Positions 1-64,000 of a DNA stretch of 64,000 bases are shown one piece after another. The notes beneath the pieces were generated by a model. The model did not search any database. It had not been told where the DNA came from and saw only the letters and a list, made by a program, of their open reading frames with translations. Location of the stretch: assembly GCF_036924745.1 (NCBI RefSeq), contig NZ_JAZHSD010000001.1, positions 868,001 through 932,000 on the forward strand. The letters run 5' to 3'. This DNA comes from Bradyrhizobium sp. AZCC 1693. GTDB taxonomy: Bacteria; Pseudomonadota; Alphaproteobacteria; Rhizobiales; Xanthobacteraceae. A program made the position numbers and the translations under genes. Each line of letters begins with the position of its first letter. Position 1 is the stretch's first letter.

Positions 1-34
1 GCGTGGAAAACCCGCTGCGGCAGAGTAGCCTGCG

Positions 35-1042
35 ATGCGACCGATCTTCCATCCGACCCTCGTCAACGGTCGATACGGCGACCCGACGATCTATGTGGAG
101 ACGCTGTTCGAAAAGCACAGCCTGCTGTTCGATGTCGGAGAAATTGCTTCGCTGTCAGCGCGGAAGATACGACGTGTCGACCAAATTTTCGTCTCGCATG
201 CGCATATCGACCATTTCGTTGGCTTCGACCATCTGCTCCGATTGCTCGTCGGGCGCGAGAAAACGGTGCGACTCTACGGTCCACCCGGCTTCGCGGAGCG
301 CGTCTTTCACAAGCTTCAGGCCTATCGATGGAATCTGGTCGAAACCTATCCTTGCGATCTTGTTTTCGTTGTGAGCGAATTCGAAACGCCGAATTCCATG
401 TCCACCACGCGGTTCCGCCTGAAGAAGGCGTTTACCGCGGAGCCATCAGTTTCACACAAAAACCTTGCCGGCGTACTCTGCGACGAGCCGACCCATCGCG
501 TGTCGGCCGCGATCCTTGAACACGGCACGCCCTGCCTTGCCTTTGCCCTGCAGGAAGCGGCGCATGTGAACGTCTGGAAGAACCGATTGTCGGAGCGCGG
601 ACTTCCCGTTGGTCCGTGGTTGCGCTCCCTCAAGAAGGCCGTTGTCGAGCGTCGCGCGGACGATCATTTGGTCCATATCGACGGACCGGCGACATCGGGT
701 GATCGTCTTGTACCACTTGGCAGCCTGCGTGATCTCTTGACGGTCGCTGCCGGTCAGAAAATTGCCTATGTTACCGATGTCGCCGACACGCCGGCCAATC
801 GTGCCGCCATCGTGGCGCTCGTTGAGAATGCGGACATCCTGTTCATTGAGGCCGCATTTGCCAGGGCGGACGCCGGATTGGCGACGGACCGGGCCCATCT
901 TACGACCACCGCTGCCGGAGAAATTGCGCGGGAGGCCAATGTGCGCCGCGTCGAGCCGTTTCACTTTTCTCCGCGCTATTCGGGTGAGCAGGAGCGGATG
1001 CTGGCCGAGGTGATGGCGGCATTCAGGGGATCTCACGCCTGA
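35..1042 (+). CDS. MBL-fold metal-dependent hydrolase (RNase Z-like)
   Basis: The 335-residue protein has the metallo-beta-lactamase signature SHAHIDH at residues 54-60, the HxHxDH zinc-ligand motif, preceded by a strand containing LLFDVG. A later YVTDVADT segment and a C-terminal HFSPRY segment fit the remaining metal ligands of the RNase Z/ElaC branch. The family hydrolyses phosphodiesters, and RNase Z itself trims tRNA 3' ends, but the usual ElaC core is not obvious, so the substrate is open. No signal peptide is visible, so it is probably cytoplasmic. It lies 24 bases upstream of the CapA-like gene on the same strand, which suggests one transcript. The fold is sure, the exact role is not. 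Confidence 0.8.
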   Translation: MRPIFHPTLVNGRYGDPTIYVETLFEKHSLLFDVGEIASLSARKIRRVDQIFVSHAHIDHFVGFDHLLRLLVGREKTVRLYGPPGFAERVFHKLQAYRWNLVETYPCDLVFVVSEFETPNSMSTTRFRLKKAFTAEPSVSHKNLAGVLCDEPTHRVSAAILEHGTPCLAFALQEAAHVNVWKNRLSERGLPVGPWLRSLKKAVVERRADDHLVHIDGPATSGDRLVPLGSLRDLLTVAAGQKIAYVTDVADTPANRAAIVALVENADILFIEAAFARADAGLATDRAHLTTTAAGEIAREANVRRVEPFHFSPRYSGEQERMLAEVMAAFRGSHA

Positions 1043-1066
1043 CGCGGACTGCTGGAGCAGTATTTC

Positions 1067-2209
1067 ATGCCCGAGGGAAGACATTTGCCGGCTGCGCACA
1101 GGAAGTCGGTGCGGCTCTTTCTATGCGGAGATGTCATGTGCGGTCGCGGCATCGACCAGGTATTGGCGCAGCCCTGCAGCCCCGAGATTTACGAACGCTA
1201 CCTGCGATCCGCGGAGGATTACGTGCAACTCGCCGAGCAGGCGAACGGGCCCATCCCGCGGCGCAACGGGTCGTCCTACGTTTGGGGCGCCGCACTGGGC
1301 CAATTGGAGCGCATGCAGCCGGATGCGCGGATCATCAATCTCGAAACGGCTGTGACCCGCAGCCACGACCGCGTGAACAAGGGCATCAACTACCGCATGA
1401 GCCCCGAGAATGCAGAATGTCTCGCGGCGGCCAGGATCAACTGCTGCGTATTGGCCAACAACCATGTGCTCGATTGGGGCCGCGCCGGCTTGCTGGAGAC
1501 GCTGACTGTTCTGCAGAAACTGAACGTCAAGGCGACGGGCGCAGGACGCAACGATCATGAAGCGCGCGCACCCGCGCTGCTGAACCTTGGCAAAGCGCGG
1601 CTTTTGATCTTTTCGTTCGGATCGACATCGAGCGGCATCCCGCTCGATTGGGCTGCGACGTCAGATGCTCCAGGCGTCAACTTGCTGCCTGACCTCTCCG
1701 AGGCGAGTGTGTCTGATATCGCCGACCAGGTCATGGCGATCAGGAGGCCGGGCGATCTCGTCGTCGTTTCAATCCATTGGGGATCCAATTGGGGATATCA
1801 TATTCCCAATGAGCAGAAAATTCTGGCCCGGGCCCTCATCGACAAGGCAGGCGTGTCGATCGTTCACGGGCATTCTTCGCATCATCCGAGAGCGATCGAA
1901 ATCTATCGAGACCGCCTCATTCTCTATGGCTGCGGTGATTTCCTGAACGACTATGAAGGTATCGGTGGTTACGAGCGCTACCGTGACGACCTTGCCTTGA
2001 TGTATTTCGCCGACCTGGATCCGACCAGCGGAAGCCTCCATGCGCTCAAACTGGTTCCCCTGCAGATCAAGAACTTTCGTCTCTCCATTCCAACGTGGCG
2101 GGACATTGAATGGATCCAGCAGATACTCGATGGGGAATGTCAGCAGTTCGGAACAAGGGTCTCCTTTGATGCGGAACGGCAGCTTGTGGTGGCTTCAGCC
2201 AGGAGTTAA
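1067..2209 (+). CDS. CapA-family (poly-gamma-glutamate synthesis-type) phosphoesterase-fold protein
   Basis: The 380-residue protein has the CapA/PgsA layout. FLCGDVMCGRGID is near the N terminus, INLETAVT near residue 95, LANNHVLDWG near 130, VSIHWGSNWGY near 235, and IVHGHSSHHP followed by ILYGCGDF after that. These metal-site motifs place it in the calcineurin-like phosphoesterase superfamily. Family members are linked to capsule and poly-glutamate export, but many copies stand alone with no known substrate. There is no clear signal peptide. It is probably co-transcribed with the MBL hydrolase 24 bases upstream. The intergenic DNA downstream (2210-2480) contains repeat-like palindromes and no gene. 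Confidence 0.8.
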   Translation: MPEGRHLPAAHRKSVRLFLCGDVMCGRGIDQVLAQPCSPEIYERYLRSAEDYVQLAEQANGPIPRRNGSSYVWGAALGQLERMQPDARIINLETAVTRSHDRVNKGINYRMSPENAECLAAARINCCVLANNHVLDWGRAGLLETLTVLQKLNVKATGAGRNDHEARAPALLNLGKARLLIFSFGSTSSGIPLDWAATSDAPGVNLLPDLSEASVSDIADQVMAIRRPGDLVVVSIHWGSNWGYHIPNEQKILARALIDKAGVSIVHGHSSHHPRAIEIYRDRLILYGCGDFLNDYEGIGGYERYRDDLALMYFADLDPTSGSLHALKLVPLQIKNFRLSIPTWRDIEWIQQILDGECQQFGTRVSFDAERQLVVASARS

Positions 2210-2440
2210 GCGCCAGCGGGTTGCTCGTCGCGGGGGGGTGATCCAAAGTCTGCGGTTGTCCGAAAGCCGACGATGGGGAGAATGGCGAAAGCGAGAACGG
2301 CGGCTAACGCCGCCGGCCTTCTGATTAGCCCGGTCAACGGGTCGCGCGAATGCGCGCCCCGCGACGAGCGCAATTGCGCTCGCGTAGTGATGACAGGCTC
2401 CGCGAAACCCGGGATCAGCCTATCCGTTGGCGATACCGTT

Positions 2441-2467
2441 CCCGGATTGCGCTGCGCTCCATCCGGG
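2441..2467. repeat. REP-like palindrome
   Basis: CCCGGAT and ATCCGGG are inverted arms around an inner GCGC-T-GCGC dyad. It lies in a gene-free stretch between the CapA-like gene and the end of the convergent receptor gene. Sequences of this shape are common between genes in Bradyrhizobium (recollection). Confidence 0.5.
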
Positions 2468-2480
2468 CCACGCGCGGGCA

Positions 2481-3476
2481 TCAATCAATTGTCAGGCCAG
2501 CCTTCTGGATGAGCGGCACCCAGCGATTGATTTCCGACTGGACGTAGTCGCGGAAGCCAGTCGGGGTATTGGTCGCGTCCTCTGGCATTTCCAGGCCGAG
2601 CGGGGCAAGGCGGGCGCGCAAGGTCGCATCCTGGGTTGCCTTGCGGATCGAGGCGTTCAACCGCTCCACGATCGGCTGCGGCGTTCCTTTGGGCGCAAGG
2701 AATCCGAGCCAGACCGGGAAGTCGAGGCCATCGACGCCGAACTCGTTGGTGGAGGGCACCTCGGGCAGAGTGGAAATCCGCGCCGACCGAAACACAGCCA
2801 GCGGCCGCACGGTTTTCGCCTGGATTTGGGCCAGCGCCGTGAGCGACACTTCGACCATGTAGTCGATCTGGCCCGCGATGAGATCGTTCATCGCAGGGCC
2901 CGTTCCCCGATAGGAAACCAGATTGACCTTGGTGCCGAGCCGTACGTTGAGCATGGCCGCGCCCATGTGCGCCGACGAGCCGGGTCCGGCCGTGCCGGCG
3001 TTGAGCTTGGCCTCGTTGGCGCGGACATAATCCACGAATGCCTTGAAGTTATCAGGCGGAAGGTCACGCTTGACGATGAGCACCTGCGGAAGGTCGCCGA
3101 GCAATCCGAGATGTTCGTAATCCGTGATCGGGTTGTAGCGCAGGTTCTTGTAAAGCCCGACGCTCGACACGTGCGTGCCGGCCTGGCCGATCTGGATCGT
3201 GTGGCCGTCAGGTGTCGCGCGCGCGGCCCTGGTCGAGCCGATGGTGCCGCCGGCGCCGGCAACGTTTTCGATCACCAGCGTCTGTCCGAGATCACGCGAA
3301 AGGAATTCGGCATAGATGCGCGCGATGGCGTCGGTCGGCCCGCCGGCGGCGAATGGCACGATGACGGTGATCGGCTTGTCCGGGTAGTTCGTCTGGGCGC
3401 GCAGGATCGACGGCATGCAAAGCGCGCCAGCCAGACCAAAAGTAACTGCGCGGCGGTCAAGAGTTCGCGACGCCAT
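2481..3476 (-). CDS. Tripartite tricarboxylate transporter substrate-binding (Bug family) protein
   Basis: This is a periplasmic solute receptor of 331 residues. The N terminus has a twin-arginine-like stretch (MASRTLDRRAVTFGLAGAL) and a probable cleavage after LRAQ. It is followed by the family opening YPDKPITVIVPFAAGGPTDAIAR and the typical VIENVAGAGGTIG segment. I chose the ATG at 3476 because GGGAGGAT lies nine bases upstream; a longer frame reading back to 3719 would run into the neighbouring gene. No TctA/TctB membrane partners are in the window, which is usual for these greatly expanded orphan receptors. It is probably co-transcribed with the lyase-fold gene just upstream, so its ligand may be that enzyme's substrate (inference). 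Confidence 0.88.
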   Translation of the reverse strand: MASRTLDRRAVTFGLAGALCMPSILRAQTNYPDKPITVIVPFAAGGPTDAIARIYAEFLSRDLGQTLVIENVAGAGGTIGSTRAARATPDGHTIQIGQAGTHVSSVGLYKNLRYNPITDYEHLGLLGDLPQVLIVKRDLPPDNFKAFVDYVRANEAKLNAGTAGPGSSAHMGAAMLNVRLGTKVNLVSYRGTGPAMNDLIAGQIDYMVEVSLTALAQIQAKTVRPLAVFRSARISTLPEVPSTNEFGVDGLDFPVWLGFLAPKGTPQPIVERLNASIRKATQDATLRARLAPLGLEMPEDATNTPTGFRDYVQSEINRWVPLIQKAGLTID

Positions 3477-3507
3477 AAATAGATCCTCCCAATGTTGATT
3501 ATTTTGT

Positions 3508-4857
3508 TTATCGTTTGATTTGACGCGCGAGCACGCGGTCCACCATCGCCCCGGCCGTTCCGAGATAGTTCGATGGCTCGCACAGGGCAGCGAGTTGATC
3601 GCGGGGCAGGGCGGATGCGATCGCCGGCCGCCTGAGCAATGCATCGAGGAGTGGCTCACCACGCGTGAACGCGTCGCGGCAGGCGGCGTAGACCTCGTCA
3701 TGCGCAAGCTGACGGCCAAGCGCGGGGGCGAGCCCCATCATGACTGCTTCGGCCACAATCAGTCCGCGGGTGGAATGCAGGTTTCGTTTCATCGCCGCCG
3801 GATCGACGATCAGGCCGGAGAGCATGAATTGCGCCTGCGCGAGCGAGCCGGCCGTCAGAAGACAGACCTGCGGCAACGCCATCCATTCGGCATGCCACGG
3901 GCCGGTGGCGCGCTCGAGATCCTGCACCATGGCGTCGAGCATCAGCGAAGCGGCGTCACGGGAGATTTTTGCGTTCGCCAGCAGAATTTCCGACGAGATC
4001 GGGTTGCGCTTCTGCGGCATGGTCGATGATGCGCCGCGATGCGAGGCGAAGGGTTCGAACACCTCGCCAATCTCGGTCGCCATCAGGATCATGACGTCGT
4101 AGCCGATCTTGCCGAGCGCGCCGCAGATCACCGCCAGCGTCTGGACCAGTTCGACCAGCCCGTCGCGTGCGACATGCCAGGTGATGTCGGGCTCAGTGAG
4201 ACCGAGGGCGCGCGCGTAGGCGGCACGCACATCCAGTCCGCGTTCGCCGAGTGAAGCCAGCGTTCCCACCGCGCCGCCGAGTTGCGCCTGAAGCGCGCGC
4301 GGCTTGGCTTGTTCGAGCCGGTCGGCCGAGCGCTGCAGTGCCGAAAGCCAGATCGCAACCTTGTGCCCAAACGTGATCGGCAGGGCCTGCTGCAGATGGG
4401 TTCGCCCTGCCATCGGCGTATCGCGATGGAGGCGGGCGAGATCGGCAAGCGTGGCCATGACTTCGGCGAGCTGGGTTTCGATCAGCGCAGCCGCTTCGCG
4501 CAGTTGCAGCACGGTCGCCGTGTCCATGATGTCTTGGGTGGTCGCCCCCCAATGCACATAGCGGCCGGCTTCGCCGAGATGCTCTGAAAGCTGGCGCACC
4601 AGGCCGACGATGGGATAGCCGACGTTCTCGGTGTCGCGTTTCAACTGCGCGCTATCGAGTACGATGGTCGGGGCCTGGCGCGCGATCGCCTGCGCCGCCT
4701 CTTGCGGAATCACGCCCGTCTCGCCCTGCGCCACGGCAAGCGCCACCTCGGCCTGCACATAGGCCCTGAGCTGGGCTTCGTCGGAAAACACCGCCCGCAT
4801 GGCCGGTGTCGAGAACACGTCGCGATAGAGGACGCTGTCGAAGAGGGTGCTGGCCAC
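3508..4857 (-). CDS. Fumarase/adenylosuccinate lyase superfamily enzyme, 3-carboxy-cis,cis-muconate cycloisomerase-like
   Basis: The 449-residue protein carries the superfamily signature GASSTMPQKRNP and the early VHWGATTQDIMDT and MAGRTHLQQALP segments that form the shared active site. The family performs beta-eliminations or cycloisomerisations. Closest by look are PcaB-type enzymes and their uncharacterised relatives, so the reaction is not certain. The GTG at 4857 is preferred. An in-frame TTG at 4920 falls inside the predicted -35 box and would give an odd N-terminal extension. The gene is divergent from the GntR regulator, with a dyad near its promoter, and is followed by the solute receptor gene. 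The group looks like a small catabolic unit. Confidence 0.75.
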   Translation of the reverse strand: MASTLFDSVLYRDVFSTPAMRAVFSDEAQLRAYVQAEVALAVAQGETGVIPQEAAQAIARQAPTIVLDSAQLKRDTENVGYPIVGLVRQLSEHLGEAGRYVHWGATTQDIMDTATVLQLREAAALIETQLAEVMATLADLARLHRDTPMAGRTHLQQALPITFGHKVAIWLSALQRSADRLEQAKPRALQAQLGGAVGTLASLGERGLDVRAAYARALGLTEPDITWHVARDGLVELVQTLAVICGALGKIGYDVMILMATEIGEVFEPFASHRGASSTMPQKRNPISSEILLANAKISRDAASLMLDAMVQDLERATGPWHAEWMALPQVCLLTAGSLAQAQFMLSGLIVDPAAMKRNLHSTRGLIVAEAVMMGLAPALGRQLAHDEVYAACRDAFTRGEPLLDALLRRPAIASALPRDQLAALCEPSNYLGTAGAMVDRVLARQIKR

Positions 4858-4883
4858 CGGCGTCGCTTCACTCCCTGTTAATA

Positions 4884-4910
4884 TGTACGGCCATATGATT
4901 GATACGTACA
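4884..4910. promoter_or_regulatory. Inverted repeat, candidate GntR operator
   Basis: TGTACG at 4884-4889 and CGTACA at 4905-4910 form a dyad with a 15-base spacer. They lie between the -10/-35 elements predicted for the lyase-fold gene and the divergent GntR gene. The position suits repression by the neighbouring regulator. The assignment is inference. Confidence 0.45.
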
Positions 4911-4920
4911 AATTTGTCAA
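4892..4920 (-). promoter_or_regulatory. Predicted promoter of the lyase-fold/receptor unit
   Basis: On the minus strand a perfect -35 TTGACA (4920-4915) is followed after 17 bases by CATATG as a weak -10. The dyad at 4884-4910 overlaps it, which would let a bound repressor block polymerase. Confidence 0.4.
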
Positions 4921-4950
4921 GTGCGGGTGCCGGTCCGTTGAAGTCGTGGT

Positions 4951-5047
4951 AGAGCTCGGTTCTGATTGATCAGAACCGAGCTCTAGATTGTTGTTTTGAC
5001 GCGTTTTCTTGACGCGAACCGGTGTCCACTTCGCTCGAAAACGCTAT
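4951..5047. repeat. Composite palindromic intergenic repeat
   Basis: The first part, 4951-4984, is a perfect palindrome with two 16-base arms (beginning AGAGCTCGGTTCTGAT) around a 2-base centre. The second part contains GCGTTTTC and GAAAACGC as inverted arms around a conserved core (GAACCGGTGTCCACTTCGCT). This combination is familiar as a dispersed element of Bradyrhizobium and relatives (recollection). It sits between the divergent lyase-fold and GntR genes. Confidence 0.65.
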
Positions 5048-5080
5048 AGGGAGCACTCCGACCGCGAGAACTGTTTCGAC

Positions 5081-5863
5081 ATGCCAATTTACGAGGATAT
5101 CGCCCGCGATCTGCTGGAGGCGATCCACCGGGGGCAGTACCCCGTCGGCGGGCTGATACCGACCGAGTTGGAGCTTGCCGCGCGCTATGATGTCAGCCGG
5201 CAGACCGTGCGTGCGGCGATGCGTCGGCTCACCGAGCTTGGGGCGGTTTCGCGCCGCAAGGGATCCGGCACGCGGGTCGAGACGCGCGAACGTCCGCAAG
5301 AGAGTTTTCAGCAGACGCTCGGCTCATTGAGCGATCTCGTGGCGTTGGCTGCTGCGACGGATCGCGACATCAGAAACATCGACACCGTCGTGATGGACCG
5401 CAAAGCCGCACGGCGCTTTGGCTGTCAACCGGGCTCGCGCTGGCTGCGGATCGCCTATGTTCGAGCATCGACAAAGCCCAAGAGCCCGCCGCTGGCCTGG
5501 GTCGATTGCTATGTCGAGGAAAACTATGCGGATGCCGTGAGCGGCATCAGAAAAGATCGCCGCCTGGTCTGCGACATGATTGCGGACAGTTACGGCGTGA
5601 TCGCCTCCGAAGTGCACCAAACCGTTGCGGCGACCGTGATTGCGAACGAGTTTGCCAAGGCGCTGGGGGCGGAAGCCGGATCGCCCGCGCTCGAAGTCAT
5701 CCGCCGATATCTGGATTCGCACGGCCGCCTGTTCGAGATATCGGAAAGCATCCATCCCGCCGGCCGGTACGTCGTGACGTCGGTGCTCAAGCGCGTCGGC
5801 AATCCAGCGACCGCGGACGGCCGCGCGACGCGATCTTCCGGCAAGACAAGATCGCGCGCCTGA
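5081..5863 (+). CDS. GntR/HutC-family transcriptional regulator
   Basis: The 260-residue protein begins MPIYEDIARDLLEAI, the usual opening of the GntR winged helix. The recognition segment ELAARYDVSRQTVRAAMRRL is near residues 30-55. The rest matches a UTRA ligand-binding domain (from about 80), so it is of the HutC subfamily, which binds small-molecule effectors. The ATG at 5081 was chosen because the domain starts there; the longer frame from 5009 would be translated out of the palindromic repeat. It is divergent from the lyase-fold and receptor genes and probably represses them and itself. Confidence 0.88.
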   Translation: MPIYEDIARDLLEAIHRGQYPVGGLIPTELELAARYDVSRQTVRAAMRRLTELGAVSRRKGSGTRVETRERPQESFQQTLGSLSDLVALAAATDRDIRNIDTVVMDRKAARRFGCQPGSRWLRIAYVRASTKPKSPPLAWVDCYVEENYADAVSGIRKDRRLVCDMIADSYGVIASEVHQTVAATVIANEFAKALGAEAGSPALEVIRRYLDSHGRLFEISESIHPAGRYVVTSVLKRVGNPATADGRATRSSGKTRSRA

Positions 5864-5986
5864 GGCGGGCGAGAAAGGCTTGGCCCAAGCCAAGGCGGCC
5901 AGAACGCAAATGGCGAGGAGGGGGGCATCCCTACTCGCCAATACTGCGGTTGCTTGGAGGTGGGGGTCGGAACGAAAATTGCCCTG

Positions 5987-6244
5987 TTACGGGGTGCGGT
6001 CGGCGGTCACCAGGCGAGCTTCCTTTACCAGCGACTTGGAGCCGGCGGCGCGAAGGCAGGACGCCTCGAAATTCGGCCAGGCCTGCTGCGAGCAATCCTT
6101 GCCGACGGTACGGATATCCAGCCGGTCGCCCTTGGCAAGCGCCTGCGGCACGCTGGCTTCGACCTGGGGGGCAAAGCCGGGCAATACGGTCAGCGCGGCG
6201 GCAATGAACGCAGCAGCAATGATTGCGGAAAAAGCCTTGATCAT
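5987..6244 (-). CDS. Small secreted protein of unknown function
   Basis: This is an 85-residue protein with a clear signal peptide (MIKAFSAIIAAAFIAAALTV, cleavage around VEA-S). The short mature part holds two cysteines in GKDCSQQAWPNFEASC that could form one disulfide. An AGGGGA ribosome site lies seven bases upstream. I recall similar short proteins in many Bradyrhizobium genomes, all without assigned function. It is transcribed away from coaD; the 278 bases between them presumably hold both promoters. Confidence 0.65.
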   Translation of the reverse strand: MIKAFSAIIAAAFIAAALTVLPGFAPQVEASVPQALAKGDRLDIRTVGKDCSQQAWPNFEASCLRAAGSKSLVKEARLVTADRTP

Positions 6245-6522
6245 GACGGTCCCCTGTCATGGGGCCTTGGCGGCCCCGTCGTTTCGTTGGGTGGACTTGT
6301 AGCCAGCGCAGGTTTCCGGCCGTCTTCGCCAGTTGCGAAAATGGTTTCGTCCGGGCCGAGTTTTGTTTCGTCGGCCAGTGGCGGACGAAACATTGCCGGC
6401 TCGCCCAGGGAGACGCTTTGGTGCCGGGACTCGTTCAATGGCCGATCGGAAATAAAAAGCCGCCCCGGGAGGGAACTGCGCCCGGCTTGCCGGGCCGCCC
6501 GGGGCGGGGTAGAGGGGGACCT

Positions 6523-7020
6523 ATGCCCCGTATCGCGCTCTATCCCGGCTCATTTGATCCCATCACCAACGGCCATCTGGACGTGCTCCGGCACGCCGTG
6601 ACGCTATGCGACCGCCTGATTGTCGCCATCGGCGTCCATTCCGGCAAAAAGCCGCTGTTTTCGACCGAGGAGCGGCTCGACATGGTTCGGGCGGTGTGTG
6701 AGCCGATTGCGCAACAGGCAGGCTGCGCATTCGACTGCACCACCTACGACAACCTCACCGTCGCTGCGGCGCGGCAGGTCGGCGCTACGATCATGATTCG
6801 CGGACTGCGCGACGGAACCGATATGGACTACGAAATGCAGCTTGCCGGCATGAACGAGGCCATGGCGCCGGAGGTGCACACCGTGTTCGTCCCGGCGTCG
6901 CCGGCCGTCCGCCCGATCACCGCCACGCTAGTGCGCCAGATCGCCGGGATGGGCGGGGACTACTCCGCCTTCGTGCCGCCCCAGATTGCCGCGAGCCTGA
7001 AGGCCAAGTTCTCGCAATAG
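6523..7020 (+). CDS. coaD: Phosphopantetheine adenylyltransferase
   Basis: CoaD transfers AMP from ATP to 4'-phosphopantetheine, the penultimate step of coenzyme A synthesis, in the cytoplasm. The 165-residue protein begins [18 protein letters not shown], with the nucleotidyltransferase T/HxGH motif, and has [13 protein letters not shown] in the middle and a [14 protein letters not shown] segment that corresponds to the ISSTLVR-like motif. Length is typical. The ATG at 6523 follows AGAGGGGG. It heads a run of same-strand genes (ppiA, a small secreted protein, ppiB, queA). Confidence 0.97.
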
Positions 7021-7035
7021 CGTTCTCGCAATAGC
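7008..7035 (+). repeat. 14-bp tandem duplication across the coaD stop
   Basis: GTTCTCGCAATAGC occurs twice head to tail. The first copy carries the last codons and the TAG stop of coaD; the second lies wholly outside the gene. Confidence 0.85.
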
Positions 7036-7081
7036 GCGCTCACCACATCCGTCTTCCCCGACCTCTCGATCCGGAGCTTTC

Positions 7082-7624
7082 ATGATCCGAATTCTCGCCG
7101 TTCTCGCCGCGCTGTTTCTTGTGGCTCCCGCCATCGCCCAGCCGCTGCCCGCCAATCTCGACAAGGCGAATGCGATCGTGATCGACACCACCAAGGGCCG
7201 CATCGTGATCAAGCTGCGGAACGACCTTGCGCCCCAGCATGCCGAGCGTATCAAGCTGCTCGCGCGCGAAGGTTATTACAACAACGTGCCGTTCCATCGC
7301 GTGATCGAGGGATTCATGGCGCAGACCGGCGACGGCAAGAATTTCAACGGCACCGGCGGTTCGAAACATCCGAACCTGCCGGCCGAATTCTCCAACGTGC
7401 CGTTCAAGCGCGGCATCGTCGGCATGGCTCGTACGAGCGATCCTAATTCGGCCAATTCGCAATTTTTCATCATGTTCGCCGAAGGCGCGTCGCTGAACGG
7501 CAAGTACACCGTGATCGGTGAGGTGGTGTCGGGCATGGATGTGGTCGACAAGATCAAACGCGGCGAGCCCGTCGCCGATCCCGACAAGATGGTGAAGGTG
7601 CAGGTCGCATCAGACGTCAAGTGA
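7082..7624 (+). CDS. Peptidyl-prolyl cis-trans isomerase, cyclophilin type, exported
   Basis: The 180-residue protein has a signal peptide (MIRILAVLAALFLVAPAIAQ) followed by a complete cyclophilin domain. It includes FHRVIEGFMAQTGDG, with the catalytic Arg of the FHR motif, GMARTSDPNSANSQFFI, and a conserved C-terminal GEPV segment. It should isomerise prolyl bonds in the periplasm, a PpiA-type role. The gene is 61 bases after coaD and 4 bases before the next small gene. A second cyclophilin without a signal peptide lies two genes downstream, so periplasmic and cytoplasmic forms are encoded side by side. Confidence 0.93.
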   Translation: MIRILAVLAALFLVAPAIAQPLPANLDKANAIVIDTTKGRIVIKLRNDLAPQHAERIKLLAREGYYNNVPFHRVIEGFMAQTGDGKNFNGTGGSKHPNLPAEFSNVPFKRGIVGMARTSDPNSANSQFFIMFAEGASLNGKYTVIGEVVSGMDVVDKIKRGEPVADPDKMVKVQVASDVK

Positions 7625-7628
7625 GGCC

Positions 7629-8069
7629 ATGATTTCGGCGCGCCGCAAGCCGTCTGTCTGGTTTGCCGCCGCTGTCGTGTGGCTTGCGTCCGCGGCGTAC
7701 GCGCAGGCCCAGCCGCAGCAGCTCGACACAATCAAGGATGTCTTCGCCAAATTGTATTCGTGCTGGCAGCCGCCGCCTGCCTCGCGCGCCAACCCGATGG
7801 ACATCACGGTTATTGTCAGTTTCAACCGCGCAGGCGCCATTCTCGGTCAACCCCGGATTACCTATGAATCCGCAAACGCCAGCGATAACGACCGGGTTGC
7901 GTATCGAATTGCCGTAATGGAAACATTGCAACGCTGTGCGCCGTTGCCATTTACCGAGGGACTGGGCGGTGCGGTTGCCGGCCGGCCTTTGGCGGTCACT
8001 TTCAGATCCCGTAAACGTCCACCCAAACCTGAAGAGAAAAGAGCATGGCTGATACAGAAAATACTTTGA
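7629..8069 (+). CDS. Periplasmic protein with TonB-C-like segment
   Basis: The 146-residue protein has a signal peptide ending near AAYAQAQ. Its mature part contains MDITVIVSFNRAGAILGQPRI and LQRCAPLPF, a pattern like the C-terminal domain of TonB/TolA-type energy-transducing proteins, though short and without a membrane anchor. One cysteine pair is possible (SCWQPP and QRCAPLP). It lies between two cyclophilin genes, overlapping the second by 25 bases, so it is probably translated from the same message. The function is unknown. Confidence 0.7.
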   Translation: MISARRKPSVWFAAAVVWLASAAYAQAQPQQLDTIKDVFAKLYSCWQPPPASRANPMDITVIVSFNRAGAILGQPRITYESANASDNDRVAYRIAVMETLQRCAPLPFTEGLGGAVAGRPLAVTFRSRKRPPKPEEKRAWLIQKIL

Positions 8070-8509
8070 TCCTTGAAACCACCCAGGGCCCCGTCACGAT
8101 CGAAATGCGCCCCGATTTGGCGCCGGGTCACGTCGCCCGGATCAAGGAACTGGTGCGCGAGGGATTTTACGACGGCATCGTGTTCCATCGCGTGATCGAG
8201 GGTTTCATGGCGCAGACCGGATGCCCGCACGGCACCGGCACCGGCGGTTCCGGCAAGAAGCTGAAGGCCGAATTCAACAAGGAACCGCATGTGCGCGGCA
8301 CCACCTCGATGGCCCGCGCCGCGAGCCCGGATTCCGGCGACAGCCAGTTCTTCATCTGCTTCGACGACGCCTCCTTCCTCAACGGCCAGTACACGGTCTG
8401 GGGCAAGGTCACCTCCGGCATGGAGAACGTCGACAAGATCAAGCGCGGCGAGCCGGTGCAGAATCCGGACAAGATCGTGAAAGCGCGGATGGCCGTCGAC
8501 GCGGCTTGA
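8045..8509 (+). CDS. Peptidyl-prolyl cis-trans isomerase, cyclophilin type, cytoplasmic
   Basis: This is a 154-residue cyclophilin without a signal peptide. It contains FHRVIEGFMAQTGCPHGTGTGG and SMARAASPDSGDSQFFICF, the PpiB-type catalytic and substrate-binding loops, and ends with a GEPVQNPDKI segment. It should act on prolyl bonds in the cytoplasm. The gene overlaps the end of the small periplasmic-protein gene and is followed by an intergenic repeat and queA. Confidence 0.93.
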   Translation: MADTENTLILETTQGPVTIEMRPDLAPGHVARIKELVREGFYDGIVFHRVIEGFMAQTGCPHGTGTGGSGKKLKAEFNKEPHVRGTTSMARAASPDSGDSQFFICFDDASFLNGQYTVWGKVTSGMENVDKIKRGEPVQNPDKIVKARMAVDAA

Positions 8510-8518
8510 TTTGACGCC

Positions 8519-8617
8519 GTCATTCCGGGGCACGCGAAGCGTGAACTACGATGCGCAATTGCGCATCGGAGAATCTCGAGATTCCGGGTTCGCATCTTCG
8601 ATGCGCCCCGGAATGAC
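8519..8617. repeat. Dispersed palindromic repeat, copy 1
   Basis: The 99-bp element is bounded by GTCATTCCGGGG and its exact inverse CCCCGGAATGAC. Inside lie TGCGCAATTGCGCA and CTCGAGATTCCGGG. A second copy with the same ends and order of inner motifs is at 62961-63060, so the two are members of one family. Confidence 0.85.
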
Positions 8618-8648
8618 CTGACTGCGCCACGCTGGAGCGCATCGCGCC

Positions 8649-9725
8649 ATGCGCACCGATCTCTTCGACTTCGAACTCCCCGCCACGAGCATCGCGCTGC
8701 GGCCTGCAAGCCCACGCGATTCCGCGCGCATGCTGGTGGTACAGCCGGATGGCGTGTTGCATGACCGCAGCGTCGCCGAGCTGCCGCAATGGCTGCAGCC
8801 TGGCGACCAGCTCGTCGTCAACGACACCAAGGTGATTTCCGCCCGGCTCAAAGGCCGCCGGATCGGCCGCGAGACCGAGCCGAAGATCGACGCGACATTG
8901 ATCAAGCGCCTTGATGGCTCGCGCTGGCAGGCGCTGGTCAAGCCTGCGAAGAAGCTCGCGCCCGGAGACATCGTTCGCTTCGGCAATGAAGGCAAGGTCT
9001 GCCTGCTCGGCCATCTCGACGCCGAGGTCGAGGCCAAGGGCGACGAGGGAGAGATCACGCTGTCGTTTTCGTTTCACGGGCCGGCGCTGGATCAGGCCAT
9101 CGCCGATCTCGGCACGCCACCGCTGCCGCCCTACATCGCCTCGAAGCGCACGCCCGACGATCGCGACGCCGCCGACTACCAGACCATGTTCGCCGCCAAC
9201 GAGGGGGCGGTCGCGGCGCCGACGGCGGGCCTGCATTTCACGCCTGAGCTGGAAGCCGCGCTGCGCGGCCGCGGCGTCGAACTGCACCGGCTGACCTTGC
9301 ATGTTGGGGCAGGGACCTTCCTGCCGGTCAAGGTCGAGGAAACCTCCGAGCACAGGATGCATGCCGAGTGGGGGTCGATATCGGCCGATACCGCATCCGC
9401 GTTGAACGCCGCGCGCGCCAAAGGCGGGCGCATCATCGCGGTCGGCACCACGTCGCTGCGGCTACTGGAGAGCGCTGCGACCGAGGACGGCACCATTCAG
9501 CCGTTCGACGGCGAGACCTCGATCTTCATAACGCCGGGCTATCGCTTTCGCGCGGTCGATATTCTCATGACCAATTTCCACTTGCCGCGCTCGACGCTGT
9601 TCATGCTGGTGTCGGCCTTCTCCGGTCTCGACACGATGAAGCAGGCCTACGCGCATGCGATTGCGGCGGGGTACCGGTTCTATTCCTATGGCGATGCCTG
9701 CCTGCTGTTTCGTGGACAGCACTAG
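8649..9725 (+). CDS. queA: tRNA preQ1(34) S-adenosylmethionine ribosyltransferase-isomerase
   Basis: QueA transfers and isomerises the ribose of S-adenosylmethionine onto preQ1 in the anticodon of tRNA, giving epoxyqueuosine. The 358-residue protein has the family motifs [11 protein letters not shown] at the start, [15 protein letters not shown] near 55, and [22 protein letters not shown] and ITPGYRF in the second half. Length is normal. The partner enzyme Tgt is encoded at 16558-17691. In relatives the two are usually adjacent (recollection); here about 6.8 kb of other genes separate them. Confidence 0.96.
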
Positions 9726-9760
9726 GGCGGGCCGGGGCTACACCCGCATCCTGAAAGAAA

Positions 9761-9785
9761 GCCCGCCAATGAGGGCGGGCAAAGT
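9761..9785 (+). terminator. Hairpin after queA
   Basis: GCCCGCC and GGCGGGC pair around a 6-base loop (9761-9780). On this strand only AAAGTTTT follows; the opposite strand has a better U-rich tail. It probably ends the coaD-queA transcript. The rest of 9786-10020 shows no gene. Confidence 0.55.
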
Positions 9786-10020
9786 TTTCAGGGAGGAAGC
9801 GCTCTGACAAAGAAGCGCCACGGTTGTGTCTCTGCGATTCGCCCGATGTCGCCAAGATCGTAGTACTACCGGTCTCTCACTCATCTGCGCAGCGGGTGTC
9901 CGGCGGTCGCAGCTGCTTTCGCGCGAAAACGCATAGGTGCCGGCAAGTTTGCGCGCCGACGGCGAGGTTCCAACGGTTCCTGCCGTCGGATAGGGTGCGC
10001 GCCATCATCTGGAGAGCTTC

Positions 10021-11331
10021 ATGAACATGTCGGGTATTTTTGCGCGCATCGTCGCGCTGATCGGCGCCGTCGCGCTGTTGTGGCGCCGTCTGCAGGGATC
10101 TGCGCCTGCACCGGCATGGGGCAACGCACCGGCTATACCGGAGGCGAAGCCGCAAGGCGCCATCCCGACGCTCAAGATGCCGACGGCCCAGGGCTGGAGC
10201 GACGGGCAAAAGCCAACCGCGGCACCCGGGCTCAAGGTCAACGCGTTTGCGAAGGATCTGGACCACCCGCGCTGGATCAACGTGCTGCCCAACGGAGACG
10301 TTCTCATCGCCGAGGCGACGCAAATCGCGGGACCGCCCAGGAGCGTGTTCCATTATGCGATGCAGGCGACGATGCGGCGTGCCGCGGCGCTCGGCGTCAG
10401 CGCTGACCGTATCACCCTGTTGCGCGATCGCGACGGCGACGGCGTTGCCGAACGACGCGGGGTTTTCATGGAAGGGCTGAGCCAGCCGTTCGGAATGGCG
10501 CTGGTCGGCGACACCTTCTATGTCGGCAACACCGACGGCGTAGTCGCCTTTCCATATGTGGCGGGCGCAGACCGCATCGCGGCCGAGGGGCGGAAACTCG
10601 TGGCGTTCAAGCCCAGCGGGCATTGGACGCGGAGCCTGCTGCCGAGCGCAGACGGCAAAAAGCTCTATGCCGGCGTCGGCTCGCTCAGCAACATCGCCGA
10701 GATGGGTATGGAAGTGGAGGAAGGCCGCGCCGCGATCTATGAGCTCGATCTGCCCGGCGGCACGAGCCGCATCTTCGCCAGTGGCCTGCGCAACGCCGTG
10801 GGACTGGCATGGGAGCCCAACACAAACGTGCTCTGGACGGTCGTCAACGAGCGCGACGGGCTCGGCGACGAGACGCCGCCGGACTACCTGACTTCAGTGC
10901 GCGACGGCGGTTTCTACGGCTGGCCCTATTGCTACTGGGGCCAGACGGTGGACGATCGCGTGCCGCAGGATCCGGCCATGGTGGCAAAGGCGATTCAGCC
11001 GGATTACGCGCTCGGCGGCCATACCGCCTCGCTCGGCCTGTGCTGGATGCCATCAGGCACGCTGCCGGGCTTTCCGGACGGCATGGTGATCGGCCAGCAC
11101 GGCTCCTGGAATCGCAGCACGCTCAGCGGCTACGCCGTCGTCTTCGTGCCGTTCGAGAACGGGCGCCCGTCGGGTCCGCCGCGGGATATTCTGACCGGCT
11201 TTCTCGCGCCCGACGAGAAGGTCTCCTACGGGCGACCGGTCGGCGTCACGCTCGGCCCCGACAGTTCGCTGCTGGTGGCGGATGATGTCGGCAACGTCAT
11301 CTGGCGCGTGACGGGCGATCAACAGGGCTGA
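10021..11331 (+). CDS. PQQ-type sugar (sorbosone) dehydrogenase-like beta-propeller protein
   Basis: The 436-residue protein starts with a hydrophobic anchor or signal (residues 4-22) and continues with the GDH/sorbosone dehydrogenase propeller. Visible segments are DHPRWINVLPNGDVLIAEA, LRDRDGDGVAERR, GLSQPFGMAL and FASGLRNAVGLAWEP, and a late GQHGSWNRS. Proteins of this family oxidise aldoses in the periplasm using PQQ, but many members are untested. It stands alone on the plus strand between queA and vapB. The substrate is unknown. Confidence 0.82.
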   Translation: MNMSGIFARIVALIGAVALLWRRLQGSAPAPAWGNAPAIPEAKPQGAIPTLKMPTAQGWSDGQKPTAAPGLKVNAFAKDLDHPRWINVLPNGDVLIAEATQIAGPPRSVFHYAMQATMRRAAALGVSADRITLLRDRDGDGVAERRGVFMEGLSQPFGMALVGDTFYVGNTDGVVAFPYVAGADRIAAEGRKLVAFKPSGHWTRSLLPSADGKKLYAGVGSLSNIAEMGMEVEEGRAAIYELDLPGGTSRIFASGLRNAVGLAWEPNTNVLWTVVNERDGLGDETPPDYLTSVRDGGFYGWPYCYWGQTVDDRVPQDPAMVAKAIQPDYALGGHTASLGLCWMPSGTLPGFPDGMVIGQHGSWNRSTLSGYAVVFVPFENGRPSGPPRDILTGFLAPDEKVSYGRPVGVTLGPDSSLLVADDVGNVIWRVTGDQQG

Positions 11332-11401
11332 GCCGGCTTGCGACGCTTATGTCAGCAGGCGTTGCAACTCCGCGAGGGTACGGGGATCGCCATACATGAG
11401 A

Positions 11402-11430
11402 GTGACCGGAACCTCCCGCCGTGGTATAAT
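11402..11430 (+). promoter_or_regulatory. Predicted vapB promoter
   Basis: GTGACC (-35) and a perfect TATAAT (-10, 11425-11430) are separated by 17 bases, with the vapB ATG 28 bases downstream. A perfect -10 is unusual in this GC-rich setting. Confidence 0.55.
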
Positions 11431-11457
11431 TCCCACCTTATTGAGATCGGGCTGCCC

Positions 11458-11703
11458 ATGAACATCCGTTCTGCGAAGGTAGATGAACTCGTACAGCGGC
11501 TTGCTCGCCTCACCGGCGAGGATGTCGAAACGGCTTTGGAGCGCGCAATTGAGGAGCGGCTGTCCCGCGTTGCATCGCCAATTCCAACCGACCGAAGAGC
11601 TGCAATGGATTCGTTCTTCGAAAAGGCGTCTCGCCTGCGTGTTCTGGATCCCCGGCCGGCGGACGAGATCATGGGTTATGACCGCTTCGGGTTGCCGTCC
11701 TGA
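11458..11703 (+). CDS. vapB: VapB-type antitoxin
   Basis: The 81-residue protein begins MNIRSAKVDELVQRLARLTGE, the opening of the short VapB/transcription-factor-like antitoxin family in Rhizobiales. It has the DVETALERAIEERL helix after it and a C-terminal tail ending in MGYDRFGLPS that would wrap the toxin. Its stop codon overlaps the vapC start (TGATG), the usual arrangement for coupled translation. It should bind VapC and repress its own promoter. The partner is frameshifted, so the module may be inactive. Confidence 0.85.
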   Translation: MNIRSAKVDELVQRLARLTGEDVETALERAIEERLSRVASPIPTDRRAAMDSFFEKASRLRVLDPRPADEIMGYDRFGLPS

Positions 11704-12097
11704 TGGTTCTCGATACCTCCGCGATCATTGCTGCCATCGCGAATGAATCGGATGGATCGCGTTATCGTACGGCAATGTTCGGTGCCGACAGCTTGTTAAT
11801 TTCGGCCGTAACCGTCCTCGAAACCAAGGTCGTTCTCTTTGCGCGTCTTGGGTCGGAGGCCGTCGATCTTTTCGACGAGCTACTGGAGAAGGCGGGAATT
11901 GTCGTCGTGTCATTTGATGGCGAAATGGCTAGAGCCGCTTTCGACGCGTTCCGACGTTCGGCAAGGGTCAGGGTCATCCGGCCCAATTGAACATTGTCGA
12001 TTGTGCCGCCTATGCGCTGGCGAAGGCCCGCTTGCAGCCCCTCCTGTTCAAGGGCGGCGACTTCGCCCGAACTGATGTCTTGTCCGCCGCGATCTGA
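11703..12097 (+). pseudogene. vapC: VapC PIN-domain toxin, frameshifted
   Basis: The first frame gives MVLDTSAIIAAIANESD, with the first PIN acidic residue, ISAVTVLETKVVL with the conserved Glu, and continues to about 11956. The last acidic site NIVDCAAYALAKA and the typical end KGGDFARTDV lie in another frame that runs to the TGA at 12097. Restoring one base near 11956 joins the two into a full-length toxin of about 131 residues. PIN-domain toxins cleave RNA, commonly initiator tRNA or rRNA. As read, only a 95-residue product lacking the last catalytic Asp would be made. It could equally be a sequencing error. Confidence 0.8.
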
Positions 12098-12174
12098 CGG
12101 ACCGACGGTGGGCCCGGCGCGAACGCGCCGAGCCCCTTTGCGGCTACGAGTCGCTGTGCGAGCCGACCTTCTCC

Positions 12175-13200
12175 TCACGCCATCGCCCGCTGTGGCAGCA
12201 ATTCCGCGATCTGGATCGCGTTGAGCGCCGCGCCCTTGAGGAGCTGATCGGCCGACACGAACATCGAGATCGAGTGGCCGCTAGCATCGCTGAGATCCTT
12301 GCGGATACGGCCGACGAGGACGTCGTCCTGGCCTGACGCATCGATCGGCATCGGGAAGTAGTTCTTCGCTCGGTCGTCGACGATTCTGACGCCCGGTGCC
12401 TTCGACAGGATGGCGCGGACTTCATCCTCGGTGATCGGCCTTTCGCATTCGAACGTGATCGCCTCACTATGCGCGCGCAGTACCGGCACGCGGACGCAGG
12501 TGACGCCGATCGCGATCTTTTCGTCCTCGAAGATCTTCCGCGTCTCCTTGATGACCTTGGTCTCTTCGTCGTTGTAGCCGGTCTCGGGATCAACAGCCGT
12601 GTTGTGGCTGAACAGGTTGAAGGCGTAGGGGTGCTGAATCACCTTGGGTTCGAACGGCCGGCCGTCGAGATAGGCGCGGGTCGATTCCACCAGCTCTTGC
12701 ATCACGGCGGCGCCACCGCCGCTCGCCGCTTGATAGGTCGAGAGGATGACGCGCTTGATGCGGTTGGCCTTGTGGATCGGCCACAGCGGCACCAGCGCCG
12801 TGATCGCCGAGCAGTTCGGGACGGCGATGATGCCCTTGTGCTCGCGGATGCGGCCCGCGTTGATCTCGGGGATCACCAGCGGCACGTTCGGGTCCATGCG
12901 GAAGGCCGAGGAATTGTCGATCACGACTGCACCGGCCTTGACGGCCGCGGGCGAGAATTTTCGCGAGGTGCCGCTACCTGCCGAGAACAGCGCGATGTCG
13001 ACGCCTTCGAACGACCTTTCGGTGAGCTCCTCGATCACGATCCTCTCACCGCGGAAGTCGATGGTCTTTCCCGCCGACCGGGCGCTGGCCAGCGCCTTGA
13101 GCTTGCGGACGGGAAAGGCGCGCCTGTCCATGGTGGCGATGAATTCGGCGCCGACAGCGCCGGTTACGCCGGCAATGGCTACAACGGGTTCGTGGCTCAC
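12175..13200 (-). CDS. asd: Aspartate-semialdehyde dehydrogenase
   Basis: Asd reduces aspartyl phosphate to aspartate semialdehyde with NADPH, the branch step to lysine/diaminopimelate, threonine and methionine. The protein (341 residues from the GTG) has the NADP loop AIAGVTGAVG, the SAGSGTSRKF segment, the catalytic cysteine in VPNCSAI (Cys130) and the YQAASGGG loop. The GTG at 13200 was chosen because AGAGGA lies eight bases upstream; an in-frame TTG at 13239 lies on the U tract of a terminator. That terminator, a tiny ORF and a promoter precede the gene and look like an attenuator. Confidence 0.95.
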   Translation of the reverse strand: MSHEPVVAIAGVTGAVGAEFIATMDRRAFPVRKLKALASARSAGKTIDFRGERIVIEELTERSFEGVDIALFSAGSGTSRKFSPAAVKAGAVVIDNSSAFRMDPNVPLVIPEINAGRIREHKGIIAVPNCSAITALVPLWPIHKANRIKRVILSTYQAASGGGAAVMQELVESTRAYLDGRPFEPKVIQHPYAFNLFSHNTAVDPETGYNDEETKVIKETRKIFEDEKIAIGVTCVRVPVLRAHSEAITFECERPITEDEVRAILSKAPGVRIVDDRAKNYFPMPIDASGQDDVLVGRIRKDLSDASGHSISMFVSADQLLKGAALNAIQIAELLPQRAMA

Positions 13201-13238
13201 GGGTCTATCCTCTGTTTGAGCATCATGGCTTACGGGCA

Positions 13239-13272
13239 ATAAAAAAGCCCCGGTCCTTTTCAGGCGGGGCTT
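13239..13272 (-). terminator. Rho-independent terminator in the asd leader
   Basis: On the minus strand AAGCCCCG (13272-13265) pairs with CGGGGCTT (13252-13245) and is followed by a run of six U. It ends about 40 bases before the asd start and begins 25 bases after the stop of a 23-codon ORF. The 5' arm can instead pair with a CCGGGGGCTCGG stretch inside that ORF (13326-13315), giving an antiterminator. Confidence 0.75.
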
Positions 13273-13297
13273 CGGTTCAGATAATGCGATCGTTCGA

Positions 13298-13369
13298 CTA
13301 CGCGCGCACGGCTCCCGAGCCCCCGGAGGGTGCTTTGGTTTTCGCGGTCGCTTTGGTCGAAGTCGTCAT
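13298..13369 (-). CDS. Candidate leader peptide of asd
   Basis: This is a 23-codon ORF reading MTTSTKATAKTKAPSGGSG and four more residues. Five of its first 11 residues are threonine and three of the first 12 are lysine, the end products of the pathway that asd feeds. The predicted start of transcription is within about two bases of its ATG, so translation would be leaderless, as described for trpL of Sinorhizobium meliloti. A terminator follows, then asd. It could alternatively be a tiny protein gene with its own function. Confidence 0.5.
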   Translation of the reverse strand: MTTSTKATAKTKAPSGGSGAVRA

Positions 13370-13377
13370 GGCGCGGA

Positions 13378-13406
13378 CTTATGCGGCAGCTTGGCGCCGC
13401 CGTCAA
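13378..13406 (-). promoter_or_regulatory. Predicted promoter of the asd leader
   Basis: TTGACG (13406-13401), a 17-base spacer and CATAAG (13383-13378) read on the minus strand. The ATG of the leader ORF follows eight bases after the -10, so transcripts would have almost no 5' untranslated region. Confidence 0.55.
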
Positions 13407-13446
13407 CGGTTTTTAGCCTCATCCGGGCTTCAACAGACGGACCCCG

Positions 13447-14052
13447 TCATCGCCGACCTGCGGCGCCAGGAGGCTCGAGGATCACCTCCTTCAGGTCGCT
13501 GCCACTCATGACGACGATCGCGAAATTCAGCCGGCCGCGTTCGCGGATCAGGCCGCCGCTGATTGCCTTGCCGGCCGCCGCCTGCTCGGCCACGCGAATG
13601 GCATCCGCCAGGCGGTGCCGGATCGTTTTGAGTGCAACGAGGTTGCTGCGATCCTCGGCATCGAGCTCCTTCAGGGGCAGGGCGGCTTCGCCGCCGACGA
13701 TCTTGCCAGTCGTGGCGTCGATGGCGTGTTGCCGGATGCGGTCGTGGTGAACGGTCTTTACCCGGTAGACCGGTGAACCCGACGCGCCGTCGAAGCTGAC
13801 ATCGGCAGTCATCGCACCGGCATGCAGGGACTCGGCAATCGCCATCGCCTGGCTGAGCGAGATCGCCGAGCCACGGAAGAGCTCAAGCTCGCGGTTGACC
13901 GCCTGCTGGTCGGACGCAGCGCTCTCCTCGGCCTCATTGCGGAGCGAGGCTGGCTCGCCGGTCGACGACGCGACAGCATAGAGGGGGGCAGGGAGGATGA
14001 CCGCCACCAGGGCGGCTGCAAGCAATTGTCTCCAACATCTCGGGGCATGCAT
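13447..14052 (-). CDS. Secreted PepSY-domain protein
   Basis: The 201-residue protein starts with a signal peptide (MHAPRCWRQLLAAALVAVIL, cleavage near LYA-V). The region from about residue 55 to 125 (ISLSQAMAIAESLHAG through DATTGKIVGGE) matches a PepSY domain, a fold that often inhibits proteases or senses envelope signals. The ATG at 14052 has GGAG nine bases upstream. Its promoter holds an operator also found ahead of the patatin lipoprotein, so the two envelope proteins are likely controlled together by the TetR regulator encoded between them. Confidence 0.7.
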   Translation of the reverse strand: MHAPRCWRQLLAAALVAVILPAPLYAVASSTGEPASLRNEAEESAASDQQAVNRELELFRGSAISLSQAMAIAESLHAGAMTADVSFDGASGSPVYRVKTVHHDRIRQHAIDATTGKIVGGEAALPLKELDAEDRSNLVALKTIRHRLADAIRVAEQAAAGKAISGGLIRERGRLNFAIVVMSGSDLKEVILEPPGAAGRR

Positions 14053-14248
14053 GCTTGCAGTCTCCATCCTTGAGCCTGTCTCTGCCGGCGAAGGGGGCCG
14101 GATCGTCTCGAAAGAAAGCGCGGCCGACCCTTTGGAGGCATACGGATCGGCCGCGGAACGTCGCAAACGTACCGTCGTTTGCGGCGATCGAAGCGGCGCG
14201 CGCCCCGCTGGGACTGGTGAAAAGCAGGACCGCACTTCGCTTGTAACA

Positions 14249-14269
14249 AAACCATACCGTATCGTTTTG
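14249..14269 (-). promoter_or_regulatory. TetR operator 1 overlapping a promoter
   Basis: AAAACCATAC and GTATCGTTTT form a 21-bp near-perfect dyad around one base. On the minus strand TTGACC (14280-14275) and TATGGT are 17 bases apart, with the -10 inside the dyad. Site 2 at 16416-16436 matches it at 18 of 21 positions. Confidence 0.7.
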
Positions 14270-14328
14270 TTTTGGTCAAGGATGCCTCCATGCCGTACCG
14301 CACGTGAAATTCCGTTCTCACGGAATTG

Positions 14329-15075
14329 TCAGCGGGAGGGGCGTCGCCGAATGGTTCCCTTGGGGATGGACTGAACGCGGCTCGGCGGCCCAAGCGCACC
14401 GGCCAGGAACAGCCTGATCGCCAAGCGCATGCGCTTTTCGGCGGACTTCATCTCCAGCGGCGTTCCGAACGTCGCCATGCGGTGCGTGTGACCGACGACC
14501 ACGTCGAGAAAGACCTCAGCCGCGATGCCGGTATCCTCGACGTCCATGGCGCCTTGCGCGACCAATTTATCAAAGAAGCGCGCGGTGGTGGAAACGGCCT
14601 TCAACCAGCCTTCTTCCCTGCCAAGCTTGGCAATGTCGGGAAAGTTGATGGCCTGTGACGTCATCATGCGGCTGAACGCGACGGCATCGGGGCCGCAGGT
14701 GAACGTCAGCATCTCGCGCCCGACCTCTATCAGGCGCTGCTCGACCGAAATGTCCGAGGAACGCGTGATCTGCGCCTCCGCCGCTTCAGCAAGCGGAGCA
14801 AGCCAGCGCGCAATCTCGCGCCTCAGCACCTCGGCAAACAGCCCGCGCTTGTCGCCGTAGCGCGAATAGACGGTGGGCTTGCTGACCCGGGCTGCTTCCG
14901 CAACCGCATCAAGCGAGGTCGCATCGTAGCCCCGGTCCAGAAAAAGACGGGTGGCAACTTCGATCAGCCGCTGATCGCGCTCGATGGCGGCGCTTTTCGT
15001 CGGCCGGCCGCCGCGTGATTTCGGGACGTCTCGTCTGGCCGGTCTGGCCTTGGTCGCAGTCAATCCCATGCCCAT
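14329..15075 (-). CDS. TetR/AcrR-family transcriptional regulator
   Basis: The 248-residue protein has an N-terminal basic stretch, then the TetR helix-turn-helix (ATRLFLDRGYDATSLDAVAE, then AARVSKPTVYSRYGDKRGLF) at about residues 40-85, and an all-helical ligand domain with TetR_C-like LFLAGAL at the end. The ATG at 15075 follows AGGA; the upstream ATG at 15105 would sit right after a TATAG box. It lies between the patatin and PepSY genes on the same strand. Matching dyads in the promoters of both make it their likely repressor. The inducer is unknown, perhaps a lipid or envelope-stress compound. Confidence 0.88.
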   Translation of the reverse strand: MGMGLTATKARPARRDVPKSRGGRPTKSAAIERDQRLIEVATRLFLDRGYDATSLDAVAEAARVSKPTVYSRYGDKRGLFAEVLRREIARWLAPLAEAAEAQITRSSDISVEQRLIEVGREMLTFTCGPDAVAFSRMMTSQAINFPDIAKLGREEGWLKAVSTTARFFDKLVAQGAMDVEDTGIAAEVFLDVVVGHTHRMATFGTPLEMKSAEKRMRLAIRLFLAGALGPPSRVQSIPKGTIRRRPSR

Positions 15076-15205
15076 TGATTCCTGCGCGGTCGTGATAACA
15101 GTCATTGCTCTATAACGCGCAGCAAGCGGGGCGTCATGGCGAATCTGGCCGAATTGGCCATATCGTCAACAGTCCAGGCAGGTCGTCGTTCCGCTCCTGC
15201 GTGGC

Positions 15206-16384
15206 TCACGGAAGCGTCGAGGTCCAGGCGTGGCCCGACGCAGCCTTCTCATAGCCATGCTGATAAAGGGCGCGCATATAGGCGGTGTCGAATCCCTCCG
15301 AGCGCGACGCTGGATAGTCGCGCTCGATATAGGACAGATGGAAGCCCCACCGATTGCGCTTGGCGAAATCGTAGGTCGAGAAGATCACCGAGCGCGTCTG
15401 GGATTGGGTGATCGACGACAGGCTGCGTGAGGCAACATCGAGCGTGCTGTTGGACACGAGCTCAAAAGTTCGTTCGAGCTTCTTGTTGACGAGGACGTAG
15501 ATGTTCATCCGGCTGTTTCCGGGCAGACGTCCCTGGAAGAGCAGGGCATCCGGCAGCGTCAGGACCGGAGCGGTTACGCCACCGTCGACATGCATCTCCT
15601 CAAAGCGCCGGCCCTGGCCCTCGGCTTCGATCAGGATCGGCGGGAAGACCAGGGGAATGCTGGCGGAGGCCGCCATCACGTCGCGAAACAGGCGCAGCGC
15701 CTCGGGCGAACCGACCGCGGCGATTTTCCCCATGTCCCAAACGACCGTGCGTTGGGTGTCGAGATCGGTCGTCACCACCAGCAGTTTGCGGCCCTTGGCA
15801 TTTTCGCGTGCAACGGCGGCCAGGATCTCCGGCCCGACATAGCGGGCCACCAACTCGCGCAGCCGCTTGTTGCCGAACAGGCCGGATCCGAACAGCACGC
15901 GGATGATGCTGGGATCATCGAGCAAGCTCTCCGCAATGCCGCTGGTGTAGACCTCCCTCAGCGTGTCGTCGTATTGGGAGCCTAGAAACGCAAAGGGCGC
16001 GATCAGGCCGCCGGTGCTTACGCCTGAGACGACCGAGAAGGTCGGGCGGGTGCCGGCCGCGGTCCAGCCGTTCAACACGCCCACGCCATAGGCGCCATCG
16101 GCGCCGCCGCCGGAAAGCGCGAGATAGGTCTTGGTTGAGGAGAGGTCGTCCTTCTCGAAACGGAATTTTGTGACGGGCTCGTCGGTGTAGCGACGCAGGC
16201 CGTCGATATCGAGCACGCGGGAGCCAGAGGCATCCGCAGCGCTGTAGGGCGTCCGCGGCAGGGACGTGCAGGCGGCGAGCGCGAGGCTGCACAGCAGGAC
16301 GGCCGACCTGAGCAGGCGTGAGCCTGTCCTCCTGATCCGGCTGTCGGAGAGGATTGATCCGGTCTGGAAAGAGGGGAAGGGCAT
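15206..16384 (-). CDS. Patatin-like phospholipase lipoprotein
   Basis: The 392-residue protein has a lipobox (LALAAC, Cys39), so it should be a lipid-anchored envelope protein. The patatin domain follows: oxyanion loop SGGGADGAYG at 91-100, nucleophile elbow GVSTG with Ser123, and the catalytic Asp in VDGGV (Asp267). The family hydrolyses phospholipid or acyl-glycerol esters. No convincing ribosome site precedes the ATG at 16384, and the first 20 residues are not typical of a signal peptide, so a slightly later start is possible. Its promoter carries the TetR-type operator at 16416-16436. Confidence 0.88.
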   Translation of the reverse strand: MPFPSFQTGSILSDSRIRRTGSRLLRSAVLLCSLALAACTSLPRTPYSAADASGSRVLDIDGLRRYTDEPVTKFRFEKDDLSSTKTYLALSGGGADGAYGVGVLNGWTAAGTRPTFSVVSGVSTGGLIAPFAFLGSQYDDTLREVYTSGIAESLLDDPSIIRVLFGSGLFGNKRLRELVARYVGPEILAAVARENAKGRKLLVVTTDLDTQRTVVWDMGKIAAVGSPEALRLFRDVMAASASIPLVFPPILIEAEGQGRRFEEMHVDGGVTAPVLTLPDALLFQGRLPGNSRMNIYVLVNKKLERTFELVSNSTLDVASRSLSSITQSQTRSVIFSTYDFAKRNRWGFHLSYIERDYPASRSEGFDTAYMRALYQHGYEKAASGHAWTSTLP

Positions 16385-16415
16385 TTGCCGTCAGCTATCA
16401 CACACACAGGTTAAT

Positions 16416-16436
16416 AGAACTATACGGTATCGTTTT
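16416..16436 (-). promoter_or_regulatory. TetR operator 2 overlapping the patatin promoter
   Basis: AGAACTATAC and GTATCGTTTT form the second copy of the dyad seen at 14249-14269. On the minus strand TATAGT inside it is a good -10, at the same offset as the -10 of site 1. It lies 32 bases upstream of the patatin gene. Confidence 0.7.
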
Positions 16437-16557
16437 ATTTAACAAGCGAAAAGCCGAAGGCTGGGGCGGCTCAATTGTGTCCGGCGCGGGGCGCTGGCCG
16501 CCCGGAGCGTGCACTAGGCGGTTGATTGGCCGTTCCCGGCACGCAATAAGCAGCGCC

Positions 16558-17691
16558 ATGAGTCTTCCCAATCATTTCGAATTGCTCGCCACCGATGGTG
16601 CTGCCCGCACCGGCCGCCTGACCACGCCGCATGGCGTGGTGCAGACGCCTGCCTTCATGCCGGTCGGCACCGCAGGCGCCATGAAAGGCATGCACTGGCG
16701 TGAGATACGCGATGCCGGCGCCGATATCGTGCTGGGCAATACCTATCATCTGATGCTGCGGCCTGGCGCCGAGCGGATCGCAGTGCTCGGCGGCCTGCAG
16801 ACCTTCACCGGCTGGAACGGGCCTATGCTGACGGACTCCGGCGGCTTCCAGGTGATGTCGCTGTCGGACCTGCGCAAGGTGAGCGAGAAGGCCGTGACCT
16901 TCCGTTCGCATATCGACGGCGCCAAGGTCGAGCTGTCGCCAGAGCGTTCGATCGAGGTGCAGCGTCTTCTGGGGGCAGATATCGCGATGCAGATGGACGA
17001 GTGCGTACGGCTGCCGGCCGGTCGCGACGACATCGAGCGCGCGATGCGGCTGTCGCTGCGCTGGGCCGAGCGCAGCAAGCGGGCGTTCGAGACCGCGCCT
17101 GATGGTTACATGCTGTTCGGCATCGTGCAGGGCGGCGACATTCCCGAAATGCGCCACACCAACGCGCGCGGACTGGTCGAGATCGGCTTCCACGGCTACG
17201 CGATCGGCGGGCTTGCGGTCGGCGAGCCGCAGGCGGTGATGCTGTCGATGGTCGAGGAAACCGCGCCGGCGCTTCCTGTTGATCGCCCGCGCTATCTGAT
17301 GGGCGTCGGCACGCCGGAGGATCTGCTGGAAAGCGTGGCGCGCGGTATCGACATGTTCGACTGCGTGATGCCGACCCGGAACGGGCGCCACGGCATGGCG
17401 TTCACCCGCTTCGGCCAGATCAACCTGCGCAACGCCCGCCATGCCAACGATCCGCGGCCGCTCGATGAGGAAAGCGAATGGCCCGCGACGCGCGACTATT
17501 CCCGCGCCTATCTGCAGCATCTGGTCCGGTCGGGCGAGACGCTCGGCGCGATGCTGCTGTCGGAAATCAACGTGGCGTATTACCAGCACCTGATGCGGGG
17601 CATGCGCGAAGCGATTTCACAGGGTGCTTTTGCCAGCTTCCGCGAACGTACGCGCGCCGACTGGACCAAGGGCGATATACCGCCGCGCTAG
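16558..17691 (+). CDS. tgt: tRNA-guanine transglycosylase lacking the zinc site
   Basis: Tgt exchanges guanine-34 for preQ1 in GUN-anticodon tRNAs. The 377-residue protein has the bacterial hallmarks: DSGGFQVMSL with the general Asp, FGIVQGG, YAIGGLAVGEP, and DCVMPTRNGRHG with the nucleophilic Asp. The usual CxCxxC...H zinc site is gone. The aligned stretch reads ESEWPATRDYS, with Ser306, Trp308 and Thr311 where cysteines are expected, and Ile337 in place of the histidine. Flanking motifs such as YSRAYLQHL are kept, so the protein is not simply decayed. The ATG at 16558 fits homologues; no strong ribosome site is visible. It converges with the MFS gene, overlapping by four bases. Confidence 0.95.
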   Translation: MSLPNHFELLATDGAARTGRLTTPHGVVQTPAFMPVGTAGAMKGMHWREIRDAGADIVLGNTYHLMLRPGAERIAVLGGLQTFTGWNGPMLTDSGGFQVMSLSDLRKVSEKAVTFRSHIDGAKVELSPERSIEVQRLLGADIAMQMDECVRLPAGRDDIERAMRLSLRWAERSKRAFETAPDGYMLFGIVQGGDIPEMRHTNARGLVEIGFHGYAIGGLAVGEPQAVMLSMVEETAPALPVDRPRYLMGVGTPEDLLESVARGIDMFDCVMPTRNGRHGMAFTRFGQINLRNARHANDPRPLDEESEWPATRDYSRAYLQHLVRSGETLGAMLLSEINVAYYQHLMRGMREAISQGAFASFRERTRADWTKGDIPPR

Positions 17692-18908
17692 GCCGGAGCG
17701 CGTGTGGACCTCCGGCCAAGCAGGATAATGACGGCTGCCAGAAATTGAATCATGGCAATGAGCGCGAACGGTAACTGATAATTGGCTGTCGTGTCATGCA
17801 TCGCGCCAATGATGGCAGGTGCGAATGCAAATACCCCCTGGTTGATCGCGATAATCAGCGCCACCGCGGTGGCGACATCCTCGCGTTCGAATTCCTTCTG
17901 TACGATCAATGGAGGGAGTGAAGTCAGATTGCCTATGCCGAGACCGAACAGAACGCACCCAAGCGTGAGACCCAGCGATCCCTGACCTAAAGTCAACAAC
18001 AGGACACCGGCGATCTGCACGGCAAAGTTGGCGGTCGCCGCGAACCGGCGATCATGTTCGCCCATCCACTTGCCGGCCGCGGTCCGGCCAATAACGGCAC
18101 ATACCGTCGCCAGGCTGACAAGAAACCCGGCATGCTCAATTCCAAGCTCCGGCGTAAGGCGAGCGACCAGGTGCGCCAGCAGGCCGATCTGCGCGAAGAG
18201 ACCGAGCGAGAAAGCTGCCGAAATCGTGATGAAACGCGCAGATCGAACGATCTCGATGCGAGTCCGTCTCGGCTGCGGCTTTGCTCTCGCCTGATGCGAT
18301 GCGTCGCCGTCTGGCGCCAGCCCCACGTCTTCGGGAGATTTGACCAGGAACCTGACGCAGAGATAAGCAACCGTGGCGACCATGCAGCCGCCGACGAGAA
18401 GTGCGGCGGACGGAAATCCGATCGATCGTATCAGATAGACCCACAGCGGCACGAACAGCACGCCGCCGACGCTGGCGCCATTGAACGCAAGCGCTATTGC
18501 GATCGGCCGATCACGATCGAACCATCTTGCCACGATCGCATTCAGCGCTGCGCCGCTCGTCATGGCCCAACCAGCCCCGCTCGGGATTGCCGCGGCGAAC
18601 AACTGCCACGGCTCGCGTGAGTTGGACCACAAGATCAGGCCAGCCGCCGTGAGGACCGCGCCAAGAAACGTCGTTTTGGCGATTCCGACCCTGCGATGTA
18701 TCTCGGGCAAGCAGGCAATGACGATTGCGCTGAGCAAGAAGTGGACGGTGACGGCAAACGAAATCTGTGAGATCGGCCAGCCCCGCGTTTGATGCAGCGA
18801 TTGCAGAAACACTGAAGGGCCATAGAACCCGATGCCCCAGGCAAACACGGCGATTGCGAATGCCGACCAGGCAACCGACCATCCAAAGAATCGGCCCGCG
18901 ACGACCAT
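17688..18908 (-). CDS. MFS transporter
   Basis: The protein of about 406 residues has around twelve hydrophobic segments in two halves, separated by a basic loop near residues 195-220 (KPQPRRTRIEIVRSARF). It opens with GRFFGWSVAWSAFAIAVFAW, like the oxalate/formate-type and related major facilitator carriers. A substrate cannot be read from the sequence. The ATG at 18908 is preferred over one at 18917, which sits directly on the GGGGAGA ribosome site. The gene is divergent from the AdaA-like regulator with only 55 bases between them. Confidence 0.85.
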   Translation of the reverse strand: MVVAGRFFGWSVAWSAFAIAVFAWGIGFYGPSVFLQSLHQTRGWPISQISFAVTVHFLLSAIVIACLPEIHRRVGIAKTTFLGAVLTAAGLILWSNSREPWQLFAAAIPSGAGWAMTSGAALNAIVARWFDRDRPIAIALAFNGASVGGVLFVPLWVYLIRSIGFPSAALLVGGCMVATVAYLCVRFLVKSPEDVGLAPDGDASHQARAKPQPRRTRIEIVRSARFITISAAFSLGLFAQIGLLAHLVARLTPELGIEHAGFLVSLATVCAVIGRTAAGKWMGEHDRRFAATANFAVQIAGVLLLTLGQGSLGLTLGCVLFGLGIGNLTSLPPLIVQKEFEREDVATAVALIIAINQGVFAFAPAIIGAMHDTTANYQLPFALIAMIQFLAAVIILLGRRSTRAPA

Positions 18909-18963
18909 TGTTTCCATTCTCCCCAAACATAAGATGGGCACGAGGTAGCATCAGGAGTGTGCG

Positions 18964-19578
18964 ATGGCTCGCCGCAATCGGACTCGGTCGTCGGGAAAAA
19001 CCAGGGTTGGAAATCTGGACGTAGCAGCCTGCGAGCGGGCGCGCGTCAGTCGTGACCGACGATTTGACGGTCAGTTCTTTTCTGGTGTCAGGACAACACG
19101 CATCTACTGCCGCCCGGTCTGCCCGGTTCGCCCCGCCAAAGCGGAGAATGTGTCCTTTTATCCATCGGCAGCGGCGGCGGAGCGCGCTGGATTTCGGCCG
19201 TGCTTGCGGTGCCGGCCAGAGACAGCGCCATTCTCTCCGGCATGGAATGGCTCACGGACGACCGTCGAGCGCGCGGTGCGATTGATCAGCAAGGGTGCAC
19301 TCGATAATGCGTCGGTTGAAGCGCTCGCCGATCGCGTTGGCGTCGGGACGCGGCATTTATGCCGATTGTTCGACAGGTATCTCGGCGCCAGCCCCGGTCA
19401 GATTGCCAAGACCACGCGTGTGCAGCGGGCGAAGCGACTTTTGGACGATACCAAATTGCCGATGATCGAGATTGCATCGCGAGCTGGGTTCCGCAGCCTG
19501 CGCCGATTCAATGCGGTCTTTGCGGAGGTGTACAGGCGCCCCCCAACCGAGATCCGGCGAGCGCAACGGAACGGTTAG
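18964..19578 (+). CDS. AdaA-like methylphosphotriester-sensing AraC regulator
   Basis: The 204-residue protein begins with an Ada-type zinc domain. CRPVC and CLRC supply four cysteines in the spacing of E. coli Ada (Cys38, 42, 69, 72), in the context FFSGVRTTRIYCRPVCPVRP. An AraC-type DNA-binding domain follows (VEALADRVGVGTRHLCRLF, then IEIASRAGFRSLRRFNAVF). There is no methyltransferase or AlkA glycosylase domain after it, which matches the two-domain AdaA of Bacillus. By analogy it would take a methyl group from DNA phosphotriesters and then activate repair genes. No alkylation-repair gene lies nearby. AGGAG is six bases before the ATG. Confidence 0.82.
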   Translation: MARRNRTRSSGKTRVGNLDVAACERARVSRDRRFDGQFFSGVRTTRIYCRPVCPVRPAKAENVSFYPSAAAAERAGFRPCLRCRPETAPFSPAWNGSRTTVERAVRLISKGALDNASVEALADRVGVGTRHLCRLFDRYLGASPGQIAKTTRVQRAKRLLDDTKLPMIEIASRAGFRSLRRFNAVFAEVYRRPPTEIRRAQRNG

Positions 19579-19597
19579 AAATTTCAGGACCAAAAAC

Positions 19598-19620
19598 AAA
19601 CGCGCGCCGAACGGGCGCGC
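19598..19620 (-). terminator. Terminator of the small zinc-ribbon gene
   Basis: GCGCGCC and GGCGCGC pair around five bases. On the minus strand they are followed by GTTTGTTTTTGG. It lies 28 bases after the end of the zinc-ribbon gene. Confidence 0.6.
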
Positions 19621-19647
19621 GGTGACATTGCTCCACGATAGTTTGAA

Positions 19648-19863
19648 TCAATTACAGGCGAACCTCTTGACCGAATGTTTAGTCACGAAGCCGTAACCGC
19701 AGGTATCGCAGGTCCAGAGATAGCTGATCACGTTGTCGTTGAGGTAGGCGGAAGCTTCCGCAGCAACCATGGTGTCGGCACACACGGGGCACGTCGGCAA
19801 ATCACAGCCGCGCGGATCGGGCCTATAGGCTACGGCGGACAGGATTTCAGCGATAGCTCGCAT
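19648..19863 (-). CDS. Small zinc-ribbon-like protein
   Basis: The 71-residue protein has CDLPTCPVCADT and CDTCGYGF, together at least two CxxC pairs that could bind one zinc ion, with MVAAEASAYLNDNVISYLWT between them. GGAGGT sits six bases before the ATG, a strong site. There is no signal peptide or membrane segment. Short proteins like it are common in Bradyrhizobium (recollection); no function is known. It is divergent from cysK. Confidence 0.7.
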   Translation of the reverse strand: MRAIAEILSAVAYRPDPRGCDLPTCPVCADTMVAAEASAYLNDNVISYLWTCDTCGYGFVTKHSVKRFACN

Positions 19864-20096
19864 CGTGACCTCCGTGCGATCTGAACCTCAGGTCAGCTCA
19901 CTACGAAAGTATACTCCGAAATCTTTGACGATGTCGCAACACAAATGCGTTGATTTCGCGATATTTAGCGACGTTCTTGTTTTGCAATGCAGCGAACTGT
20001 TCGCCCCGGCGATTCCGGCTTGCGCATCGCGCTGGCCGCCTCCTAAGTAGGGAGAGCCGCCAATTCCCCGCAGATGATCGCCACAGGAGTGTTGAG

Positions 20097-21074
20097 ATGG
20101 ATGCGTCGTCAGCCACGAGTGCAGTGCAACGCCCGGGCCGGGGCCGGGTTTTCGACTCCATCGTCGATGCGATCGGCGACACCCCGATCGTTCGCTTGCG
20201 CAAATTGCCGGAGGCGCATGGTGTTAGCGCAACCATCCTGGCCAAGCTCGAGTATTTCAATCCCGCCGCGAGCGTGAAAGACCGCATTGGGGCTGCGATG
20301 GTGATCGCGATGGAGAAGGCCGGCGTGATCAATGCCGACACCGTGCTGATTGAGCCGACGTCAGGCAATACCGGCATCGCGCTCGCTTTCGTCGCGGCCT
20401 CGCGCGGCTACCGGCTGAAGCTGGTGATGCCGGAATCGATGTCGATCGAGCGGCGCAAGATGCTGGCCTTCCTCGGCGCCGAGATCATCCTGACGCCGGC
20501 AGCCCAGGGCATGAGGGGCTCGATCGCGACTGCGGAGGAACTGGTGCGGACCACGCCAAATGCGGTAATGCCGCAACAGTTCAAGAACCTTGCCAACCCC
20601 GAAATTCACCGTCGCACCACGGCGGAAGAAATCTGGAACGATACCGGCGGCAACATCGATTTCTTCGTCGCCGGCGTCGGCACCGGCGGCACCATTACCG
20701 GAGTCGGGCAGGTGCTCAAGCCGCGCAAGCCATCGCTGCGGATCGTCGCCGTCGAGCCGGAGGAAAGTCCGGTACTGGGCGGCGGGCAACACACGCCGCA
20801 CAAGATTCAGGGCATTGGCGCCGGCTTCATTCCGGAAATCCTGGATCGTTCCGTCATCGACGAGATCGTCAGGGTCAACGGCCCGACGGCGATCGAGATG
20901 TCGCGCGCGCTGGCGCGCATGGAGGGCATTCCCGGCGGCATCTCCTCGGGCGCCGCGATCGCAGCGGCGCTCGAAATCGGCAAAAGACCTGAGAGCGCCG
21001 GCAAGACCGTCCTCGCCGTCGTGCCGTCATTCTCCGAGCGTTATTTGTCAACCGCACTGTTTGAAGGAATCTAG
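20097..21074 (+). CDS. cysK: Cysteine synthase A
   Basis: CysK makes cysteine from O-acetylserine and sulfide using pyridoxal phosphate. The 325-residue protein has the cofactor lysine in [11 protein letters not shown] (Lys61), the substrate loop [13 protein letters not shown], the phosphate loop [12 protein letters not shown] and the C-terminal PGGISSGAA motif. The ATG at 20097 follows AGGAG; a longer frame begins at 19950 in upstream DNA. The small BrnA gene starts three bases after its stop and is probably co-transcribed. Confidence 0.95.
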
Positions 21075-21076
21075 CG

Positions 21077-21316
21077 ATGGCGGACCAGCCGCGGCGGCCG
21101 AGAACACTGAACGATGCGCGCACCGAAGCCGAGGCTGCGTTCAAGCGCACCACCACCAAGGTGGCGGAAGCGCCGCCGAAGACGCCCTCGCTTCCCGGCG
21201 TGAGGGAATTGGTTTCGCTGCGCATTGATCAGGATGTGCTGGAGTATTTTAGGGAAGGCGGCCCAGGCTGGCAGGACCGGATCAACGTGGCCTTGCGAAA
21301 GGCCGCGGGCAAATAG
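21077..21316 (+). CDS. BrnA-family antitoxin-like protein, solitary
   Basis: The 79-residue protein ends with LVSLRIDQDVLEYFREGGPGWQDRINVALRKAA, a BrnA-type ribbon-helix-helix domain; the first 40 residues are polar and probably disordered. In complete modules BrnA neutralises the ribonuclease BrnT, encoded just upstream, and represses the operon. Here the upstream gene is cysK, three bases away, and no BrnT is present, so this is an orphan that may act as a stand-alone DNA-binding protein. Confidence 0.75.
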   Translation: MADQPRRPRTLNDARTEAEAAFKRTTTKVAEAPPKTPSLPGVRELVSLRIDQDVLEYFREGGPGWQDRINVALRKAAGK

Positions 21317-21361
21317 ATCGCCGCCGCGCGCACGCATCTTGATTTTGCAAAGCGCAGAATG

Positions 21362-21392
21362 AAAAAGGCCCGGGATGAACCCGGGCCTTTTT
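21362..21392. terminator. Strong bidirectional terminator
   Basis: AAAAAGGCCCGGG and CCCGGGCCTTTTT are perfect 13-base inverted arms around five bases. The hairpin lies between the convergent ends of the cysK-brnA unit and the caspase-fold gene and can serve both. Confidence 0.9.
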
Positions 21393-21414
21393 GTAGATAG
21401 GTCGCTTGCGCGTG

Positions 21415-22839
21415 TTAGCGCAGCATGCCGCCCACGACGCCGCCGATGAAGCGCCCGGCGCCGGCCGGATCGGGTCCGGGATTACTTTGGTACTGGCGTT
21501 GAGGCTGAGGTTGGGGCTGCGCCTGCTGTTGGCCACCACTACTGTTGGCGCGGCGCTTGGCAGGCCGCTCCTCGTCGGAACTCGCGGTCGGCGCGGCAGC
21601 GACAATCTCGCTCAGCAGCGCCTTGTGCTGCAGCCTGTTGAGGTAGCCGCTCTTGGGATAGCCGCGGGCGGCTTGCCAGCGCGTGATCACGCCGCGGGTT
21701 GCCGGATCGAACTGGCCGGTGACCTTGGTGTCGAAGCCGAGCCCGGTCAGGCGGCGCTGCACGTCGCGACGCTGGCCCTTGTCGAGGCCGATCTGATCCT
21801 CGGTGGTCTGGTTAGCTTCCTCCTTGAAGGTCGCGGGATCGATGCCCGTGCTCAAGTTGCGGGTGGCATCGGGTTTGGGACCAGACTCAAGCGAGGCAAT
21901 GCGCGACAGTGCCAGCGAGCGGAACTGACCATTGGGATAGCTGGTCAGATAGGCGTTGAGTTCTTCCGGCTTGTTGGAATCCTTGATCGAACGCCAGAAC
22001 TCCAGTTCCACGTCGGACGCCTTCGAAGCTCCCGCTGCCGGCGTGGCAGCCGCCACGGCGCCGGGCGCGGGTGCGCCGTTCAGGTAGACCGAGCCGATCA
22101 GGTTGGTGTGACCCCAGGGTAATTGTCCCTTGCTGGTCTCCTCATTGACCTGGGCGCGGACCTTGGTCATCGCCTGCTGGATCTCGACGCCGGGCTGGGT
22201 GAGGTTGGCGAGGAGGGCGCGCGTGAACGGGCTGTTAGAGCCTTCCTGACCGTCGAGCGCGGTCTGGCCCGGGCCTGTCGCGAACGCGATCAGCGTGCCT
22301 TCGCCGGATTTCATTTCGGCGAGACCGGTCTGCACATTGACGCTGCGGGTCGCTGAGTTCGACTTGATCTTGGCCGCGAACGGGTTGTCGCGGCAGGCAT
22401 CGAGGAACACCAGCTTGACCTTGGCGTCGCCCATGGTCTGCTCGAGCGTGAGGTCGATATTGATGGCTGCGCCGAGCTTGACGTCCATTTCGGATTTGAT
22501 GTCGGCGTCGATCGGCAACAGATAGTTGGTGCCGGAGATGGCGATGCCGTGACCGGCGTAGAAGAACAGCGCGACGTCGGCGCCTTGCGCCTTCTTGCCG
22601 AAGTCGAGCAGCCGCTCGGTCATCTTGTCGCGCGTGAGATTGGAGCCCTCGACCACCTCGAATCCGACATTGCGCAAGGTCGCGGCCATCGCCTTCGCAT
22701 CGACCGAGGGATTCGGCAGCGGGGCTACGTTCTTGTAGGCGCCGTTACCAACGACGAAGGCGACACGCTTCTCGGCGCTGGCGGAACCAGCCGTGAAGAT
22801 CATGCCGATGACAGACAGGATGAGGGTTGGGTTGCGCAT
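21415..22839 (-). CDS. Secreted caspase-fold (orthocaspase-like) protein with peptidoglycan-binding-like domain
   Basis: The 474-residue protein has a signal peptide (cleavage near ASA-E) and then a p20-like caspase domain. KRVAFVVGNGAYKN is the first strand, YAGHG carries the catalytic His97, and LDACRDNPF carries Cys149. A proline/alanine-rich linker follows, then repeats with SLALSRIASLE. The C-terminal domain (GQRRDVQRRLTGLGFDTKVT and RGVITRWQAARGY) resembles peptidoglycan-binding domain 1. It may be an envelope cysteine protease with Arg/Lys preference. AGGGGGA is eight bases before the ATG. It ends at the shared terminator. Confidence 0.88.
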   Translation of the reverse strand: MRNPTLILSVIGMIFTAGSASAEKRVAFVVGNGAYKNVAPLPNPSVDAKAMAATLRNVGFEVVEGSNLTRDKMTERLLDFGKKAQGADVALFFYAGHGIAISGTNYLLPIDADIKSEMDVKLGAAINIDLTLEQTMGDAKVKLVFLDACRDNPFAAKIKSNSATRSVNVQTGLAEMKSGEGTLIAFATGPGQTALDGQEGSNSPFTRALLANLTQPGVEIQQAMTKVRAQVNEETSKGQLPWGHTNLIGSVYLNGAPAPGAVAAATPAAGASKASDVELEFWRSIKDSNKPEELNAYLTSYPNGQFRSLALSRIASLESGPKPDATRNLSTGIDPATFKEEANQTTEDQIGLDKGQRRDVQRRLTGLGFDTKVTGQFDPATRGVITRWQAARGYPKSGYLNRLQHKALLSEIVAAAPTASSDEERPAKRRANSSGGQQQAQPQPQPQRQYQSNPGPDPAGAGRFIGGVVGGMLR

Positions 22840-23015
22840 CAGGAAATCCCCCTGCAGAATCAATAAAGGCTTTGGTTTTAACGCTGGGCGGAGATTACAG
22901 AAAGTCGCCCGCTTCGCGCCACAAAAAAGCAGCGCGACAACCAAATCCGGAGCCATCCGTTACCGTTGCGCCACGCGCAGTCGCGTGATCTAGATCACAG
23001 CCCGGCAAATAAAAT

Positions 23016-23894
23016 TCAGCTTGGGGCAGATGCCTTAGTCGAAGGATTCGGTTTCAGGTTCAACAGATTGCCGGTGAGGATCAGCGCGGCGCCGAGCACG
23101 GCGAACAGATCCAGCCGTTCCGAATAGATCAGCCAGCCGGCGGCGGCGCTGAGTGGAACCCGCAGAAAATCCATCGGGATCACCACGGTGGCATCGGCAT
23201 GCAGCATCGCGCGGGCCATGCAGTAGTGCGAGAACGTTCCGCAAAACGCGATCACCACGACCCAGCCCCAGAGATAGCTTGGCGGCCACGTCCAGACGTA
23301 GAGCGCGGGAAGGAGACCTGCCGCCGATTGCACCACCAGCATCCAGAACATGATCGCGAGCGTCTGCTCGGTCCGGGTGAGCGACTTGACCATCGCGACC
23401 GACACGCCGAAGCCAACGGCCGCCGCCAGCGCGATCAACTGGCCCGGATTGACCTCGCTGGTGGCGGGGCGAACGATCACGACGACGCCGACTAGCCCGA
23501 GCACGATCGCCGCGATCTTCCAGATCGTCATGCGTTCACCGAGAAACGTTGCGGCGAGGATCGCCGTCCAGATCGGCATGGTGAATTCGATCGCCACCAC
23601 CTGGCCAATCGGGATCAGCGTCAGCGCAAAAAACCAGCCGAGCTGCGCGCCGTAGTGAATGAGGTTGCGCGCAATATGCTGCGGCAGCCGCGCCGTCTTC
23701 ATCATGCCAAATCCGCCGCTGGCGCGGATCAGCGGGTACAGCATCAGGAAGCCGAGGATCGAGCGCATCTCCATGAGCTGGAACACGTTGATCTCGCGCG
23801 CCGCCTCGCGTCCGGCGATCGCGATGATCAGCATCAGGCTGAGCCAGCCGGCCATCCACAGCGCAGCCAGGGATTTGGATTGTGTGCGGTCCAT
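23016..23894 (-). CDS. EamA/DMT-superfamily permease
   Basis: The protein of about 292 residues has ten hydrophobic segments and an internal repeat typical of EamA (RhaT-like) carriers, with WTAILAATFLGERMT in the first half and MDFLRVPLSAAAGWLIYSERLD in the second, the conserved GE/SE positions. Members export small metabolites; the substrate is not predictable. I use the ATG at 23894 because it gives family-normal length; starts at 23957 and 23987 are possible and none has a good ribosome site. It is divergent from ridA. Confidence 0.82.
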   Translation of the reverse strand: MDRTQSKSLAALWMAGWLSLMLIIAIAGREAAREINVFQLMEMRSILGFLMLYPLIRASGGFGMMKTARLPQHIARNLIHYGAQLGWFFALTLIPIGQVVAIEFTMPIWTAILAATFLGERMTIWKIAAIVLGLVGVVVIVRPATSEVNPGQLIALAAAVGFGVSVAMVKSLTRTEQTLAIMFWMLVVQSAAGLLPALYVWTWPPSYLWGWVVVIAFCGTFSHYCMARAMLHADATVVIPMDFLRVPLSAAAGWLIYSERLDLFAVLGAALILTGNLLNLKPNPSTKASAPS

Positions 23895-24052
23895 TCGGGA
23901 AGCTGATGGGTTGGGCAGGCCGGTATCGGCGAGCGCGCCGCGATTTGCAATGCGCATATACGGCGGGGCAGCGATGCGCGGCGTCACAATTTCGCTGTGG
24001 GAGAGGCTAGCGGTTCAGTGCTAAGAGCGGCGGTCTCAAGGAGGACTTACGC

Positions 24053-24451
24053 ATGCGTATCTTGCAACCGGCCGAATGGTCGAAACCCCGCGGCTTCTCG
24101 CACGGTGTCGAGCTCGACGGCCCCGGAAAATGGGTTGTGCTGGCCGGCCAGACCGGCGGCGACGAAAAGGGTGACTATGCCCCTGACATGGCCGCCCAAG
24201 TCGGCACCGCGCTGAAGCGTATCGTCAAGCTGCTAGGGGAAGCCGGTGCCGGCCCGGAGCATATCGTCCGCCTGACCTGGTACCTGACCAGTCGCAGCGA
24301 ATACGAAGCCGTTGCTCCCGGCATCGGTGCAGCCTGGAAGGAAACGCTCGGGCGCAATTTCCCGCCTTCGACGCTGCTCTACATCGAAGGGCTGGTCGAC
24401 TACCGGGCGAAAGTCGAAATCGAGGTTACTGCCTTTGTGCCCAAGGCCTAG
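24053..24451 (+). CDS. RidA-family protein
   Basis: This 132-residue protein of the YjgF/YER057c/UK114 fold has WVVLAGQTGGDEKGDYAPDM, the middle IVRLTWYLTSRSEY and the final NFPPSTLLYIEGLVDYRAKVEIE segment. RidA proteins hydrolyse reactive enamine/imine intermediates made by PLP enzymes. The arginine usual in the substrate pocket of true RidA is not plainly in place, so it may belong to another Rid subgroup. AAGGAGG precedes the ATG by about eight bases. Confidence 0.85.
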   Translation: MRILQPAEWSKPRGFSHGVELDGPGKWVVLAGQTGGDEKGDYAPDMAAQVGTALKRIVKLLGEAGAGPEHIVRLTWYLTSRSEYEAVAPGIGAAWKETLGRNFPPSTLLYIEGLVDYRAKVEIEVTAFVPKA

Positions 24452-24545
24452 CCAGACCCAACAAGGCGTAACCAGACATCACAACTGCCAAGCGCCGTCC
24501 GCTTCAACGACCGCGCCGGAAAAGACAAAAGGATATCGTGAGCCA

Positions 24546-24746
24546 ATGACCAGTCGATCGACCTCTGCAGACTTCGTGACCGCCTTCGCAACCGGCTGGC
24601 CCGAGCGCCAGCCCGACATCATGGTGCTGTCGCTGACCACGCACCGGGGCGTGCAGGATTTTGCGTTCAACAAGGAGCAGGCCTTGTTGATCGCCAAGAC
24701 GATCAAGGAGACCGCGGCGAAACTCGAGAAGCCGAAGGCGAGTTAG
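24546..24746 (+). CDS. Small conserved-looking protein
   Basis: The 66-residue protein reads MTSRSTSADFVTAFATGWPE and has VLSLTTHRGVQDFAFNKEQA in the middle and a helical C terminus (TIKETAAKLEKPKAS). There is no signal or membrane segment. AAAGGAT is about 11 bases upstream of the ATG. It follows ridA by 94 bases on the same strand and may share its transcript. I do not recognise the family. Confidence 0.55.
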   Translation: MTSRSTSADFVTAFATGWPERQPDIMVLSLTTHRGVQDFAFNKEQALLIAKTIKETAAKLEKPKAS

Positions 24747-24779
24747 GCGCGATGAAATCGCGCGCCTCTGACGTACCGG

Positions 24780-24803
24780 ATCGCCCGCGTCTGCGCGGGC
24801 GAT
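24780..24803. repeat. REP-like hairpin between convergent genes
   Basis: ATCGCCCGCG and CGCGGGCGAT are perfect 10-base arms around TCTG. The preceding GACGTACCGG and the following GACAGG are typical of a repeat widespread in these bacteria (recollection). It may also terminate both convergent genes. Confidence 0.6.
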
Positions 24804-24813
24804 GACAGGGGAG

Positions 24814-25368
24814 CTACTTCGACAGCGTAATATTGGCAGCGCGGAACTGGCTGTCGGCCCTCATGGCGATGTGCTGTTTGTTGCCGGCGGTCTTCAGCGC
24901 GATGCTGGCGCCGAAGCCCGCCGCCTGGGCGACCACCTGGAAGCTGCCATTGGCGCCGCGGCCCTGGATGCTGCCGCCGACATTGCGGCTGGTTTCGCTC
25001 CAGGTGCCGCTGACTTCGCCGCCCGCTGCGACCACCGCCGCTTGCAGGTTGAACCGGTAGGCGTCGCTGGCGCAGGTGAGGACCATTTCCATGGTGGGGC
25101 CGTTCACCTTGTAGGTCGCTCGGCAGCGGATGCGCTCGCTCGAACCGTCGTCCAGCATCACGGTGCCGGGGCCGGACCAGGTGCCGGCCATGCCGGCGAA
25201 CGCGCTGGACTGGGCGTAGCTGGTGGAGGCCGCGAACGCCGTCAAAAAAAACGCGACGGCTGCAAATGTCAGCCGCCGCGCTTTGGCGAAAAATTCTGAA
25301 GCCCGGCTTGCCCTACTGACGGGACGCTTCCCATCGACCGCTGCACGCGACACCAGCTGAAGCCCCAT
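24814..25368 (-). CDS. Secreted protein of unknown function
   Basis: The protein of 184 residues (from the ATG at 25368, with GGGGA upstream) has a long polar N-region followed by the hydrophobic signal core LTFAAVAFFLTAFAAS and cleavage near SYA-Q. The mature part (GMAGTWSGPGTVMLDDGSSE, then RCRATYKVNGPTMEM) looks like a small beta-barrel of the kind seen in several Bradyrhizobium periplasmic proteins (recollection). It overlaps the end of the upstream secreted-protein gene by 56 bases, so the two are probably one transcript. Confidence 0.6.
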   Translation of the reverse strand: MGLQLVSRAAVDGKRPVSRASRASEFFAKARRLTFAAVAFFLTAFAASTSYAQSSAFAGMAGTWSGPGTVMLDDGSSERIRCRATYKVNGPTMEMVLTCASDAYRFNLQAAVVAAGGEVSGTWSETSRNVGGSIQGRGANGSFQVVAQAAGFGASIALKTAGNKQHIAMRADSQFRAANITLSK

Positions 25369-25666
25369 TCCATTTCCCCGATCCGGAGTTGCCACTGAGT
25401 TGACCGTTCGCATATGCACCATTGATCGAGACTCGCACAAGTCCCCCGCTGCCGACACTGCCGGAAACCGGACCGCCCGAAATCTTGCCGTCGGCGACAT
25501 TCACGGTGGAGGTAGTCTGCGCATCGCAACTGCCCGTTTTTGTGACAACGGTAACCTGCCAAAGGCCGTCATAGGGCGACTGGGCGGAGGCCGGAGCTGC
25601 GGCCAGGGTCGCGGCGGAGGCAAGAAACGAAGCAAACAAAATCTCGCTGATGCGATTGGCGCGCAT
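25313..25666 (-). CDS. Small secreted glycine/serine-rich protein
   Basis: The 117-residue protein has a signal peptide (MRANRISEILFASFLASAA, cleavage near ASA-Q). The mature part opens YDGLWQVTVVTKTGSCD and continues with a glycine-rich stretch (ISGGPVSGSVGSGGLVRVSI) and a second cysteine near the end (VACSGRW), so one disulfide is likely. It resembles its downstream neighbour in having a G-x-W-x-V opening and may be related. AAGGA is nine bases before the ATG. The function is unknown. Confidence 0.65.
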   Translation of the reverse strand: MRANRISEILFASFLASAATLAAAPASAQSPYDGLWQVTVVTKTGSCDAQTTSTVNVADGKISGGPVSGSVGSGGLVRVSINGAYANGQLSGNSGSGKWNGASAGVACSGRWEASRQ

Positions 25667-25871
25667 GGATCAATTCCTTGAGATGTGTGTGATGACGCGC
25701 CTTATCTGGGCACAATGTGTCCAAACTTGGGTGCGACGCAACACTGAGGAAAGTTCCCGAAATCTCAAACACATCAAGGTGAATCTGGTTCCGGGCGAGA
25801 AACCAAAAATGTTGCGATTCCGACACTTTTTTCCGCACTAAACAGCCGAGTCAGAGGTGTTTAGGTAGGGT

Positions 25872-26471
25872 TCAGTGTTTCGCGTCGAACAGGCTCGGTG
25901 CTTGGGTGGCGAACTCCTCCTCCTGCGGCGTGGCAGGGAGGTTGCTGTGGGTCCTGGCGTGAAAGATGACGTCAGCGAGCAGTTTCTGGCCCAGCGGGGC
26001 CAGCGCGCGCTCCCAGAGCTCGCGCGCGGTCTCTCCCTTCCTGACGAACACCCACTCCTGCGCGGCGATGGCGCCGGCATCCAGCCGGTCGGCGAGGTGG
26101 TAGACGGTGCCGCCGGCGATTGGATCGCCCTCCTTGATGGTCCATTCGACCGCGGCGATGCCGCGATGCCGGGGCAGGAGCGAGGGGTGATAGCCGATGC
26201 CGCCGAGTTTGGCGGTAGCCAGTGCTTCCCGGGTGACGCGGGCATGGCTATGGGCGGTCACGATCAGGTCGGTATCTGGCGCGATTTCCGATGCGGCAAC
26301 GCGTTTCGGATCGGCCTGCACGACGACCCCGATCCCGGCGGCCCGCGCAGTGGCGGCAAGCCGGTCCTCGCCATCGTGGACGACAACGAGGACGATATCG
26401 ACCCCGTGTTGGCGCAGCGTATTGAATGTCGTCACGCCGAAATGGCGGGAGCCAACCAAGGTGATCCGCAT
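25872..26471 (-). CDS. Formyltransferase-family protein
   Basis: The 199-residue protein contains the folate-dependent formyltransferase core. It has GIGYHPSLLPRHRG, with the catalytic-loop His/Pro pattern, after VTAHSHARV, and GGTVYHLADRLDAGAI with the conserved Asp. Met-tRNA formyltransferase is over 300 residues and has a C-terminal tRNA-binding domain; that domain is missing here, so this is not Fmt. Candidates are sugar-amine or hydroxymethyl/formyl transferases. No related gene is adjacent. Confidence 0.75.
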   Translation of the reverse strand: MRITLVGSRHFGVTTFNTLRQHGVDIVLVVVHDGEDRLAATARAAGIGVVVQADPKRVAASEIAPDTDLIVTAHSHARVTREALATAKLGGIGYHPSLLPRHRGIAAVEWTIKEGDPIAGGTVYHLADRLDAGAIAAQEWVFVRKGETARELWERALAPLGQKLLADVIFHARTHSNLPATPQEEEFATQAPSLFDAKH

Positions 26472-26580
26472 ATGTTCTGTCCGTCGTTAATCAGGCCGGT
26501 ATGCCGATAGCACACCATGGCGGCCGGTTTCGACGCTGCGCCTGCGGCTTTTGGGTTATCAACAGGACCGGCCGGCGCGG

Positions 26581-26673
26581 CTAGCCCTTGATGCCGCAAC
26601 TCGGGTAGGGCGCGGCCTCGCCCGGGACGATCGGACAGAAGCGGATCGGCGGCAACTGGCCAGCTCTCGTCAT
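26581..26673 (-). CDS. Possible 30-residue protein
   Basis: The short frame begins MTRAGQLPPIRFCPIVPGEA and ends in SCGIKG. GGGGGAT precedes the ATG by six bases, which is the main support. Two cysteines in CPIVPGEAAPYPSC could bind metal. No longer frame covers this intergenic stretch. No family is recognised. Confidence 0.35.
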   Translation of the reverse strand: MTRAGQLPPIRFCPIVPGEAAPYPSCGIKG

Positions 26674-26804
26674 CGCAGATCCCCCAATGCCGTGCGCGCA
26701 ACCATAAGCCTTGGCACCGGCCAGCGTGCGAGGCGTCACATCGATGCGAAAGACGCGACGTTACGGTCCGGGACAAAAGTTGGCAGCCCAGGGAAATTGC
26801 GACC

Positions 26805-27209
26805 ATGACACGCTTTCTGATCTTCGCCGCCATAGCGCCGCCGCTCGGCTTCGTCGTTGCGTTCTGGGTGATGCTGCAGATTGCCAATTGGCTTGCGGGC
26901 AGCCCGACCACGTTCGATGTCGCCCAAATCATGATGCTGCCGACGATATATCTGGTCGGGTTGATCCCGGCGCTATTGGCGGCGTGGTTCGACCATGCGC
27001 TGGCAAGGCGCAACGTCTCCTGCCGCATCGCGCTCACGGCGCTGTTCGGCTACGCGCTCAGCTACCTGCCGCTGGCAGTAGCGTTCTGGATCGGTTTCGC
27101 CCACGGGCCGTATGTCCTGCTGTTCGGCCTGATCGGCGCGGTGCCGTCGGCGGTGTGTTCGTGGCTGGCGGCAGAGCGGCAGGCGCCTGATCTTGTTTCG
27201 TCACCATGA
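26805..27209 (+). CDS. Small integral membrane protein
   Basis: The 134-residue protein has four hydrophobic segments: FLIFAAIAPPLGFVVAFWV near the start, MMLPTIYLVGLIPALLAAW, LFGYALSYLPLAVAFWIGF, and YVLLFGLIGAVPSAVCSWL near the end. The ATG at 26805 starts straight at the first segment. No catalytic motif is visible, and I do not recognise it beyond similar proteins in Bradyrhizobium. Its 3' end overlaps the convergent gene by nine bases. Confidence 0.65.
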   Translation: MTRFLIFAAIAPPLGFVVAFWVMLQIANWLAGSPTTFDVAQIMMLPTIYLVGLIPALLAAWFDHALARRNVSCRIALTALFGYALSYLPLAVAFWIGFAHGPYVLLFGLIGAVPSAVCSWLAAERQAPDLVSSP

Positions 27210-27446
27210 CAGGATTCGCAGCTCTGGCCGGGAGTAGGTCGGGATTGGTTGCCGGGCCGGCTCGGACTGTTGTTCGGCCACCATCTGCAGCCGCGCCCGC
27301 AGGTCGGCGCTGCACTGCTTCATCTGGTTGCGCAACTCGCGCCGGCTGAAGGTGGTGAGGGAGGGATCACCCAGCTGCTGCCAGGCGGCGCGCAGCCACT
27401 GCTGCAGCGCGTGGATATCGGAATCGAGGACCTCAGGCTGGTTCAT
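27201..27446 (-). CDS. Small hypothetical protein
   Basis: The 81-residue, mostly helical, soluble protein reads MNQPEVLDSDIHALQQWLRA, has a basic/glutamine-rich middle (RRELRNQMKQCSADLRARL) and ends in PTYSRPELRILSW. No signal peptide is seen and the ribosome site is weak (GGCGG). Convergent with the membrane-protein gene. The function is unknown. Confidence 0.5.
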   Translation of the reverse strand: MNQPEVLDSDIHALQQWLRAAWQQLGDPSLTTFSRRELRNQMKQCSADLRARLQMVAEQQSEPARQPIPTYSRPELRILSW

Positions 27447-27624
27447 GCCGCCGAAATCTCAAAACGTGATCGCGCCACAATTAGGTCTGATTCTCTCTTC
27501 GACGCCTACTCCGTAGCAAGTCAGACGGCATGAAAAACCGACGACTTGAAAAGCAGACGGCCTGGAGCCGAGGGAACGCGCGCCCCACATGATCGTTGGG
27601 TGAATGCCTCCTGGAGAGACCTTG

Positions 27625-28020
27625 ATGTCCCGCAGTCCGGCGCTTGTTCTCTTCGTGGCGTTCGCCCTGATCGCTCCCGCCAAAGCATTCGCACAATTGA
27701 CGCCGCCAGCCGGCTCGGCCGGCGCCGGCAATTCGTCGATATCAGGCGTGCCCTTCGGCCCGGCCAATCCCAGGGCGCTCTCCGATCCCAGCGGCATCGG
27801 CAACGCCGCGAATATCCCACCGCTCAGGCCCAACCCTCCACCGCCGGCCGTCTCCTACGGCTCGGTCGATTCCCCGGCGCGCGCACGCCTCGCGACGCCG
27901 CCCTATGCAGGCGCCTCGCAACGGATCATCGGCCCGCGTCATCAGCCGCGAAAGCCGCCGGTGCGGCGGCGCGGACGCCCGGAAGTGAGTTCCTTCACGG
28001 GGATCTGCCGCGGGTGTTAG
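27625..28020 (+). CDS. Secreted proline/glycine-rich protein
   Basis: The 131-residue protein has a signal peptide (MSRSPALVLFVAFALIAPAK, cleavage near AFA-Q). The mature chain is low-complexity, rich in proline, glycine, serine and asparagine (LTPPAGSAGAGNSSISGVPF), with a basic stretch (RKPPVRRRGRPE) and an end GICRGC that offers two cysteines. GGAGAG is about seven bases before the ATG at 27625. It is probably an extended envelope protein; the function is unknown. Confidence 0.6.
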   Translation: MSRSPALVLFVAFALIAPAKAFAQLTPPAGSAGAGNSSISGVPFGPANPRALSDPSGIGNAANIPPLRPNPPPPAVSYGSVDSPARARLATPPYAGASQRIIGPRHQPRKPPVRRRGRPEVSSFTGICRGC

Positions 28021-28207
28021 CGGTCAAAATTGCGATTCATCCTGAGCGGGGAGCGACCGCACCGGAAGACGGACATTTCGACGTCCCGGCCTTCGAGGAA
28101 CAATTTTCTCCTGCCGGACTTGTGCAACGTTAAGCTTGACGCGTGCTGATCCTGCGCGTGCCCATGCCGAGTATCGTGTGACGCAAAACTTGCCCCAGCG
28201 GCCAGGG

Positions 28208-30550
28208 ATGGCAGGAATGAACATCCAGCAACGGACGGCCAAGATTGTCTCCCCACCAGGCCCATCCGCCGCCCCGGATGTCGCGCGAGCACCCCGCGAA
28301 GAATGGCTGCGTGCGCACGAAGACAGGCCGGCCGTCACCTACGAACACGTTGGCGTGGGGATCGTCGAAGTCGATCAGGCCGGCCGGATGCTACGCGTCA
28401 ACCCGAAGATCTGCGAGCTGACGAGACAGGAAGCGGCCGACCTGCTCGGCCGCTCCATCTTTGACGAAACCGCGCCACAGGACCTCGCGCAGGATCTCAG
28501 GCAGTTCCGGCGACAGGTCGCCGGCGAAATCGATCGCTACACCATTGAAAAACGTCTTGCCCGCAAGGACGGCTCATACTTCTGGGCGGAGGTGACGTCC
28601 TCGAGCGTTCGTGATGGGTCGGGAAATTTCCTTTACGCGGTGCGCGTTCAGCATGACATCAGCGCCCGCAAGGAAGCCGAGCAGGCGCTGGCGCGCCGCA
28701 GCGAAGAGCAGGCGGCACTGTTCCGGTTCTCCGAAAGGCTGCAATACATCACGTCAGTTCCGGACGTTTACGACGCCGGCCTGGACGCCATCCTCGCCGC
28801 ACTCGCCTGCGAGCGCGCCTCCATTCTTCTGTTTGACGACAGCGACGTGATGCGTTTCGTCGGATGGCGGGGCCTGTCAGACGGCTACCGGCGCGCCGTC
28901 GAAGGCCATTCGCCATGGGGGAGGGACGAAGCAAATCCGCGTCCGGTCACCTTCGAGGATATCGGCGTTTCAGCTCTTTCGGTTGCGCTCAAGGAGACGA
29001 TTGCGCGCGAACATCTCGCGGCGGTCGCTTTCATCCCGATCATGATCGGCGGCCGGCTCGCCGGAAAATTCATGGCCTATTACGAAAAGCCGCATCGCTT
29101 TACCGAATCGGAGATCGACGTCGCGCTGACGCTCGCGCGGCAACTCGGCTTCGGCATCGCGAGGTTGAGGGCGGAACAGGCGCGTAGCGTCGCCGAAGAG
29201 CGTGCGCAGCAGCTCGTGTCGATCGTGGAATCCTCCGATGATGCGATTATCAGCAAGGATCTGGACGGGATCATCCAGACCTGGAATTCGGGCGCCGAGC
29301 GGCTGTTCGGCTATGCCGTCAATGAGGCCATCGGCAAGCCCGTGACGATGCTTTTTCCACCAGGGCGCGAAGATGAGGAGCCCGGGATCCTCGCGCGCCT
29401 ACGGCGCGGCGAGCGCATCCACCCTTACGAAACCGTTCGCCGGCGGAAGGACGGCAGCCTTTTGGACGTCTCGCTGACCGTCTCGCCGGTCCACGACGGC
29501 GCCGGACACATCGTCGGCGCATCGAAGATCGCCCGCAACATCACCGATCGCAAGGAAGCCGAACGCAAGCTCCGGGAGAGTGAGCAGCGTCTCACCGAAT
29601 TGCTCTCGGCGATTCCGGCCGCGATTTACACGACCGACGAGCAAGGGAAAATTACCTACTTCAACCAGGCCGCGGTCGAATTCTCGGGCCGGACGCCCGC
29701 GCTCGGCAGTGACGAATGGTGTGTCACGTGGAAGCTGTTCATGCCGGATGGCACGCCGCTTCCGCACGATGAGTGTCCGATGGCGATTGCGCTGAAGGAA
29801 GGGCGCGCCGTGCGTGGCGCCGAAGCGGTCGCCGAGCGGCCGGACGGGACGCGGGTGTCCTTCATTCCGTTCCCGACGCCGCTGCGGGATTCTTCCGGCA
29901 GGATCAACGGCGCCATCAACATGCTGGTGGATATCAGCGAGCGACGGCAGGCGGAAACCCGGCAACGGCTTCTGCTCGATGAACTCAATCATCGCACCAA
30001 GAACAACATGCAGATGCTGCAGTCGCTGCTGTTCTCGGCGGCAAGAACGGCCCACAGCGAGGAGGCGCGGAAAGTCCTGAACGAAGCCAGTGCGCGGATC
30101 GCGGCCATGGCGGCGGCGCAGCGCGTGCTGTATGGCCGCAGCGACGCCAGCCGTTTCGCGGCGGAAGAATTCCTGCCGTCGGTCTGTCAGACCATCCGGC
30201 AATTGCTGTCGCCGGATGCGCGAATTGAATGCGGCGCTGCGCAGGGCGTGCTTTCCAACGACGTGGCGATGCCGCTCGCGCTGATATTGAACGAGCTTCT
30301 GACAAACGCCGTGAAGCACGGCGTCACGGATCATGCGAGGCAGGGCGTCCGGGTCAGCTTGACCGCTCAGGACGGACGGTTGGCGCTCTGCGTCGAGGAT
30401 GACGGGGAGGGGTTCGACCTGGAGGAGGTGCGCAAGACGTCGTCCGGCCTCCAGCTGGTGCTCGGCCTCGCGCGCCAGCTGCACGGAACGCTTTCCGTCA
30501 CGAAAAATCCCTCGCGGGCGTGCCTCGATTTCCCCGCTGCGAAGATCTAG
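28208..30550 (+). CDS. Multi-PAS/GAF sensor histidine kinase (HisKA_2/HWE type)
   Basis: The protein of about 780 residues has no membrane segment. The order is PAS (about 40-150, with a PAC end at DISARKEAE), GAF (about 165-330), PAS (about 345-460, VESSDDAIISKDLDGIIQTW), PAS (about 470-590), then the phospho-acceptor region LLDELNHRTKNNMQMLQSLL with His595, and an HATPase domain (NELLTNAVKHG, EDDGEGF). The HRTKNN form places it in the HisKA_2/HWE class common in rhizobia, often linked to light, redox or general stress. The ATG at 28208 is one choice; 28217 is close. A response regulator follows 11 bases downstream and is the likely partner. Confidence 0.88.
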   Translation: MAGMNIQQRTAKIVSPPGPSAAPDVARAPREEWLRAHEDRPAVTYEHVGVGIVEVDQAGRMLRVNPKICELTRQEAADLLGRSIFDETAPQDLAQDLRQFRRQVAGEIDRYTIEKRLARKDGSYFWAEVTSSSVRDGSGNFLYAVRVQHDISARKEAEQALARRSEEQAALFRFSERLQYITSVPDVYDAGLDAILAALACERASILLFDDSDVMRFVGWRGLSDGYRRAVEGHSPWGRDEANPRPVTFEDIGVSALSVALKETIAREHLAAVAFIPIMIGGRLAGKFMAYYEKPHRFTESEIDVALTLARQLGFGIARLRAEQARSVAEERAQQLVSIVESSDDAIISKDLDGIIQTWNSGAERLFGYAVNEAIGKPVTMLFPPGREDEEPGILARLRRGERIHPYETVRRRKDGSLLDVSLTVSPVHDGAGHIVGASKIARNITDRKEAERKLRESEQRLTELLSAIPAAIYTTDEQGKITYFNQAAVEFSGRTPALGSDEWCVTWKLFMPDGTPLPHDECPMAIALKEGRAVRGAEAVAERPDGTRVSFIPFPTPLRDSSGRINGAINMLVDISERRQAETRQRLLLDELNHRTKNNMQMLQSLLFSAARTAHSEEARKVLNEASARIAAMAAAQRVLYGRSDASRFAAEEFLPSVCQTIRQLLSPDARIECGAAQGVLSNDVAMPLALILNELLTNAVKHGVTDHARQGVRVSLTAQDGRLALCVEDDGEGFDLEEVRKTSSGLQLVLGLARQLHGTLSVTKNPSRACLDFPAAKI

Positions 30551-30561
30551 AGCGGTGATCG

Positions 30562-31041
30562 ATGACGCCTGAGCAGCGCGCAAGGAATTTTGCGTCGCCG
30601 TCCGAGCCGGACCGGAACCCGCCGCCGCCTGCCGAAGAGGTCCGACGGATGGAAGGCAAGCAGGGTCCACCGCGCGTTCTCGTCGTCGAGGATGATTTTC
30701 TGATTGCCATGCAAACTGAAGTCGCGCTGACGGCAGCCGGCTTTGAGGTCGTCGGCCCGGCCACGACCGCCGAGGAGGCCGTCGCGCTGGCCGGCGAGGC
30801 GCAACCGGCGCTCGCCGTGATGGACATTCGTCTCGCCAGCACCCGCGATGGCATCGATGCCGCACGGCAACTCTATCAGGACCTCGCCATTCGCTGCATC
30901 TTTGCGACCGCACATGACGATGCGCACACGCGCGGGCGCGCCGAGCCTTATGCCCCGCTCGGATGGCTGCCGAAGCCATACACCATGGCTTCGCTCGTCG
31001 CGGTGGTTGCCGAAGCTGTCGCGGTGCTGCGCCGGCCGTAA
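30562..31041 (+). CDS. Single-domain response regulator
   Basis: The 159-residue protein has a 35-residue proline-rich lead and then a receiver domain. VLVVEDDFLIAM holds the acidic pair, VMDIRLAS the phospho-acceptor Asp88, FATAHDD the switch Thr, and WLPKPYTM the conserved Lys138. There is no output domain, so it probably relays phosphate or acts by protein binding. It starts 11 bases after the sensor kinase. An internal ATG at 30649 would remove the unusual lead. Confidence 0.85.
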   Translation: MTPEQRARNFASPSEPDRNPPPPAEEVRRMEGKQGPPRVLVVEDDFLIAMQTEVALTAAGFEVVGPATTAEEAVALAGEAQPALAVMDIRLASTRDGIDAARQLYQDLAIRCIFATAHDDAHTRGRAEPYAPLGWLPKPYTMASLVAVVAEAVAVLRRP

Positions 31042-31161
31042 ACGCTCCGGCAAGCCACATGGGGTCCATGCCACCCAAGGATCAGACACAAGGATCGGAC
31101 ATCCGCTTGCAGGTGCTTCCGCTACTACCCGCTCCCGATCCGCTTCAGGCGACCGGAAGGC

Positions 31162-31572
31162 TCAGTCCCGATCGTAGTACCGGCCCTGCTGCGGGCGTCG
31201 GTAATACCCGTCGCCGTAATATTGTTGACGCCCCTGCTGATACTGCGGCGGCACCATTCCGTTCGGGTAACATTGGCCATCCCTGACATCGAGGTCGGCG
31301 CCATGGCCGCAAGGCACGGGGTAGCGGCCGCCGCGATAGTAACGCGGATATTGCCTTGCGGCCTGCTCCTGCGGCGGCAGATACCCGTTCGGATAGCAGA
31401 GGCCATCGCGCGCGCTCAGATCCCAGCCATGGCCGCATGGCGGCGGACGGGCGGGGACATGGTATTGCACGGCTTGAGGCAAGACAGGCGCAACCACGTC
31501 AGGTGCAACAGCGCTTCCGGGCGTCATGCTCAACTGAGCGGCCAGTGCTGCGGCGGCAATGCTGACGATCAT
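31162..31572 (-). CDS. Secreted protein with two CGHG/RDG/CYP repeats (paralogue A)
   Basis: The 136-residue protein has a signal-like start (MIVSIAAAALAAQLSM) and two copies of a motif of about 22 residues. PPPCGHGWDLSARDGLCYPN is the first and PVPCGHGADLDVRDGQCYPN the second, each followed by a G-x2-PPQ tail, with an Arg/Tyr-rich spacer and end (RYYRGGRYP, QQYYGDGYYRRPQQ). Each repeat has two cysteines that could pair. GGAGAAGG lies upstream of the ATG. A paralogue with the same layout lies 213 bases upstream on the same strand. The function is unknown; a small disulfide-stabilised surface or wall-binding protein is one guess. Confidence 0.7.
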   Translation of the reverse strand: MIVSIAAAALAAQLSMTPGSAVAPDVVAPVLPQAVQYHVPARPPPCGHGWDLSARDGLCYPNGYLPPQEQAARQYPRYYRGGRYPVPCGHGADLDVRDGQCYPNGMVPPQYQQGRQQYYGDGYYRRPQQGRYYDRD

Positions 31573-31784
31573 GGTCCTTCTCCGATCAAACCAGAAGCTG
31601 CGTTTCCACGACGCGCTGGCCGGATCGCCCGATCACGATCGAGGGGCTGTTGTTGCGTCGATACAAATATATCAAAACACGCCCTGAATATCCGATGAAC
31701 GCATTCCAGGCATCGGAGTCAAACTCCCTGCAACGGCGGCCACGGGACAACTGCTCGGCGAACAGACGTTCAGCGTCGCCGCGG

Positions 31785-32192
31785 CTATCGCATTTCGAAG
31801 TAGCCGTTTCGTCGATAGTGATAGCCCGGGCGGCCTTCCTGATACTGCCGTGGCACCGTGCCTGTCGGGTAGCAGAGCCCATCGCGAATATCGCGGTCTG
31901 CGCCGTGCCCGCATGGTACCGGCCGCCGTCCGCCGCCGTACTCCAGGGGATAATACCGGCCCGATTGAAACCGCGGCGGCACCATCCCGTTCGGGTAGCA
32001 CTTGCCGTCCCGCTCATCGAGATCGTAGCCGTGGCCGCACGGCGGCGGATGGCCGTGACGGCGGTAGCGGATTTCCTGCGCCAAGATTTCCTGCGCCAAG
32101 ATTCCCTGGACCAAGGGGATGGTTTCGTTCAGCGGCTGGGCAGGTACTCCCAATTGTAGCGCGAGGGCTACGCCGGCAATGCTGGCGAACAT
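31785..32192 (-). CDS. Secreted protein with two CGHG/RDG/CYP repeats (paralogue B)
   Basis: The 135-residue protein has a short hydrophobic lead (MFASIAGVALALQLGV) and then PPPCGHGYDLDERDGKCYPN and PVPCGHGADRDIRDGLCYPT, each followed by a G-x-VPPR or G-x-VPRQ tail. The spacer and C terminus are rich in Arg, Tyr and Gly. GGAGGGA precedes the ATG by five bases. The near-identical architecture with paralogue A indicates a gene duplication on top of an internal repeat. Between them the invariant positions are CGHG, D, RDG and CYP. No known family comes to mind. Confidence 0.7.
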   Translation of the reverse strand: MFASIAGVALALQLGVPAQPLNETIPLVQGILAQEILAQEIRYRRHGHPPPCGHGYDLDERDGKCYPNGMVPPRFQSGRYYPLEYGGGRRPVPCGHGADRDIRDGLCYPTGTVPRQYQEGRPGYHYRRNGYFEMR

Positions 32193-32514
32193 CTTATCCC
32201 TCCGGTGAACATCCGATTTCCCTGCGGCCGATCTTCGCTTTCGGAAATGGCTACGGGAAAGTACGTTTCCATATCGATGCTGTGCGCGCGCTCGGGAAGA
32301 CCGGCTTGCGAAAATAGGACGTCCTTCAAGCGCGACATTCTTGCGGCAGCCGGTATGCCGACACAATCCCAGACCATCGCGCAATGGCGGCTGGTCGGGC
32401 AACTCACCGTCCATTCAGCGTTACTGAGATTGGCAGCCCCGAGGCGTGAAAACAAAAGACCGCCCGGAGGCGGCCTGTCATTGTGATGCCTGTTGAGGGT
32501 TAGGCCGGTAGAGG
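32193..32514. other. Intergenic stretch
   Basis: It holds the presumed promoter of paralogue B and, at its right end, the terminator of the PEP-CTERM gene. No coding frame with a convincing start is seen. Confidence 0.5.
32451..32475 (-). terminator. Terminator of the PEP-CTERM gene
   Basis: On the minus strand GGCCGCC and GGCGGTC pair (one G-U) around a 4-base loop and are followed by TTTTGTTTT. It lies about 40 bases after the stop codon. Confidence 0.65.
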
Positions 32515-33126
32515 TCAGGCCTGTTGAGGCGCGACGGCCGTATGGTTGCGGCGGCGATAGGCCAGAAAGCCGACGCCGACGAATCCCAGGATCATCATGG
32601 CCCAGGTGGAAGGCTCAGGAACGGCGGAAATCTGCGCAGTCACGAACTGCGTGTTGTCCCCGAAATTGGAATCCCAATAGTACAGCTTGAGCTCGCCAGT
32701 CGCGTTCGCCGGGCCTGAGAACGAAGTGCCGATTTCAAAGAAGGCGCCAGCGCCGATTTTGCCGACCAACGTGCCATAGGGGAGGCTGAGGCCAGCCTGA
32801 TTCCATAATCCGAAATCTATACCAATGAGAGTGCCGGGAGCCTGGCCACTCTCGTCGCCGAGCACCGCATATCGCAACCCCGTCAGCCCATCCGCGTTCG
32901 ACCATCGCGGCAAGGCGCCAGCGTTCCAAAGATCGTTAGGGTCGACCGAGACTGTGAAGTTCTGGCCCACGTTCAAGAAGACGCCGGTTGAGCCGCCGGT
33001 GCCGCCCGAACTGCTGTTCGTATAAGCGTCGACGACGACGGCCTGGGCGGAGGTGGCGGAAATGCCGGCAAGTCCCGCAACGAGTGCGCACGCAAACAAG
33101 GCTCGCTTGAAGTTGAGATTAATCAT
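32515..33126 (-). CDS. PEPxxWA-CTERM sorting-signal protein
   Basis: The 203-residue secreted protein has a signal peptide ending near AQA-V. The C terminus carries the sorting signal: [20 protein letters not shown] and then a basic AYRRR stop. Exosortase-type enzymes recognise the PEP motif and process such proteins for the cell surface or matrix. The domain between (VNVGQNF-like start, [34 protein letters not shown]) resembles PA-IL/LecA-type sugar-binding beta-sandwiches; this is a tentative reading. No exosortase gene is in the window. Confidence 0.8.
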
Positions 33127-33274
33127 GCCAACACCTAATTTAATAATCTAAATCAAAGCCTCGCGGACGGAATCGCGCGAGTCCGGTTGCAGTCATTACA
33201 TTTAATTAATAGTGCGTCAACAATGCCGGTCTGGCTGCCCACAACGACGAGCCCGCTGATGGCGGGCGACCGCG

Positions 33275-33469
33275 TCAGGGCAGGGTGCGGTTCAAGCTCG
33301 GGTCATGGGCACGCGAATAGGCGCTGATCTCGGGCCAGCGTTTCTTCATGCCGACGGCAATCTGTTGGGCCAAGCGGTCTTCACACTGAAATGGCTGCAA
33401 CGACGCGCGACGTTGCGCCCGCAACCGTGCGCGGTGACGCCGGAGGTATCTTTTGGATCGCGTATGCAT
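33275..33469 (-). CDS. Small basic hypothetical protein
   Basis: The 64-residue frame begins MHTRSKRYLRRHRARLRAQR and ends HDPSLNRTLP. GGAG lies nine bases before this ATG, better than the site for an ATG at 33484. The strongly basic first third could bind nucleic acid, or may simply reflect a GC-rich random frame. No family is recognised. Confidence 0.35.
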   Translation of the reverse strand: MHTRSKRYLRRHRARLRAQRRASLQPFQCEDRLAQQIAVGMKKRWPEISAYSRAHDPSLNRTLP

Positions 33470-33752
33470 GAGGCATCGCTCCAAGATTTGGAAGCCACCG
33501 CCAAAAAGGACCCTGCGGAGCGGCGGTCGTCTCCCGATCGGGCTTACGATGATCGTGTCTGGCGGATTATTTTCTTACCCGCAGCGTCCTGGCTCATTTA
33601 ATTAAGCTAATAGAGCTATTTAACTGGATCGATAGTTTCAGGCAAGAAGGCCGCGGTCAATCGGCATAATTACGGTTAAATTGTTGGGGCGGGGGCGTTC
33701 AAGGGAGCTTTGCATTTTTCCCGATTTAAGTCCGGGAGCAGGGAGAGGGATC

Positions 33753-33971
33753 ATGGCCAAGCGCTGGAGTGCCGAGGATATCAGGAACCTCAAGACTCTC
33801 GCTCAGAGGTATTCCGTTCAAGCGATTGCCGAAAAGATGGATCGAACCGTGGGTGGGGTGGCCTTCAAGGCTCACCAACTGGGGCTACCACTAAAAGCGC
33901 CTCGCGGGCCATCGATCCGGAGTCCACGGATTTCAATTGGAGAGACACCTGCGTCTGACGAATGCCGCTGA
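33753..33971 (+). CDS. Small SANT/Myb-like helix-turn-helix protein
   Basis: The 72-residue protein starts MAKRWSAEDIRNLKTLAQRY, and the whole segment to residue 47 (VQAIAEKMDRTVGGVAFKAH, QLGLPLK) looks like the Trp-starting DNA-binding fold found in GcrA-like and SANT/Myb-like small proteins. GGGAGAGGGA is just before the ATG. The last 25 residues are unstructured. It is likely a small DNA-binding protein; the target is unknown. Confidence 0.6.
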   Translation: MAKRWSAEDIRNLKTLAQRYSVQAIAEKMDRTVGGVAFKAHQLGLPLKAPRGPSIRSPRISIGETPASDECR

Positions 33972-34023
33972 GGCAACGCCTGCGGCCCTCAAGGTGAAGT
34001 TTGGTTCTGAGGCCGCTGCGAGC

Positions 34024-34110
34024 CTAGCCGGTGCGGTAGGCATCCAGCGCATGGGCGGCGAAGATGCCCACGCTGACCAAGGCGAGGATGGCTGCTGAGA
34101 GTTCGATCAT
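34024..34110 (-). CDS. Tiny membrane protein (28 aa)
   Basis: MIELSAAILALVSVGIFAAH and then ALDAYRTG: one hydrophobic segment with a short polar tail. GGGAGG is eight bases before the ATG. Its ATG overlaps the stop of another tiny frame (ATGA), which suggests a two-cistron unit. Confidence 0.45.
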   Translation of the reverse strand: MIELSAAILALVSVGIFAAHALDAYRTG

Positions 34111-34190
34111 AGCTCGGCCTCCCGCTTATCCATTGCGGCGAGGAACCTGCCGCGTGACTGGTTCCATATGAGATCGAAGAAGAACTGCAT
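34107..34190 (-). CDS. Tiny protein (27 aa)
   Basis: MQFFFDLIWNQSRGRFLAAM and DKREAEL: an amphipathic-looking peptide with an aromatic start. AGGGA is nine bases before the ATG. Stop and start codons overlap with the 28-residue membrane ORF. Confidence 0.4.
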   Translation of the reverse strand: MQFFFDLIWNQSRGRFLAAMDKREAEL

Positions 34191-34356
34191 GTCGGCCGTC
34201 CCTGTTTTGTTAACAACCAGGTACGCAGCCCTTTGTTTCAGGATGTTTTCGTCAGGCTCAGAAAATGGTTTCGTCCGGGCGTTGGCGGCAACTGAATGAT
34301 GACAATTTCGCGGCCGGCGCGCATGCTTTTTGTGACACCAGCGGAGTGATTCGATC

Positions 34357-34461
34357 ATGCTGGAAGCAATTGTGCTGTTGCTGGGCGTGAGCACGTGCGC
34401 CCTGATCCTCATTGCCTTCTGGGGCCTCGACCTGCGCGGGATGCGACGCCGCAGAGGATAG
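34357..34461 (+). CDS. Tiny membrane protein (34 aa)
   Basis: MLEAIVLLLGVSTCALILIA forms one membrane segment and FWGLDLRGMRRRRG a basic cytoplasmic end, following the positive-inside rule. GGAG lies ten bases upstream. Divergent from the tiny pair at 34024-34190. Confidence 0.45.
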   Translation: MLEAIVLLLGVSTCALILIAFWGLDLRGMRRRRG

Positions 34462-34622
34462 GGGGCTGGTTCAACGCGGATCGTTGCCGCGAGTAGCGCT
34501 GGCGCGAGGTTGTCACGCGCGCCTGAGGTGCGCCCCCTCACAGTAAACCAACACTTAACTATAAATCGGTACCATCTGTTGCGTCCGGGTGGTGACCGTC
34601 CGGCCAAGCGGGAGCGAATATC

Positions 34623-35132
34623 ATGCCCGTCGAGATGCTGACGTATGCCGACCTGGGCGACAGGCTCAAAATTTCACCGGAGGCTGCCCGGGCTCTGGTA
34701 AAACGACATCGATGGCCGCGTTCCCGCGCCAACGACGGCAAGACGCTTGTGCAGGTCGACCTCACTGAGATCAGCCATTCGCCAATCGCCCGTCAGCCGC
34801 AAGCGCAGGCCGGTCACCAGGTGGTCACCGCCCTGAAGCAAAGAATCGAGACCCTGCAGGCCGAACTGATCGAGACGAAGGCTGTTGCCCACGGCCATCG
34901 GGCCGACTTTGAGAGAGAATGCGAACGCACGAACAAGCTCCTGGCCGAATTGCTCAGGGCCACCTCGGAAAGCATGGGCGCGCGGGAAAAGGCGGCTCTG
35001 CTGGAAGGGAAGCTATCGATGCTAACGCAACCCTGGCGACGCCGGCTGGTGGATGCTTTCACCCTTGCCTTGCCACAAGTCGCCGGCAACACGCCCGAGA
35101 GTGCCGGAGGCTCAGCCCGATCGCATAATTGA
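34623..35132 (+). CDS. Helix-turn-helix and coiled-coil protein
   Basis: The 169-residue protein opens with a DNA-binding-like segment (MLTYADLGDRLKISPEAARA, LVKRHRWPRSR). A long helical region follows from about 60 to 140 (ALKQRIETLQAELIETKAVA, then RTNKLLAELLRATSESMGAR) with coiled-coil spacing. The layout resembles small KfrA-like or MerR-like nucleoid or plasmid-type proteins, but no named family is certain. GGGAG is nine bases before the ATG. Its 3' end overlaps the antisense tiny ORF at 35112. Confidence 0.6.
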   Translation: MPVEMLTYADLGDRLKISPEAARALVKRHRWPRSRANDGKTLVQVDLTEISHSPIARQPQAQAGHQVVTALKQRIETLQAELIETKAVAHGHRADFERECERTNKLLAELLRATSESMGAREKAALLEGKLSMLTQPWRRRLVDAFTLALPQVAGNTPESAGGSARSHN

Positions 35133-35219
35133 ACTGACGTGCCTGCCAAAAGCCAACACCAGGCCGACTCCGCATAGAAGCCAGAGCACAATTTCCCGGT
35201 TGATTGGCACTTTCCGCAT
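35112..35219 (-). CDS. Tiny membrane protein (35 aa)
   Basis: MRKVPINREIVLWLLCGVGL and VLAFGRHVSSIMRSG: one hydrophobic segment flanked by basic residues. AGGGGA is four bases before the ATG. Antisense over the last 21 bases of the coiled-coil gene. Confidence 0.45.
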   Translation of the reverse strand: MRKVPINREIVLWLLCGVGLVLAFGRHVSSIMRSG

Positions 35220-35341
35220 GATCCCCTCTGGGAGCCGGGCTGGGATATTGCTGGAACGGGCGCCATGAAGCGTAACCCGCAGCGGCGCCTGCACGCGCGA
35301 CGGCTCAGACGGTAATGATCTCTTAACGCCTAAGGCCAAGT

Positions 35342-35375
35342 AGCCGTCGCTAAATCGTCATAGCGACGGCTTTTT
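35342..35375 (+). terminator. Hairpin AGCCGTCGCTA type, upstream of the cold-shock gene
   Basis: AGCCGTCGCTA and TAGCGACGGCT are perfect 11-base arms with an 8-base loop and a U run. It is 80 bases ahead of the cold-shock start. A near-identical hairpin is at 35967-36000. Confidence 0.7.
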
Positions 35376-35455
35376 GCCACCAAGCTGCCACCAGTTTGGC
35401 CGACGAATCGCGCGTGTTTGAATCCCACCTTTTCTCATTAGCGGGAGATACTGAA

Positions 35456-35659
35456 GTGGCGATAGGGACAGTGAAGTGGTTTAATGCAACCAAGGGGTAC
35501 GGATTTATCCAGCCGGACGGCGGCGGCAAGGATGTTTTCGTGCACATTTCAGCTGTTGAGAAGGCCGGTCTGAGCAGCCTCAATGAGGGTGCCAAAGTGA
35601 GCTATGAAGAAATGAGCAACCGGGGCAAAACGTCCGCGGAAAATCTAAGAGTCGGGTGA
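35456..35659 (+). CDS. Cold-shock-domain protein (CspA family)
   Basis: The 67-residue single cold-shock domain has [20 protein letters not shown] with the RNP1-type K-G-Y-G-F-I and [14 protein letters not shown] with RNP2. It binds single-stranded RNA/DNA and helps melt RNA structure. The start is GTG at 35456 with GGGAG eight bases upstream; reading from 35396 would add a non-family lead. A terminator follows directly. The upstream hairpin may terminate or regulate its message. Confidence 0.93.
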
Positions 35660-35663
35660 ACTC

Positions 35664-35695
35664 AAGCCCGCTGGTTCATGCCGGCGGGCTTTGTT
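35664..35695 (+). terminator. Terminator after the cold-shock gene
   Basis: AAGCCCGC and GCGGGCTT pair, 35664-35671 with 35684-35691, followed by TGTT. It starts five bases after the stop codon and extends into the end of the convergent small gene. Confidence 0.7.
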
Positions 35696-35858
35696 CTGGC
35701 GAATTGCCCGCAGGCTCACGTGACCGACGGTTGCGTGCGCTATGCTCGGTCATCGCTTTCACTGCCTCGTTCTCGTCGGCGCAAAAAGCAATGCTTTGCC
35801 GATCCGCAAACACGAGCCATTGATGATGGCCAACTTCCGTGATGACGTATTCGGTCAT
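35676..35858 (-). CDS. Small hypothetical protein
   Basis: The 60-residue protein reads MTEYVITEVGHHQWLVFADR and has SIAFCADENEAVKAMTEHSA after it, resembling short DUF2188-like proteins with a beta hairpin and helix. The C-terminal 20 residues are polar. GGAGGG is six bases before the ATG, a strong site. Convergent with the cold-shock gene. The function is unknown. Confidence 0.55.
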   Translation of the reverse strand: MTEYVITEVGHHQWLVFADRQSIAFCADENEAVKAMTEHSARNRRSREPAGNSPEQSPPA

Positions 35859-35966
35859 TCCGCCCTCCGGCGAGTAAATACACCTTAGGACAGCAGCCTT
35901 GCTGCTTTGTTAACCACAATCCGCCACGATCCTCGTGACCTTCTGGTGGTCACGCGTATTGAGTAG

Positions 35967-36000
35967 AGCCGTCGCTGGGAATACCTGCGACGGCTTTTTT
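35967..36000 (+). promoter_or_regulatory. Terminator-like hairpin abutting a ribosome site
   Basis: AGCCGTCGC and GCGACGGCT (35967-35975, 35987-35995) with a T6 tail end only 12 bases before the ATG at 36013. There is no room for a promoter after it, so the gene must be transcribed through it. Confidence 0.6.
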
Positions 36001-36012
36001 GCAGGAGAGTCG

Positions 36013-36246
36013 ATGGATTTTCAGGCTTTCACGAATGACAGCCTCACCATGATGTACGCTGCCGTCCGTGGTGCTTTGGCTGCCGATGACGCGGCTGAAC
36101 GCCAGGGCGGCGAACCCAGGTTCAAGGTCCGCGATACGCCAGAGTGGAAGAAACACGCAGCGGACCTGGAATCCGAAATGCTTAGACGGGGCATGCTATT
36201 CGAGGTCATCGATTGGGCTGATGGACAAGGATCCCTGCCGCTTTAG
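36013..36246 (+). CDS. Small hypothetical protein behind a terminator-like hairpin
   Basis: The 77-residue soluble helical protein reads MDFQAFTNDSLTMMYAAVRG and continues ALAADDAAERQGGEPRFKVR, ending DWADGQGSLPL. The segment DTPEWKKHAADLESEMLRRG resembles a short conserved helix pair in small Bradyrhizobium proteins (recollection). GGAGAG is upstream of the ATG. Because a U-tailed hairpin sits between any promoter and this start, expression probably depends on read-through. Confidence 0.55.
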   Translation: MDFQAFTNDSLTMMYAAVRGALAADDAAERQGGEPRFKVRDTPEWKKHAADLESEMLRRGMLFEVIDWADGQGSLPL

Positions 36247-36264
36247 CATTTCCGGGTCGCGGGG

Positions 36265-36312
36265 CATGTGGCTCCCAATGTATCCGGCACCTCCGGTGAT
36301 AAGGATCGCCAT
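36265..36312 (-). pseudogene. N-terminal fragment of a galE-like epimerase gene
   Basis: On the minus strand from 36312 the frame gives MAILITGGAGYIGSHM, the exact opening of UDP-glucose 4-epimerases with the NAD loop GGAGYIG. After residue 16 the similarity stops (PRDPEML...). Only the first 48 bases of the gene remain, so this is a breakpoint scar. Confidence 0.65.
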
Positions 36313-36429
36313 TGCTATCGCCTTAGGGAGACCTGATTTGAAACTTCGGAACAAAGTTCCCTTCAGGCGTGTTATGAAAGCCCATGCCAAGGAGGTGCGC
36401 TGGGGGTTCGTTCCCGATTAAGCGATTTG

Positions 36430-36640
36430 CTGGGTGTCGCCTGATGTGATGCAGGCGGCGGTGTCGGCCGATGGCAGAACCGTCTGCGTCTCGATCCGCC
36501 GCTCGAAACTCCTCGTGCAGCCGCTCGATCGCATTGGTGATAGTAGCGATGTGGCGATCCCGCCGCGCGAATTCCCACCACATTTCCGGGCGGCATCAGC
36601 GTTGTCATGCAACCAGTTAAGGACAATGCATGGCGCTTGA
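36430..36640 (-). pseudogene. IS256-family transposase C-terminal remnant
   Basis: Minus-strand frames contain TITNAIERLHEEF and, after a one-base shift, RRIETQTVLPSADTAA. This is the C-terminal end of IS256/mutator-type transposases found in rhizobia. The catalytic DDE part is absent. With the galE scar it marks the left edge of the glycan-modification genes. Confidence 0.7.
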
Positions 36641-38327
36641 ACAGGTGGATGGCGACGGCTCTGAATTTGCGCGGCCGAAACTCGGCCTCGCATTTGCTGC
36701 TCGTCATGCGGAGACGTTGCTCGTGCTCCTTGTGCTGGGCGTGGCCTTGGTCATCGGGCTTGCGACCGCCGCGGATTACGGGGTGTCAACTGACGAATTC
36801 AATACGGACGATTACGGCCCAAAGTCGCTTGCCTGGTACGCGAGCGCCTTTGGGGACCGGTCTCAGTTCGAGACGGTCGAAGAGTATCTGTGGATGTATG
36901 GACCGTGGTTTCAGATGCTCGTCGCGGCCGTGCAGTCGCTTGAGCTCGCGAACCCGATCACGGTCCGGCACGCCATCACCTTCCTGTTCGGCCTCGCTGG
37001 GCTCGCCGCCGTCGTGCCGATAGCACGGCTCACGGTCGGGTACTGGGCTGGGTTGACGGCGCTCGCCCTGTGCCTGCTGACCGGCTACCTGTACGGCAAC
37101 CTGTTCTTCGCCCCGATCGACGTGCCGTTCCTGTTCACCATGAGCTGGTCGACGCTCTCGATCGTCCTGATGGTGCGGCAGGAGGTGCCGAGCTGGCATC
37201 TGACACTTGCGACGGGCCTTGCCACTGGCCTCGCCATTGCGACGCGCACCGGCGGGGTGATCACGCACGCCTACCTCGTCGGTGGCATGAGCCTGTGCGC
37301 GCTCGAGGCGCTGCTGCGCCATGGTCGTGCGGGTTATGGCCAGTTGCGCCAGATCGCCTTGCATACGCTGCTCGTCATCCTCGTCGCCTGGCTGACGGCG
37401 ATTGCGCTCTGGCCGTGGTTGCAGACTGGACATCCGCTCATGCAATTCCTCGAGGCCTATCGGCACTTTGCCACGCTCGACACCTCGTTCGAATTCCAGA
37501 ACTGGGGCCGGCGCACGTTCACCGATAAACTGCCCGCCTGGTACATCCCCGGACAGCTCGTGGCGCGTTTGCCCGAGGGCTTTTTGGCGTTGCTGTTGCT
37601 CGGCATGGCGGTCTGGATCAGTGCTGCAGGGTCGTGGACGCGCGCCGCCATCGGCGCCCTGCGTCGGTCCGGCATCGTGGGACTGCGACCAGTCGCGGCC
37701 GAGCTCGCAGGATCGCGCGCGGTGCTGGTCGTCGGTGTGGCGGCGTTCGGGCCCATCGGGGTGCTCATCCTGCAGGGCTCGACGCTCTATGACGGTGTCC
37801 GCCACGTATTGTTCGTGATCCCAATGCTCGCGATCGTGGCCGCGCGCGGGCTGACGAGCCTCTTGCCCTTCTTGCGACGCCTCCCGATTGTGCCCGCGGT
37901 CCTTGGGGTCGCGCACATGGCCGTCATCGTGGTGACGCTCGTCATCCTGCATCCGCTCGAATACATCGCAATGAACAGTCTGGCAGGCGGCGTCGCCGGC
38001 GCTTACGGCCGGTTCGACCTCGACTATTGGAGCATGGCGGCTCCCGAGGCGCTGCGCCGCCTCGAGCGTCGAATTGACGCCGAAGGCCGGTTCGCGGGCG
38101 ATCCACCGCGCGTGCTGGTCTGCCTGGGCTGGCGCGAGCAACTGGCCGGCGTGATGTTCCGTCGCAACTGGATTGCCGAAACCGATCTGCATAAGGCCGA
38201 CTACCTGATCGCCACCGAGCGCTGGCCTTGTGCCGAGGGCACGTTGGCCGTACTGGTTGATGAGGTCACGCGATTTGGTCGCCCGTTCGCCCAGATCTAC
38301 GCCAATCGTCGCGGGCTCGGCGAGTGA
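36630..38327 (+). CDS. Integral membrane glycosyltransferase, GT39/ArnT-like
   Basis: The 565-residue protein has around eleven hydrophobic segments. An acidic pair (DYGVSTDE near residue 52) stands in the first periplasmic loop, the site where PMT/ArnT-type transferases bind metal and a polyprenyl-phosphate sugar. The C-terminal 130 residues are soluble. Such enzymes move a sugar from a lipid carrier to a protein, lipid or polysaccharide outside the membrane. The GT2 gene facing it could make the lipid-linked donor. The start overlaps the transposase remnant, so the exact N terminus is uncertain. Confidence 0.75.
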   Translation: MALEQVDGDGSEFARPKLGLAFAARHAETLLVLLVLGVALVIGLATAADYGVSTDEFNTDDYGPKSLAWYASAFGDRSQFETVEEYLWMYGPWFQMLVAAVQSLELANPITVRHAITFLFGLAGLAAVVPIARLTVGYWAGLTALALCLLTGYLYGNLFFAPIDVPFLFTMSWSTLSIVLMVRQEVPSWHLTLATGLATGLAIATRTGGVITHAYLVGGMSLCALEALLRHGRAGYGQLRQIALHTLLVILVAWLTAIALWPWLQTGHPLMQFLEAYRHFATLDTSFEFQNWGRRTFTDKLPAWYIPGQLVARLPEGFLALLLLGMAVWISAAGSWTRAAIGALRRSGIVGLRPVAAELAGSRAVLVVGVAAFGPIGVLILQGSTLYDGVRHVLFVIPMLAIVAARGLTSLLPFLRRLPIVPAVLGVAHMAVIVVTLVILHPLEYIAMNSLAGGVAGAYGRFDLDYWSMAAPEALRRLERRIDAEGRFAGDPPRVLVCLGWREQLAGVMFRRNWIAETDLHKADYLIATERWPCAEGTLAVLVDEVTRFGRPFAQIYANRRGLGE

Positions 38328-38359
38328 CGCCAACTCCGGGCGCGACTTGACAATGGCAT

Positions 38360-38770
38360 CTACTTCTTCGCCTGCAATTCGATCGGGGGCGCCTCGGCCT
38401 TTCGGCCCAACATGACCGGACGACGTTTTCGCGGCGGGCCTGCCTCACGCCGGCTCTCCTTGGCGCGATCGATCGCGACGGCGCGCGCCAGCCGCGTGAT
38501 CATATCGAGCTGGAGCCGCAACTTGAGATGCAAGTTGAGCATGATGAGCAGGCTGATCACGACCCAAATGTAGACGATGAGGTCGGAGCCGCGGCCGATT
38601 CCCACGAAGGCCGCAAGCGCGGTGGCATGCTCCGGCATCCAGACGAAGTACAGGCCGGCGAGCGCAGCGCCGCTCGCGAGCAGGCCGATGATCGGCACCG
38701 TCCGATGCGCCGACCAGGCATAGACCAGAACCAACGCCAGAAAGGCCGTAAGCAACAGCTGCGCGATCAT
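38360..38770 (-). CDS. DUF2304-family membrane protein
   Basis: The 136-residue protein has three hydrophobic segments (MIAQLLLTAFLALVLVYAW, then PIIGLLASGAALAGLYFVW, then DLIVYIWVVISLLIMLNLHL) and a long basic tail. DUF2304 proteins are typically encoded beside a GT2 transferase in surface-glycan clusters and probably help anchor or position it. The start overlaps the GT2 stop (ATGA), indicating coupled translation. Confidence 0.75.
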   Translation of the reverse strand: MIAQLLLTAFLALVLVYAWSAHRTVPIIGLLASGAALAGLYFVWMPEHATALAAFVGIGRGSDLIVYIWVVISLLIMLNLHLKLRLQLDMITRLARAVAIDRAKESRREAGPPRKRRPVMLGRKAEAPPIELQAKK

Positions 38771-39456
38771 CGGTAGAGCCTCCGCGCAAATAGATCGATC
38801 AGGATGGCCAGCGCATCGGTGATGCGTTGACCCTTGCCCAGCGAATAGGCGCTGTACTCGATGTTCACCGGCACCTCGACAAAGCGCAGGCGGCTCTGCG
38901 CGATCTGGTGCAGGATCTCGGACGCGTGCGCCATTCGGTTCTGTCGCAAGCAGATCGCGCGGGCGCCGCGCGCGGTTATCGCCCGTAGTCCATTGTGGGT
39001 ATCGGTGACCGGCAGTCCGGTGCTCGCACGCGTGAACCAAAGCGCCGTGCTGAGCAGGATGCGGCGCGACGCCGGCAGATTTGCCGTCGCGCCGGTGAGA
39101 AAGCGGCTGCCGAGCGCGAAATCGATGCCGGGCTGCTCGATCGCCGCGAGCAGCGCCGCGATGGCCATGGGGGAATGCTGGCCGTCGGCGTCGAACGTGA
39201 CGAGCGCATCCGCACGCTGCTCGAGGGCGTAGTCGATGCCGGTCTGCAGCGCGGCGCCCTGTCCGAGGTTGACCGGATGCCGGACGACGACCGCGCCTGC
39301 GAGCAACGCGACGTCGCCGGTCCGGTCACTGGAGCCGTCATCGACCACGACGACCGCGTATCCGGCGCGGCGAATGCCGGACACGACGCTGCCGATCAAC
39401 GGCGCTTCATTGTACGCCGCGACAACGACCCAGGGATTGCGAATCCGTCCGGTCAT
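38767..39456 (-). CDS. GT2-family glycosyltransferase (polyprenyl-phosphate sugar synthase-like)
   Basis: The 229-residue protein has the GT-A fold. WVVVAAYNEAPLIGSVV opens it, VVVDDGSSDRT binds the nucleotide sugar, and ALVTFDADGQH carries the DxD motif. LGSRF and the THNGLRAI segment complete the DPM1/DPMS-like pattern. It probably loads a sugar onto a lipid phosphate for the GT39-like enzyme. It has no membrane segments of its own, and the DUF2304 partner may supply them. It is the third member of a four-gene minus-strand operon. Confidence 0.88.
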   Translation of the reverse strand: MTGRIRNPWVVVAAYNEAPLIGSVVSGIRRAGYAVVVVDDGSSDRTGDVALLAGAVVVRHPVNLGQGAALQTGIDYALEQRADALVTFDADGQHSPMAIAALLAAIEQPGIDFALGSRFLTGATANLPASRRILLSTALWFTRASTGLPVTDTHNGLRAITARGARAICLRQNRMAHASEILHQIAQSRLRFVEVPVNIEYSAYSLGKGQRITDALAILIDLFARRLYR

Positions 39457-39574
39457 GTCTCATCAACCCACAACAAGAACAAACCACACAAAAGCCGCAG
39501 GCGATCACCGCGATTCCAACCAGGAGACGCGCCGCCAGCAATGCGATCTGGCCGAGGTTGAGGCGCTCTGTCAT
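39407..39574 (-). CDS. Possible small cysteine-rich membrane ORF
   Basis: The 55-codon frame contains the hydrophobic stretch LGQIALLAARLLVGIAVIAC followed by GFCVVCSCCGL. Its ATG overlaps the methyltransferase stop (ATGA), and its end overlaps the GT2 start by 50 bases. The overlap at the front favours a real cistron; the long overlap at the back and lack of a ribosome site speak against. Confidence 0.35.
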   Translation of the reverse strand: MTERLNLGQIALLAARLLVGIAVIACGFCVVCSCCGLMRHDRTDSQSLGRCRGVQ

Positions 39575-40464
39575 GGGGGGCTCGTATCCGGACATGGTGG
39601 CGCCTTGCTCAAGACCACGCGCATCGCGTCGAACAGGTTCACTGGAATGGCGAACCGGTTGCCGGTCGGGCTGGCCGCGATCTTGCGGCCGAGCATGCGA
39701 CCGACCTGGAAGGCGATCAGCGAGAACGGCACGAATTTCCAAGGGTAATCGGAACTCTCGACGCGAAAGCCGACCGAATGGGCCAGAGACGCGATGCTGG
39801 CGCGATTGAAGAACCACAGATGCTGCGGAGGCGTCATCAGGCGCCAGTGCGGGCCGGTCGACCGCGCCGCCAAGGAACCGAAGTCTCCGGTCGTCAGCAC
39901 GATGATCCCGTCCGGCCGGAGATGGTCCGCGAGCAGCGCGAGGGCTTCCTGCGGGTCGGGCAGATGCTCGATGACGTCGAGGAGGACGATAACATCCAGG
40001 GTGCCAAGCGACTTGAGAGTCGCTTCGCTCAGCAGGCCACAGATGACGTTCAAGCCGAGATCGCCAGCATGGGCAGCAGCCGACTCCGCCGGCTCGATGC
40101 CGCTCACCTCAAATCCCGCGCGGCGGGCTTCATCGAGAAAGAAGCCGTAGGCGCAACCGATCTCGAGCAGGCAACCCTGTGGCTTGCGGTGCTGGATGAA
40201 CTCGACCGTGCGGGCGAACTCGCGCCGTAGCACGGGTTCGGCGCCGCGATAGTCGGCGTAGCCGTCGGACTGACGGCCGGAAAAGTAGCCATCGTCATAG
40301 TAGGCGAGGGGCTCGAAGCTCGATGCTTCGGTGCGTCCCAGTCCGCACTCCCGACACTGAAAGATGTCGCAACCGTTCTTGATGTAAAGGAACCGATGTG
40401 GCGTCGCCCGACTGCACGCGGGACACTGAAGCGTCAGCGCAGTTCGGTCGTTTCGCATCAGCAC
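39571..40464 (-). CDS. SAM-dependent methyltransferase with zinc ribbon
   Basis: The 297-residue protein begins with a treble-clef-like ribbon (LQCPACSRATPH and IFQCRECGLGRT, two CxxC pairs). The class I methyltransferase domain then has LLEIGCAYGFFLDEARRAGF as motif I and VIVLLDVIEHLPDPQEAL. Proteins of this type methylate sugars or lipid-linked intermediates in surface-glycan clusters. The GTG at 40464 has GGGGGA at a better distance than the ATG at 40458. First gene of the operon leading to GT2 and DUF2304. Confidence 0.83.
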   Translation of the reverse strand: MLMRNDRTALTLQCPACSRATPHRFLYIKNGCDIFQCRECGLGRTEASSFEPLAYYDDGYFSGRQSDGYADYRGAEPVLRREFARTVEFIQHRKPQGCLLEIGCAYGFFLDEARRAGFEVSGIEPAESAAAHAGDLGLNVICGLLSEATLKSLGTLDVIVLLDVIEHLPDPQEALALLADHLRPDGIIVLTTGDFGSLAARSTGPHWRLMTPPQHLWFFNRASIASLAHSVGFRVESSDYPWKFVPFSLIAFQVGRMLGRKIAASPTGNRFAIPVNLFDAMRVVLSKAPPCPDTSPP

Positions 40465-41066
40465 ATGCGTCCCCCAAGGGCGTTTCTTCAGTCCGAAAAA
40501 CGCCTCCGATGCCGAACTGTTCCGCTTGGCGAACGGCCACGGGGTCGCAGGCTGCTTTGTCTGGGCTTCGTATTGACCCCTTTTCGGCGTCCAACCGTGA
40601 CCCCAGTCAGAGTCTGGTTAGGTGCAACGCGGAGGCAACCTTGGACGCCGATTGGAGGTCAGAGCGCGCCGATTTACACTCGCTCACGACGACTTCGGTC
40701 ACCGCCAACCTCCTGTTCGACCACATCGCTATCGAAATTGCCTGGATCACCAGAGGCATTGGTCCTCCTGCGCTTGCGGACCGGGTTCGATCTTGAATTT
40801 GTAGGATTCTCCATTCGCCCGGACGTAAGCCCGGTCACAAGCGCACCTCATCCCCGATTGGATCGCCCGCGGGCTGGCCAAGGCGGTGGACGCGACTCCG
40901 CGTACGCGCCCAACTACCCTTGTGGTTGAACCAAATGAGCTGGCATTTAACTACCTAGCTACCGTCTGACCGCTGCGCGCGCCGCGGTTCTCCTGCGCTG
41001 CAAAGGGATCGCAGATCGCAACCCCGAGCCCGGACGACACCACCCGCACATGGTATTGAACTTGTT
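40465..41066. other. Gene-free stretch of about 600 bases
   Basis: It separates the methyltransferase start from the tRNA-Lys gene. It should contain the operon promoter. I see no frame with a credible start, no RNA gene and no mobile-element end; GC is uneven. It may be remnant DNA. Confidence 0.5.
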
Positions 41067-41142
41067 TGGTGAGCGCGGAGGGACTCGAACCCTCGACCCC
41101 ATGATTAAAAGTCACGTGCTCTACCACCTGAGCTACGCGCTC
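41067..41142 (-). tRNA. tRNA-Lys (anticodon UUU)
   Basis: The 76-base gene reads from 41142 on the minus strand. Acceptor arms GAGCGCG and CGCGCTC pair, the D arm has AGCTCAGGTGGTAGAGC, the anticodon loop is CTTTTAA (anticodon TTT, complement of 41107-41109), and the T arm has GGTTCGAGTCC. The encoded end is ACCA. Confidence 0.95.
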
Positions 41143-41283
41143 ACTCGCCGCGCTGTGTAGGGGGCGGGCCCCTGCGGGTCAATAGTGCCGGCGCGACAAA
41201 AGCGGCACTCGCGCAACTCGAATTTTCCTTGTGCCCGTGACGCTTAGCAAGGCTTGTTGAAGCGGACGCCTGTTCATCCACCG

Positions 41284-44118
41284 TCAGTTCGCCTCGCGGC
41301 GGATTTCCGACGCAACCGGCTGGGACTGGCTGCCGACCGCCGGCAGCCTGACCGGGCGCAGCCCGATCAGTTCCGCCGTCCGCACCGCGCTCTTGCGCCA
41401 GAAGGCGAAGGAATTGATACGGGAGTTCTCCAGCACCGCGATCGCAACCGCCGCGAGGAACGGCAGGCTTTGCAGCACCAGCACGCCCGCGAAGATGTAG
41501 ATCTCGCGCACCTGTTTGTAGCCGTTCGTCACGACCAGCACCGTGGCGCCGACCAGCAGCAGCACGCCGATCACGGCCTCCCAGAATGCCTGGAATTCGA
41601 TCGACATCCGCGACAACCCGCCTTTGGAGGTCCGGGCGAAGGCGAGATGCTCGGTGATCAGGCCCTGGGCCACCGCGCGCGACACCGTCCATTGCACGCT
41701 CATGGCCGCGATCATGGCGCCCAGCATCTGGCCGGCCTTGATCTTCACCCGCAGGCGATAGAGCGCGATGAAATGCACCAGCGAGACGATGAAGGAGGCG
41801 ATGATCGGCAGCGTCAGGATCTTGTCGGGGATGGCGATATCCGCAAACGCCACGATCGGCACCCAGATCAGGTTGAGGATCGCGACCACCACGCCCAGGC
41901 TTTCGGCCCCTAACCAGTTCAGCCAGCCCAGCGAAAATTCGCGGCGCTGGTCCGGTGTCAGCCGGCTCGCGCCGGGCATGAAGCGCCGCCAGTGCTTCTT
42001 GACGATCTGGAAGCCGCCATAAGCCCAGCGGTGGCGCTGCTTCTTGAACGCTTCGTAGGTGTCGGGCAGGAGGCCCTCGCCATAGCGGACATTGGTGTAG
42101 TGCGTCAGCCAGCCCTGCTGCTGGATGGTCAGCCCGAGATCGGTATCCTCGCAGATGGTGTCGCTGGACCAGCCGCCAGCCATGTCCATCGCGGAACGGC
42201 GGAGCAGGCACATCGTACCGTGCACGATGATGGCGTTACATTCGTTGCGCTGGACCATGCCGATGTCGAAGAACCCGGCATATTCGCCGTTCATGATGTA
42301 GTGCATCAGCGAGCGGTCGCCGTCGCGATGCTCCTGCGGCGCCTGCACCAGGCCGACGCGCGGGTCGGCGAACACAGGAACCAGATCCTTCAGCCAGTCG
42401 GGATGCACGACATAGTCAGCGTCGATGATGCCGATGATTTCGGCGTCCGCCGCGGTCCGCTCCATGGCGATGCGGAGCGCACCGGCCTTGAAGCCCTTGA
42501 CCTTCTCGGCGTTGATGAACTTGAAGCGCTCACCAAGCGCGCGGCAGTGGTCTTGAATCGGCTGCCAGAACTCCGGATCGGGCGTGTTGTTGATGATGCA
42601 GACGCATTCGAAGTTCGGATAGTCGAGCCGCGACACCGCATCGAGCGTCTGCTTGAGCATCTCGACCGGCTCGAAATAGGCGGGAATGTGGATCGAGACT
42701 TTCGGAAAGGCGATGGCGTCGCCGATGGTCGCCGGCGGCATCTGCTCGGCGCTCTTGCCAACCAGCCGGCGCGGACCGCGGCCGAAGGCAACCGCTGCGA
42801 TTTCGTCGATGCGCGCCATCGCGATCAGGACCAGCGGCACCAGCAGGATCAGGCCAAGCGTCAGCGCAAACGCCGAGCCGAGCACGAAATAGTGCCCGGC
42901 CCAGTAGGCGAACACGGTGGAAGCCCAGGCGCCGACGCCGTTCGCGGCGGCCGAAAGCACCAGGGCCTGCATGATTTTCGGCTGCTCGAGCCGCAGGATC
43001 GGCAGCGACATCAGGATGCCGACCAGGAGCGCGATCGCCGCCAGCTTCCAGTAGTTCTCGTTCACGATCGGGCCGGTCCACGAGAATTTCGGTTCGCGGG
43101 ACGCATCGAGAATGCCCCAATAGGGTCCGACGCCACCTTCGAAGAATTTCCAGGGCTGATCGATCGCCTCGACGATGTTGTAGTCCATGCCGATGGCTTC
43201 GGCGCGGGTGACGAAACTGCGCAGCACCGAGGCCTGCTGGAACTGTCCGGGCACGGCGTCCCTTAAATTATATCCGGCGCTCGGCCAGCCGAACTCGGCG
43301 ATCACGATCCGCTTGCCGGGGAACTGTTCGCGCAAGAGCCGATACATCGCGACCGCCTGGTCCACCGCCTGCTTGTCGGTGAAGTTTTCCCAGTAGGGAA
43401 GAACGTGTGCGGCGATGAAATCGGCGGAGTTGGCGAGCTGCGGATGGTCACGCCAGATGTTCCAGATTTCGCCCGTCGTCACCGGAACATTGACGGATTT
43501 CTTGACCCGCTGAATTAGCTTGGCGAGCCGATAGACGTTGTTTTGCGCAACCGTCCATTTCAACGCTTCGGCCCGCTTGTCCTCAGGCTGCGCTTCCGCA
43601 TCCCGAACCCGCTGGTTTTCGTCGCTAAGTATCCGCGCGGCATCCGCGGGGTCGAGCCCGGTTCCGGGCACCGGCCCGAGGTTCTCGAGGGGGACTTGTT
43701 CACCGCGGTAGACGGTTTCGTTTCCGACCACCACCCCGATGACGTTACTGTTGCGCCGCGCGAGACTGATGACAGCTTCGATCTCGCGATTGTTGCGGTT
43801 GCTGTCCTTGTCGATCCACGCGCCGACCGTGACCTTCATGCCGAATTCGGCGGCAATCGGAGGCACCAGTTCGTTGCCTTCCGTCGAGGAGTACAGGCGG
43901 ACCGCTCGCGCAAGCGTGGACAGTTTCTTCAGATCGGCGCGAACCTTCTCTGAGTCGGCGGCGAGGTCAGTGACGATGTGACCCGGTTCGAACGGCGCGT
44001 AAGAAAGGCTCGGCAGAATGCCGCGGAAGTCGGGCGCCGGCTGCTTCTCCTGGAACAGGCCCCACAGCCCGGCGTGAGCTGCAGTCACAAACAGCAGAAC
44101 GGCGACGACGGCACGCAT
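41284..44118 (-). CDS. ndvB: Beta-(1,3)(1,6)-glucan synthase NdvB: GH17-like plus GT2 domains
   Basis: The 944-residue protein fits the roughly 102-kDa NdvB of Bradyrhizobium japonicum, needed for cyclic beta-1,3/1,6-glucan, osmotic adaptation and effective nodules. After a signal-like start, residues 30-330 match a GH17 glucanase fold with VVVGNETVYRG (Glu134) and IAEFGWPSAG (Glu275) as the catalytic pair. Membrane segments follow (about 365-460). Then comes a processive GT2 domain: VSIHIPAYFEP, IIDADYVVHPD, CEDTDLGL and the QxxRW motif in KQRHRWAYG. Several membrane helices end the protein. The GH17 part may branch or cyclise the chain (inference). ndvC lies about 1 kb away, divergent. Confidence 0.9.
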   Translation of the reverse strand: MRAVVAVLLFVTAAHAGLWGLFQEKQPAPDFRGILPSLSYAPFEPGHIVTDLAADSEKVRADLKKLSTLARAVRLYSSTEGNELVPPIAAEFGMKVTVGAWIDKDSNRNNREIEAVISLARRNSNVIGVVVGNETVYRGEQVPLENLGPVPGTGLDPADAARILSDENQRVRDAEAQPEDKRAEALKWTVAQNNVYRLAKLIQRVKKSVNVPVTTGEIWNIWRDHPQLANSADFIAAHVLPYWENFTDKQAVDQAVAMYRLLREQFPGKRIVIAEFGWPSAGYNLRDAVPGQFQQASVLRSFVTRAEAIGMDYNIVEAIDQPWKFFEGGVGPYWGILDASREPKFSWTGPIVNENYWKLAAIALLVGILMSLPILRLEQPKIMQALVLSAAANGVGAWASTVFAYWAGHYFVLGSAFALTLGLILLVPLVLIAMARIDEIAAVAFGRGPRRLVGKSAEQMPPATIGDAIAFPKVSIHIPAYFEPVEMLKQTLDAVSRLDYPNFECVCIINNTPDPEFWQPIQDHCRALGERFKFINAEKVKGFKAGALRIAMERTAADAEIIGIIDADYVVHPDWLKDLVPVFADPRVGLVQAPQEHRDGDRSLMHYIMNGEYAGFFDIGMVQRNECNAIIVHGTMCLLRRSAMDMAGGWSSDTICEDTDLGLTIQQQGWLTHYTNVRYGEGLLPDTYEAFKKQRHRWAYGGFQIVKKHWRRFMPGASRLTPDQRREFSLGWLNWLGAESLGVVVAILNLIWVPIVAFADIAIPDKILTLPIIASFIVSLVHFIALYRLRVKIKAGQMLGAMIAAMSVQWTVSRAVAQGLITEHLAFARTSKGGLSRMSIEFQAFWEAVIGVLLLVGATVLVVTNGYKQVREIYIFAGVLVLQSLPFLAAVAIAVLENSRINSFAFWRKSAVRTAELIGLRPVRLPAVGSQSQPVASEIRREAN

Positions 44119-44244
44119 CGGGGGCTAAACCATACGGGGCTGCAATTTAAGGGAAGCGAACCCGTCCCCTGGGTTCGACCGACATGGCGGCATCATAAGG
44201 ATAGTCCTGCCCCGCGATTTCACAACTGGTATGACGCCATGACT

Positions 44245-44277
44245 TTTTTTAAGGACGGCGCTTTTTTAAGGACGGCG
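44245..44277. repeat. Tandem direct repeat upstream of ndvB
   Basis: TTTTTTAAGGACGGCG occurs twice with a 17-base period, and a partial third copy (TTTTAAGAGCG) follows. It lies about 130-160 bases ahead of the ndvB start. Confidence 0.75.
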
Positions 44278-44349
44278 TTTTAAGAGCGCGGCCGGGCAAC
44301 GCCGGAAAATTAGGATCGTTCCGCTGAACGTACCCTGAATGCCGCGCGG

Positions 44350-44934
44350 CTATTTCGCCGGCGGGGCAGGGCTGGCGCCGGGGGCCGGCGAGGGCGAAGC
44401 GGCCGGCGCCGGCGTGGCGTTGCCGGCGGTCGCAGCGCCCGCTGGCGCCGGGCCAGCCGCCGCGGCGGCCTGGGGCTGGGCGCCCGGATTGATCCAGCAG
44501 ACGTGGATGCGGCTGGAGAGGGTTTCCGCGACTTTGGGGTCGATCTGGCCGCCGAAGCGGGTCAGGCAGCGGAAGGTGGCCTGGACATGGCCGCCCGGGC
44601 AGCCAAACCGGTCATAGAGGTCGAGGTGCCGGAAGGCGGTATCGAGGTCATCAAGCCACATCAGGCGTACGACGCGGCGGCCGAGCCAGACGCATTCGGG
44701 GTTGCCGGCCGGGCCGTTAATGGCCTGCGACGCCTCGACGAATTCGTCGGCCTTGCGCTGGTTGTCCTTGTTGACGTCGGCGACGTTCGGGGCCGGCGGC
44801 TTGCCGGACTGATCCTGGGGCGCCGGGCTGCCGCTCTGGGCAAACGCCCCCGCCGATCCGATCAGGAGGGCCAGGCCGGCAGCGGCGAAGCGCCTCAAAA
44901 CCGCAACTCTTGGATCAAGCAACCGTCGACGCAT
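44350..44934 (-). CDS. Secreted Ala/Pro-rich protein between ndvB and ndvC
   Basis: The 194-residue protein has a basic N terminus and signal core (AAAGLALLIGSAGAFAQ). The central region (ECVWLGRRVVRLMWLDDLDT, then DRFGCPGGHVQATFRC and HVCWINPG) has four cysteines and looks folded. The last 45 residues are almost only Ala, Pro and Gly. It is divergent from ndvC and upstream of ndvB on the same strand. Location suggests a glucan-linked role, but that is inference. GGGGA precedes the ATG at 44934. Confidence 0.65.
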   Translation of the reverse strand: MRRRLLDPRVAVLRRFAAAGLALLIGSAGAFAQSGSPAPQDQSGKPPAPNVADVNKDNQRKADEFVEASQAINGPAGNPECVWLGRRVVRLMWLDDLDTAFRHLDLYDRFGCPGGHVQATFRCLTRFGGQIDPKVAETLSSRIHVCWINPGAQPQAAAAAGPAPAGAATAGNATPAPAASPSPAPGASPAPPAK

Positions 44935-45182
44935 ACATTCCCCGATGAGTTTCCTGCCGCGAGCGGCTGGTGTGATGTCTGGCTTGTTGCCGCCCAAATT
45001 CGTCCCCAATGCGGCGGACATATCAGGCGATTCACATGCCGGGTATTTCAGATTTTGTCCAGCAAAGTCACAACTTTATCGGGGCGCTGGTAAAACTGCC
45101 GCAGGGGATGAGGCGCAATAGGCCCATCGGGCATCTTGGCAGAACGCCAATGGTCGGGTAATCGACGGTCCCCGCCCGGAGG

Positions 45183-46809
45183 ATGGAACCGATTTCTCTT
45201 CGTACGCCGCTGGCGCTTCTCCTTTCATCGCTCGGCATGATCGCGGCCCTTTGGTGGTGGCTGGCTACGCCGATTACGCTTGTGCGTGCCCCGATTGATC
45301 CCACCGCAAAGCTGCAATGCGTTTCCTACGCGCCGTTCCGCGGCGCGCAGACGCCGCTGATACCGACCACGCAAATCCCCCCCGAACAGATCGCGCAGGA
45401 TCTGGCGCAGCTCGCCAGGATCACCGACTGCGTGCGGACCTATTCGATCGAGAACGGGCTCGACCAGGTTCCGGCGCTGGCCGCCAAGGTGGGGCTGAAG
45501 GTGATCCAGGGGATCTGGCTCTCGAGCAACCGGATCAAGAACCTCGCCCAGATTTCGGTTGCGATCGAGCTGACCAAGGAACATCCGGATGTCATCACCG
45601 CGCTGGTGGTCGGCAACGAGGTGCTGCTGCGCGGAGAGATGACGACGTCGGATCTCGCGGCCCATATCCGCTCGGTCAAGTCGCGGGTCACCGTGCCGGT
45701 CACCTATGCCGATGTCTGGGAATTCTGGCTGCGCAACCGTGAAGTCTATGACGCCGTCGACTTCGTCACGATCCACATCCTGCCTTACTGGGAAGACATG
45801 CCGGTGCGCGCGAAACACGCCGCCGGCCATGTCGACGACATCCGCAAGCGGATGGCGGTGGCGTTTCCGGGCAAGGAAATCCTGATCGGCGAAACCGGCT
45901 GGCCGAGTGCCGGGCGGATGCGCGAGGGCGCGCTGCCGTCGCGCACCAACCAGGCGCGCGTCGTGTCCGAAATCCTCGATCTCGCCAAGCGCGAAAAGTT
46001 TCGGGTCAATTTGATCGAGGCCTACGACCAGCCGTGGAAGCGCCAGCTCGAAGGCACCGTCGGCGGCTATTGGGGCATGATCGATGACGCGCAGCGCGCG
46101 GTGAAATATCCGCCTGGCGAGCCGATCAGCAATTATCCGTTCTGGAAACTGCAGATGGGATGCGGGATGGCGCTCAGCGCCTTCGTCTTCCTGGCGGGCT
46201 GGCTGACGCTGCGACGGCGGCCGTGGAAGCCGCGGCTGTCCGCGTGGATCGCGGTCGGGACGTCGGCGACGACAGCCGGCATGCTGCTCGGGGTCGCCGC
46301 CGACAAGATGTATTACGAAAGCTACGGCGTTGGCGGCTGGCTGCAATGGGGTGCGCTGCTGGCGGCCGCCATTGCCTCACCGTTGCTGTGCGCGAACGCC
46401 GCGATGTCGGGGCGGCCGCTGCCGACATTCCTCGAACTGTTCGGACCGCGCGACATCAGGACCAAATCGGTGCTGTCGGCGCTGTTGGGTTTCGTGGTTG
46501 GTCGTCACCACGCTGATCGCAGCCGAAACCGCGCTCGGCTTTGCGTTCGATCCGCGCTACCGCGATTTTCCGTTCGCTTCGCTGACCATGGCGGTGGTGC
46601 CGTTCGCGGCCTTGATGCTGCTCAACCGGCCGAAAGAGGGCGTGCGCCCGATCGCCGAATCCGCTTTCGCCGGTTTGCTGGTCGCAGCCGCGCTGTTCAC
46701 CGGCTTCAACGAGGGCAACCAGAACTGGCAGTCGATGTGGACCTGCGCGGTCTATCTCTTGCTGGCGCTCACGCTGTGGCGGGCGCGGGCCGAGCAAATC
46801 CCAAAATAA
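45183..46809 (+). pseudogene. ndvC: NdvC-like GH17 membrane protein with a +1 frameshift
   Basis: The first frame has a membrane anchor (residues 9-29) and a GH17 domain with ALVVGNEVLLRG (Glu146) and ILIGETGWPSAG (Glu237), then membrane segments to about residue 440. At 46494-46501 the reading must shift by one base (one extra base in GTGGTTGG) to continue as VTTLIAAETALGFAF and further hydrophobic segments to the stop at 46809. The repaired product would have about 541 residues, close to the 62-kDa NdvC of B. japonicum, which shapes the beta-1,6 linkages of the cyclic glucan. Unshifted reading gives an unrelated basic tail to 46847. Real mutation or sequencing error cannot be told apart. 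Confidence 0.8.
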
Positions 46810-47149
46810 GCAGGCCGATCGCAAGTCCCGACAGCACGATATTGTAGAGCACGATCCCCAATCCCGCCGCGATCAGCCCGCCGGTCAACAGCACGATCGA
46901 CGGCCGCATCACGTGAAGTGTCGCAATGATCAGCGCGACGATGCCGAAGACCGAATTCTTGAACAAATAGGTGGCGAGCGTCCGCGACTTGCAAAGCATG
47001 GTCTGCAGGCCGGCGTCACAGGCGAGCGCAACGGGTGAGAGCTCGACCGCGAGATAGCGCAGGTAAAGCGCGTAACCGACGGTGACGAAGCCGACCACCA
47101 ACAGGAATTGCACTTGGTAGGGCGTGAGCCGGAACGGGGATTTTTTCAT
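46769..47149 (-). CDS. Small integral membrane protein
   Basis: The 126-residue protein has four hydrophobic segments (VQFLLVVGFVTVGYALYLRY first, then VFGIVALIIATLHVM, SIVLLTGGLIAAGLGIVLYN and LAIGLLILGFA). Two cysteines in ALACDAGLQTMLC face the periplasm between segments 1 and 2, giving a VKOR- or DsbB-like look, but no CxxC is present. Its end overlaps the 3' end of ndvC by 41 bases on the other strand. The function is unknown. Confidence 0.6.
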   Translation of the reverse strand: MKKSPFRLTPYQVQFLLVVGFVTVGYALYLRYLAVELSPVALACDAGLQTMLCKSRTLATYLFKNSVFGIVALIIATLHVMRPSIVLLTGGLIAAGLGIVLYNIVLSGLAIGLLILGFARPAPATA

Positions 47150-47245
47150 GGGGGCAATATGGTCGGGATTGGCGGCCGGGACAAGCGTTCGCCAATGGCG
47201 GCAAGGCGTGTCAAAAATTCGGCGTAACGCGCTGTAGTCAAAAGA

Positions 47246-48562
47246 TTATTGTGAATTTTTCCGGCTGAAGAAGGACGACAATGTCGTCTGTGTTGTCGTC
47301 TGCGTCGCCGCAGGCGGCGGGTCCGGCTTCTTCGGCGCCTCCTCGACGACCGCCGCCGCCCGCTTGGCGATGCTGCGACGGCGCGGCATCGGCTTGGCGG
47401 CCGTGGGCGGCGGATCATCCGGCTTCAGCGACAGCCGCTGGCCGTCGAAAATCGCAGTCTCGCAGGGCCGTTTGTTTTCGGTCAGGATAGCGCAGATCCT
47501 GGCGGCGGCGCCGGCGTCGTTCAAGGGACCGGCCACCAGGCGAAGCTGCATGCCGAGCCCGCCGGTCGCTTCCTTGATGACGATGATCGGACGCAACGCC
47601 GCCAGCGGGGCGTTCGATCTCGATTTCAACAGCCCGAGCCACAACGCGCGCAGGCCGTTCACCGAATTGGCGCTGCCAAGATCGACCCCGAACTCGGTTC
47701 GCCGCAGCGAGACTTTTGGCGCGGTGTCATCGTCGGCTTCCGCATCGGTCGCCGATGGCGCCGCCGCCACGACGTCAGGGATCGGGCTCGCGATCACGGG
47801 GTTTGGCGCCTTGCCCGGCTCGATCAGCTTGCCGGCGGCGGGATCGGGCGGGGCCATCATCGACTGCGACGCCATCAGCGGCGTGGCGGGCGAAGGTTTT
47901 GCGGGCTCCGGCTTGACGGCGTCCGCTTTTGCCGCCTCGACCTTTGCCGCTTCCAGCTTGGCGCTCTCCGCTTTGGCTGCGTCGGTCTTCGCGGTGTCCT
48001 TTGCGGCGGAGTAAACCGCAGCCGGGGCGGGCTCTGTGGTGGCGGCAGTGGACTTGTCCGTGGCGGTCGCCGTGGCCGGGGCAGTTGCTACCGGCGCGAC
48101 GGTTGGCGACGGCTGCGGGCTTTGGGCGGCGGCCGGCGGTTCCTGATTTGCAACCGGCGGCGAAGCCGCAGCGGGACCCTGCCGGGCGATGGCCCCGGTG
48201 ACGGAGTCGAGCCCCTGTTCCAGGCTGGTGACGCGGGAATACAGCCGGTCGCGATCGCCATTGAGCGTATCGATGGCGGCGGCAAGCCGCCGCGCCTCGT
48301 TCTGGGTTTCCCTGGCGACCAGCTGGATCTGCTGCGCCTGCCGGGTCAGATCGGCGGCGGCGACCTGTTCCCGCTTCAATCCGAGCGACGACTGGCTGGC
48401 CATCACGGCCAGAATCACCGCAGCCGTCGCGCCGGCGCCCCAGGATCCGAGCCGCCACAGCGCGCGGCGGTCAAGTTCGTCCTCGTCGGCCAACAGGTTG
48501 CCCAGCACGCCACCGGTGTCATCCGCCTCGAAGTCCGCGAGATGGTCTGGTTTCCTGGCCAA
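47246..48562 (-). CDS. Membrane-anchored coiled-coil protein with SPOR-like end
   Basis: The protein of about 438 residues has a short cytoplasmic lead (KPDHLADFEADDTGGVLG), a single membrane segment (WGAGATAAVILAVMA), a coiled coil (LARQ-like region to EQGLDSVTGAI), a long Ala/Pro/Lys-rich linker with AAKAESAKLEAAKVEAAKA repeats, and a C-terminal SPOR-like domain (FGVDLGSANSVNGLRALWLG, IIVIKEATGGLGMQLRLVAG). SPOR domains bind denuded septal peptidoglycan, so a cell-envelope or division role is likely. The TTG start at 48562 is preferred; a GTG at 48598 is possible. Confidence 0.65.
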   Translation of the reverse strand: MARKPDHLADFEADDTGGVLGNLLADEDELDRRALWRLGSWGAGATAAVILAVMASQSSLGLKREQVAAADLTRQAQQIQLVARETQNEARRLAAAIDTLNGDRDRLYSRVTSLEQGLDSVTGAIARQGPAAASPPVANQEPPAAAQSPQPSPTVAPVATAPATATATDKSTAATTEPAPAAVYSAAKDTAKTDAAKAESAKLEAAKVEAAKADAVKPEPAKPSPATPLMASQSMMAPPDPAAGKLIEPGKAPNPVIASPIPDVVAAAPSATDAEADDDTAPKVSLRRTEFGVDLGSANSVNGLRALWLGLLKSRSNAPLAALRPIIVIKEATGGLGMQLRLVAGPLNDAGAAARICAILTENKRPCETAIFDGQRLSLKPDDPPPTAAKPMPRRRSIAKRAAAVVEEAPKKPDPPPAATQTTTQTTLSSFFSRKNSQ

Positions 48563-48721
48563 GCGCCCCTGGCCCTCCTCAAGGCCCTGCCGAATCACAG
48601 GGCAAACATTAACAGGAAAAGCGCCGCCCACTTGAATCCGGACCTTTTCGGGGCGGCGAATCGGTTTGATCTCCGGGGGAAAACAATTAAAGACGGCCGG
48701 CGGCATCCGCCTGATACGTTT

Positions 48722-48810
48722 CGTCATGGCCGGGCTTGTCCCGGCCATCCACGTCTTTCTTGCTCAATGGGAAAAAGACGTGGATGCCCGGCTCAAGGCC
48801 GGGCATGACG
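48722..48810. repeat. Dispersed palindromic repeat (other family)
   Basis: CGTCATGGCCGGG and the near-inverse GCCGGGCATGACG bound the element. GACGTGGATGCCCGG and CCGGCCATCCACGTC form inner arms. It is different in sequence from the 8519/62961 family. Confidence 0.75.
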
Positions 48811-48870
48811 AGCCAACCGAAAGTGCCCGATTTCATCGGCTGCTTTTTGAGTCAGACTCTGAGGACCACA

Positions 48871-50229
48871 ATGACCGCTCGATCCAGCCTGACTGTCGTG
48901 CTTGCGGCCGGTGAGGGCACGCGCATGCGATCCTCGCTGCCGAAGGTGCTGCACCCCGTCGCCGGCCAGTCGCTGCTGGCGCATGTGCTGGACGCCGCCC
49001 CGCACGGAACGGGCGCGGCCCTCGCGGTCGTGATCGGGCCGGACCACAAGGCGGTGGCCGACGTGGCCAGGCGCGTCCGCGCGGACGCGGCAACCTTCAT
49101 TCAGGCCGAGCGCCTCGGCACCGCGCATGCCGTGCTGGCCGCCCGCGAAGCGATCGCGCGCGGCGCCGACGATCTGCTGGTGGCGTTCGGTGACACGCCG
49201 CTGATTTCGGCCCAGACATTTGCGCGGCTGCGCGCGCCGCTGGCGCAGGGCGCAGCCCTTGCGGTGCTCGGCTTCCGTGCCGCGGATCCGACCGGTTACG
49301 GCCGGCTGCTGCTCGAGGGCGGCCGCCTGATGGCGATCCGCGAACATGCCGACGCGACGGAAGAAGAGCGCAAGGTGACGCTGTGCAATGCCGGCGTGAT
49401 GGCGTTCGACGGCCACCGCGCGCTGGAAATTCTCGACCGGATCGGCAAGGCCAACAGCAAGGCCGAGTATTATCTGGTCGATGCCGTCGCTATTGTCAGG
49501 GAAATGGGACTGGAGGCCGTCGTGATCGAAACCAGCGAGGACGAAGTGCGCGGCATCAACACCAAGAGCCAGCTTGCGGAGGCGGAAGCGGTGATGCAGG
49601 CGCGGCTGCGCAAGGCGGCGCTCGATGCCGGCGTGACGCTGATCGCGCCGGAGACGGTCCATCTCGCCGCCGATACCACGTTCGGCAGCGACATCACTAT
49701 CGAGCCGTTCGTGGTGATCGGCCCCGGCGTCACCATCGCCGACGGCGCGGTGATCCATTCCTTCTCGCACATCGTGCAGACCTCCATCGGCAGAGGCGCT
49801 TCCGTCGGCCCCTATGCGCGCCTGCGCCCCGGCACCTCGCTCGGCGAGGGCGTTAGAATCGGCAATTTCGTGGAAACGAAAGCTGCGACGATCGAGGCGG
49901 GCGCCAAGGTCAACCATTTGTCCTATGTCGGCGACGCCCATGTCGGCGCCAACGCCAATCTCGGCGCCGGCACCATCACCTGCAACTATGACGGCTTCTT
50001 CAAGCACAAGACCACGATCGGCGAGGGCGCGTTCGTCGGCACCAACTCCTCGCTGGTGGCGCCGGTGAAAATCGGCAACGGCGCCTATATCGGCTCGGGC
50101 TCCGTCATCACCAAGGATGTGCCTGATGACGCGATGGCGGTGGAACGCAGCCCGCAGAGCAACCGCGAGGGCGGGGCAGCAAGGTACCGCGAGATGAAGA
50201 TGCGGGCGAAGAAGCCGAAAGAGAGTTAA
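48871..50229 (+). CDS. glmU: Bifunctional GlmU (GlcN-1-P acetyltransferase / GlcNAc-1-P uridylyltransferase)
   Basis: GlmU makes UDP-GlcNAc, the precursor of peptidoglycan and lipopolysaccharide. In the 452-residue protein the N-terminal uridylyltransferase has [20 protein letters not shown]. The C-terminal left-handed helix carries hexapeptide repeats ([32 protein letters not shown]) and the acetyltransferase site [12 protein letters not shown], then [14 protein letters not shown]. The ATG at 48871 follows GAGGA by six bases; the frame open from 48736 runs through a repeat. glmS (60252) supplies its substrate pathway but is now 10 kb away. Confidence 0.97.
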
Positions 50230-50241
50230 GCGGAGCGCGTG

Positions 50242-50277
50242 TTAAGCTTCCCGCTTCAGACTTGTCTCAATCGGCAA
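50242..50277 (+). repeat. Left copy of a 35-bp direct repeat flanking an insertion
   Basis: The block has TTAAGCTT, CCGCTT, AGACT, GTCTCAAT and GCAA in this order, all also present at 60127-60161 with single differences between them. It starts 13 bases after the glmU stop. Confidence 0.7.
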
Positions 50278-50495
50278 TACGGTTTTCGGTCGAAAATGCC
50301 GTGAATAGCCCGGCACATTGCGGACACTCGCGAAACCCCTCCGCAACGCCATCGCAGCACAATTTAGCAATTTGGCTACCAATTGGTGCCAGCATTCCGC
50401 CGTTGCGGATAGGTCGCAATTGGCGACAGCGAATTCCGAAAGGCTTTAACCCGACCAGCCCGGTTGGCGGTCTCTTTCCTTTGGAGAGGCCCACT

Positions 50496-50630
50496 ATGTT
50501 CAAAGGCTTTGTAATGGCAGCCTTGATGCTGCTTGGTGCGTCGCAGCTAGACCAGTATCTCACCCATGGTCGGTATACCGACGCCTCCATGTCGATGCTG
50601 AGGCAGATCAGGCACTCGTTCGGTATTTGA
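50496..50630 (+). CDS. Small protein with a hydrophobic N terminus (44 aa)
   Basis: MFKGFVMAALMLLGASQLDQ and then YLTHGRYTDASMSMLRQIRH ending SFGI. The first 17 residues could be a signal or anchor. GGAGAGG is well placed before the ATG. Short proteins of this type are frequent in Bradyrhizobium (recollection). The function is unknown. Confidence 0.5.
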   Translation: MFKGFVMAALMLLGASQLDQYLTHGRYTDASMSMLRQIRHSFGI

Positions 50631-50768
50631 CCTGCAACCCGGCTGGCGTCGGCTGAATTGGCCACCTCGGTTGACGCCCGAAGGGACGCCTTGATCTTGA
50701 TGAATATTCATTCAAGTTCCTGCAACCATCGGTCTCGTTCGGCGTCATGCTTAAGTGCGGAGCGCGTT

Positions 50769-50918
50769 ATGGACGACGACAGGGAACAGCGTGAGCTTCA
50801 AGAGCGGGTGATGCGCTTCCGCGTGATGGAGCGCGAGGTCACTGACCCGCTTGCAATTGGGCTCCTGCACGACATCGTCACAGAATTGGAAGCGGCCCTG
50901 GAGCAGCCTGACAGGTAG
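50769..50918 (+). CDS. Small charged protein (49 aa)
   Basis: MDDDREQRELQERVMRFRVM and EREVTDPLAIGLLHDIVTEL, ending EAALEQPDR. It is highly charged and helical and probably forms a helical pair. GGAG is six bases before the ATG. A hairpin (GCCCGGCAG/CTGCCGGGC, 50929-50956) follows the stop. Confidence 0.5.
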   Translation: MDDDREQRELQERVMRFRVMEREVTDPLAIGLLHDIVTELEAALEQPDR

Positions 50919-51210
50919 TCATGCAAAAGCCCGGCAGCCATTTCGGACTGCCGGGCGAAACGCAAATACCAGGTGAACTGAATGCCGCGCCGCTGCAATG
51001 CGGCTATTCTGACGCGGATTTCGTGACCGTCTATCCGGAAGAGTACGGGCGCGCACTTTCGTCCCGTTGGAACCGAACCCTCGCACCTTTGCGGGCCGCT
51101 CCAGCGAAGGCAATACGCCGCGCTACTTCCGGCTCCCTTGATTGCCCCGGAGGAACCCTCAGCATTCGTGTCCGTTGCACCGCTAAATCAAGCCCAAGGA
51201 GGACTTCCAC

Positions 51211-51498
51211 ATGTTGAAGATCGCTCTTTCCGTGGCGGCAGCCGCAGCGCTGCTTACGACTGCCCCGCTCGTCACTCCGGTCAAGGCCCAAGGCGTCGAT
51301 GTTCAAGTCGGCCGGGACCGCGACTACGATAGGGATCGCGACTATCGCTACGACCGTCGCCGACACTACGACTCCGACACCACAGTTGGCGTCGGTCCAG
51401 GGGGTGTCACCATCGGCAAGCGCTGCCGCATGGAGACTACCACGATTGAACGGGACGACGGCCGCAGGATCACGCGCAGGGAGCGCCGCTGCGACTAA
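51211..51498 (+). CDS. Small secreted Asp/Arg/Tyr-rich protein
   Basis: The 95-residue protein has a signal peptide (MLKIALSVAAAAALLTTAPL, cleavage after VKA). The mature part has a charged, repetitive stretch (VGRDRDYDRDRDYRYDRRRH) and a C-terminal piece with two cysteines (GKRCRMETTTIERDD, then RRERRCD). AAGGAGG precedes the ATG. Similar short DRDYD-type periplasmic proteins occur widely in Bradyrhizobium (recollection), possibly in envelope stress; the function is unknown. Confidence 0.6.
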   Translation: MLKIALSVAAAAALLTTAPLVTPVKAQGVDVQVGRDRDYDRDRDYRYDRRRHYDSDTTVGVGPGGVTIGKRCRMETTTIERDDGRRITRRERRCD

Positions 51499-51634
51499 AC
51501 GAATTACGAATTACGGTGCACTAAACATTCCCGCCTGATTAAGTGCACTGTAAGGGCCAAGCGCCTTCGAGACGACTGCCCTTAGCGGCACAAAGGGAGG
51601 TGCGTAGCTGTGAAATATGGAAAGTTTGGAGAAC

Positions 51635-52495
51635 TCAGTACCTTGCAACGACGGGGTCACCAAACTTGTACGCTATTCCTATCATTCCAATGTGCGTATT
51701 GAGTTTCAAATTCGTGGCCACCGTTACAGTTGAAACACCGGGGGATACGAGCAACAGCGAATTGCTCCACGTTCCGAAGTCCGAGTAACGATACTCAGCA
51801 CGAAGCATCCAGTTTGCGAAGATTTTCGCGTCGATGCCGACTCCGGCCGTCCAGCCAGTTCGGGTGGAACTGTTCGTCGCCGTCGCAGCAGCGGGGACTG
51901 GAGTTGGTCCGCAAAGGGGATCGTTAAGGCTGGTTTGGCAGGTTATGGAGTTGGAGAAGTTCTGGAATGCAATACCGCCAGTCCCATAGAGCAGAACATT
52001 GGGAGTTACCAGATATCCGAGCCGACCCCGCACATCCGCATCCCATTTAGCTTTTACACTCGATACATCGGCTCCGGGTCCCGGGACACCCAAAATGCAA
52101 GTGACCGTGCAGCCGGGCGCCCCCACAGTCGTGACGGTGCTGTCAAAATAGGCCGCATCGAGGACAATGCCTGCAACCCACTGAGGCGCGAACTGATAGT
52201 CGTATCCGGCAAAGACCCCAAAGCGACCGCTTGAGGGGCTAAAGCGCCTGGGCGAACTACCATCTACTGTTGGGGGAGGAATTACAAAGCCCGGTGCGAC
52301 AACGGCAATCGACGTAGTCGTCCAATTGGCGTTGGCCTGCTCGCCGCCGAGCGAGGCTCCAACATAAAAGCCTGTCCAAGTCGAAGCGGCTGCTTCGGGT
52401 GCTTGGTACCGAGGGGCTTTCACAACCATGTCGGCAGCGGATGCGCCCATTGCGCTGGCCGCGAGAACGGATACCGCCAAAGCAAGTTTTTCCAT
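51635..52495 (-). CDS. Outer membrane beta-barrel protein (Omp25/RopB-like)
   Basis: The 286-residue protein has a signal peptide (MEKLALAVSVLAASAMGASA) and then the typical opening ADMVVKAPRY and WTGFYVGASLGGEQAN. Alternating strands follow, including FGVFAGYDYQFAPQWVAGIV, WDADVRGRLGYLVTPNVLLY and WMLRAEYRYSDFGTW. It ends HIGMIGIAYKFG, close to the aromatic end expected for assembly. Two cysteine pairs are present in extracellular loops. It is one of many such porin-like outer membrane proteins in rhizobia; the role is structural or unknown. Confidence 0.85.
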   Translation of the reverse strand: MEKLALAVSVLAASAMGASAADMVVKAPRYQAPEAAASTWTGFYVGASLGGEQANANWTTTSIAVVAPGFVIPPPTVDGSSPRRFSPSSGRFGVFAGYDYQFAPQWVAGIVLDAAYFDSTVTTVGAPGCTVTCILGVPGPGADVSSVKAKWDADVRGRLGYLVTPNVLLYGTGGIAFQNFSNSITCQTSLNDPLCGPTPVPAAATATNSSTRTGWTAGVGIDAKIFANWMLRAEYRYSDFGTWSNSLLLVSPGVSTVTVATNLKLNTHIGMIGIAYKFGDPVVARY

Positions 52496-52605
52496 AAAAA
52501 AGCCCCAGGCACTCGCTGAATGGCACAACCCAAAGCCTAAACAGGTTCATCCCGCTCGGATGTAACGTTCAAGCCACAGTCGAGACATTTCGGTCGCCGG
52601 TTCCG

Positions 52606-52850
52606 CTCTTGCCAACGCGTCCGCCGACATGGCCGAACGCCAATCGCCTGACGATCGGCATCATGGCGTTGCTAGCCGAGTAAGAGCGCCGCCTCATCAG
52701 CGAGCGCATCAAGGCCACGCTTGCAGCCGCCAGGGCGCGCGGCAAGAAGCTCGGGGGCAAGCGCAGCAATGCACTCTCGGCAAGCGGCACGGCGCAAGGC
52801 GTTGCGGCGCTGAAGCAGCGCACCAACGAGCGCGCAGCGTCATTCGATCA
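52606..52850 (+). pseudogene. Serine recombinase (resolvase-type) remnant
   Basis: One frame gives ANRLTIGIMALLAE, an in-frame TAA (52681-52683), then ERRLISERIKATLAAARARG, KKLGGKR, the end of the catalytic domain of serine recombinases (usual pattern E-x-E-R-x-x-I-S-x-R). A one-base shift lies before it, near 52640. Both the catalytic N terminus and the DNA-binding end are missing. Confidence 0.75.
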
Positions 52851-53919
52851 TATCAACCGGTCGCTTTGCGAAAACGTCCCTTGCCTTGCAAAAAACCTGC
52901 CTCGCGCCGTGATACCACCACCCCATTCTTTCGAAAACAAATCTGGATTCATTTCTCGAAAGGTGAAGTATCTTCTCGTTGACAAAAACTTTGTGCGGAC
53001 TTCTGGGGGCGCCATTTCTTTCAACAGGAATCACTTCGGCATCATAAATTAGGCCATGCAATTCTGCGAAAATCATAGCTTCGATGATCAGCATATCTAT
53101 GCAATATTTTTTATATTTTTCGTCACCACTGAATTTCGTGCTCTGTGGGTGATATTTTCTGCTTGCCAACCATGCATAGGTCGCTCCTGAATCAAACAGG
53201 AAGGCGGCGGCGGCTTCCACGCCGTTCTTATCTTTTACTGCAAGCGCGAAAGCTTTCTGACGACGAACACTGTTCTCGATGAGTGTCTCTGCAACGCTTA
53301 GCGGGGCGTAGCTCTGCTCGCCATTACCAATCAGATTGCTCTCGTAAAACTTACAAAAGTCAGACGCTGAGATATTCTCTATTTTTGCTAGTCCTGCTGT
53401 TTTTTTATACCTAGCTCTTCCGTCTTTTGAAATGGTTTTCAGTACGTTGTCTCTGGCTTGCGCATATCCGTCAACACGCTCATAATTTTGCTTGCTGGGT
53501 GGACGGATGTATTTGGGCATTTCGATGCATTCAAACCCAGCTTCGATAAACGCGTCGCGAATGGATGCCTGATTATCCAGGATGAATTGGCAATAACCAA
53601 TCGATCCAGGAAGCTGCTTTATGATATCGGTGATCGCACCTCGTTTCTCTTCATCACTTATGTGTTTGTCGAGAAAGACGAATGAGCTAAGGCGTCTCCA
53701 GTTATCTGAACTTGTTATCCTTGGAAAAATGCCCATTACGTTTGTTTGGCGGTATGGAAAAGCGCATATTAGCTTGCCGGCTTTATTAAATGCCTTGGCT
53801 ACACGGAGCTCCTTCCTGTACGCGATATCTACGAACCAAGGCTGAGAAAAGATCGATATCTCGTCCAGGTGCGCGCCCGCGATCCAATCCCACTTGCTCC
53901 GACTCTTCGGCACGAGCAT
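52840..53919 (-). CDS. FemAB/GNAT-like acyltransferase, horizontally acquired
   Basis: The protein of about 359 residues has a FemAB/BioF2-like double-GNAT pattern. PWFVDIAYRKELRVAKAF opens it, VLKTISKDGRARYKKTAG lies in the middle, AFALAVKDKNGVEAAAAFLF and DSGATYAWLASRKYH in the second half. Such enzymes acylate peptidoglycan peptides, polysaccharides or lipids. The gene is clearly richer in A+T than its surroundings, a sign of transfer. The ATG at 53919 is a choice; the frame is open to 54003. It adjoins the recombinase remnant. Confidence 0.65.
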   Translation of the reverse strand: MLVPKSRSKWDWIAGAHLDEISIFSQPWFVDIAYRKELRVAKAFNKAGKLICAFPYRQTNVMGIFPRITSSDNWRRLSSFVFLDKHISDEEKRGAITDIIKQLPGSIGYCQFILDNQASIRDAFIEAGFECIEMPKYIRPPSKQNYERVDGYAQARDNVLKTISKDGRARYKKTAGLAKIENISASDFCKFYESNLIGNGEQSYAPLSVAETLIENSVRRQKAFALAVKDKNGVEAAAAFLFDSGATYAWLASRKYHPQSTKFSGDEKYKKYCIDMLIIEAMIFAELHGLIYDAEVIPVERNGAPRSPHKVFVNEKILHLSRNESRFVFERMGWWYHGARQVFCKARDVFAKRPVDMIE

Positions 53920-54323
53920 CGTCGTCAAAAGCCTGCCCCATCGATTTTCGAAGGGCGCGATGCTCAATATCATCCAGCGTTTTATCGTCCAGTCTATTGG
54001 CACGCTCGAACTCGACCGCCATTTCGCGGATCACGCCAAGCGGCCCCTCACGTTCTTGATTTTCAAGATCGTCAGGATGCGCCCGGTCGAGGCCGCGGTG
54101 GCTTACCCAGAATATTCGGGAGCAACGCAAGAGTGAGTGCGCAGAAGGATTACCTAAATCGGAAAGCCGCTCTGGATATTCGTCGACCCCGCGTTAGTCT
54201 CTGCCCGATGCTGCTGCTGCCGAAGCCGCGCCGGATTGGCGAGGCTCACGCGTAATTGCGGTGACACTGTCACCGTAATTTCGTAATTTGGGGTATCCAA
54301 GCGCGGCGGCGCGCTGACACGTC
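53920..54323. other. Unassigned stretch
   Basis: Short frames exist on both strands but none has a recognised motif. A 25-bp dyad lies at 54255-54279 (ATTGCGGTGAC and GTCACCGTAAT, one mismatch, 3-base centre). The stretch is probably eroded DNA between the acyltransferase gene and the toxin remnant. Confidence 0.4.
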
Positions 54324-54610
54324 TCAAAACGCCTCAGGCCACCGGCGTGCACTGTGGAAGACCCGCAGGACTTGGATTGTGTTGCCGACCAGACGGTACG
54401 GCACGATGTATGGCGTCCTCGGGATCACGAACTCGCGCGTCCCCGGAACTCGACCCGGCCGCCCCATTTCGGGGCTATTGGGAAGTAACGTCTCGACATT
54501 GTGTACGATATGCAGCGCAACACGTTGCGCTGCTGCGGGATCGTTCTGCGCGATGTAGCCCGCAATGCCGCGAGGTCGGCAATCGCTTCTGGCGACCAGA
54601 TTGGGTTCAT
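54324..54610 (-). pseudogene. ParE/RelE-type toxin, frameshifted
   Basis: The first frame gives MNPIWSPEAIADLAALR. After a one-base loss near 54560 the reading continues GYIAQNDPAAAQRVALHIVH and further to PYRLVGNTIQVLRVFHSARR WPEAF, a complete RelE/ParE fold end. In an intact pair, the ribbon-helix-helix antitoxin lies immediately upstream. Here an IS3-family element separates them, so coupling is lost in two ways. ParE toxins poison gyrase; RelE relatives cut mRNA. Confidence 0.8.
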
Positions 54611-54703
54611 GACCTCAGAGCCGGCTCCGGAAATCTGCACAGTGCGATAAGTGGAGTTTCTGCCTGACGGCGGGCAAGATTGTCCCGCGAATCAGGAGAG
54701 ACG

Positions 54704-55015
54704 ATGACGAGACGAGCGCGCCGGAACCACACACCGGCTTTCAAGGCGAAAGTGGCGCTGGCCGCGGTGAAGGGCGATCGAACACTGGCTCAATTGGCGG
54801 AGCAGTTCGACGTGCATCCCAATCAGATCACGTCGTGGAAAGCCCAGCTTGAGGGCGGGGCCGCCGATGTGTTCGGTCCAGGGGGCGGCAACGCCATGGC
54901 GCTACCGGCCGTCGATGTGAAGTCGCTGCATGCCAAGATCGGGGAGCTGACGCTGGAGAACGATTTTTTAGAAGGAGCGCTCACCAAGGCGGGATTGCTG
55001 AGCGCAAAACGATGA
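54704..55015 (+). CDS. IS3-family transposase OrfA
   Basis: The 103-residue DNA-binding protein has a helix-turn-helix (FKAKVALAAVKGDRTLAQLA, EQFDVHPNQITSWKAQ) and a C-terminal leucine-zipper-like helix (IGELTLENDFLEGALTKAGL). OrfA alone binds the IS ends; fusion with OrfB by -1 frameshifting makes the active transposase in IS3 elements. It overlaps orfB by four bases (ATGA). Confidence 0.9.
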   Translation: MTRRARRNHTPAFKAKVALAAVKGDRTLAQLAEQFDVHPNQITSWKAQLEGGAADVFGPGGGNAMALPAVDVKSLHAKIGELTLENDFLEGALTKAGLLSAKR

Positions 55016-55839
55016 TCGACCGTGAGCACGATCTTTCGATCACCAGGCAGGCGGAAGTTTTGAAGATCAGCCGTGGCAGTGTCTATTACCTGCCGCGTCC
55101 GGTGTCGCCCGACGACCTCGCGATCATGCTGCGGCTCGACCGGCTGCATCTGGAGTTTCCTTTCGCCGGTTCGCGGATGTTGAGAGGCCTGCTGGCTGCC
55201 GAGGGGTGCAAGATCGGCCGCCGGCATGTCAAGACGCTCATGCGGAAGATGGGGATAGAGGCGCTCTATCGCCGTCCGCGCACCACCAAGCCCGAACCTG
55301 GTCACAAGATCTATCCGTATCTGCTGCGGGGCATGGAGATCACGCGCCCGAACCAGGTCTGGGCAATGGACATAACGTATATCCCGATGGCGCGTGGCTT
55401 CGTGTATCTCACCGTCGTGCTGGACTGGGCGACCCGCCGGGTTCTGTCGTGGCGGCTGTCGATCACGATGGAGGCGGCATTCTGCGTCGAGACGCTGCAT
55501 GACGCCATGGCTCGCCACGGCAAGCCGGAGATCTTCAACACGGATCAGGGCTCGCAGTTCACCGGCTCGGCCTTCACCGGCGCGCTCGCCAGCAACGGTA
55601 TCGCCATCAGCATGGACGGCAAAGGAGCATGGCGGGACAACGTGTTCGTCGAGCGGCTGTGGCGCAGCGTCAAATACGAGGAGGTTTACTTGCGGGCCTA
55701 CGATAGCGTGTCCGACGCCCGCGCCTCGATCGGCCGATACCTCGACTTCTACAATGGCCGGCGTCCACATTCGAGCCTTGACGGCAGTACACCGGATCAA
55801 GCCTACTTCAACTCGCTGCCGCTCCGCACGGCAGCCTAA
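55012..55839 (+). CDS. IS3-family transposase OrfB (DDE integrase core)
   Basis: The 275-residue catalytic subunit has a HTH_21-like start and then the rve core: [20 protein letters not shown] (first Asp), [10 protein letters not shown] (second Asp) and [19 protein letters not shown] (Glu), ending [20 protein letters not shown]. All three acidic residues are present, so the element looks active. Confidence 0.92.
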
Positions 55840-55878
55840 CCCCGGCAGAGGCTCCACTTATCGACGCGGAGATTCTGT

Positions 55879-56160
55879 TCAGACAATCGGGACCAGCTCA
55901 CTCTTGGGTGCCGGTTTCTCGTTCGCGCTTCCCCAGGAAGCGACCCAATCCTTAACCTGGTCATGCGGAATCCCTTCGCCGCGATCGAGCGAGGCGATGG
56001 CGCGCTTGATACTGGCGACCTGCCATTCATTGAATTCGAGATATTCGTTGATGGCCTCGGCAGCGAGAAAGGAGCTACTGCGACCAGTACTCTTGGCCAA
56101 TCGCTCCAGCCGTTTCTTCACGCCCGTATCGACGCGCACCGTAAAGGTTGTCGACTTCAT
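55879..56160 (-). CDS. Ribbon-helix-helix (ParD/CopG-like) antitoxin
   Basis: The 93-residue protein begins MKSTTFTVRVDTGVKKRLER, a ribbon-helix-helix DNA-binding start, then LAKSTGRSSSFLAAEAINEY as the second helix. The C-terminal part (SLDRGEGIPHDQVKDWVASW) would bind the toxin. AGAGG precedes the ATG and TTGTGC with CATATT 17 bases apart fit a promoter. Its toxin partner lies beyond IS element 1 and is frameshifted. A second copy of its first codons and promoter is at 58557-58682. Confidence 0.83.
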   Translation of the reverse strand: MKSTTFTVRVDTGVKKRLERLAKSTGRSSSFLAAEAINEYLEFNEWQVASIKRAIASLDRGEGIPHDQVKDWVASWGSANEKPAPKSELVPIV

Positions 56161-56250
56161 GAGGGACCTCTGTGAGTGATTGTGTGCAATATGATACTAG
56201 CATCGGAGATGCACAATCCCATGGGCCTCCTGCGGCAAACTGGCTGCTGG
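56131..56250. repeat. Duplicated antitoxin 5' region, copy A
   Basis: These 120 bases cover the first codons of the antitoxin gene, its ribosome site and promoter. They recur at 58557-58682 with a 7-base indel and few substitutions. Confidence 0.85.
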
Positions 56251-56374
56251 AATTGCGAACGGCCGCGTATTTCGACTACGGTGACGTCAATTGGATGTCA
56301 CCGCAATTCGGCAAGAACCACTGGTAGTTTTATGCGCGGCCGATAAGCTTCAGCCATTGCACAAGGGGGACACG

Positions 56375-56590
56375 ATGAAATCAATTCTATTCGCCACTCT
56401 TATGCTCGCCAGCACCCAAGCCTTTGCGGAAACATGCTCCGATTCTTACGGGCGCTGCTTGAAACCTCGCGGCAGTGGCGTCTGTGACGCTCCGTGCCAG
56501 AGCTACTGCAAGGGTCAGAGAGCGCAATGTATGACCACTGGCACCTTCACAACTCGCAACACCAGCCGGACGGGGCTCGACCGGAAATAA
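56375..56590 (+). CDS. Small secreted cysteine-rich protein
   Basis: The 71-residue protein has a signal peptide (MKSILFATLMLASTQAFA). Its mature part has six cysteines (ETCSDSYGRCLKPR, VCDAPCQSYCKGQRAQC), enough for three disulfides in about 35 residues. This is a compact fold like small antimicrobial-peptide-like or inhibitor proteins. GGGGGA lies six bases before the ATG at 56375. The function is unknown. Confidence 0.6.
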   Translation: MKSILFATLMLASTQAFAETCSDSYGRCLKPRGSGVCDAPCQSYCKGQRAQCMTTGTFTTRNTSRTGLDRK

Positions 56591-56655
56591 ATTAGTACGG
56601 CCGAACCATTTTCTGTGTGACCAAGGGGATTACAGGCTCATTTCGAGGATGACCT

Positions 56656-57057
56656 GTGGCAGCAAGAGGAAAGAACCGTCGGTTTCCGACGGCGTTCAAA
56701 TTGAAGGCGATCAAGCGTGCCGAAGGCGGTGAAGGCGTACTGCCTGTGGCCCGCAAGCTTGGTATATCGCGCAAGCTCCTGCATGACTGGATCAAGGCGT
56801 GGAAGGCCCACGGGCCCGAGGGGTTGAACCGCAAGCCCGGGCCGAAGCCTGGCCCCCGCAGGCTCAAGCCGCTACAGGCGGATGACATGAAGCGCTCTGC
56901 GCTCGCCCAGGCGAACTTGCGCATAGCCGAGCTCGAACGGCTGGTGGGCCGCCAGCAGATGGACATCGATTTTTTTCGAAAAGCCTTGCGCGCCTTGGAG
57001 CGGCCGGCAGCGCAAGGCAAACCCGCATCCGCATCATCGAAGTCATTGAAGCGATGA
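56656..57057 (+). CDS. IS3-family transposase OrfA (element 2)
   Basis: The 133-residue protein starts at a GTG and has a helix-turn-helix (FKLKAIKRAEGGEGVLPVAR, KLGISRKLLHDWIKAW), a basic proline-rich linker (RKPGPKPGPRR) and a helix (IAELERLVGRQQMDIDFFRK). It differs from element 1 OrfA. The stop overlaps the OrfB start (ATGA). Confidence 0.85.
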   Translation: MAARGKNRRFPTAFKLKAIKRAEGGEGVLPVARKLGISRKLLHDWIKAWKAHGPEGLNRKPGPKPGPRRLKPLQADDMKRSALAQANLRIAELERLVGRQQMDIDFFRKALRALERPAAQGKPASASSKSLKR

Positions 57058-57911
57058 CCACAGAAGCGTCTGGCTCACAAGCCGATGTGCAGCGTCTTTG
57101 CAGGCTCGCAGGCCTGCCGCGCGCGACCTACTACCGGCACCTTGCGCGACGCGGCGACGAGGCGGATGAGTGCGAGCTGCGCGATGCGATCCAGCGCATT
57201 TGCCTCAAGCACCGCTTCTATGGCTATCGGCGGGTGACAGCGGCACTCAGGCGGCAGGGCATGGTGGTAAATGCCAAGAAAGTTCAGCGGCTTATGCGCG
57301 AGGACAATCTCCTGGCCCAGCGCAAGGCGCCGTTCCTGAAGCCACCTGCCGATCGACCTTCGGCCTTTCTCATCGTGCCCAATCTGGTGCGTGGCCTCGT
57401 GCCGTCAGCGCCGGACCAGATCTGGGTCGCCGACATCACCTATGTGCATCTCGCCAGAGCCTTCGTCTATCTTGCCGTCATTCTCGACGCCTTCTCGCGC
57501 AAGGCCGTCGGCTGGGCTTTGGAGAACACGCTTGATGCCTCGCTCGCCATTGCCGCGCTGGACACAGCCCTCGAAGCCCGAAAGCCGCAACCCGGCAGCC
57601 TGATCCATCACTCCGATCGCGGCGTACAATACGCCTCCATCGCCTACCGCCAGAAGCTCGCCGAACACGACATCACCATCAGCATGAGCAGGCCCGGCAA
57701 TCCCTTCGACAACGCCAAGGCCGAAAGCTTCATGAAGACGCTCAAGACCGAAGAGGTCAACGGCAAGGCTTTCGTCGACATCCGCGATGCCCGCCGCCGC
57801 ATCAACGGCTTCATCGCAGAGGTCTACAACAAGGACCGGCTGCACTCGGCGCTCGGATACCAATCGCCGCTTGAGTTCGAAACCGCGTTCGCGCAAAACA
57901 AAGCACGATAA
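57054..57911 (+). CDS. IS3-family transposase OrfB (element 2)
   Basis: The 285-residue DDE transposase has an early HTH_21 segment (HRFYGYRRVTAALRRQGMVV), then IWVADITYVHLARAFVYLAV (first Asp), LIHHSDRGVQYAS (second Asp) and FDNAKAESFMKTLKTEEVNG (Glu), and ends with YNKDRLHSALGYQSPLEFE. All catalytic residues are present. Sequence differs strongly from element 1. Confidence 0.92.
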   Translation: MTTEASGSQADVQRLCRLAGLPRATYYRHLARRGDEADECELRDAIQRICLKHRFYGYRRVTAALRRQGMVVNAKKVQRLMREDNLLAQRKAPFLKPPADRPSAFLIVPNLVRGLVPSAPDQIWVADITYVHLARAFVYLAVILDAFSRKAVGWALENTLDASLAIAALDTALEARKPQPGSLIHHSDRGVQYASIAYRQKLAEHDITISMSRPGNPFDNAKAESFMKTLKTEEVNGKAFVDIRDARRRINGFIAEVYNKDRLHSALGYQSPLEFETAFAQNKAR

Positions 57912-57978
57912 CGCATCATGGCAACCGCACTGTCACAGAAATTATCGTGTCTCACTTATGGGGTGCAGTCCAGCACTG

Positions 57979-58455
57979 TCACCGTAACTCCAGCTGTTGC
58001 GCCGGGTCGGCGCCGTACAGGTTCGGCCCCTTGGTGCCTGGCAGAATGCCGAGCTCGACGATGCCCCATAGCGCGGGCGGAAGGCTCGCAAGAACCGGGA
58101 TCAAGCCGGTCGAGAAATCTCCGCTCCGGCCGGTTCTGGGGTCGTCAAAGAGGGCGATGCTGAAGCCGCCAACGAACAGGGCGAAGGGCAGCAGCCAGAA
58201 AACCAGCAGCCACCAGCCGTTCTTGTTGCGGTCGTGCAATCGCTTGCTGCCCACGGCCAGTATCGGCCACAGGCTTAAGAGCCATATGAATTGCGAGGTC
58301 AAGGCGAGCATCAGGACGGCCGCCTTTTCGCTTTCGAGGAGAAAGGGGGCGAAGGTCAAGACCAGCACCGCGACGATCAGGGCGAGGATCGCCAGCCAAT
58401 ACGTGCGGCGGCCGATCCGGCCGTCGAAGCTAAAGAGGATCTTCTGCAGTTTCAT
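57979..58455 (-). CDS. DUF805-family inner membrane protein
   Basis: The 158-residue protein has the DUF805 layout. FSFDGRIGRRTYWLAILALI opens it, several membrane segments follow, with KRLHDRNKNGWWLL in the middle, the family signature, and GPNLYGADP at the end. The start at 58455 follows GAGGAT. DUF805 proteins have no known biochemical role. It lies between IS element 2 and the duplicated antitoxin fragment. Confidence 0.85.
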   Translation of the reverse strand: MKLQKILFSFDGRIGRRTYWLAILALIVAVLVLTFAPFLLESEKAAVLMLALTSQFIWLLSLWPILAVGSKRLHDRNKNGWWLLVFWLLPFALFVGGFSIALFDDPRTGRSGDFSTGLIPVLASLPPALWGIVELGILPGTKGPNLYGADPAQQLELR

Positions 58456-58556
58456 CGCATCCTCGCCAGGGGCGCCATCTCGGGCGCTTTGATTGGTCGG
58501 CACGGCGGCAGATTTGGTTCGAAACGGAGTTCCTTCAGGCAGCGGACAGCGGATAC

Positions 58557-58682
58557 GACGCGCACCGTAAAGGTTGTCGACTTCATGAGGGACCTCTGTG
58601 AGTGATTGTGTGCAATATGATACTAGCGTCGGAGAGGCACAATCGAGACCTCATGGGCCTCCTGTGGCAAACTGGCTGTTGG
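58557..58682. repeat. Duplicated antitoxin 5' region, copy B
   Basis: It repeats 56131-56250: the start codon, first ten codons or so, ribosome site and promoter of the antitoxin. The coding part breaks off into unrelated DNA after TTTVRV-encoding bases. With copy A it brackets IS element 2 and the DUF805 gene. Confidence 0.85.
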
Positions 58683-58836
58683 TGGTTAAGCGATAGTCCT
58701 CTTTGTGCACGATGGGCCGGACACGAAAACTTCTGGTAATTCGTCATCACGGCAATTGGCTCGCCGGATTGTAGCCCGCTTCATTTTTTGCGTACCCCCG
58801 GCAGCCTCCGGGCAAATGGCGAGGAGAAGATCCCAT

Positions 58837-59367
58837 ATGGCGAAGCTCGTCTTCGGATTGAACCAGTCGCTGGACGGCTATGTCGACCACACGGCATTTG
58901 TACCCGACTCTGTGCTTTTTCGTCATTTCATCGAAGACGTGCGCGGTCTGGCCGGCAGTGTGTACGGTCGCCGCATGTATGAGGTGATGCGGTATTGGGA
59001 CGAGGATCATTCCGAATGGGACGAGGCGGAACGTGACTATGCGGCGGCGTGGCGGAGCCAACCGAAATGGGTGGTGTCGCGCTCGTTGAAGTCGGTCGGC
59101 CCGAACGCTACCCTGGTCGAGGATGAGGTCGAGGCGGCGATACGCGGGTTGAAAGCTCGACTCGATGGGGTGATTGAAGTTTCCGGACCAGAGTTGGCGG
59201 CAAGTCTGAGCAACCTGGGCCTTGTCGATGAGTATCAATTATACCTGCATCCCGTTGTGCTCGGTGGCGGCAAACCGTTGTTCACCGGCCCGCTGCCCCC
59301 GCTGCGCCTGGTGGCGAGCGATCGTATCGGCGAGGACGTGATCAGGTTGACCTACGTTCCGGCATAG
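58837..59367 (+). CDS. Dihydrofolate reductase-family (RibD C-terminal-like) protein
   Basis: The 176-residue protein starts MAKLVFGLNQSLDGYVDHTA, the typical opening of YyaP/YwjB-like reductases, and has GRRMYEVMRYWDED, WVVSRSLKSVGPNATLVEDE, then ELAASLSNLGLVDEYQLYLH and HPVVLGGGKPLF. It should bind NADPH, but the substrate is unknown; members are often in resistance or detoxification settings. GAGGAGAAG precedes the ATG at 58837. It is the last intact gene of the accessory block. Confidence 0.85.
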   Translation: MAKLVFGLNQSLDGYVDHTAFVPDSVLFRHFIEDVRGLAGSVYGRRMYEVMRYWDEDHSEWDEAERDYAAAWRSQPKWVVSRSLKSVGPNATLVEDEVEAAIRGLKARLDGVIEVSGPELAASLSNLGLVDEYQLYLHPVVLGGGKPLFTGPLPPLRLVASDRIGEDVIRLTYVPA

Positions 59368-60251
59368 TCACGGCGATTAGCCTGACGGACCGCTGAAGAG
59401 AGGCGCAAATTGCGGTGGCCGCGTCACAAACCGGGATGACAGGCAAATCACTTCGGATTTTCAGAAATCGTGTCAAGTCCCGGAATCAAAAATATTCCGC
59501 TTCCACCCTCGGGCAAATCACCGCTATCACTCCGGCCATCCACCCCGGCAAGAGGGGCGTATCGCGATCGTCACGGACGCGGGGTTGGATGCGGTGGACG
59601 CAGCGGCGTCGGGCGCGATCGTGGTCGCAGGGCGGGTTCTCCCGTGAGTGATCTTACGTTTACGCAGACGACCGGCGTTTCAAGGCCTTCGCAAGAACTT
59701 CGCACCGGCATCTCGCCGATCGGAGGGGCGGTTGAGGGCGCTGCGTACGGCGAAGTCGTGTGGTTCTGGCATCCGTTGCTGATGTCAAGCCAGCGGAGAT
59801 GCGTCGGCCCGACCGGGCTTAGACAAATCTCAATCCGCTGGTGACGGTGACAAAAAGGAATTCGTCGCCGGGAAGAGCGCGTATAAGCCGTAAAGCCATT
59901 GCGCAGGGAATGCCGGATTGCCTCCGCTGAACCTGTATGCTCGTGTGCGTTTCCTTCTACCCATTGCACGCGAGACCGCGGGTGCAGCGCGCATCCGGCA
60001 TTCCCTGCTCCCTCTCTTTCGGGGAGAACCAAGGCCAAAACTCGGGCAGATCATGCCGCGAGATCGCGGACCCATATTCCGTAGGCCCGGCGGCTGTGAC
60101 AGGTTAATCCCCGGTTTGGCTACCCATTAAGCTTTCCGCTTAAGACTGTCTCAATACGCAACAATTATTGAGTATCTGTCAGACTACATTTCTCGTTAAG
60201 AGACTAACGGGTTGCGACGCTACTCTCGTCGATTTGGGGATATCAAACCGC
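59368..60251. repeat. Multi-copy intergenic DNA (Bradyrhizobium-type)
   Basis: No credible gene lies between the DHFR-like gene and glmS. Minus-strand frames with GAGNAGCALHPRSRVQ and LDISNGCQNHTTSPYA match wording I recall from many wrongly called ORFs in Bradyrhizobium genomes, so the stretch 59570-60090 is probably a dispersed repetitive element. GGAATGCCGG and CCGGCATTCC (near 59918 and 59995) are inverted. Confidence 0.55.
60127..60161 (+). repeat. Right copy of the 35-bp direct repeat
   Basis: This partner of 50242-50277 contains a TTAAGC-N5-GCTTAA dyad. It lies 90 bases upstream of glmS, while the left copy is just after glmU. Confidence 0.7.
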
Positions 60252-62078
60252 ATGTGCGGCATTGTCGGCATTCTTGGGAAAGCTCCGGTCGCGGAACTGT
60301 TGGTGGATTCACTCAAGCGGCTTGAATATCGCGGCTATGATTCCGCAGGCGTCGCCACGCTGGAAGGCGGCCACCTCGCGCGCCGCCGCGCCGAAGGCAA
60401 GCTGAAGAACCTCGAAAAGCGGCTGGAGGCCGAGCCGCTCGCAGGGCACACCGGCATCGGCCACACCCGCTGGGCGACCCACGGCAAGCCTACCGAGAAC
60501 AACGCGCATCCGCATGCGACCGATCGCGTCGCCGTGGTTCACAACGGCATCATCGAAAATTTCCGCGAGCTGCGCGAAGCGCTGGAGAAAAAAGGGGCCG
60601 TCTTCAAGACCGAGACCGATACCGAGATCGTCTTGCACCTGGTCGACAGCCTGCTGCAGCAGGGCATCAAGCCGGTCGAGGCGGTGAGGGCGGCGCTGTC
60701 GGAACTGCGCGGCGCGTTCGCGCTCGGGTTCATCTTCTCAGGCGACGACGACCTGATGATCGGCGCCCGCAACGGGCCGCCGCTGGCGATCGGTCACGGC
60801 GACGGCGAAATGTATCTGGGGTCGGATGCGATCGCGCTCGGGCCGTTCACCGATATGATCAGCTATCTCGAAGACGGCGACTGGGTGGTGCTGACGCGCA
60901 AGGGCGCTGTCATCTACGACAAGAACAATGCGATCGTGCAACGCGAGGCGGTCAAGCACAGCGCCTCGACTTCGCTGGTCGACAAGGCGAACTACCGCCA
61001 CTTCATGGCCAAGGAAATCCACGAGCAGCCGGAAGTGGTTGGCCACACCCTGGCACGCTACATAGACATGGCGAGCGACCGCGTCGTGCTGCCAGTCAAG
61101 CTGCCGTTCGATTTTAGGGATATCCAGCGCATTTCGATTATCGCCTGCGGCACCGCGAACTATGCCGGCTACGTCGCCAAATACTGGTTCGAGCGGCTGG
61201 CGCGCGTGCCGGTCGAAGTCGATGTCGCCTCGGAATTCCGTTACCGCGAGGCGCCCTTGCGCAAGGGCGATCTCGCGGTCTTCATTTCACAGTCGGGTGA
61301 GACCGCCGACACGCTGGCCGCGCTGCGCTATGCCAAGGCCGCGGGCGCCCACACGGTGTCGGTCGTCAACGTACCGACTTCGACGATTGCGCGCGAAAGC
61401 GAAACCGTGCTGCAGACGCTGGCAGGTCCCGAAATCGGCGTCGCCTCGACCAAGGCCTTTACCTGCCAGTTGATGGTGCTGGCCGCGCTCGCGGTCGCCG
61501 CCGGCAAGGCGCGCGGCGAATTGTCGGACGAGGACGAAACCAAGCTCGTCCACGGTCTCGTCGAGATTCCGCGCCTGATGGCGGCGGCGCTGACGATCGA
61601 GCCGCAGATCGAAAAACTGGCGCGCGATATCTCGAAATCGAAGGACGTGCTTTATCTCGGCCGCGGCACCAGCTATCCGCTGGCGCTGGAAGGCGCGCTG
61701 AAGCTGAAGGAAATTTCCTACATTCACGCCGAGGGCTATGCCGCCGGCGAACTCAAGCACGGGCCGATCGCGCTGATCGACGAAAACATGCCGGTCGTGG
61801 TGATCGCGCCATTCGACCGGGTGTTCGAGAAGACCGTCTCCAACATGCAGGAAGTCGCGGCGCGCGGCGGCAACATCATCCTGATGACCGACGCCAAGGG
61901 GGCGGCGGAAGCCACCATCGAATCCCTGGTCACTATCGTGCTGCCCGACATGGCGGCGGCGTTCACCCCGATGGTCTACGCCATCCCGGTGCAGTTGCTG
62001 GCCTATCATACCGCCGTGGTGATGGGGACCGACGTCGATCAGCCGCGAAATCTCGCCAAATCGGTAACGGTCGAATAG
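60252..62078 (+). CDS. glmS: Glutamine-fructose-6-phosphate aminotransferase (isomerizing)
   Basis: GlmS makes glucosamine-6-phosphate from fructose-6-phosphate and glutamine, the first step to UDP-GlcNAc. The 608-residue protein starts MCGIVGILG, where Cys2 is the glutaminase nucleophile, and has the GHTRWATHG and HNGIIENF segments. Two SIS isomerase domains follow (ACGTANYAG, SQSGETADT, VASTKAFT, EGYAAGELKHGPIALI) and it ends NLAKSVTVE as in E. coli. The ATG at 60252 was chosen because Cys must be residue 2. Confidence 0.98.
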   Translation: MCGIVGILGKAPVAELLVDSLKRLEYRGYDSAGVATLEGGHLARRRAEGKLKNLEKRLEAEPLAGHTGIGHTRWATHGKPTENNAHPHATDRVAVVHNGIIENFRELREALEKKGAVFKTETDTEIVLHLVDSLLQQGIKPVEAVRAALSELRGAFALGFIFSGDDDLMIGARNGPPLAIGHGDGEMYLGSDAIALGPFTDMISYLEDGDWVVLTRKGAVIYDKNNAIVQREAVKHSASTSLVDKANYRHFMAKEIHEQPEVVGHTLARYIDMASDRVVLPVKLPFDFRDIQRISIIACGTANYAGYVAKYWFERLARVPVEVDVASEFRYREAPLRKGDLAVFISQSGETADTLAALRYAKAAGAHTVSVVNVPTSTIARESETVLQTLAGPEIGVASTKAFTCQLMVLAALAVAAGKARGELSDEDETKLVHGLVEIPRLMAAALTIEPQIEKLARDISKSKDVLYLGRGTSYPLALEGALKLKEISYIHAEGYAAGELKHGPIALIDENMPVVVIAPFDRVFEKTVSNMQEVAARGGNIILMTDAKGAAEATIESLVTIVLPDMAAAFTPMVYAIPVQLLAYHTAVVMGTDVDQPRNLAKSVTVE

Positions 62079-62168
62079 TCAAGTCAAACGGCTGTCACGC
62101 TGGCCCTTCAAAAACCTGCTAGGATGGCTTAGCTGGCATAATGCCGGCTGCCCTGACCTGGAACCCCA

Positions 62169-62954
62169 ATGAACCGCGAAGAACTGTCCCCGACCGCGTC
62201 CCCGGAGGAACCCCTGCCGGAGGCGCACCACGCCGGGCTAATGGCCCGTTTCCGGAACTATTTTCTGACCGGACTGGTTGTCGCAGGGCCGGTCGCGATC
62301 ACGTTTTATTTGACCTGGTGGTTCGTGAACTGGGTCGACAATCTGGTTCGCCCCTTCGTGCCGACCGTCTACCGTCCCGAAACCTACCTGCCGTTCGGCT
62401 TGCCCGGTTCCGGGCTGATCGTCGCCGTGGTGGCGCTGACGCTGCTGGGTTTCCTCACCGCCAACCTGATCGGGCGGACGCTGGTCGATCTCGGCGAGCG
62501 TCTGCTCGGCCGCATGCCGGTGGTGCGCGCGATCTATCGCGGCCTGAAGCAGGTGTTCGAGACGCTGTTCTCGGGCAAGGGGTCGAGCTTCCGCAAGGTC
62601 GGCCTGGTCGAATTTCCCTCGCCGGGCATGTGGTCGATCGTTTTGATCTCGCAGGCGCCGAGCGTGAACATCGCCAGCCAGCTTCCCGGCGAGGAAGAGC
62701 ATATCTCGGTTTTCCTGCCCTGCGCGCCGAACCCGACCACGGGTTTCTTTTTCTACGTCCCGAAGAGCAAGATCATCGAAGTCGACATGAGCACCGAAGA
62801 CGCCGCGACCCTGATCATGTCGGCCGGCGTGGTGCAGCCCGGCTCTGACCCGCAGAAACGCAATGGCGCGCTGGCCGGCATGGCGAACGCGGCGCGCGTG
62901 GCGAATTCGGCTGCCGCGCTGCAGCCGGCTCCGGCAAAGGTGAAGGTGGAGTGA
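62169..62954 (+). CDS. DUF502-family membrane protein
   Basis: The 261-residue protein has two membrane segments near the N terminus (YFLTGLVVAGPVAITFYLTW and LIVAVVALTLLGFLTANLIG) and the conserved block MPVVRAIYRGLKQVFETLFS. A soluble part follows (FLPCAPNPTTGFFFYVPKSK). DUF502 proteins are widespread in proteobacteria with no fixed function. It follows glmS by 90 bases on the same strand. Confidence 0.9.
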   Translation: MNREELSPTASPEEPLPEAHHAGLMARFRNYFLTGLVVAGPVAITFYLTWWFVNWVDNLVRPFVPTVYRPETYLPFGLPGSGLIVAVVALTLLGFLTANLIGRTLVDLGERLLGRMPVVRAIYRGLKQVFETLFSGKGSSFRKVGLVEFPSPGMWSIVLISQAPSVNIASQLPGEEEHISVFLPCAPNPTTGFFFYVPKSKIIEVDMSTEDAATLIMSAGVVQPGSDPQKRNGALAGMANAARVANSAAALQPAPAKVKVE

Positions 62955-62960
62955 TCTGCT

Positions 62961-63060
62961 GTCATTCCGGGATGCGCGAAGCGCAGACCCGGAATCTCGA
63001 GATTCCCCGATGCGCAATCGCGCATCTGAGGTTCGCATCTTCGATGCGCCCCGGAATGAC
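62961..63060. repeat. Dispersed palindromic repeat, copy 2
   Basis: The 100-bp element begins GTCATTCCGGGA and ends CCCCGGAATGAC, with TGCGCAATCGCGCA and CTCGAGATTCC inside. It shares ends and inner motifs with 8519-8617. Confidence 0.85.
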
Positions 63061-63092
63061 AGCAGTTATGCTAACTCTGACAGGCCGACATC

Positions 63093-64000
63093 ATGACCAA
63101 GAAGATCGAAGGCATCATTCCCGTGATGATCACGCCGTTCACCGCGAACGGCCAGATCGACTATCCGGGCCTCGGCCGGCTGGTGGAATGGTACATCGAC
63201 AATGGTTCCGACGCGCTGTTTGCAGTCTGCCAGTCCAGCGAGATGCAGTTCCTCAGTCTCGACGAGCGGGTTGCGCTTGCCGCTTTCGTCAAGAAAGCCG
63301 CCGCCGGCCGTCTCCCGGTCATCGCTTCAGGTCACGTCAGCGAAAGCCTGGAAGACCAGCTTGCCGAACTGGCCGCGATTGCCGCCACCGGCGTCGATGG
63401 CATGGTGCTCGTCACCAACCGTCTCGACGCCAGACGGGAAGGCGGCAGCAAGTTCATCGACGACCTGAGCTGGCTGCTCGAGCGGATGCCGACGCAAATT
63501 CCCCTCGGCCTCTACGAGTGCCCGGCGCCCTATCGCCGCCTGCTCACGGATGATGAACTGACGTTCTGCGCGGGTACCGGCCGCTTCGTCATCCTCAAGG
63601 ACGTGTCCTGCGACCTCGAAACCGTGAAACGCCGGGTGGCGCTGACCAGAGGTACGCCGCTGGCCATCGTCAACGCCAATGCGGCGATTGCCCATGATGC
63701 GATGAAGGCCGGTTCGCGCGGCTTCACCGGCGTGTTCACCAACTTCCATCCCGATCTCTACAAGTGGCTGATGACCGAGAGCGCCGGCCATCCGGCGCTG
63801 GCGGACGAACTTTCCGTCTACCTCGCGCTGTCGGCGATGGCCGAACCGATGGGCTATCCGAAGCTTGCAAAGCTCTATCACCAGCGTCTCGGCACGTTCG
63901 CCTGCATCGACAGCCGGGCCGTCACCTTCGATGTCCACGAAAAATTCTGGGCGCTCGACGCGCTACTGGACAAGATCGTCGAGGGCACCGAGCATTACCG
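63093..64000 (+). CDS. Dihydrodipicolinate synthase-family protein (runs off the window)
   Basis: At least 302 residues are in the window and no stop is reached. The TIM-barrel aldolase pattern is MTKKIEGIIPVMITPFTANG, then the second-strand LFAVCQSSEMQFLS in place of the usual G-T-T-G-E loop, LGLYECPAPY with Tyr141, and FVILKDVSCDL with the Schiff-base Lys169. The missing GTTGE motif argues against true DapA and for another pyruvate-type aldolase or lyase of the NanA/DapA superfamily. Preceded by repeat copy 2. Confidence 0.85.
   Translation, partial: MTKKIEGIIPVMITPFTANGQIDYPGLGRLVEWYIDNGSDALFAVCQSSEMQFLSLDERVALAAFVKKAAAGRLPVIASGHVSESLEDQLAELAAIAATGVDGMVLVTNRLDARREGGSKFIDDLSWLLERMPTQIPLGLYECPAPYRRLLTDDELTFCAGTGRFVILKDVSCDLETVKRRVALTRGTPLAIVNANAAIAHDAMKAGSRGFTGVFTNFHPDLYKWLMTESAGHPALADELSVYLALSAMAEPMGYPKLAKLYHQRLGTFACIDSRAVTFDVHEKFWALDALLDKIVEGTEHY

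Follow-up and report, generated by a model that had tools for sequence, protein, structure and literature searches.

It is natural to ask what the short stretch in front of the asd gene of Bradyrhizobium sp. AZCC 1693 is for: Does it tune this gene to the supply of amino acids and, if so, of which ones? The enzyme encoded by asd provides the precursor that Lys and Thr have in common, and the routes to Lys, Thr, Met, Ile, and diaminopimelate, a precursor of the cell wall, part at this step. A sequence-only reading of the window (the whole stretch of DNA analysed, 64,000 nucleotides) had proposed a leaderless leader-peptide attenuator upstream of this gene. Its choice of target held in part. The 341 aa protein matched TIGR01296 asd_B with 397.1 bits in a profile search, above the cut-off of 324.2, it has the Semialdhyde_dh and Semialdhyde_dhC domains, and it is related to the solved structure 2yv3 (E 3.2e-95). 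The gene is, however, a second, paralogous copy rather than the canonical one, with 45% identity to the canonical asd of the same genome, and is therefore called asd2 here. The asd matches of other genera were mostly of the canonical-asd grade, not of the asd2 grade. The features of the locus, in window coordinates, are as follows.

13447-14235: PepSY-domain gene (PF03413), on the other flank of the leader region from asd2
13401..13406, minus strand: -35 box TTGACG, 17 nt before the -10 box
13378..13383, minus strand: -10 box CATAAG, 8 nt before the ATG at 13369; the predicted leaderless start lies at or next to 13369
13298..13369, minus strand: leader peptide ORF, 23 codons plus TAG, MTTSTKATAKTKAPSGGSGAVRA
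13334..13342, minus strand: predicted control codons 10-12, AAA ACC AAA (Lys-Thr-Lys), chosen by conservation and by the stall window 9-12 of a folding model
13328..13334, minus strand: segment 1, AGCACCC, overlapping the end of the control codons and predicted to form protector hairpin 1:2 with segment 2
13315..13326, minus strand: segment 2, CCGGGGGCUCGG, candidate antiterminator strand within the ORF, with a predicted duplex with segment 3
13265..13275, minus strand: segment 3, CCGAAGCCCCG, which takes in the terminator 5' arm GCCCCG (13270-13265)
13241..13252, minus strand: segment 4, the terminator 3' arm CGGGGC (13252-13247) plus the U-tract U6 (13246-13241)
13208..13213, minus strand: AGAGGA, likely ribosome site of asd2
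12175..13200, minus strand: asd2, aspartate-semialdehyde dehydrogenase, GTG start at 13200

The promoter with its 17 nt spacer, the 23-codon ORF, the GC hairpin with U6, and the GTG of asd had all been named by the sequence-only reading, and we found each of them on the minus strand; its count of five Thr and three Lys in the first 12 codons of the ORF is also correct. The order beyond the terminator needs a small correction, since the 40 nt from the U-tract to the GTG and the AGAGGA are present, but AGAGGA lies inside those 40 nt and not beyond them. The gap between the stop codon and the hairpin is 25 or 27 nt, depending on how the flanking A-U pairs are counted, and the terminator loop has 12 nt. 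By eye, no Shine-Dalgarno site was seen for the leader ORF. A simple consensus scan listed neither the leader promoter nor the terminator, because its rule needs a -10 box ending in T, where a G stands here, and because it allows a loop of 8 nt. Searched against Rfam, the window gave no match at the gathering score, and the leader locus (L099) gave none at E up to 0.5.

How could such an arrangement control asd2? We consider it probable, at roughly 0.84, that the asd2 leader is a ribosome-mediated transcription attenuator answering to the supply of Lys and Thr, as its sequence and the folding model suggest. Transcription would begin at or next to the AUG, so that the leaderless ORF would be translated while being made. 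With ample charged tRNA-Lys and tRNA-Thr the ribosome would pass codon 12, whereupon segment 2 would be masked or captured in the protector hairpin (1:2), and transcription would end ahead of asd2 at hairpin 3:4 and its U6. Under a shortage of Lys or Thr the ribosome would pause at codons 10-12 (Lys-Thr-Lys here) and cover segment 1; segment 2 could then pair with segment 3, no terminator would form, and asd2 would be transcribed.

The first evidence comes from relatives. We examined the upstream regions of 80 asd2 loci, 79 from the genus and one (L012) from another genus; the first search pattern caught 77 of them, and a wider one picked up the remaining L012, L061, and L074. None of the 80 lacks the promoter-like boxes, the terminator, or the leader ORF between them. 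Among the 77 loci caught by the pattern, the spacer between the -35 and -10 boxes was 17 nt in 75, and in the other two, counted as 33 and 34 nt, an upstream TTGA was probably picked instead. The distance from the -10 box to the ATG stayed within 7-10 nt in 77/77 (8 nt in 71; 7, 9, and 10 nt in two loci each), and this constancy fits a leaderless start, with transcription predicted to begin at or next to 13369. The ORF has 23 codons plus stop in 78/80 loci, whereas the gap from stop to terminator varies. The two others are L012, with 22 codons, and L007 (G153:C1), where a 1-nt deletion, which could be genuine or a sequencing error in the G run, lets the frame run on to the asd2 start region. 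The terminator columns GCCCCG and GGGGC were invariant in 40 aligned sequences. A second, overlapping set of 80 loci gave 78 leaders by the pattern (one with 24 codons, one with 22) and two by the wider pattern.

This same start region has been interpreted at the DNA level. According to the accessible text of PMC10888616, blr4687, one of two asd genes of B. diazoefficiens, was 9.1-fold up in a phaR mutant, and from 1 uM upwards purified PhaR shifted a fragment with its promoter; a 'long PhaR box' was proposed at -209, CCGCCATGTTCACGACCACCAA, which corresponds to the first letters of the leader ORF, and the authors report having confirmed that the long sequence is bound. The conserved stretch could then be a PhaR operator, with a terminator that merely trims transcription and a small ORF that is incidental. 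We hold this to be very unlikely, because the supposed operator stretch differs in DNA among clades of the genus (ATGACGACTTCGACCAA, ATGTTCACGACCACCAA, ATGATCACCGCGACCAA) while Thr/Lys coding is kept, and because an operator leaves the length of the ORF, the way its codons pair with the terminator arm, and the U-tract unexplained. Moreover, in the accessible part of the same paper, the long box was derived from two promoters, and changing its invariant G and C in blr4358 left binding unaffected. Repression by PhaR can be compatible with attenuation at the same promoter, and the element offers a second reading of the stretch proposed as a PhaR operator. In the text accessible to us, the authors of PMC10888616 also stated that they knew of no functional asd study in rhizobia.

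If the ORF is a sensor of Lys and Thr, then we can ask: How strictly are its codons kept? Codons were counted in 78 aligned leaders, with L007 and L012 left out. Thr was found at position 5 in 76, Lys at 6 in 77, Thr at 8 in 75, and Thr at 11 in all 78, as was the stop. Position 10 was Lys in 75 and Thr in 3, and position 12 Lys in 46 and Thr in 32, the exchange there being between AAA and ACC/ACT, a two-base change. The expectation of the sequence-only reading that Thr/Lys codons would be kept in relatives was thus borne out, codons 10-12 being Lys or Thr in 78/78 leaders; in the second locus set the rule was broken by L295 (Ile at 12) and L300 (Ala at 11). The third positions of the Thr codons drift (T8 is ACC in 52, ACG in 22, and ACT in 1).

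The two residues need not both be signals. Possibly the attenuator answers to overall translation or to a single amino acid, the other residue serving to keep the 5' end A/C-rich and unstructured. Thr at position 11 in every leader would suit a single amino acid, and the leader Lys codons, AAA 198 vs AAG 15, reverse the usage of six window genes (AAA 12 vs AAG 57), which fits selection for A-rich unstructured RNA or for the less common codon. Nevertheless, Lys and Thr interchange at positions 10 and 12, and the clusters found before canonical asd elsewhere contain both residues, although the count used there itself demands at least three Thr and at least one Lys. We rate an answer to one amino acid or to translation in general as quite unlikely, and favour attenuation by both Lys and Thr.

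Does the element belong to asd2, or is it an RNA gene of its own? Of 265 genus genomes, 253 contain the element by a covariance model of leader plus terminator (R1) at a threshold of E 1e-8 or better. When 248 genomes sampled from the family were searched under stricter filters, R1 matches as strong as 1e-25 occurred only in 17 listed genus members plus G075. The terminated transcript of about 129 nt might be chiefly a small RNA acting in trans, with control of asd2 secondary; the accessible text of PMC7298713 assigns trans roles to the leaderless attenuator RNA rnTrpL and the peptide peTrpL of S. meliloti, and two features outside the predicted pairing are strictly kept, codon 22 as CGC in 78/78 leaders and Val at 21 in 75/78. 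Against this, the element goes with asd2 across the 265 genomes: when the two genome lists were compared, the 12 genomes without the element were also without an asd2-grade match, and the sole exception was G333, which has the element and no asd match at all. A primary role as a small RNA therefore seems extremely improbable to us. As a separate observation, the last leader codons of the window, GUG CGC GCG UAG (13298-13309), are strictly kept though they lie outside the predicted pairing, and a GCGCGC-UAG-like ending is also seen in many leaders before dapA and thrS.

For attenuation of asd2 by Lys and Thr, the pairing between ORF and terminator is the next point. Over the 80 loci, the protector hairpin 1:2 was predicted at -1.8 to -10.4 kcal/mol and the antiterminator duplex 2:3 at -13.1 to -26.7 kcal/mol; the terminator was predicted at about -11 to -18 kcal/mol, its weakest value being that of L006, where the script took a second GCCCC. 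Because any two GC-rich strands pair somewhat, a recoding control was used, in which codons 15-20 were synonymously recoded with the codon usage of the window, with 500 recodings for each of 33 distinct cases. The 2:3 duplex averaged -19.0 vs -13.6 for synonymous recodings, and all 33 cases lay below the random mean. In 18/33 cases the true duplex was matched by at most 5% of recodings and in 25/33 by at most 10%; eight cases stayed above 10%, the worst being L083 with 27.6%. In the window itself, the pairing of 13326-13315 with the terminator 5' arm, suggested by the sequence-only reading, was recovered at -18.8 kcal/mol, with 4.8% of synonymous randomisations equally low. A swap test over 36 combinations, in which relatedness was ignored and one pair (L006) was mis-parsed, gave a mean of -18.7 for true 2:3 pairs vs -18.1 for swapped ones, and 4 of 5000 permutations were as low.

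Covarying stems in relatives, another expectation of that reading, appeared only weakly in a fixed register: one pair changed on both sides, three slid controls reached 3 each, and the score was equalled in 40 of 500 shuffles. In the same register 82% of cells pair, vs 33 to 56% when slid. RNAalifold found a both-sided change in 1 of 19 pairs. The pairing register differs from clade to clade, and joint changes of segments 2 and 3 can be followed by clade: GGGCUUCGG with CCGAAGCCC in L063, GGGGCCUUCGG with CCGAAGCGCCCC in L004, and GGGGCUG with CAGCCCC in L033. Since covariation and RNAalifold give little, the case for the antiterminator rests on the recoding control, on these clade-wise joint changes, and on the stall model.

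In the stall model, an equilibrium folding in which the RNA ahead of P site +15 is treated as free, the ribosome was placed at successive codons of 78 leaders. With codon 9 in the A site, the probability of the terminator fell below 0.5 in 55 leaders; the figures for codons 10, 11, and 12 were 74, 66, and 51, and those for codon 13 and every later one 0 or 1 of 78. With no ribosome the terminator prevailed (below 0.5 in 6/78). As modelled, the control codons stand where a stalled ribosome would switch the fold. Moving the footprint edge by 3 nt shifts the stall window by one codon, either way. Codon 9, which is inside the window of the model, is Thr in just 44/78 leaders. The answer at codons 4-8 was divided, with 31 to 39 of 78 below 0.5, and the conserved T5, K6, and T8 are therefore unexplained by the model. 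Overall, the attenuator proposed by the sequence-only reading is backed by the conserved codons, the constant spacing from promoter to ATG, the terminator in 80/80 loci, and a pairing better than that of recoded sequences.

Are other genes of the pathway preceded by similar leaders? R1 also gave weaker matches, at E 7e-8 to 2e-5 among other genera and at 0.008 in this genome itself, and these pointed to a member of the dapA family. The gene scores 207.3 bits with TIGR00674 (cut-off 206.15) and is one of 11 DHDPS-family genes in the genome; a search of 50 genus genomes found it in 47. A leader also precedes a short thrS paralogue of this genome, whose 403 aa match the thrS model from position 172 on. 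The two leaders of this genome are these.

G000:C1:3770217-3770347 (L161 418-548), plus strand: dapA leader with Lys-Lys pair, terminator, and predicted antiterminator; other loci L163-L192
G000:C1:152264-152396 (L162 465-597), plus strand: leader of the thrS paralogue, MNKLRSAALTTTATAYGGSPAGCAR (LTTTATA), Thr-rich, with terminator; other loci L193-L202

In all 30 loci examined, the dapA leader is 22-29 codons long and has a Lys-Lys pair ahead of the hairpin; in this genome it reads MITRSCAALSSKKGPLLGTRDRRAR. Stalling in the model with the A site one codon before the pair, at the first Lys, or at the second Lys freed the antiterminator in 11, 17, and 16 of 30 loci, respectively, and the other positions tested did so in 0 or 1 of 30. 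The leader looks like a lysine attenuator, and for about half of the loci the model points to Lys-Lys. In eight loci outside the genus, the leader before a dapA-like ORF (named by eye) has a single Lys, not two.

The thrS paralogue was found in 10 of 50 genomes, in two of them as two pieces, and a Thr-rich leader precedes it in 10/10 loci. We do not put this leader forward as an attenuator, as the model kept the terminator at every stall position in 9/9 leaders; the tenth, L195, was without a terminator by script. For the thrS locus Rfam gave two weak matches, Thr_leader with E 0.053 on the opposite strand and ctRNA_p42d with E 0.4; both were below the gathering score and were set aside as chance. 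Nothing in Rfam matched the leaders of asd2 and dapA, the canonical asd locus, or eight order-level loci. Second-tier R1 matches such as L101, L137, L150, L155, and L158 were likewise set aside, as by eye they look like gene ends plus terminators. A different leader family with terminator, of the MIKSSRTFNRNHMTRFGWAVGGVAR type, was seen in L140, L142, L143, L147, L149, L152, and others, and the next ORF in L144, L147, L149, L151, and L152 carries the motif LSDRELxDIGL. We take this motif to be that of DUF1127 proteins. By eye, L138 (G494:C169) has a leader-like ORF, MIVAATTRKRKATSKTPAAGAWGMGAC, before an apparent aminotransferase.

Canonical asd was surveyed in 40 regions (L227-L266), one or two per family, picked from 146 genomes with a match. 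An ORF was counted if ten codons held 7 or more Lys or Thr, the minimum being 3 Thr and 1 Lys. The 40 genomes belong to other families of the order; 25 of them have such a cluster ORF before canonical asd, and the other 15 fall below the mark. As controls, the reverse strand gave 0/40, and 12 rounds of dinucleotide shuffling gave none. The cluster ORFs end some 70-150 nt before asd and are followed by repeated CUCUCCC/GGGAGAG-like pieces. Since these pieces stand there and no U-tract terminator was seen after the ORFs in the 40-genome sample, the output of the canonical-asd leader is probably different. Within the own family, 1 of 18 asd loci from other genera (L013-L030) has an ORF with at least 5 Lys/Thr per ten codons, namely L015. 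In this genome, no Thr/Lys leader was seen by eye in the sequence upstream of canonical asd, and no ORF reaching that density was found upstream of either aspartate kinase, of another dapA, or of hom. In these scans the leaders do not add up to a pathway-wide scheme. The second aspartate kinase, a 400-codon frame at G000:C1:3409534-3410709 on the minus strand, begins directly behind the stop codon of a neighbouring frame and has no leader.

These observations allow a wider proposal, which we put at a little better than even chance: aspartate-family control in Hyphomicrobiales may run largely through leader peptides, with an old Thr/Lys leader of non-terminator output before canonical asd in many families, replaced in Bradyrhizobium by a terminator-type leader on a second asd plus a Lys-Lys attenuator of dapA. 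If this is true, Bradyrhizobium would sense lysine via tRNA charging and not via a lysine riboswitch. The asd2 element offers a ready test of Lys/Thr sensing in nitrogen-fixing bacteria.

How does the asd2 leader compare with what is known? The asd gene of E. coli is reportedly without a typical attenuation signal, that of Streptococcus mutans is said to have attenuator-like sequences upstream, and Vitreschak and colleagues reportedly made a survey in 2004, which PMC10117765 cites. Our literature search, with most subscription papers outside its reach, found neither a Thr/Lys attenuator with a terminator for asd nor a Lys-codon attenuator for dapA, and the term asd is absent from the main texts of PMC4842269, PMC5082802, PMC2965389, and PMC1273637. 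The sequence-only reading knew of no such leader described for asd, but PMC10117765, in its accessible part, holds a hint of a Thr/Lys leader close to this step. This is SEP5 of Sinorhizobium meliloti, a suggested leader peptide whose small ORF has six Thr and three Lys codons and lies ahead of a gene called aspartate dehydrogenase there.

The classical case is the thrL attenuator of enterobacteria, which has Thr and Ile codons and its own ribosome site and controls thrABC. Like thrL (RF00506), the asd2 leader has control codons for products of the aspartate family, alternative hairpins that overlap, and an intrinsic terminator; unlike it, the asd2 leader has Lys/Thr codons and asd as its target, and it gave no RF00506 match. 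With trpL/rnTrpL of Sinorhizobium, as described in the accessible parts of PMC7298713 and PMC10117765, it shares the bacterial order and a leaderless ORF, here predicted. That leader differs in its Trp codons, its target trpE, and its length of 14-19 aa, and its 5' end and translation have been shown, whereas the asd2 leader has been read from sequence. SEP5 resembles the asd2 leader as a small Thr/Lys-rich ORF before a gene near the same step. In the accessible description (PMC10117765), however, it comes without terminator or antiterminator and is conserved only in Sinorhizobium; we infer that it precedes canonical asd, and if so, it would belong to the order-wide set and not to the asd2 type. 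We regard the genus-wide leader-peptide attenuator of a second asd as real, and it most likely answers to Lys and Thr. Its mechanism is already known in kind; its target and its pair of codons are new.
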